Part shown: positions 1-12,683 of the stretch, piece by piece
Layout: each line of letters begins with the position of its first letter
How positions within the stretch are numbered: the stretch's first letter is position 1
NCBI GenBank assembly: GCA_025924435.1
Contig: JAICIL010000106.1
Span: 1 to 12,683 of the forward strand
Direction: 5' to 3'
Length of the DNA stretch: 12,683 nt
DNA from: Chloroflexia bacterium
GTDB lineage: Bacteria; Chloroflexota; Chloroflexia; Thermomicrobiales; JALYUS01
Position numbers and translations under genes: made by a program
Notes under the pieces: model-generated
Told to the model about the DNA's origin: nothing
Database searches by the model: none
The model's input: the letters and a program-made list of their open reading frames with translations, nothing else

Positions 1-1710
1 GATGTTTCGCGCGATGTAATCCTGTTCGTTGGCGACCTTCTTTTGCTGCTGCTCGAACTGGCGCTGCTGCGTGAGACGGCGAAGGGCGCGTTGCTCGACG
101 AACGCCTGGTAGCTTCCGTCGTACGGCGTTGCGGAGTCTCCTTCGAAGTGCAGCACGTGGTCGACGACCGCCGCGAGAAACGCGCGGTCGTGGCTGATGA
201 GTAACACGGTCGTGCTCACGCTCGCGAGGTATTCTTCGAGCCACTTCGTCGTCTCGAGATCCAGGTGGTTCGTCGGTTCATCGAGCAGGAGGCAGTTCGC
301 GCCGCCGGTCATCAGGCGCGCCAGTTGCAGGCGGCTCTTCTCGCCGCCGCTGAGGTTCGCGATCGGCTCCGTCGCCTGCCGATAGGTGAAGAGGAAGCGA
401 CCCAGGATGCCCATCGCCGTCTCCGCCGTCATCGGCTTGACGGCGCGGATGCAGGCGAGTGGCGTCTCGGCGGGGTCGAGGACGTTGTGCTGCTGCGCGT
501 AGTGGCCGAGCCGGATCGAGGGGCCGATCCAGACTACACCCTCCGTCGGCGCGTCTAATCCGAGCAGCATTTGAGCGAGGACGGACTTGCCCGCGCCATT
601 CCGCCCGACGACCCCGGCGCGCTCGCCCCGCCAGAGCGTGAAGTTGAGGTCCGCCAGCACGATCTCGTCACCGAAGGAGCGGGAGAGGTGGCGCGCCTCG
701 ATCACCTTCTGGCCGCCGCGCTCGCCGGAGCGGAACCGGAGGCCCATCGTGCGCCGTTCGAGGACGGGCCGCTCGACCTTCTCCATCCGGTCAATCTGCC
801 GCTGCTTGTTCATCGCCTGCTTCTTGTGCCGCTCGTCCAGCACGAGGTTCGCCCAGAGCGTGAAGCGCGCGATCGCCTCCTCCAGCCGCTTGATCTCCTT
901 CTGCTGCGAGACGTAATCCTGCTGCTGCTTGAGGAGCGCCAGTTCGCGCTGCGTCATGTAACTGGAGTAGTTCCCCTGATAGCGCGTCAGGCGGCCGTTG
1001 TCCAGCTCGGCGATTTGCGCGACGGTGTCGTCGAGCAGGTAGCGGTCGTGCGAGATGAGGATGAGCGTGCCGCCGTAGGAGCGGATCACCCCTTCGAGCA
1101 TCGTCTTGCCGGGCAGGTCGAGATGGTTATCCGGCTCGTCGAGCAGCAGGATGTCCGGCTTGGCGATCAGGCAGCGGGCGAGGCCGACCATCTTCCGCTG
1201 GCCTCCGCTCAAGAGCGCGACGGACTGCCCGTGCGACTCCGGCGGCAGGCCGAGGCGGACGAGCAGGTCGCGCGCGTCGTTGCGGAAGCGCGGCCCGCCC
1301 TCCGCCTCATACCGTTCGAGGATTGTCGCCTGCCGTTCGAGGGCGCGGCCCATCGCCTCCATGTCCGCCGCGCACGCCGGGTCGGCCAGCATGGCCTCGA
1401 CCGCGTCGAGTTCCGCTTCGAGCGCGAGCAGATCCGCCCGCCCGCCGATCACCTCGTCTATCGCGGGGGCGGTCGTTTGCTCCGCATACTCCTGCGGCAG
1501 GTAGGCGACGCGGATGCCGTTGCGGAGCGTGCATGCGCCCTCGGTCGGCGTCTCGACACCCGCGAGGATGCGCAGCAGGCTCGACTTTCCCGCCCCGTTC
1601 GGCCCGACGAGGCCGATCTTCTCGCCGTCGTTCAGGGTCACATCCAGCCCGGTGAAGATGCGCTGCGTCCCATACGTCAGCCCGATGCCGTCCAGCCGCG
1701 CGATCAGCAT
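1..1710 (-). CDS. ABC-F family ATPase (ribosome-associated), C-terminus beyond window edge
   Basis: Soluble duplicated ATP-binding cassette protein with no membrane segment. ABC-F proteins bind the ribosomal E site and act in translation or antibiotic protection. 570 codons are visible; the reading frame runs off position 1 at '..ARNI', near the usual end of this family, so perhaps 50-80 residues are missing. Cassette 1 has Walker A GPNGAGKS (residues 36-43), signature LSGGQ (167-171) and Walker B ending LLLDEPDNHLD (D191, E192). A charged, helical inter-cassette linker (P-site tRNA-interacting motif) spans about 247-315. Cassette 2 has Walker A GRNGAGKS (about 368-376), signature LSGGE (about 453) and LLLDEPTNHLD (about 473-483). 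The ATG at 1710 follows an SD (GGAAGGGGG) that sits in a hairpin. The oddity is Asp in place of Thr in the first DEPTNHLD. The subtype (Uup, EttA, or resistance type such as Vml/Lsa) cannot be decided from this. The structured leader upstream suggests regulated expression. Confidence 0.96.
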   Translation of the reverse strand, partial: MLIARLDGIGLTYGTQRIFTGLDVTLNDGEKIGLVGPNGAGKSSLLRILAGVETPTEGACTLRNGIRVAYLPQEYAEQTTAPAIDEVIGGRADLLALEAELDAVEAMLADPACAADMEAMGRALERQATILERYEAEGGPRFRNDARDLLVRLGLPPESHGQSVALLSGGQRKMVGLARCLIAKPDILLLDEPDNHLDLPGKTMLEGVIRSYGGTLILISHDRYLLDDTVAQIAELDNGRLTRYQGNYSSYMTQRELALLKQQQDYVSQQKEIKRLEEAIARFTLWANLVLDERHKKQAMNKQRQIDRMEKVERPVLERRTMGLRFRSGERGGQKVIEARHLSRSFGDEIVLADLNFTLWRGERAGVVGRNGAGKSVLAQMLLGLDAPTEGVVWIGPSIRLGHYAQQHNVLDPAETPLACIRAVKPMTAETAMGILGRFLFTYRQATEPIANLSGGEKSRLQLARLMTGGANCLLLDEPTNHLDLETTKWLEEYLASVSTTVLLISHDRAFLAAVVDHVLHFEGDSATPYDGSYQAFVEQRALRRLTQQRQFEQQQKKVANEQDYIARNI

Positions 1711-1895
1711 CCCGCACCCCCTTCCGGCCGGTGGGGAAGGGGAGATTGAACCGCCAAGACGCCAAGAACGCCAAGCCGAGAGAAGAAAGGGGAAGGAAGA
1801 AGTTCTTCTCTTATTCCATCTTCTCCGCGTTCTCTTGGCGTTCTTGGCGTCTTGGCGGTTCGATTAAAGTCCATAGATGAGCGTTCGATGGCCAT
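1704..1895 (-). CDS. Upstream ORF overlapping the ABC-F start (63 aa)
   Basis: The ATG at 1895 is preceded by a very good SD (GGAGGAG at 1911-1905, 9-nt spacing). It encodes MAIERSSMDFNR, then reads straight through palindromic element A, whose arms give a low-complexity Thr/Pro/Arg/Lys-rich stretch and later GVLGVLAV. It ends with TGA at 1706-1704, overlapping the ABC-F start codon (1710) by 7 nt. Such overlap fits translational coupling: a ribosome finishing here would melt the hairpin that hides the ABC-F SD. The peptide itself is probably not a functional protein. The first 11 codons may be an older leader peptide into which the palindrome was inserted. Confidence 0.35.
   Translation of the reverse strand: MAIERSSMDFNRTAKTPRTPRERGEDGIREELLPSPFFSRLGVLGVLAVQSPLPHRPEGGAGC
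1718..1742 (-). repeat. C/G-rich hairpin covering the ABC-F SD
   Basis: CCCCTTCC (1718-1725) and GGAAGGGG (1735-1742) form an 8-bp stem with a 9-nt loop. On the mRNA (minus strand) the 3' arm is the GGAAGGGG that serves as the SD for the ATG at 1710, so folding would hide it. The same C/T then G/A pattern recurs at 12495-12613, which marks it as one of the short dispersed GC-rich hairpins common in many high-GC genomes. Confidence 0.6.
1748..1861. repeat. Palindromic element A (114 bp, 28-bp perfect arms)
   Basis: Arms 1748-1775 and 1834-1861 are perfect 28-nt inverted repeats enclosing 58 nt. Each arm is GAAC followed by tandem units: CGCCAAGA, CGCCAAGAA, CGCCAAG. The enclosed DNA is purine-rich on the left and pyrimidine-rich on the right, with GAAGAA next to TTCTTC at its centre (about 1796-1809), so nearly the whole element can fold as one hairpin. 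It has no ORF of its own. It lies 38 nt upstream of the ABC-F start, between two minus-strand genes. It shares size and plan with elements B and C. Confidence 0.92.
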
Positions 1896-1942
1896 GATGG
1901 ATTGCTCCTCCGTGATGGCAGGAGCAGGCACACGCGCGAAGC

Positions 1943-1960
1943 CCGCGCCGCTCGGCGCGG
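1943..1960 (-). other. Second GC-rich hairpin in the ABC-F leader
   Basis: CCGCGCC (1943-1949) and GGCGCGG (1954-1960) form a 7-bp, all-GC stem with a GCTC loop. It lies between the two leader ORFs. No T-run follows on either strand. Confidence 0.45.
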
Positions 1961-1980
1961 TGGCGGTGTGCGTGGTTCCC

Positions 1981-2015
1981 GCCGCGTACCCGATGCACCG
2001 GATGGGTTACGCGGC
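1981..2015 (-). other. Strong hairpin in the ABC-F leader
   Basis: GCCGCGT (1981-1987) pairs with ACGCGGC (2009-2015), and ACCC (1988-1991) with GGGT (2004-2007). There is one bulged base at 2008 and a 12-nt loop. This 11-bp stem overlaps the stop codon of the preceding short ORF. No T-tract follows, so it is not a simple intrinsic terminator. Confidence 0.5.
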
Positions 2016-2084
2016 GAACCAGTCTGATCGGGCGCCCTTCCACGAGCGCCAGTGGCGTTCAGCAACAATTTGCGGCACGGTCAC
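2007..2084 (-). CDS. Possible leader peptide of the ABC-F gene (25 or 23 aa)
   Basis: Short ORF starting at GTG 2084 or, with better SD spacing (GGAGG at 2092-2088, 9 nt), at GTG 2078. It ends at TAA 2009-2007. The sequence reads (V)TVPQIVAERHW..., ending SDWFAA. It matches no family I know. What makes it notable is that its stop codon lies inside the 5' arm of a strong hairpin (2015-1981), so a ribosome finishing or stalling on this ORF would disrupt that hairpin. It could be chance: ORFs of this length are common in GC-rich DNA. Confidence 0.3.
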   Translation of the reverse strand: MTVPQIVAERHWRSWKGARSDWFAA

Positions 2085-2099
2085 TTTCCTCCGGTACGT

Positions 2100-2128
2100 A
2101 TCCTACACCGCGCCATGCCGCGCCGCAA
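2100..2128 (-). promoter_or_regulatory. Putative sigma70-type promoter of the ABC-F leader
   Basis: On the minus strand there is TTGCGG (2128-2123), a 17-nt spacer and TAGGAT (2105-2100). It begins 4 nt after the GH25-like stop codon. The predicted transcript start near 2093 puts the first SD (GGAGG, 2092-2088) almost at the 5' end, which is tight and is the main weakness of this call. Confidence 0.4.
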
Positions 2129-2131
2129 GGA

Positions 2132-2890
2132 TCAGCAGGTGTAATTGCCGTCGTAGCCGTCGTCGTCGTACTGCACGAGGTAGACGGAGCCGCCGGTGAA
2201 CGCCGCGTCGCAGAGCGATTTCGCGTCCTCCTTGCTCCCGCCGCCGACCCAGGCGGGCAGGCCGACCTGCCATCCGCCGGTGATCTCCTGCCACATCGCC
2301 GCCGTCGAGTAGATGCCGACGGCGAAACCATGCTCCACCAGCAGGTACTGCAACGCGCCCTTGATGACTGCCTGATTGCGCGACAGGTCGGTCTCCGACC
2401 ACGAGTTCAACGTCTCGATGTCCAGCCACCACATCCGCGTGGCGAAGGCCGGGGCCTGCTGCGCCGCGTAGGTGTAGGCGCTGGAGGCCGCGTTGTAGCC
2501 GTAGTTCAGCGCGTGGCACGGGTCATCGGGGCCGCACGTCCCGTAGGGGCCGGTGTCGCCGTAGAGGGCGGTCACGCCGATATCCTCGTTGAGATTCAGG
2601 TAGACGGACTCCGGCGAGAGGGTGTGGACGGCCCAGGCGTATTCGCTGGCGAAGCAGGGGTTATTGCGGAAGGCGTGGCCGTTGGTGACGCCGACCATCC
2701 CGAAGGTATAGGCGTTGAGCGTCGGGTAATCGAAGCCGCATTGCGGGAAGGAGATGTCGTAGCCGCTGGAGGTGCCCGTGTAGATGCCCTGCGCCGTGGC
2801 GCCCATCGCCGCGGTCGCGAGCAAACAGAGGGCGATCAAGGCCGCCGCTATTCGCTTGATGAGCCAAAGCCGCAGCGCCATGTTCCTCAT
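2132..2890 (-). CDS. Secreted GH25-like (lysozyme-type TIM-barrel) protein
   Basis: 252 residues with a clear signal peptide: basic start (MRNMALRLWLIKR), hydrophobic core at 14-30 and likely cleavage around ATA-Q (33-34). The mature part resembles glycoside hydrolase family 25, which cuts the peptidoglycan glycan backbone. GYDIS (43-47) matches the GxDxS strand-1 motif, WWLDIET (154-160) carries the Asp-x-Glu pair (D157, E159) typical of GH25, and GIYST (192-196) and LPAWVG (211-216) match later strands. Six cysteines (51, 79, 119, 125, 227, 252) suggest disulfides in an exported protein; the last residue is a Cys. There is no cell-wall-binding repeat. The start could instead be ATG 2881 (residue 4), which has better SD spacing (GGGGA). 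GH25-like is likely; activity and substrate are unproven. Confidence 0.75.
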   Translation of the reverse strand: MRNMALRLWLIKRIAAALIALCLLATAAMGATAQGIYTGTSSGYDISFPQCGFDYPTLNAYTFGMVGVTNGHAFRNNPCFASEYAWAVHTLSPESVYLNLNEDIGVTALYGDTGPYGTCGPDDPCHALNYGYNAASSAYTYAAQQAPAFATRMWWLDIETLNSWSETDLSRNQAVIKGALQYLLVEHGFAVGIYSTAAMWQEITGGWQVGLPAWVGGGSKEDAKSLCDAAFTGGSVYLVQYDDDGYDGNYTC

Positions 2891-2930
2891 TCCCCATTGC
2901 GCCGAGGCGCGCTCATTCGCATCGAAGATG

Positions 2931-2960
2931 AGTGTAGGGGATGGCCGGAGGGCGCGTCAA
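2931..2960 (-). promoter_or_regulatory. Putative sigma70-type promoter of the GH25-like gene
   Basis: On the minus strand TTGACG (2960-2955), an 18-nt spacer and TACACT (2936-2931). The predicted start near 2924 gives a leader of 35-45 nt. It lies in the 246-bp divergent region shared with sucC. I found no equally good promoter for sucC on the plus strand. Confidence 0.55.
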
Positions 2961-3136
2961 CGCGATGCGCCAATGGTATTCCGATGCGGTGCGTCGGTTC
3001 TGTCTGCGGTGACCGAACCGGTCGGCATCGCGATCGTCCCTCTCCCGCACTCCCCGATAGACGCCCGCCCGCCGCGCGTGCGAGAATGGCCGGGCGCCAA
3101 CGGCGGCGCCTCGCACCATCCGGAGGGGGGTTCGGC

Positions 3137-4279
3137 GTGAATATCCACGAATATCAGGCGGCGGACATCCTCGCCCGCTACGGCATCCCGCTCAACGCCG
3201 GGCAGGCGGCCACGACGCCCGATGAGGCGGCGGCGGCGGCGCAGGCGCTCGGCGGCACGGTCGCCATCAAGGCGCAGGTCCATTCGGGCGGGCGCGGCAA
3301 GGCGGGCGGCATCAAACTGGCGAAATCGCCGGACGAGGCGCGCGACGTGGCGGGCCGCATCCTCGGCATGGATATTCGCGGCCACACCGTCAACACCGTC
3401 CTCGTCGTCCCCGGCGTCGGCATCGCCGCCGAATACTACGTCGGCATCACGCTCGACCGTGCGAACCGCCGGATCATCGTGATGGCCTCCGCCGAGGGCG
3501 GCGTGGAGATCGAGGAGGTGGCGCGGACGAACCCGGAGGCGATCCTCCGCACGCCCGTTGACCCGGTGCGCGGGCTGCTCCACTACCGCGCGGTGGACCT
3601 CGCCTTCGCGCTCGGCATCGAACCCGCCGCCGTCGCGGGCTTCGTGGATGTCGTCACGAAAATGGCGCGCGCCTACCTCGACGAGGACGCCTCGCTCGTC
3701 GAGATCAATCCGCTGATCCGCACCGACGACGGCCGCTGGCTGGCGCTCGACTCCAAGATGGTGCTGGACGACAACGCCCTCTTTCGCCACCCGTCGCACG
3801 AGACGCTGCGCGACATGGCGGAGGAGAACGCGACCGAACTGACCGCGAAGGCGTCCGGCATCTCGTTCGTCAAACTGGACGGGAATGTCGGCTGCATCGT
3901 CAACGGCGCGGGGTTGGCGATGGCGACGATGGATGCCCTGCAAGTCGAGGGCGGCGAACCGGCCAATTTCCTCGATGTCGGCGGCGGCGCGAACGCGGCG
4001 CAGGTCGCGAAGGCGCTCAGCTTGATCCTCGCCGACCCGAATGTGAAGGCGATCTTCTTCAACATCTTCGGCGGCATCACGCGCGGCGATGAGGTGGCGA
4101 AGGGGCTGCTCGCGGGGCTGGAGCAGGTGCCGACGACACTGCCGATCATCGTCCGCCTCGCGGGCGTGAACGCGGAGGAAGGGCGGCGCATCCTCGCCAC
4201 GACGAACCTGCGGTCGGCGGAGACGATGGAGGAAGCGGCGCGGCTCGCGGTCGCGGCGGCGAAGGGGGAAGAGGCGTGA
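3137..4279 (+). CDS. sucC: Succinyl-CoA synthetase (ADP-forming) beta subunit
   Basis: 380 residues; E. coli SucC has 388. With SucD it interconverts succinyl-CoA and succinate with formation of a nucleoside triphosphate, in the TCA cycle (cytoplasm). Landmarks: N-terminal [10 protein letters not shown]-grasp residues [14 protein letters not shown] (45-58), [15 protein letters not shown], the C-terminal domain [11 protein letters not shown] (from 256), FLDVGGGAN (from 278) and [10 protein letters not shown]. Start GTG 3137 is fixed by a strong SD (GGAGGGGGG, 3122-3130) and by alignment to the family's N-terminus. A longer in-frame extension upstream is an artefact of GC-rich DNA. The stop overlaps the sucD start by 4 nt. 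Confidence 0.97.
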
Positions 4280-5151
4280 GCATTCTCGTCAACAGCGATA
4301 CGCGCGTGCTCGTGCAGGGCATCACGGGGCAGCAAGGTTCCTTCCACACCGGCCAGATGGTCGAATACGGCACGAAGGTCGTCGCGGGCACGCGGCCCGG
4401 CGGCAGGGGGCGCGAGGTCCACGGCGTGCCGGTTTTCAACACCGTCGCGGAGGCGATGCGGGAGACGGGCGCGAACACGAGCATCATCTACGTCCCCGCC
4501 GGCGCCGCACCGGACGCGATCGAGGAGGCCGTCGCGGCGGGCCTGCCGCTCGTCGTCTGCATCACCGAGGGCGTCGCGGTCAACGACATGGTGCGCACGT
4601 ACGAGGTCGTCCGGCGCTCCGGCTCGCGGCTGATCGGCCCGAACTGCCCCGGCCTCATCACCCCCGGCGAGGCGAAAGTCGGCATCATGCCCGGCTTCAT
4701 CCACGCGCGGGGGAGGATCGGCCTCGTCTCGCGCTCCGGCACGCTCACGTACGAAGTCGCCAACGCGCTGACGCAGGCGGGCCTCGGCCAGAGCAGCGCC
4801 GTCGGCATCGGCGGCGACCCGGTGATCAGCACCTCGTTCGTGGATGTCCTGACGCTCTTCGAGGCGGACCCGGAGACGGATGCCGTCGTGATGATCGGCG
4901 AGATCGGCGGCACGGACGAGGAAGTGGCGGCCCGCTACGTCCAGGAGCACATGAAAAAACCCGTCGTCGGCTTCATCGCCGGGCAGTCCGCCCCTCCCGG
5001 CAAGCGGATGGGCCACGCGGGGGCGATCATCTCCGGCGGCGCGGGCACGGCGGCGGAGAAGATGGCCGCCCTCGAAGCGGCGGGCATCCGCGTCGCCCGC
5101 CGCCCCGGCGATGTCGCGGGCCTCGTTAAGCAGGCAATTGGCACGGCGTAG
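4276..5151 (+). CDS. sucD: Succinyl-CoA synthetase alpha subunit
   Basis: 291 residues, full length. CoA-binding Rossmann motif GITGQQG (15-21), GPNCPG (121-126), SRSGTLTYE (152-160), the GEIGG segment (208-212) and the active-site histidine in [10 protein letters not shown] (H247, which is phosphorylated in the reaction cycle). The GTG start overlaps the sucC stop (GTGA), a standard translationally coupled pair that keeps subunits at 1:1. The second gene relies on coupling rather than a strong SD of its own. Confidence 0.97.
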
Positions 5152-5158
5152 GGCGACA

Positions 5159-5199
5159 AAACCGGAGCGCAGAAGACGCAGAGATCACAGAGGAAAAGA
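5159..5199 (+). repeat. Solo arm of the palindromic element family (element D)
   Basis: After AACCGGAG come 9-nt units CGCAGAAGA, CGCAGAGAT and CACAGAGGA. This is the same AACC start and C-R-C-x-R-A-G-R unit plan as the arms of elements A-C, but I see no complementary arm downstream. It lies 7 nt after sucD and before the SD of the DUF6883 gene, again between co-directional genes. It may be a decayed or half element. Confidence 0.6.
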
Positions 5200-5233
5200 C
5201 GCTTGATGCGGTGATACACTGAGGGAATGAGCG

Positions 5234-5584
5234 ATGTATCTGCCGGACGCGGAGCATGCAACAATCGCGCCCGAAAAAATTACAGCATATTTGCTCGTTC
5301 CTGAACATCGCGACAATAGGGGAAAGGCAGCATTCTTTTTTCGATACGGCTTCACGATGGATGCATGGGAAATGCTCGCGGTGGCACTCGTCACACATGG
5401 CGGAGCACATCCGATCACCGCTACTCGCCAGCGTCCAGATGGTATGCTCTACGGGGTGACGGGTGATATGGCGATGCCGGATGGTCGTGTGCGTCGCGTG
5501 CTGACGGCATGGTTCATCCCGAACGAAGGCGGCGCCCCGCGTTTTTGTGACCGCGTATCCGGCATAGGAGGGCAGCGACAATGA
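5234..5584 (+). CDS. DUF6883 family protein
   Basis: 116 residues, cytoplasmic, no signal peptide. The pattern [50 protein letters not shown], then [23 protein letters not shown] and a Pro-Arg-Phe ending fits the DUF6883 family (uncharacterised; as I recall also seen as a C-terminal domain of phage-head and toxin-like proteins). SD GAGGG (5221-5225) lies 8 nt before ATG 5234. The stop overlaps the next start (ATGA), so the pair is made together. The gene is visibly less GC-rich than sucCD, which suggests separate acquisition. Biochemical function is unknown. Confidence 0.75.
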
Positions 5585-5880
5585 TCGAAGAACTGGATAC
5601 GGTCGAATTGCTCACACCGCTGCCGGAAGCGAATCTTGCGGCGGGGCGGCGCGGCGCGGTTGTCTTGGTGTACGGCAATCATGAAGCATACGAGGTTGAG
5701 TTCTACAATGCCGATTGGGAATGGACGCCAGATATGGATGTGCCCTATCCTGCTGTCCTGGCGACTGTCACATCAGACAATGTGCGGCTCGTGCATCGGC
5801 ATCACGCATCGGCGACCGCCGGAGCCATTGATCGTTTCTCCTCCCGCAATTCTGCTGATTCGCCGGTCAGCCACTCATAG
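5581..5880 (+). CDS. DUF4926 family protein
   Basis: 99 residues. ELDTVELLTPLPEANLAAGRRGAVVLVYGNHEAYEVEFYNADWEW..., then VLATVTSDNVRLV (residues 4-76) matches DUF4926: a small beta-rich fold with the 'G.VV.VY.....EVEF' core. ATG 5581 has SD GGAGGG (5567-5572) 8 nt upstream and overlaps the DUF6883 stop by 4 nt. DUF4926 is usually about 65-80 residues; here a Ser/Ala-rich tail of about 20 residues follows. My recollection is that DUF6883 and DUF4926 genes are frequent neighbours, which suggests a two-component unit such as toxin-antitoxin, but this is unproven. Confidence 0.75.
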   Translation: MIEELDTVELLTPLPEANLAAGRRGAVVLVYGNHEAYEVEFYNADWEWTPDMDVPYPAVLATVTSDNVRLVHRHHASATAGAIDRFSSRNSADSPVSHS

Positions 5881-5930
5881 CCGCTGCTCCCCGTATTGTT
5901 TTCATGATGAGAAAATGGAAAGAAGACCTC

Positions 5931-7055
5931 ATGACGGCACAGAAACCCCGCCTGCGTGATCTCGGTATTACGATCGGCACGCAGCCGACGGGCGTGTACA
6001 ACGCGATCACGGATGTGCCCGGCGTGCGTGTCGGGTATGCGACGGTCGTGCAGGGCGACGGGCCGCTGCGCGTCGGTGAGGGGCCGGCGCGGACGGGCGT
6101 GACGGCGATTCATCCGCACGAAGGCTCGGTCTTTCAGCAGATGATCCCCGCCTCCATCGCCGTCCTCAATGGCGCGGGCGAGATCACGGGCCGCTCGCAG
6201 GTGGACGAATACGGCCTGATCGAGACGCCCATCCTCATCACGAACACGCTCTCCGTCGGCGCGGTCCACAAGGGGTGCGTCGAGTGGCTGACGGTGCACG
6301 AGCCGTCGCTCGGCACGCGCGATTTCGTCATCCCCGTCGTCGCGGAAACGTTCGACGGCTTCCTCAACGATGTCGCCGGGCAGCATGTGGCGAGCGCGCA
6401 CGTCTTCGCCGCGCTCGACAACGCGGCGGGCGGCCCGGTGGCGGAGGGAAACGTCGGCGGCGGCACGGGGATGACGCTCTTCCGCTTCAAGGGCGGCACC
6501 GGCACCGCCTCGCGCGTCGTGCCGGTCGGCGGGCGGGAGTATACCGTCGGCGTGCTCGTGCAGGGCAACTTCGGCAGGCGCGAGGATTTGCTCGTGGATG
6601 GCGTGCCCGTCGGGCTGGAAATCACCGATCTCATGCCGGAGCAGGGCGCGACGCCGGACGAGAAGCGGGACGGCTCGATCATCGTCGCGATCGGCACCGA
6701 CGCGCCGCTGACCGACCGGCAGTTGGGCCGCCTCTGTCGCCGGGGGATGCTCGGCCTCGGTCGCGTCGGCTCGACGGCGACGCACAGTTCGGGCGACCTC
6801 CTCATCGCCTTCTCGAACGCGCCGGAGAACCGCGTGGACCGCTTCGAGACGGCGACGCTGCTGACGCAGACCTTCATCAACGACACACAACTCAACGACC
6901 TCTTCCAGGCGACCATCGAGGCGACCACCGAAGCGGTGCTCAATGCCCTCGTCGCGGCGGAGACGATGACGGGCCGGGACGGCAACACCGCCCACGCCCT
7001 CCCGCACGACCGTCTGCGCGCGATCATGCGAAAATACGGCCGCCTCCGGGCATGA
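5931..7055 (+). CDS. DmpA/P1-family self-processing aminopeptidase (peptidase family S58)
   Basis: 374 residues, almost exactly the length of Ochrobactrum DmpA (375). N-terminal nucleophile hydrolase that removes N-terminal D- or L- (or beta-) amino acids after cutting itself into two chains. Family marks: LRDLGI..G..PTG.YNAITDVPGVRVGYATV, EGNVGGGTGM, VQGNFG (with the conserved Asn), and DGSIIVAIGTDAPLT, where Gly248-Ser249 is the expected self-cleavage site and Ser249 the nucleophile (DmpA: Gly249-Ser250). ATG 5931 is preferred because it restores family length. Two in-frame ATGs at 5904 and 5907 would add 9 or 8 residues but lack an SD. No signal peptide, so cytoplasmic. It lies 50 nt after the DUF4926 gene. 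Substrate is unknown. Confidence 0.93.
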   Translation: MTAQKPRLRDLGITIGTQPTGVYNAITDVPGVRVGYATVVQGDGPLRVGEGPARTGVTAIHPHEGSVFQQMIPASIAVLNGAGEITGRSQVDEYGLIETPILITNTLSVGAVHKGCVEWLTVHEPSLGTRDFVIPVVAETFDGFLNDVAGQHVASAHVFAALDNAAGGPVAEGNVGGGTGMTLFRFKGGTGTASRVVPVGGREYTVGVLVQGNFGRREDLLVDGVPVGLEITDLMPEQGATPDEKRDGSIIVAIGTDAPLTDRQLGRLCRRGMLGLGRVGSTATHSSGDLLIAFSNAPENRVDRFETATLLTQTFINDTQLNDLFQATIEATTEAVLNALVAAETMTGRDGNTAHALPHDRLRAIMRKYGRLRA

Positions 7056-7058
7056 CGA

Positions 7059-7088
7059 GGCGCCGGGGATCGCGGACTGCCCGGCGCC
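7059..7088. terminator. Hairpin at a convergent gene junction, possible bidirectional terminator
   Basis: GGCGCCGGG (7059-7067) and CCCGGCGCC (7080-7088) form a perfect 9-bp GC stem with a 12-nt loop, 3 nt after the peptidase stop codon. No T-run follows on either strand, so it may end transcripts only with help from other factors or protect 3' ends. Its position between convergent genes supports the role. Confidence 0.45.
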
Positions 7089-7095
7089 GATGCTG

Positions 7096-7120
7096 CCAGC
7101 CGCGGATTTACTGCGGCTGG
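7096..7120. terminator. Second hairpin at the convergent junction
   Basis: CCAGCCGC (7096-7103) and GCGGCTGG (7113-7120) form a perfect 8-bp stem with loop GGATTTACT. The loop contains the stop codon of the minus-strand gene (7110-7108), so the stem overlaps its last codons. It lies 7 nt from the preceding hairpin, giving two tandem stems in about 60 bp. Confidence 0.4.
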
Positions 7121-7419
7121 CCCGCACCCATCGCCTGGAGCGCCTCGATGTAGTGCTGGAGCGCCACATCGCCATCCAGGATCGGGTAGATTTCGGACTT
7201 GCTGAAGGCGGCGAGGGGCCATTCCGTCATCATTTTGTTCAGCGCCGCCTCATCGGGGACGTTGAAGACCCCGCCGCCGCCGGGGACCCCGGCGAAGAAG
7301 AAAAAGGATTCCATGTTCCCCTTGTACTTCTCCCGCCAGCCCGCGAACCCCTGGAAGAGTTGCAAGGCGGCTTCCGGCGGAATCGGATGCTCGCTTCGGG
7401 TGATGAGCAAGACGCGCAT
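7108..7419 (-). CDS. Small muconolactone-isomerase-like (ferredoxin-fold) protein
   Basis: 103 residues, cytoplasmic. MRVLLITRSEHPIPPE then FFFFAGVPGGGGVFNVPDEAALNKMMTEWPLAAFSKSEIYPILDGD resembles muconolactone delta-isomerase and related small dimeric alpha/beta barrel proteins (compare 'SVFDVPS.EAL...L..LPLFPYM.IEV'). Enzyme identity is not secure; it may be one of the many non-catalytic or uncharacterised relatives. ATG 7419 has a good SD (GGGAGAG, 5 nt away on the minus strand). It follows the LLM oxidoreductase on the same strand, separated by 137 nt. Confidence 0.6.
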   Translation of the reverse strand: MRVLLITRSEHPIPPEAALQLFQGFAGWREKYKGNMESFFFFAGVPGGGGVFNVPDEAALNKMMTEWPLAAFSKSEIYPILDGDVALQHYIEALQAMGAGQPQ

Positions 7420-7465
7420 GAGTTCTCTCCCGACGATGACAGCGAATATTCCTCACGAGAGAGGA

Positions 7466-7479
7466 CGCATGCGCATGCG
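7466..7479. promoter_or_regulatory. 14-bp perfect palindrome upstream of the small isomerase-like gene
   Basis: CGCATGCGCATGCG is self-complementary and consists of overlapping CGCATGCG palindromes. It lies 47 nt upstream of the ATG at 7419 in the gap between two minus-strand genes. A dyad there could be an operator, but no clear -35/-10 pair is visible. Rest of the gap (7420-7556): nothing recognised. Confidence 0.25.
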
Positions 7480-7556
7480 GAATAGATTGCTCATTGCCGA
7501 TATCGCCGCAAAATTGCTATGAGATCGGCGACATTGGATGAATGCGATGCGTTGGG

Positions 7557-8555
7557 CTACCGGCGCAGGGCGGGCAGGACCTGCTCGCCGAGCAGTTGGA
7601 TGCCGCGCGCGTCGGTCAGGCCGTGCGGCGTGCCGAACTCGATGCGCGACGCACCCGCCGCGAAGATCGCTTCGGCGTGCGCAATCACCTCCGCCGGCGT
7701 TCCCGCGAAGGCGAAGGCGCGCAGTAGATCGTCGGAGATCAGCGCGGCGGCGGACTGCCGGTCGCCCCGTTGCACGGCACGCTCCATCCGCTCCAGCAGT
7801 TCGGGTTCCACCGAGAGCGTCGGGTCGAGTCCCGCGACGGTGGGCAGATAGAGCGCGACTTCCTCCTTCGCGCGTCGCCGCGCCGCCGCGCCGTCCTCAT
7901 CCACGACCGTCACCGCGCCGAGCACGATGCCGGCCGCGTCCGCGTCCCGCCCCGCTCGCCGCGCGCCGACGGCGATCCGCCCGCGCATGACGGCGACCAT
8001 CGCCGGATTGACGCAGCCGCCGATCTTCACCTCGTCCGCGATTTCCCCCGCGAGCGCGGCCAGGCGCGGCCCCCACGTCCCGATCATCAGCGGCACAGCG
8101 GCGCGCGCCACCTCGTAGTGGAGGACATTGTGCGCGCTCAGGTGGAAGATCGCGCCGTCGAATGGCGCGCGCTCCTGCGCGAGCAGATGGCGGACGACCG
8201 CGACCGCCTCCCGCATCGTCGCGACGGGTTTCGTCTGGGCGATGCCGAGCGAATCGAGCCACGCCCCGCGCGCGAGGCCGAGATAGGCGCGACCGCCGGA
8301 GACGGCGTCGAGGAGGGCAATCTGCCCCGCGATCTCGACGGGATGCAGCGTGTACGGGTTCATGGTCGCCGGGCCGAGCCGGATGCGCGCCGTCGCCCCC
8401 GCCATGATGAGGAGCGGCCCGATCGGCGGCTGGAACATCAAATCCCCGTAGACACTGAGCGCGTCGAAGCCGTATTCCTCCACCCGCCGCGCCAGCGCCG
8501 CGTACGCCGCCGCCCCCTTATCGCTCTGAAACGCCACACTCACTTCCCGCCGCAT
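7557..8555 (-). CDS. LLM-class flavin-dependent oxidoreductase (luciferase-like, F420- or FMN-dependent)
   Basis: 332 residues, a full-length single-domain luciferase-like TIM barrel. Marks: YAALARRVEEYGFDALSVYGD (17-37), LGPATMNPYTLHPVEIAGQIALLDAVSGGRAYLGLARGAWL, MREAVAVVRHLL, a strand/turn PLMIGTWGPRLAALAGEIADEVKIGG as in methylene-H4MPT-reductase-like members, and a C-terminal AFAGTPAEVIAHAEAIFAAGASRIEFGTPHG. The family binds F420 or FMN in the barrel; which one, and the substrate, cannot be read from the sequence. Start ATG 8555 has SD AAAAGGAG (8570-8563) with 7-nt spacing. Palindromic element B ends at 8571, touching that SD. Confidence 0.9.
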   Translation of the reverse strand: MRREVSVAFQSDKGAAAYAALARRVEEYGFDALSVYGDLMFQPPIGPLLIMAGATARIRLGPATMNPYTLHPVEIAGQIALLDAVSGGRAYLGLARGAWLDSLGIAQTKPVATMREAVAVVRHLLAQERAPFDGAIFHLSAHNVLHYEVARAAVPLMIGTWGPRLAALAGEIADEVKIGGCVNPAMVAVMRGRIAVGARRAGRDADAAGIVLGAVTVVDEDGAAARRRAKEEVALYLPTVAGLDPTLSVEPELLERMERAVQRGDRQSAAALISDDLLRAFAFAGTPAEVIAHAEAIFAAGASRIEFGTPHGLTDARGIQLLGEQVLPALRR

Positions 8556-8570
8556 TCAGGGACTCCTTTT

Positions 8571-8690
8571 GAACCGCGAAGGCGCGAAGGGCGCGAAGAA
8601 GAGAGGAGAGCAAGATGATATGAAGGATCGCCGTAGCTCTCCCATTTCTTCCTCCTTCCGTTCTTCGCGCCCTTCGCGCCTTCGCGGTTC
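8571..8690. repeat. Palindromic element B (120 bp, 30-bp perfect arms)
   Basis: Arms 8571-8600 and 8661-8690 are perfect 30-nt inverted repeats around 60 nt. Each arm is GAAC followed by units CGCGAAGG, CGCGAAGGG, CGCGAAGAA. Pairing continues inside with GGAGAGC (8605-8611) against GCTCTCC (8636-8642), leaving an apical loop of 24 nt. It fills the gap between two minus-strand genes: it starts 7 nt after the TIGR04076 stop codon and ends right at the SD of the LLM oxidoreductase. It has no ORF of its own. The arm matches element A in 22 of 28 columns, and every difference recurs in each unit and in the opposite arm. Confidence 0.93.
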
Positions 8691-8697
8691 AGATTCC

Positions 8698-9018
8698 CTA
8701 CGTCAGATCGGTGGTGCGGAGGGTGCGGGGGGCGAGGCGTTCGATGCGCATGATGAGGCGTTCGTCCGGGTCGGGGCAGGCGACGAGGCTCTCCTTCGTC
8801 ATCCAGTCGCCCGCCTGCGCCGCCCGCTGGTAGCCGGAGAGGAGCGGCAGCACCGCGCCGAGCGCGTAGAGGCAGAAATGCTTGCCCGCCGGGATGCGCA
8901 GCCGGTTGCTCCCGGTCACCTCGAAGCAATCGCCCACCGCCAGCCCGCAGACCGACCGCCCCTCGATCGCGACGACGGTGACTCTGAGGTCATAGAGCGT
9001 GAACCGCGTTTCGTCCAT
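8698..9018 (-). CDS. TIGR04076 family protein
   Basis: 106 residues, cytoplasmic, no membrane segment. YDLRVTVVAIEGRSVCGLAVGDCFEVTGSNRLRIPAG..FCLYALGAVLPLLSGYQR then SLVACPDPDERLIMRIERL fits the TIGR04076 family: an N-terminal 'V..I.G.C..G...GD.F.V' strand and a C-terminal 'CPDP....V.F.I.R' segment. Function unknown. The cysteines at the usual places (about C24, C31, C49, C81) are retained, consistent with metal binding in some members. The ATG at 9018 lacks a strong SD. It lies 66 nt downstream of the unrecognised 432-residue gene, so the two could be co-transcribed. Confidence 0.75.
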   Translation of the reverse strand: MDETRFTLYDLRVTVVAIEGRSVCGLAVGDCFEVTGSNRLRIPAGKHFCLYALGAVLPLLSGYQRAAQAGDWMTKESLVACPDPDERLIMRIERLAPRTLRTTDLT

Positions 9019-9084
9019 GCTGCTGTTATCGCATCGCTGTCAAGGCGAACGCCCGCGATCGCGCCCGCGGTTGCTGGTCGGGTA

Positions 9085-10383
9085 TCACCCCGTTGGCTGC
9101 AATTTATACGTTCGCGGGTCGAGCCCGACCCCGGTCAGATATTCGGCGATCTCCCGGAGTTTCGCGGCATCGTTCTTGGCGCGGTAGTGCTCGATCTCGG
9201 TCTTGACGTAGGTGTCGAAACTCGTCGGGCTGCCCGATGCGACGATCGGATGGCCGTGGTCGCCCCCGTCAATGCGGATGCAGTGCGTCATCTCCCCCTG
9301 ATCGGCGCCGATCAACTCGTCGAACCGGTGGACGGCGGTGAAATTGTCGTGCAATTTGAGTCCCTCGGCGGTCGCTTTCCGCTCCCATCCCACCACAGTC
9401 TCGGCATCGTTGGTGATGTACAGCGCCACCTTGCCTTTTCCCGCCGTCTCCCTTTCCAGCAATTTCGCGTCATTCACCGCCTTGGGCGGGGGGCAATGCT
9501 TGCCTTTGTGGGGGAAGACGACGACCTTCGCGGCCGTTGCCGCCGGCGCGGCGGTGGGTCCTTTCTCCTTCTCCCCCTGGGCGATCTTCCCGGCGAGTTT
9601 CTTCTGCTGATTGAAGGAGGATATTTCCTCCATCGCCGCCGACTGCTCCGCCATGAAGGCCGCCTGCTGCTTCTGCTCGGCGACGTGCGCGCGATACCCC
9701 TCGAACGAGGCATTGAGCGCCATCCTCATTTGTCGCATGGAGAAGATGGCGGCATAGAAACATTGCCCCAGCGGTGTGTCGTGCTTGATGATGTCCTGGC
9801 GTGACATCGCGAAGGCGTCGTCGTGTCCGTCCTGTTGGAGCCGCTGCTGGAGCGCCTTCACGTTCGTGTCGTATTCCCCGCGCAACCGCGCGATCTCCTT
9901 CATATCAATGAATCCCAATGCCGTTTCATCCGGTTCGATCTCGGCGATCTGCGCCTCTATCGTCGCCATATGGGCGAGGATACCGGCGCGTGTGTACTCC
10001 CCCTCCGGGGCCTCGAGTTTCTGCCGCATCATCTGGACAACGTCACCTTCGGTCACTCCCCGTGACGAATGGGGCAGGCCGGTTGCATGTGTCGCCGTCC
10101 ATGCCGCGCCGCCCCCGATGTGCTTCACGGACATTTGCGCCTGGGCCACGCCCCACATGGCTTCGGGCACGGTTTCCCGCGCCATGCCGTGCCCATCCGG
10201 CCGGAAAAGGGGCAGAGGCTCGAGCGGGCGGCGGGCGCGGGAGAGGTCGCGCGGGGCGGGCACAGGCACCGCAGGATCGGGCGTTGGGGTGTCGGCCGTC
10301 GCATCCTCCACGGCGACCATCGGGATCGTGCGCCGGTCGAACTGCTTGCGGGGGCGTCGCTGCGGCATCGCGAAGGATGACAT
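9085..10383 (-). CDS. Unrecognised 432-aa protein with disordered N-terminus, helical middle and compact C-terminal domain
   Basis: I recognise no family. Residues 1-60 are Pro/Arg-rich and likely disordered. Residues 110-270 are strongly helical, with Gln/Glu/Lys/Ala-rich heptad-like stretches (142-150, 163-186, 228-270) suggesting coiled coil. An Ala/Pro/Thr linker (275-286) leads to an alpha/beta C-terminal domain (287-432) beginning KVVVFPHKGKHCPPPKA and containing VALYITND (319-326) and a His/Asp cluster HCIRIDGGDHGHPI (367-380), ending with two predicted helices. No signal peptide or membrane segment. The long disordered/coiled N-part plus a small His/Asp-rich C-terminal domain resembles toxin or secreted-effector architecture, but that is inference. 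ATG 10383 is set by SD GAAGGAG (10397-10391, 7-nt spacing). A longer in-frame extension to 10689 is antisense to the Nudix gene and is not credible. Confidence 0.85.
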   Translation of the reverse strand: MSSFAMPQRRPRKQFDRRTIPMVAVEDATADTPTPDPAVPVPAPRDLSRARRPLEPLPLFRPDGHGMARETVPEAMWGVAQAQMSVKHIGGGAAWTATHATGLPHSSRGVTEGDVVQMMRQKLEAPEGEYTRAGILAHMATIEAQIAEIEPDETALGFIDMKEIARLRGEYDTNVKALQQRLQQDGHDDAFAMSRQDIIKHDTPLGQCFYAAIFSMRQMRMALNASFEGYRAHVAEQKQQAAFMAEQSAAMEEISSFNQQKKLAGKIAQGEKEKGPTAAPAATAAKVVVFPHKGKHCPPPKAVNDAKLLERETAGKGKVALYITNDAETVVGWERKATAEGLKLHDNFTAVHRFDELIGADQGEMTHCIRIDGGDHGHPIVASGSPTSFDTYVKTEIEHYRAKNDAAKLREIAEYLTGVGLDPRTYKLQPTG

Positions 10384-10438
10384 TGTCCTGCTCCTTCCCA
10401 CCGGGGGCGCGTGTTGCTGTCGGTACGTCTCTCCGGCG

Positions 10439-10444
10439 ATTGTA
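10439..10444 (-). promoter_or_regulatory. Possible -10 box for the 432-aa protein gene
   Basis: TACAAT on the minus strand (10444-10439), 56 nt before the ATG at 10383. No acceptable -35 lies 16-18 nt upstream, so this is weak. It sits in the 179-bp divergent region shared with the Nudix gene. Confidence 0.3.
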
Positions 10445-10522
10445 CATGATTCGTCGCTGCAATTGCGCGCGTTCGGAAAATTTGAGCCGGAGTGCGCGCG
10501 AGCGATCGGCGCGCCTGCGGGA

Positions 10523-10531
10523 TGGTAGACT
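10523..10531 (+). promoter_or_regulatory. Possible extended -10 promoter of the Nudix gene
   Basis: TGGTAGACT fits the extended -10 pattern TGnTAnAnT approximately. It would give a transcript starting near 10538 and a 25-nt leader holding the SD GGGGAG (10552-10557). No clear -35. Confidence 0.3.
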
Positions 10532-10562
10532 GTGCGCCGGTGCGCGAGCGAGGGGAGCGACG

Positions 10563-11126
10563 ATGTCTTTCTGGGCGGGGATGCGCTATTGCCCGAAGTG
10601 CGGGACGCGCTTCGGGGCGGGCGGCTTCGAGCGGACGATGTTTCCGACGTGCGACGCGTGCGGGTTCGTCTTTTTTCGCGGCCCGTCACTTGCGAGCGGC
10701 TGCATGGTCGTCGAAAACGGGCGATTGTTGCTGGCGAAGCGCGGCATCGAACCCTATGCCGACTCGTGGTACGTCCCTTCCGGCTTCGTGGATTACGGCG
10801 AGACGCCGGAAGCGGCCGCCGTGCGCGAACTGGCGGAGGAGACGGGACTCACGGCGCGCATTCTCGGTTTGTATGATCTCCTCGCCTGGCACGACGACCC
10901 GCGCAAGGACGGCGTGATGCTCTTCTACCGGGCGGAACGGGTCGCGGGCGAGGCGAAAGCGGGCGACGACGCGCGGGCGGTCGGCTGGTTCGCGCCGGAC
11001 GAACTGCCGGAAAATATCGCCTTCGCGGTCCATCGCGCGGCGATCCACCGCTGGCAGTTGGAGGAAACCAATTTCACCACAGAGACACAGAGAGCACAGG
11101 GGACGCAGAGAGAAAGACGAACATGA
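10563..11126 (+). CDS. Nudix hydrolase with N-terminal zinc ribbon; C-terminal 16 codons supplied by a palindromic repeat
   Basis: 187 residues. A four-cysteine zinc ribbon (C10, C13, C30, C33; RYCPKCGTRF and TCDACGF) precedes a complete Nudix box: G74, E80, R88-E89, E92-E93, G95 (GFVDYGETPEAAAVRELAEETGL pattern, GX5EX7REUXEEXGU). Nudix enzymes cleave nucleoside diphosphates linked to other groups. The ribbon recalls NudC (NADH pyrophosphatase), but the NudC SQPWPFP motif after the box is absent (GLYDLLAWHDD instead), so the substrate is open. The SD GGGGAG is 5 nt before ATG 10563. Residues 172-187 (TTETQRAQ...RRT) are encoded by the left arm of element C, so the original stop has been replaced by repeat-derived codons. 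Confidence 0.9.
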   Translation: MSFWAGMRYCPKCGTRFGAGGFERTMFPTCDACGFVFFRGPSLASGCMVVENGRLLLAKRGIEPYADSWYVPSGFVDYGETPEAAAVRELAEETGLTARILGLYDLLAWHDDPRKDGVMLFYRAERVAGEAKAGDDARAVGWFAPDELPENIAFAVHRAAIHRWQLEETNFTTETQRAQGTQRERRT

Positions 11127-11190
11127 ATGGGAAACAGTCCAGATAATCCCTCTGATCGTTCTCTGTGCTCTCTCTGTGTCTCTGTGGTTC
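11076..11190. repeat. Palindromic element C (about 115 bp, imperfect arms)
   Basis: ACC plus units CACAGAGA... on the left (11076-11094) is exactly complementary over 19 nt to 11170-11188. Pairing resumes after a 2-nt insertion in the right arm (CACAG 11095-11099 against 11163-11167) and continues weakly inward. The unit is CACAGAGA(G), again C-R-C-x-R-A-G-R. Its length is nearly the same as elements A and B. The left arm runs into the Nudix gene and encodes its tail. The right arm ends 4 nt before the SD (GGGAGG, 11195-11200) of the HicB-like gene. Both flanking genes are on the plus strand. Confidence 0.88.
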
Positions 11191-11205
11191 AACCGGGAGG
11201 AACCG

Positions 11206-11451
11206 TTGGCAACCTATACCGTGATTGTCTATGAGGCGGCGGACGGCGGATACTACACCGAAGTGCCCGCCTTCGCCACCGGCGCGGAGGGCGAGACGAT
11301 CGAGACGGCCCTCGCCGAGACGCGCGACACCCTCTCGGAGACCATCGCCGCGATGATCGAGCGCGGCCAGGTCATCCCGCCGCCCGATCAGGGCGCGATC
11401 GCCGCCGTCGCGCAGATCGAGACCGACATCACCGTCGCGGACGCGGGCTGA
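11206..11451 (+). CDS. Orphan HicB-like protein
   Basis: 81 residues. LATYTVIVYEAADGGYYTEVPAFATGAEGETIETALAETRDTLSETIAAMIERGQVIPPP is the HicB-type partial RNase-H-like fold (YT.....DGGY...VP......GET..EAL.....). HicB normally neutralises the HicA mRNA interferase and represses its operon. Here there is no HicA on either side, and no DNA-binding HTH or ribbon-helix-helix follows, so it is an orphan of the kind common in GC-rich and cyanobacterial genomes. TTG 11206 is the best start: SD GGGAGG (11195-11200) is 5 nt upstream. A GTG at 11176 would place the first codons inside element C. The stop overlaps the deaminase start (TGATG). Confidence 0.8.
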   Translation: MATYTVIVYEAADGGYYTEVPAFATGAEGETIETALAETRDTLSETIAAMIERGQVIPPPDQGAIAAVAQIETDITVADAG

Positions 11452-12470
11452 TGGCCGCCGCATCGCCGGACGCCTTCATCGCGCGGATGCCGAAGGCGGA
11501 GTTGCATATCCATCTGGAAGGCTCGGTCCGCCCCGCGACGCTGCTCGCCCTGGCGCGGCGCAACGGTATCGCGCTGCCCGCCGCGAATGAGGCCGAACTG
11601 CGCGACTTCTATCGCTTCCGCGATTTCGACCACTTCCTCGCCGTCTACGACCTGATCTGCGAGAGCATCCGCACGCCGGACGACCTGACCCTGATGACGT
11701 ACGAACTCGGCGCGTCGGCGGCGGAGCAGCAGATCCGCTACATGGAAGTGACCTTCACGACGTGCGGACGGCTGCGCCGGGGATTGCCGCTCGATGACCA
11801 ACTGGCGGGCATCCGGGCGGGGGCGCACCAGGCGGAGCGGGAATTCGGCGTGCGCATGCGGTTCATCCCCGATGTCGTCGCGGAGAATACCGTCGAGGAG
11901 GCGTGGACGCTGGCGCGCTGGGCCGTCGCGCGGCAGGGGGACGGCATCTGCGCCCTCGGCCTCGCGGGGAAGGAGGTCGGGCGGGAGGCGGCGGCGCTCG
12001 CGCCCGTCTTTACTTACGCGCGGGATGCCGGGTTGCCGCGCACGCTCCACGCCGGGGAGACGGTCGGGCCGGAGAGCATCTGGGACGCGCTGACGACCCT
12101 CCACGCGGACCGCATCGGCCACGGTGTGCGCGTCGTGGAGGACCCGAAACTGCTCGAACTGCTCTACGCGATGCAGGTGCCGCTGGAGGTCTGCCCGACG
12201 AGCAATATCCGCCTCGGCCTCTACCCCGATCTGGGCGCGCACCCGTTCTACACCCTCTGGAAGGCGGGCCTCTTCCTCACCGTGAACACCGACGACCCGC
12301 CGATGTTCAACACGACCCTCGCGGACGAATACCGCGCCCTCGCCGCCGTCCACGGCTTCACGGCGGATGAGATCAAAGACCTTTCGCTGAACGCCGTCCG
12401 CGCCGCCTTCCTCCCCGCCGCCGAGAAGCGGGCGATGCTCGACGCCTTCGCGGCGGAGATGACGGCCTAA
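11451..12470 (+). CDS. Adenosine deaminase family protein
   Basis: 339 residues, full length, cytoplasmic. It hydrolyses adenosine or a related 6-aminopurine to the 6-oxo form (purine salvage). Zinc and catalytic residues are all present: HIHLEGS (H19, H21), TLHAGET (H200, with E203 as proton shuttle), RIGHGVR (H224), CPTSN (248-252) and TVNTDDPPMF (D281 zinc ligand, D282). The intact set argues for an active enzyme. The exact substrate (adenosine, adenine or aminodeoxyfutalosine) cannot be told here; no other futalosine-pathway gene is in the window. The ATG overlaps the HicB-like stop by 1 nt (TGATG), so it is translationally coupled to that gene and has no independent promoter visible. Confidence 0.93.
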   Translation: MAAASPDAFIARMPKAELHIHLEGSVRPATLLALARRNGIALPAANEAELRDFYRFRDFDHFLAVYDLICESIRTPDDLTLMTYELGASAAEQQIRYMEVTFTTCGRLRRGLPLDDQLAGIRAGAHQAEREFGVRMRFIPDVVAENTVEEAWTLARWAVARQGDGICALGLAGKEVGREAAALAPVFTYARDAGLPRTLHAGETVGPESIWDALTTLHADRIGHGVRVVEDPKLLELLYAMQVPLEVCPTSNIRLGLYPDLGAHPFYTLWKAGLFLTVNTDDPPMFNTTLADEYRALAAVHGFTADEIKDLSLNAVRAAFLPAAEKRAMLDAFAAEMTA

Positions 12471-12494
12471 CCCCCACTGCCCAGAGGGAACCCG

Positions 12495-12613
12495 CCTTCC
12501 CGCGAGGAAGGGGGAGCGAGCCTCTGAAAGATCGGGGCGTTACGCAGAGCGCCTCGGTATCGCGAAGAGTCACCCCTCCCTGTGAGGGGAGGGGCCGGGG
12601 GAGAGGTCCCCCG
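12495..12613. repeat. Cluster of C/G-rich hairpins downstream of the deaminase
   Basis: The non-coding end of the window (12471-12683) has three stems: CCTTCC (12495-12500) with GGAAGG (12506-12511); CCCCTCCC (12573-12580) with GGGAGGGG (12587-12594), loop TGTGAG; and CGGGGGA (12596-12602) with TCCCCCG (12607-12613), loop GAGG. They resemble the hairpin at 1718-1742 and the dispersed 'CCCTCCC...GGGAGGGG' repeats of many high-GC genomes. They may end the upstream operon, though no T-run follows. Confidence 0.6.
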
Positions 12614-12618
12614 CCGTA

Positions 12619-12646
12619 TTGACACCGCAACAAAGCATCATACGAT
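12619..12646 (+). promoter_or_regulatory. Putative sigma70-type promoter reading out of the window
   Basis: TTGACA (12619-12624), 16-nt spacer, TACGAT (12641-12646). The sequence around it is clearly more A/T-rich than the genes. The expected start near 12653 leads to a gene beyond the right edge; no coding start can be assigned within the last 30 nt. Confidence 0.5.
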
Positions 12647-12683
12647 ACAAGCAGCGAGAACGAGCGAACAATGTAATACGAGA

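Follow-up and report, generated by a model that had tools for sequence, protein, structure and literature searches.

The inverted elements in the window (the whole 12,683-nt stretch of DNA that was analysed) are members of an interspersed bacterial hairpin repeat family that occurs in several phyla. The arms of these elements are arrays of an 8–9 nt word, C-R-C-N-R-A-G plus a linker purine, and follow the plan ACC-RCNRAGR-CRCNRAGR(N)-CRCNRAG. With confidence close to even, we favor the reading that copies are born with homogeneous arms that are later held by selection on a repeatedly read word; the letters that vary in concert point to a shared recognition code or to synthesis of a whole arm at once.

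The elements in the window and their family

The window contains three elements (A, B, and C) and a lone half-array (Table 1). It holds 21 20-mers with an inverted partner at most 150 nt away, whereas none of 20 mononucleotide shuffles contains any; together with the folding z-scores of A, B, and C, this comparison shows that the inverted arms are not a product of chance. The half-array folds as RNA no better than its shuffles (z 0.26). If the arms of A are extended to 1745–1775/1834–1864, the 31 nt are 97% complementary and the inner 28 are perfect; in C, the outer arms (11076–11094/11170–11188) pair perfectly over 19 nt, with a register shift beyond. The arms are identical in two of the three pairs.

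Table 1. Coordinates of the repeat features in the window, with unit content or predicted folding.
Feature	Position	Strand	Description
Element A, left arm	1748..1775	+	GAACC, then 3x CGCCAAG, spacing 8 and 9
Element A, inner stem and loop	1776..1833	.	left purine-rich, right pyrimidine-rich; MFE −81.4, z −11.1
Element A, right arm	1834..1861	-	inverted copy of left arm
Degenerate lone half-array	about 5158..5196	+	CGCAGAAG, CGCAGAGA, CACAGAG
Element B, left arm	8570..8600	+	3x CGCGAAG units
Element B, inner part	8601..8660	.	MFE −85.1, z −10.2
Element B, right arm	8661..8691	-	with left arm: 31 nt, 100% complementary
Element C, left arm	11076..11101	+	CACAGAG x2, third unit degenerate; 1 mismatch to plan
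Element C, inner part	11102..11162	.	MFE −61.4, z −7.8
Element C, right arm	11163..11188	-	extra 2 nt (register shift); 2 mismatches to plan

The first-pass annotation reported that A and B differ at six of 28 shared columns, always at matching unit positions; this is exactly what we find, that is, C to G at columns 8, 16, and 25 (unit base 4) and A to G at columns 12, 20, and 21 (after AAG). Its assignment of element C to the same unit plan holds only partly because of the register shift and the degenerate third left unit.

The plan is matched in 49 of 301 Chloroflexota, 18 of 115 Verrucomicrobiota, and 28 of 200 Pseudomonadota genomes (mostly draft or MAG assemblies) and in none of 151 genomes from one archaeal phylum; the reversed plan, used as a control, has zero matches in the genomes searched. 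Copy number is high, with arm matches reaching 301 in a single genome (G210), and lone arms are numerous beside the inverted doublets. The 26-mer that begins at ACC in the left arm of A has an exact match in a Verrucomicrobiota genome (G334), where a 32-nt unit also recurs about 10 times in tandem; in G600 (L499), the arms bracket a palindrome that starts with CGTC rather than forming one. Single genomes (e.g., G090 and G036) can contain several mosaic families with distinct consensus sequences; mosaics are common, so the three elements are not the unrelated families without intermediates that the first-pass annotation had raised as an alternative. Using crude ORF picking, 52 of 143 element clusters lie inside a called ORF, and the rest lie between ORFs or at contig edges. 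Element C ends a NUDIX-like frame; arms can thus land in genes.

Units vary in concert within arms

The homogeneity of units within an element, proposed from the window, is found in most of the other genomes examined, although not in all. The distinct arms among the matches listed for 11 further genomes (in G600, for example, 17 arms from 20 listed matches out of 126) repeat their purines at positions 2 and 5 from unit to unit (R2, z 8.7; R5, z 8.6; N4, z 1.7). Single genomes give R5 z 11.1 in G006 (86 of 87 arms), R2 z 9.1 in G210 (the 100 listed of 301 arms), and R2 z 10.2 in G187 (50 of 97 arms). No concert was detected in G011 (22 of 25 arms), where there is little variation; R2 likewise shows no concert in G431, G540, G580, and G588, in part of which it hardly varies.

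In G210, units share 0.165–0.24 bits of information between their R2 positions, as against 0.048 bits at most between unlike positions. R2 is also nearly two-state per element: 9 of 67 elements have 5–6 G (0.3 expected) and 27 have none (11.3 expected), whereas the linker and N4 are near binomial. R2 shows no link with linker G (rho 0.10), a weakly negative one with flank GC (rho −0.22, p 0.07), and a weak correlation with loop GC (rho 0.25, p 0.045); neither linker nor flank GC supports local composition as the source of the R2 concert. In G187, which carries CACGGAG and CGCCGAG arms together, unlike positions are associated between units as strongly as like ones (0.41–0.76 bits), so two plain subfamilies explain the concert in that genome.

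N4, too, varies in concert in the window elements and in G187, which means that a code restricted to R2 and R5 is not universal. In the pooled loci, near-perfect-armed copies have units alike at positions 2, 4, and 5, and where the two arms are at least 95% identical (pooled loci other than those of G210 and G187) the units are alike even at N4 in 13 of 14 pairs; N4 likeness in near-perfect copies is weaker in G187 (75% of arms, 16 pairs) and G210 (67%, 3 pairs). Fully homogeneous arms were found for 12 of the 16 possible CRCNRAG types in the loci examined. Given these types, the near-perfect pairs, and the two types in G187, the switching of units over a whole arm, first noticed in the window, exists and recurs. 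Iterative templating or slippage is disfavored as the sole ongoing cause because N4 and the linker vary without concert in most of the genomes tested; the near-perfect copies allow it at birth.

Arm-to-arm agreement and change between related genomes

Arms are not kept identical between related genomes. In 16 elements shared by G210 and G319, we counted 50 left-arm and 56 right-arm changes, only 6 of them mirrored, and these few sit in elements with several R2 changes; at L260:5325 and L266:4197, several R2 units have changed in both arms. (The queries were 22 of 23 elements, one with N being left out, and about the first 28 of 46, from a set of 71.) Within single genomes, identical arm pairs are likewise not general: 1 of 79 in G210 (0 of 67 in a narrower set), 7 of 23 in G187, and 1 of 53 at other loci. 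Agreement between arms exceeds that of shuffles for all units in G187 and for part of them in G006 and G210; in G210, N4 and the linker agree no better than after shuffling whereas R2 does agree, equally well in and out of register. When both arms are pure in R2 and R5, they are of the same type in 114 of 122 pairs.

These observations bear on the proposal that the arms are continually rewritten, either through template switching at the hairpin or through conversion from one copy to another. The perfect arms of A and B, the above-shuffle agreement, and the both-arm R2 changes agree with such a process; replication template switching across hairpins that can fix stem pairing is on record (PMC8794818), so the first-pass statement that no mechanism has been described was too strong. 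Some G187 elements also have palindromic flanks of 12–19 nt; we dropped these as proof of arm copying because the flanks are themselves shared repeat modules. However, mirrored changes are scarce, which by the annotation's own criterion (independent mutation of the arms among strains) counts against rewriting; in addition, N4 and the linker show no agreement between arms beyond shuffling in G210, identical pairs there are nearly absent, and the remaining 8 of the 122 pure pairs combine different arm types. Continuing rewriting is thus not borne out by the G210 and G319 elements, and we regard it as improbable.

The positions of the word differ in how fast they change. At orthologous sites, fixed bases changed in 14 of 375 cases (3.7%) and free bases in 85 of 377 (22.5%; p 3e−15), a comparison affected by ascertainment, because picking the G210 arms by the plan can conceal as many as roughly half of the changes at fixed sites. 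C1, C3, A6, and G7 (and R5) change far less than R2, N4, the linker, and the loop in the orthologs of these two genomes; outside the arms, we counted 89 changes in 291 loop positions and 102 in 576 positions, plus 64 gapped, in the adjacent 20 nt. Changes cluster by element at R2 (p 0.012) but not at N4 (p 0.33) or the linker (p 0.23).

The element might instead be a non-autonomous REP- or MITE-like repeat that is moved by a transposase, so that the concert simply records the copying of homogeneous masters with no later selection on the word. Several features agree with this reading, that is, the high copy number, the distinct-consensus mosaic families of G090 and G036, the two plain subfamilies of G187, flank modules common to several copies, and a homogeneity that peaks in the near-perfect-armed copies of the pooled loci; this last may simply reflect a few homogeneous masters, which would count against constraint. 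One roughly clean empty site, L140:13327 in G323, also agrees with it. Among 22 orthologous sites, 6 are without an element or unclear, and no target duplication was resolved. Against master copying alone are the fixed bases, which change about 6-fold more slowly than free ones, and G210, where N4 and the linker are near random but R2 stays the same from unit to unit and from arm to arm; we consider it possible but doubtful.

Our preferred reading, birth of homogeneous copies followed by constraint, would proceed as follows. A new copy would start out with arms in which every unit is of a single word type, having been copied from such an arm, and arrays could also grow in tandem; the copy would then decay under constraint, in that selection would favor a word that is read several times over, and N4 and the linker would be left to drift. 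The putative reader would most likely be a DNA-binding protein, oligomeric or with repeat domains, that contacts C1, C3, A6, and G7 and distinguishes the two purines at positions 2 and 5. No binding protein or mobilizer was identified for the elements in the genomes analysed. A bolder proposal, which we think unlikely, is a horizontally spread system in which a protein, or an enzyme with a short internal template, reads and writes the 7-base word with two binary purine choices, building or copying arms as iterations of its own word; its variants would correspond to unit types (CAC-AAG, CAC-GAG, CGC-AAG, and CGC-GAG) of which a single genome can contain several.

Transcripts, transposases, and known repeat systems

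The very stable predicted folds of A, B, and C (Table 1) would suit a transcribed RNA hairpin, that is, a terminator or a stabilizer of mRNA 3' ends. Within 8 nt outside the arm, a TTTT tract occurs in 17 of the 79 elements of G210 and in 14 of the 53 at other loci, as compared with TTTT or AAAA in 1 of 395 (G210) and 19 of 265 (other loci) random 10-nt windows from the same loci; because most of these random windows are coding sequence, the AT richness of intergenic DNA may account for some of the excess. The same tract is found in 0 of 23 G187 elements and 0 of 3 in the window, and no Rfam covariance model matches the window at its gathering score. Elements do not avoid divergent gaps: in G210, 27 gaps are tandem, 12 convergent, and 11 divergent (17 further pairs were skipped; genes were called crudely), and the divergent share (11/50) resembles the background (27/129). 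Mismatches are not G-U-biased in the sense transcript (30 G-U vs 51 A-C), so RNA wobble is unsupported. We judge an RNA role to be very improbable.

A REPIN-like element moved by a RAYT (Y1 tyrosine) transposase seems to us scarcely probable. Y1 domains are found in 55 of 64 element-positive and 44 of 66 element-negative genomes (p 0.013), and a band of Y1 scores chosen post hoc (77–94 bits) is present in 16 of 43 positives and 3 of 37 negatives (p 0.003) in a first set of genomes; however, the same band gave 4 of 21 and 3 of 29 (p 0.43) in a second set, and Y1 matches are absent from 9 of the 64 positives, among them G047 and G147 with 52 and 53 arm matches. We also examined 65 Y1 loci, 44 of them from positive genomes (L113 and L116 being the same place), allowing 2 mismatches to the arm in 35 (including L132 and L134, from element-negative genomes) and 3 mismatches in 30; an arm occurs in the stretch at only one locus, about 2 kb away.

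Searches of paper text for the unit words found none, with most subscription papers outside the search scope; the portions of the topic literature covered (REP, REPIN, LTRR, and template switching, again mostly without subscription papers) yielded no description of the family. In the accessible part of a paper on REP sequences and RepRanger (PMC12306157) we found no such repeats, and the repeated sequences of Nostoc tabled in the available text of PMC2408588, including LTRR, are unlike these elements.

The presence of one plan in Chloroflexota, Verrucomicrobiota, Pseudomonadota, and others makes the question of what reads these repeats testable: under a two-letter code, element types should follow the variants of a single protein family. 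Because its position classes behave differently, the family is also well suited to telling arm rewriting and shared recognition apart. If a system that reads and writes the word is real, it would be a mobile or genome-marking system of an undescribed kind.

Of the known systems, REPs and REPINs (PMC3116915; PMC2817692) are likewise short palindromes present in many copies per genome, often as inverted hairpin doublets with mosaic variants; the present arms differ in being iterated 8–9 nt words, with no adjoining RAYT and no depletion from divergent gaps in G210. The GTAG- and CGTC-tagged REPs and the TIRYT-associated TIR repeats (PMC3733652) are likewise palindromic repeats that cross phyla, and CGTC REPs also occur without a dedicated transposase. 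Unlike those REPs, the present elements have no regular tag outside the arms: within 12 nt, in either orientation, GTAG and CGTC occur at 12 and 2 of 158 sides in G210, at 1 and 3 of 106 at other loci, and at 0 of 6 each in the window; in G187 they occur at 1 and 21 of 46, the CGTC/GACG coming from the flank module. MITEs, as generally known, share inverted terminal arms, a length of about 60–225 bp, and a mobile appearance; here the arms are often imperfect, and in the loci examined we noticed no parental transposon that bears such ends. Finally, template-switch mutation at quasipalindromes (PMC8794818, PMC8604942, and PMC7202029) can make hairpin arms identical in one event; it leaves unexplained the likeness of units within an arm and the out-of-register coordination of R2 and R5, the features that set this family apart from such events.

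Hairpin elements in the window and their spread

Elements A, B and C lie where the first-pass annotation had placed them, and the predicted fold of each is much better than those of shuffled sequences. Each arm iterates the word C1-R2-C3-N4-R5-A6-G7 plus a linker purine, three units per arm. As that annotation also noted, A and B differ at 6 of 28 arm columns, mirrored in both arms: columns 8, 16 and 25, each the fourth base in its unit, and columns 12, 20 and 21, in the linker after AAG. The last 16 codons of a putative NUDIX-like frame (...TTETQRAQGTQRERRT) come from the left arm and inner part of element C (11076-11126); the element's insertion seems to have given the putative gene a new tail.

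Hairpin elements and a related half-array in the window
Feature	Positions	Arms
Element A	1748-1861	31 nt, of which 28 perfect
Half-array, lone and decayed	near 5158-5196	
Element B	8570-8691	31 nt, perfect
Element C	11076-11188	19 nt perfect, 2-nt shift after them

A strict pattern, ACCRCNRAGRCRCNRAGRN{0,2}CRCNRAG, matched 3 of the 18 genomes first tried (G006, Verrucomicrobiota, 87 matches; G011, Acidobacteria, 25; G010, Latescibacterota, 8). It occurs in 49/301 genomes of the phylum of the Chloroflexia MAG (one, G210, has 301 matches), 18/115 of that of the Verrucomicrobiota MAG, 28/200 of that of Haliea (Pseudomonadota) and 0/151 of that of a Bathyarchaeota MAG, as well as in at least 120 IMG/VR stretches (viral or host DNA); the reversed pattern, used as a control, gave no match in any genome set scanned. 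The nearest relative found, a Chloroflexia MAG (66% identity across one protein), has no strict match. An exact copy of a 26-mer of arm A is present in a Verrucomicrobiota genome, G334. Among the matches listed, the units of G006, G011, G210 and the window mostly follow one another at 8 and then 9 nt; in G187 and many Pseudomonadota both intervals are 8 nt. A, B and C are members of a family rather than three oddities.

Arms also occur in other arrangements. Half-arms stand head-to-tail with a period of ~39-40 nt in L056 (genome G234); an arm lies within a ~165-nt tandem duplication that is coding-looking and, by eye, apparently in-frame in L498 (G512); arms of unlike unit type flank a CGTCATGCCGG... 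palindrome resembling a CGTC-tagged REP in L499 (G600), the whole being tandemly duplicated; and a Nostoc plasmid (L493:2970-3075) has a half-arm within a GGACTTACGCA...TGCGTAAGTCC palindrome of MITE-like look. G210 has another repeat family (L136:17271-17410, ~140 bp) with at least 14 further copies at 85-92% identity.

Concert among units and between arms

With unit columns shuffled among the elements of one genome as the null, units are alike at R5 in G006 (z 11.1) and at R2 in G210 (z 9.1), with no N4 concert in either; no position is concerted in G011. In G187, R2 (z 10.2) and N4 (z 9.2) are both alike, falling to 3.5 and 1.7 when distinct arms are counted. Association between units is specific to position in G210; in G187 unlike positions are associated as strongly as like ones, which is what two subfamilies would give. 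Eleven other genomes pooled give, for the arms listed, z 8.7 for R2, 8.6 for R5 and 1.7 for N4; individual genomes differ, R2 concert being absent in four (G431, G540, G580 and G588). Among 149 distinct IMG/VR arms of many mixed genomes, R2, R5 and N4 are all concerted (z 15.8, 11.9 and 15.8). Of the 16 CRCNRAG words that can be formed, 12 were seen as arms of three identical units in the loci read. The unit concert first described from the window is thus widespread; inside genomes it is most marked at the two purines.

In G210 the arms themselves are seldom identical (1/79 pairs; 0/67 in a narrower set). In the 67-pair set the arms agree at R2 (z 5.3) and do not at N4 (1.3) or the linker (-0.9), and R2 agreement is 0.741 in register and 0.726 out of register. 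N4 also agrees between arms in G187 (z 4.4), and R5 does in G006 (z 3.2). R2 in G210 is nearly two-state per element: 27/67 have no G (11.3 expected if independent) and 9/67 have five or six (0.3 expected); the linker and N4 are near independence. Local composition is an unlikely cause, because R2 is uncorrelated with linker G and weakly negatively correlated with flank GC; its correlation with loop GC is weakly positive (rho 0.25, p 0.045). Of 122 pairs with two arms pure for R2/R5, 114 are of one type; the exceptions include L501, in which a CGC-GAG arm is joined to a CAC-AAG arm.

In pooled loci minus G210 and G187, most pairs at arm identity of 95% or more (13/14) have units that are alike, N4 included, dropping to 32/40 and then 32/79 as identity falls; in pairs at or above 95%, N4 is alike in 75% of arms in G187 (16 pairs) and 67% in G210 (3 pairs). 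Arm identity is taken here as an approximate clock, with young copies homogeneous and old ones holding R2/R5 longest. The gradient would look no different if a small number of homogeneous masters had been copied or if diversity inside a genome were low.

Change at orthologous sites

Genome G319 is close to G210 (83-94% in longer matches). Part of 71 G210 elements were queried, and for 22 the two flanks were found together in a single G319 locus; the element is in both genomes at 16 of these sites and missing or unclear at 6. In the 16 shared elements, 14/375 fixed bases (C1, C3, A6, G7) and 85/377 free bases changed (R2 27/93, N4 19/95, linker 35/94, and R5, slow here, 4/95), with 89/291 changed in loops and 102/576 in the adjoining 20 nt (a further 64 gapped). 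The G210 arms were selected by the repeat plan itself, a bias that at most about halves the fixed-base count, so the gap between fixed and free bases stands. Four elements with conserved loops give small numbers: fixed 3/96, R2 2/24, N4 3/24 and linker 4/16.

The copying of changes into the opposite arm, claimed from the window, is rare at these sites: there are 50 changes in left arms and 56 in right, and 6 are identical in both. Changes at R2 are clustered by element (p 0.012), unlike those at N4 and the linker. At L260:5325, CAC became CGC in 5/6 units by alignment (six by eye, the aligner having misplaced a gap). The loop changed as well (14/23), so a swap for another copy fits the units as well as an in-place switch.

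Possible mechanism and relation to known repeats

Arm copying predicts that every position agrees in register, and slippage or repeated templating that every position agrees over units. Both predictions fail in G210: R2 is the one position in agreement throughout the element, R5 showing hardly any variation in this genome. On the simplest account, one and the same putative reader would read the word six times, with C1, C3, A6 and G7 required, R2 and R5 read, and N4 and the linker free; new copies would begin homogeneous. That the hairpin instead serves as RNA we consider very improbable: T runs beside arms in 17/79 G210 elements and 14/53 others favour it, but the arrangement of neighbouring genes in G210 (27 pairs tandem, 12 convergent and 11 divergent, with 17 left out) and a mismatch test (30 G-U vs 51 A-C in sense) count against it.

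G334 shows tandem growth directly: in this genome ~10 copies of a 32-nt unit are built on an arm (L494:396-722); the array adjoins a 232-nt tandem duplication. In G187 (L194-L228), two kinds of shared flank modules, up to ~70 nt and carrying CGTC/GACG, lie outside the arms in varied combinations, a pattern that shuffling of half-elements might leave. One near-clean empty site, in G323 for L140:13327, hints at insertion between outer ACC and GGT.

Genes for Y1 (RAYT) transposases are somewhat commoner with elements (55/64 positive vs 44/66 negative genomes, p 0.013). A subgroup at ~77-94 bits (L110-L133), a band picked post hoc, occurs in 16/43 positive vs 3/37 negative genomes of the first set; the second set shows no enrichment (4/21 vs 3/29), and the L110-L133 genes are not flanked by these arms.

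The first-pass annotation knew of no described mechanism; the making and mending of hairpins by template switching is in fact known (PMC8794818). No published description of the family was found in the open-licence literature; since the search covered that literature alone, this is weak evidence that the family is so far unreported. The nearest known kinds are REP/REPIN (PMC3116915) and tagged REPs (PMC3733652). A REPIN flanks its RAYT gene, whereas an arm is present in the stretch of 1 of the 65 Y1 loci read, and nine positive genomes lack Y1; the elements thus part from REPINs on flanking.
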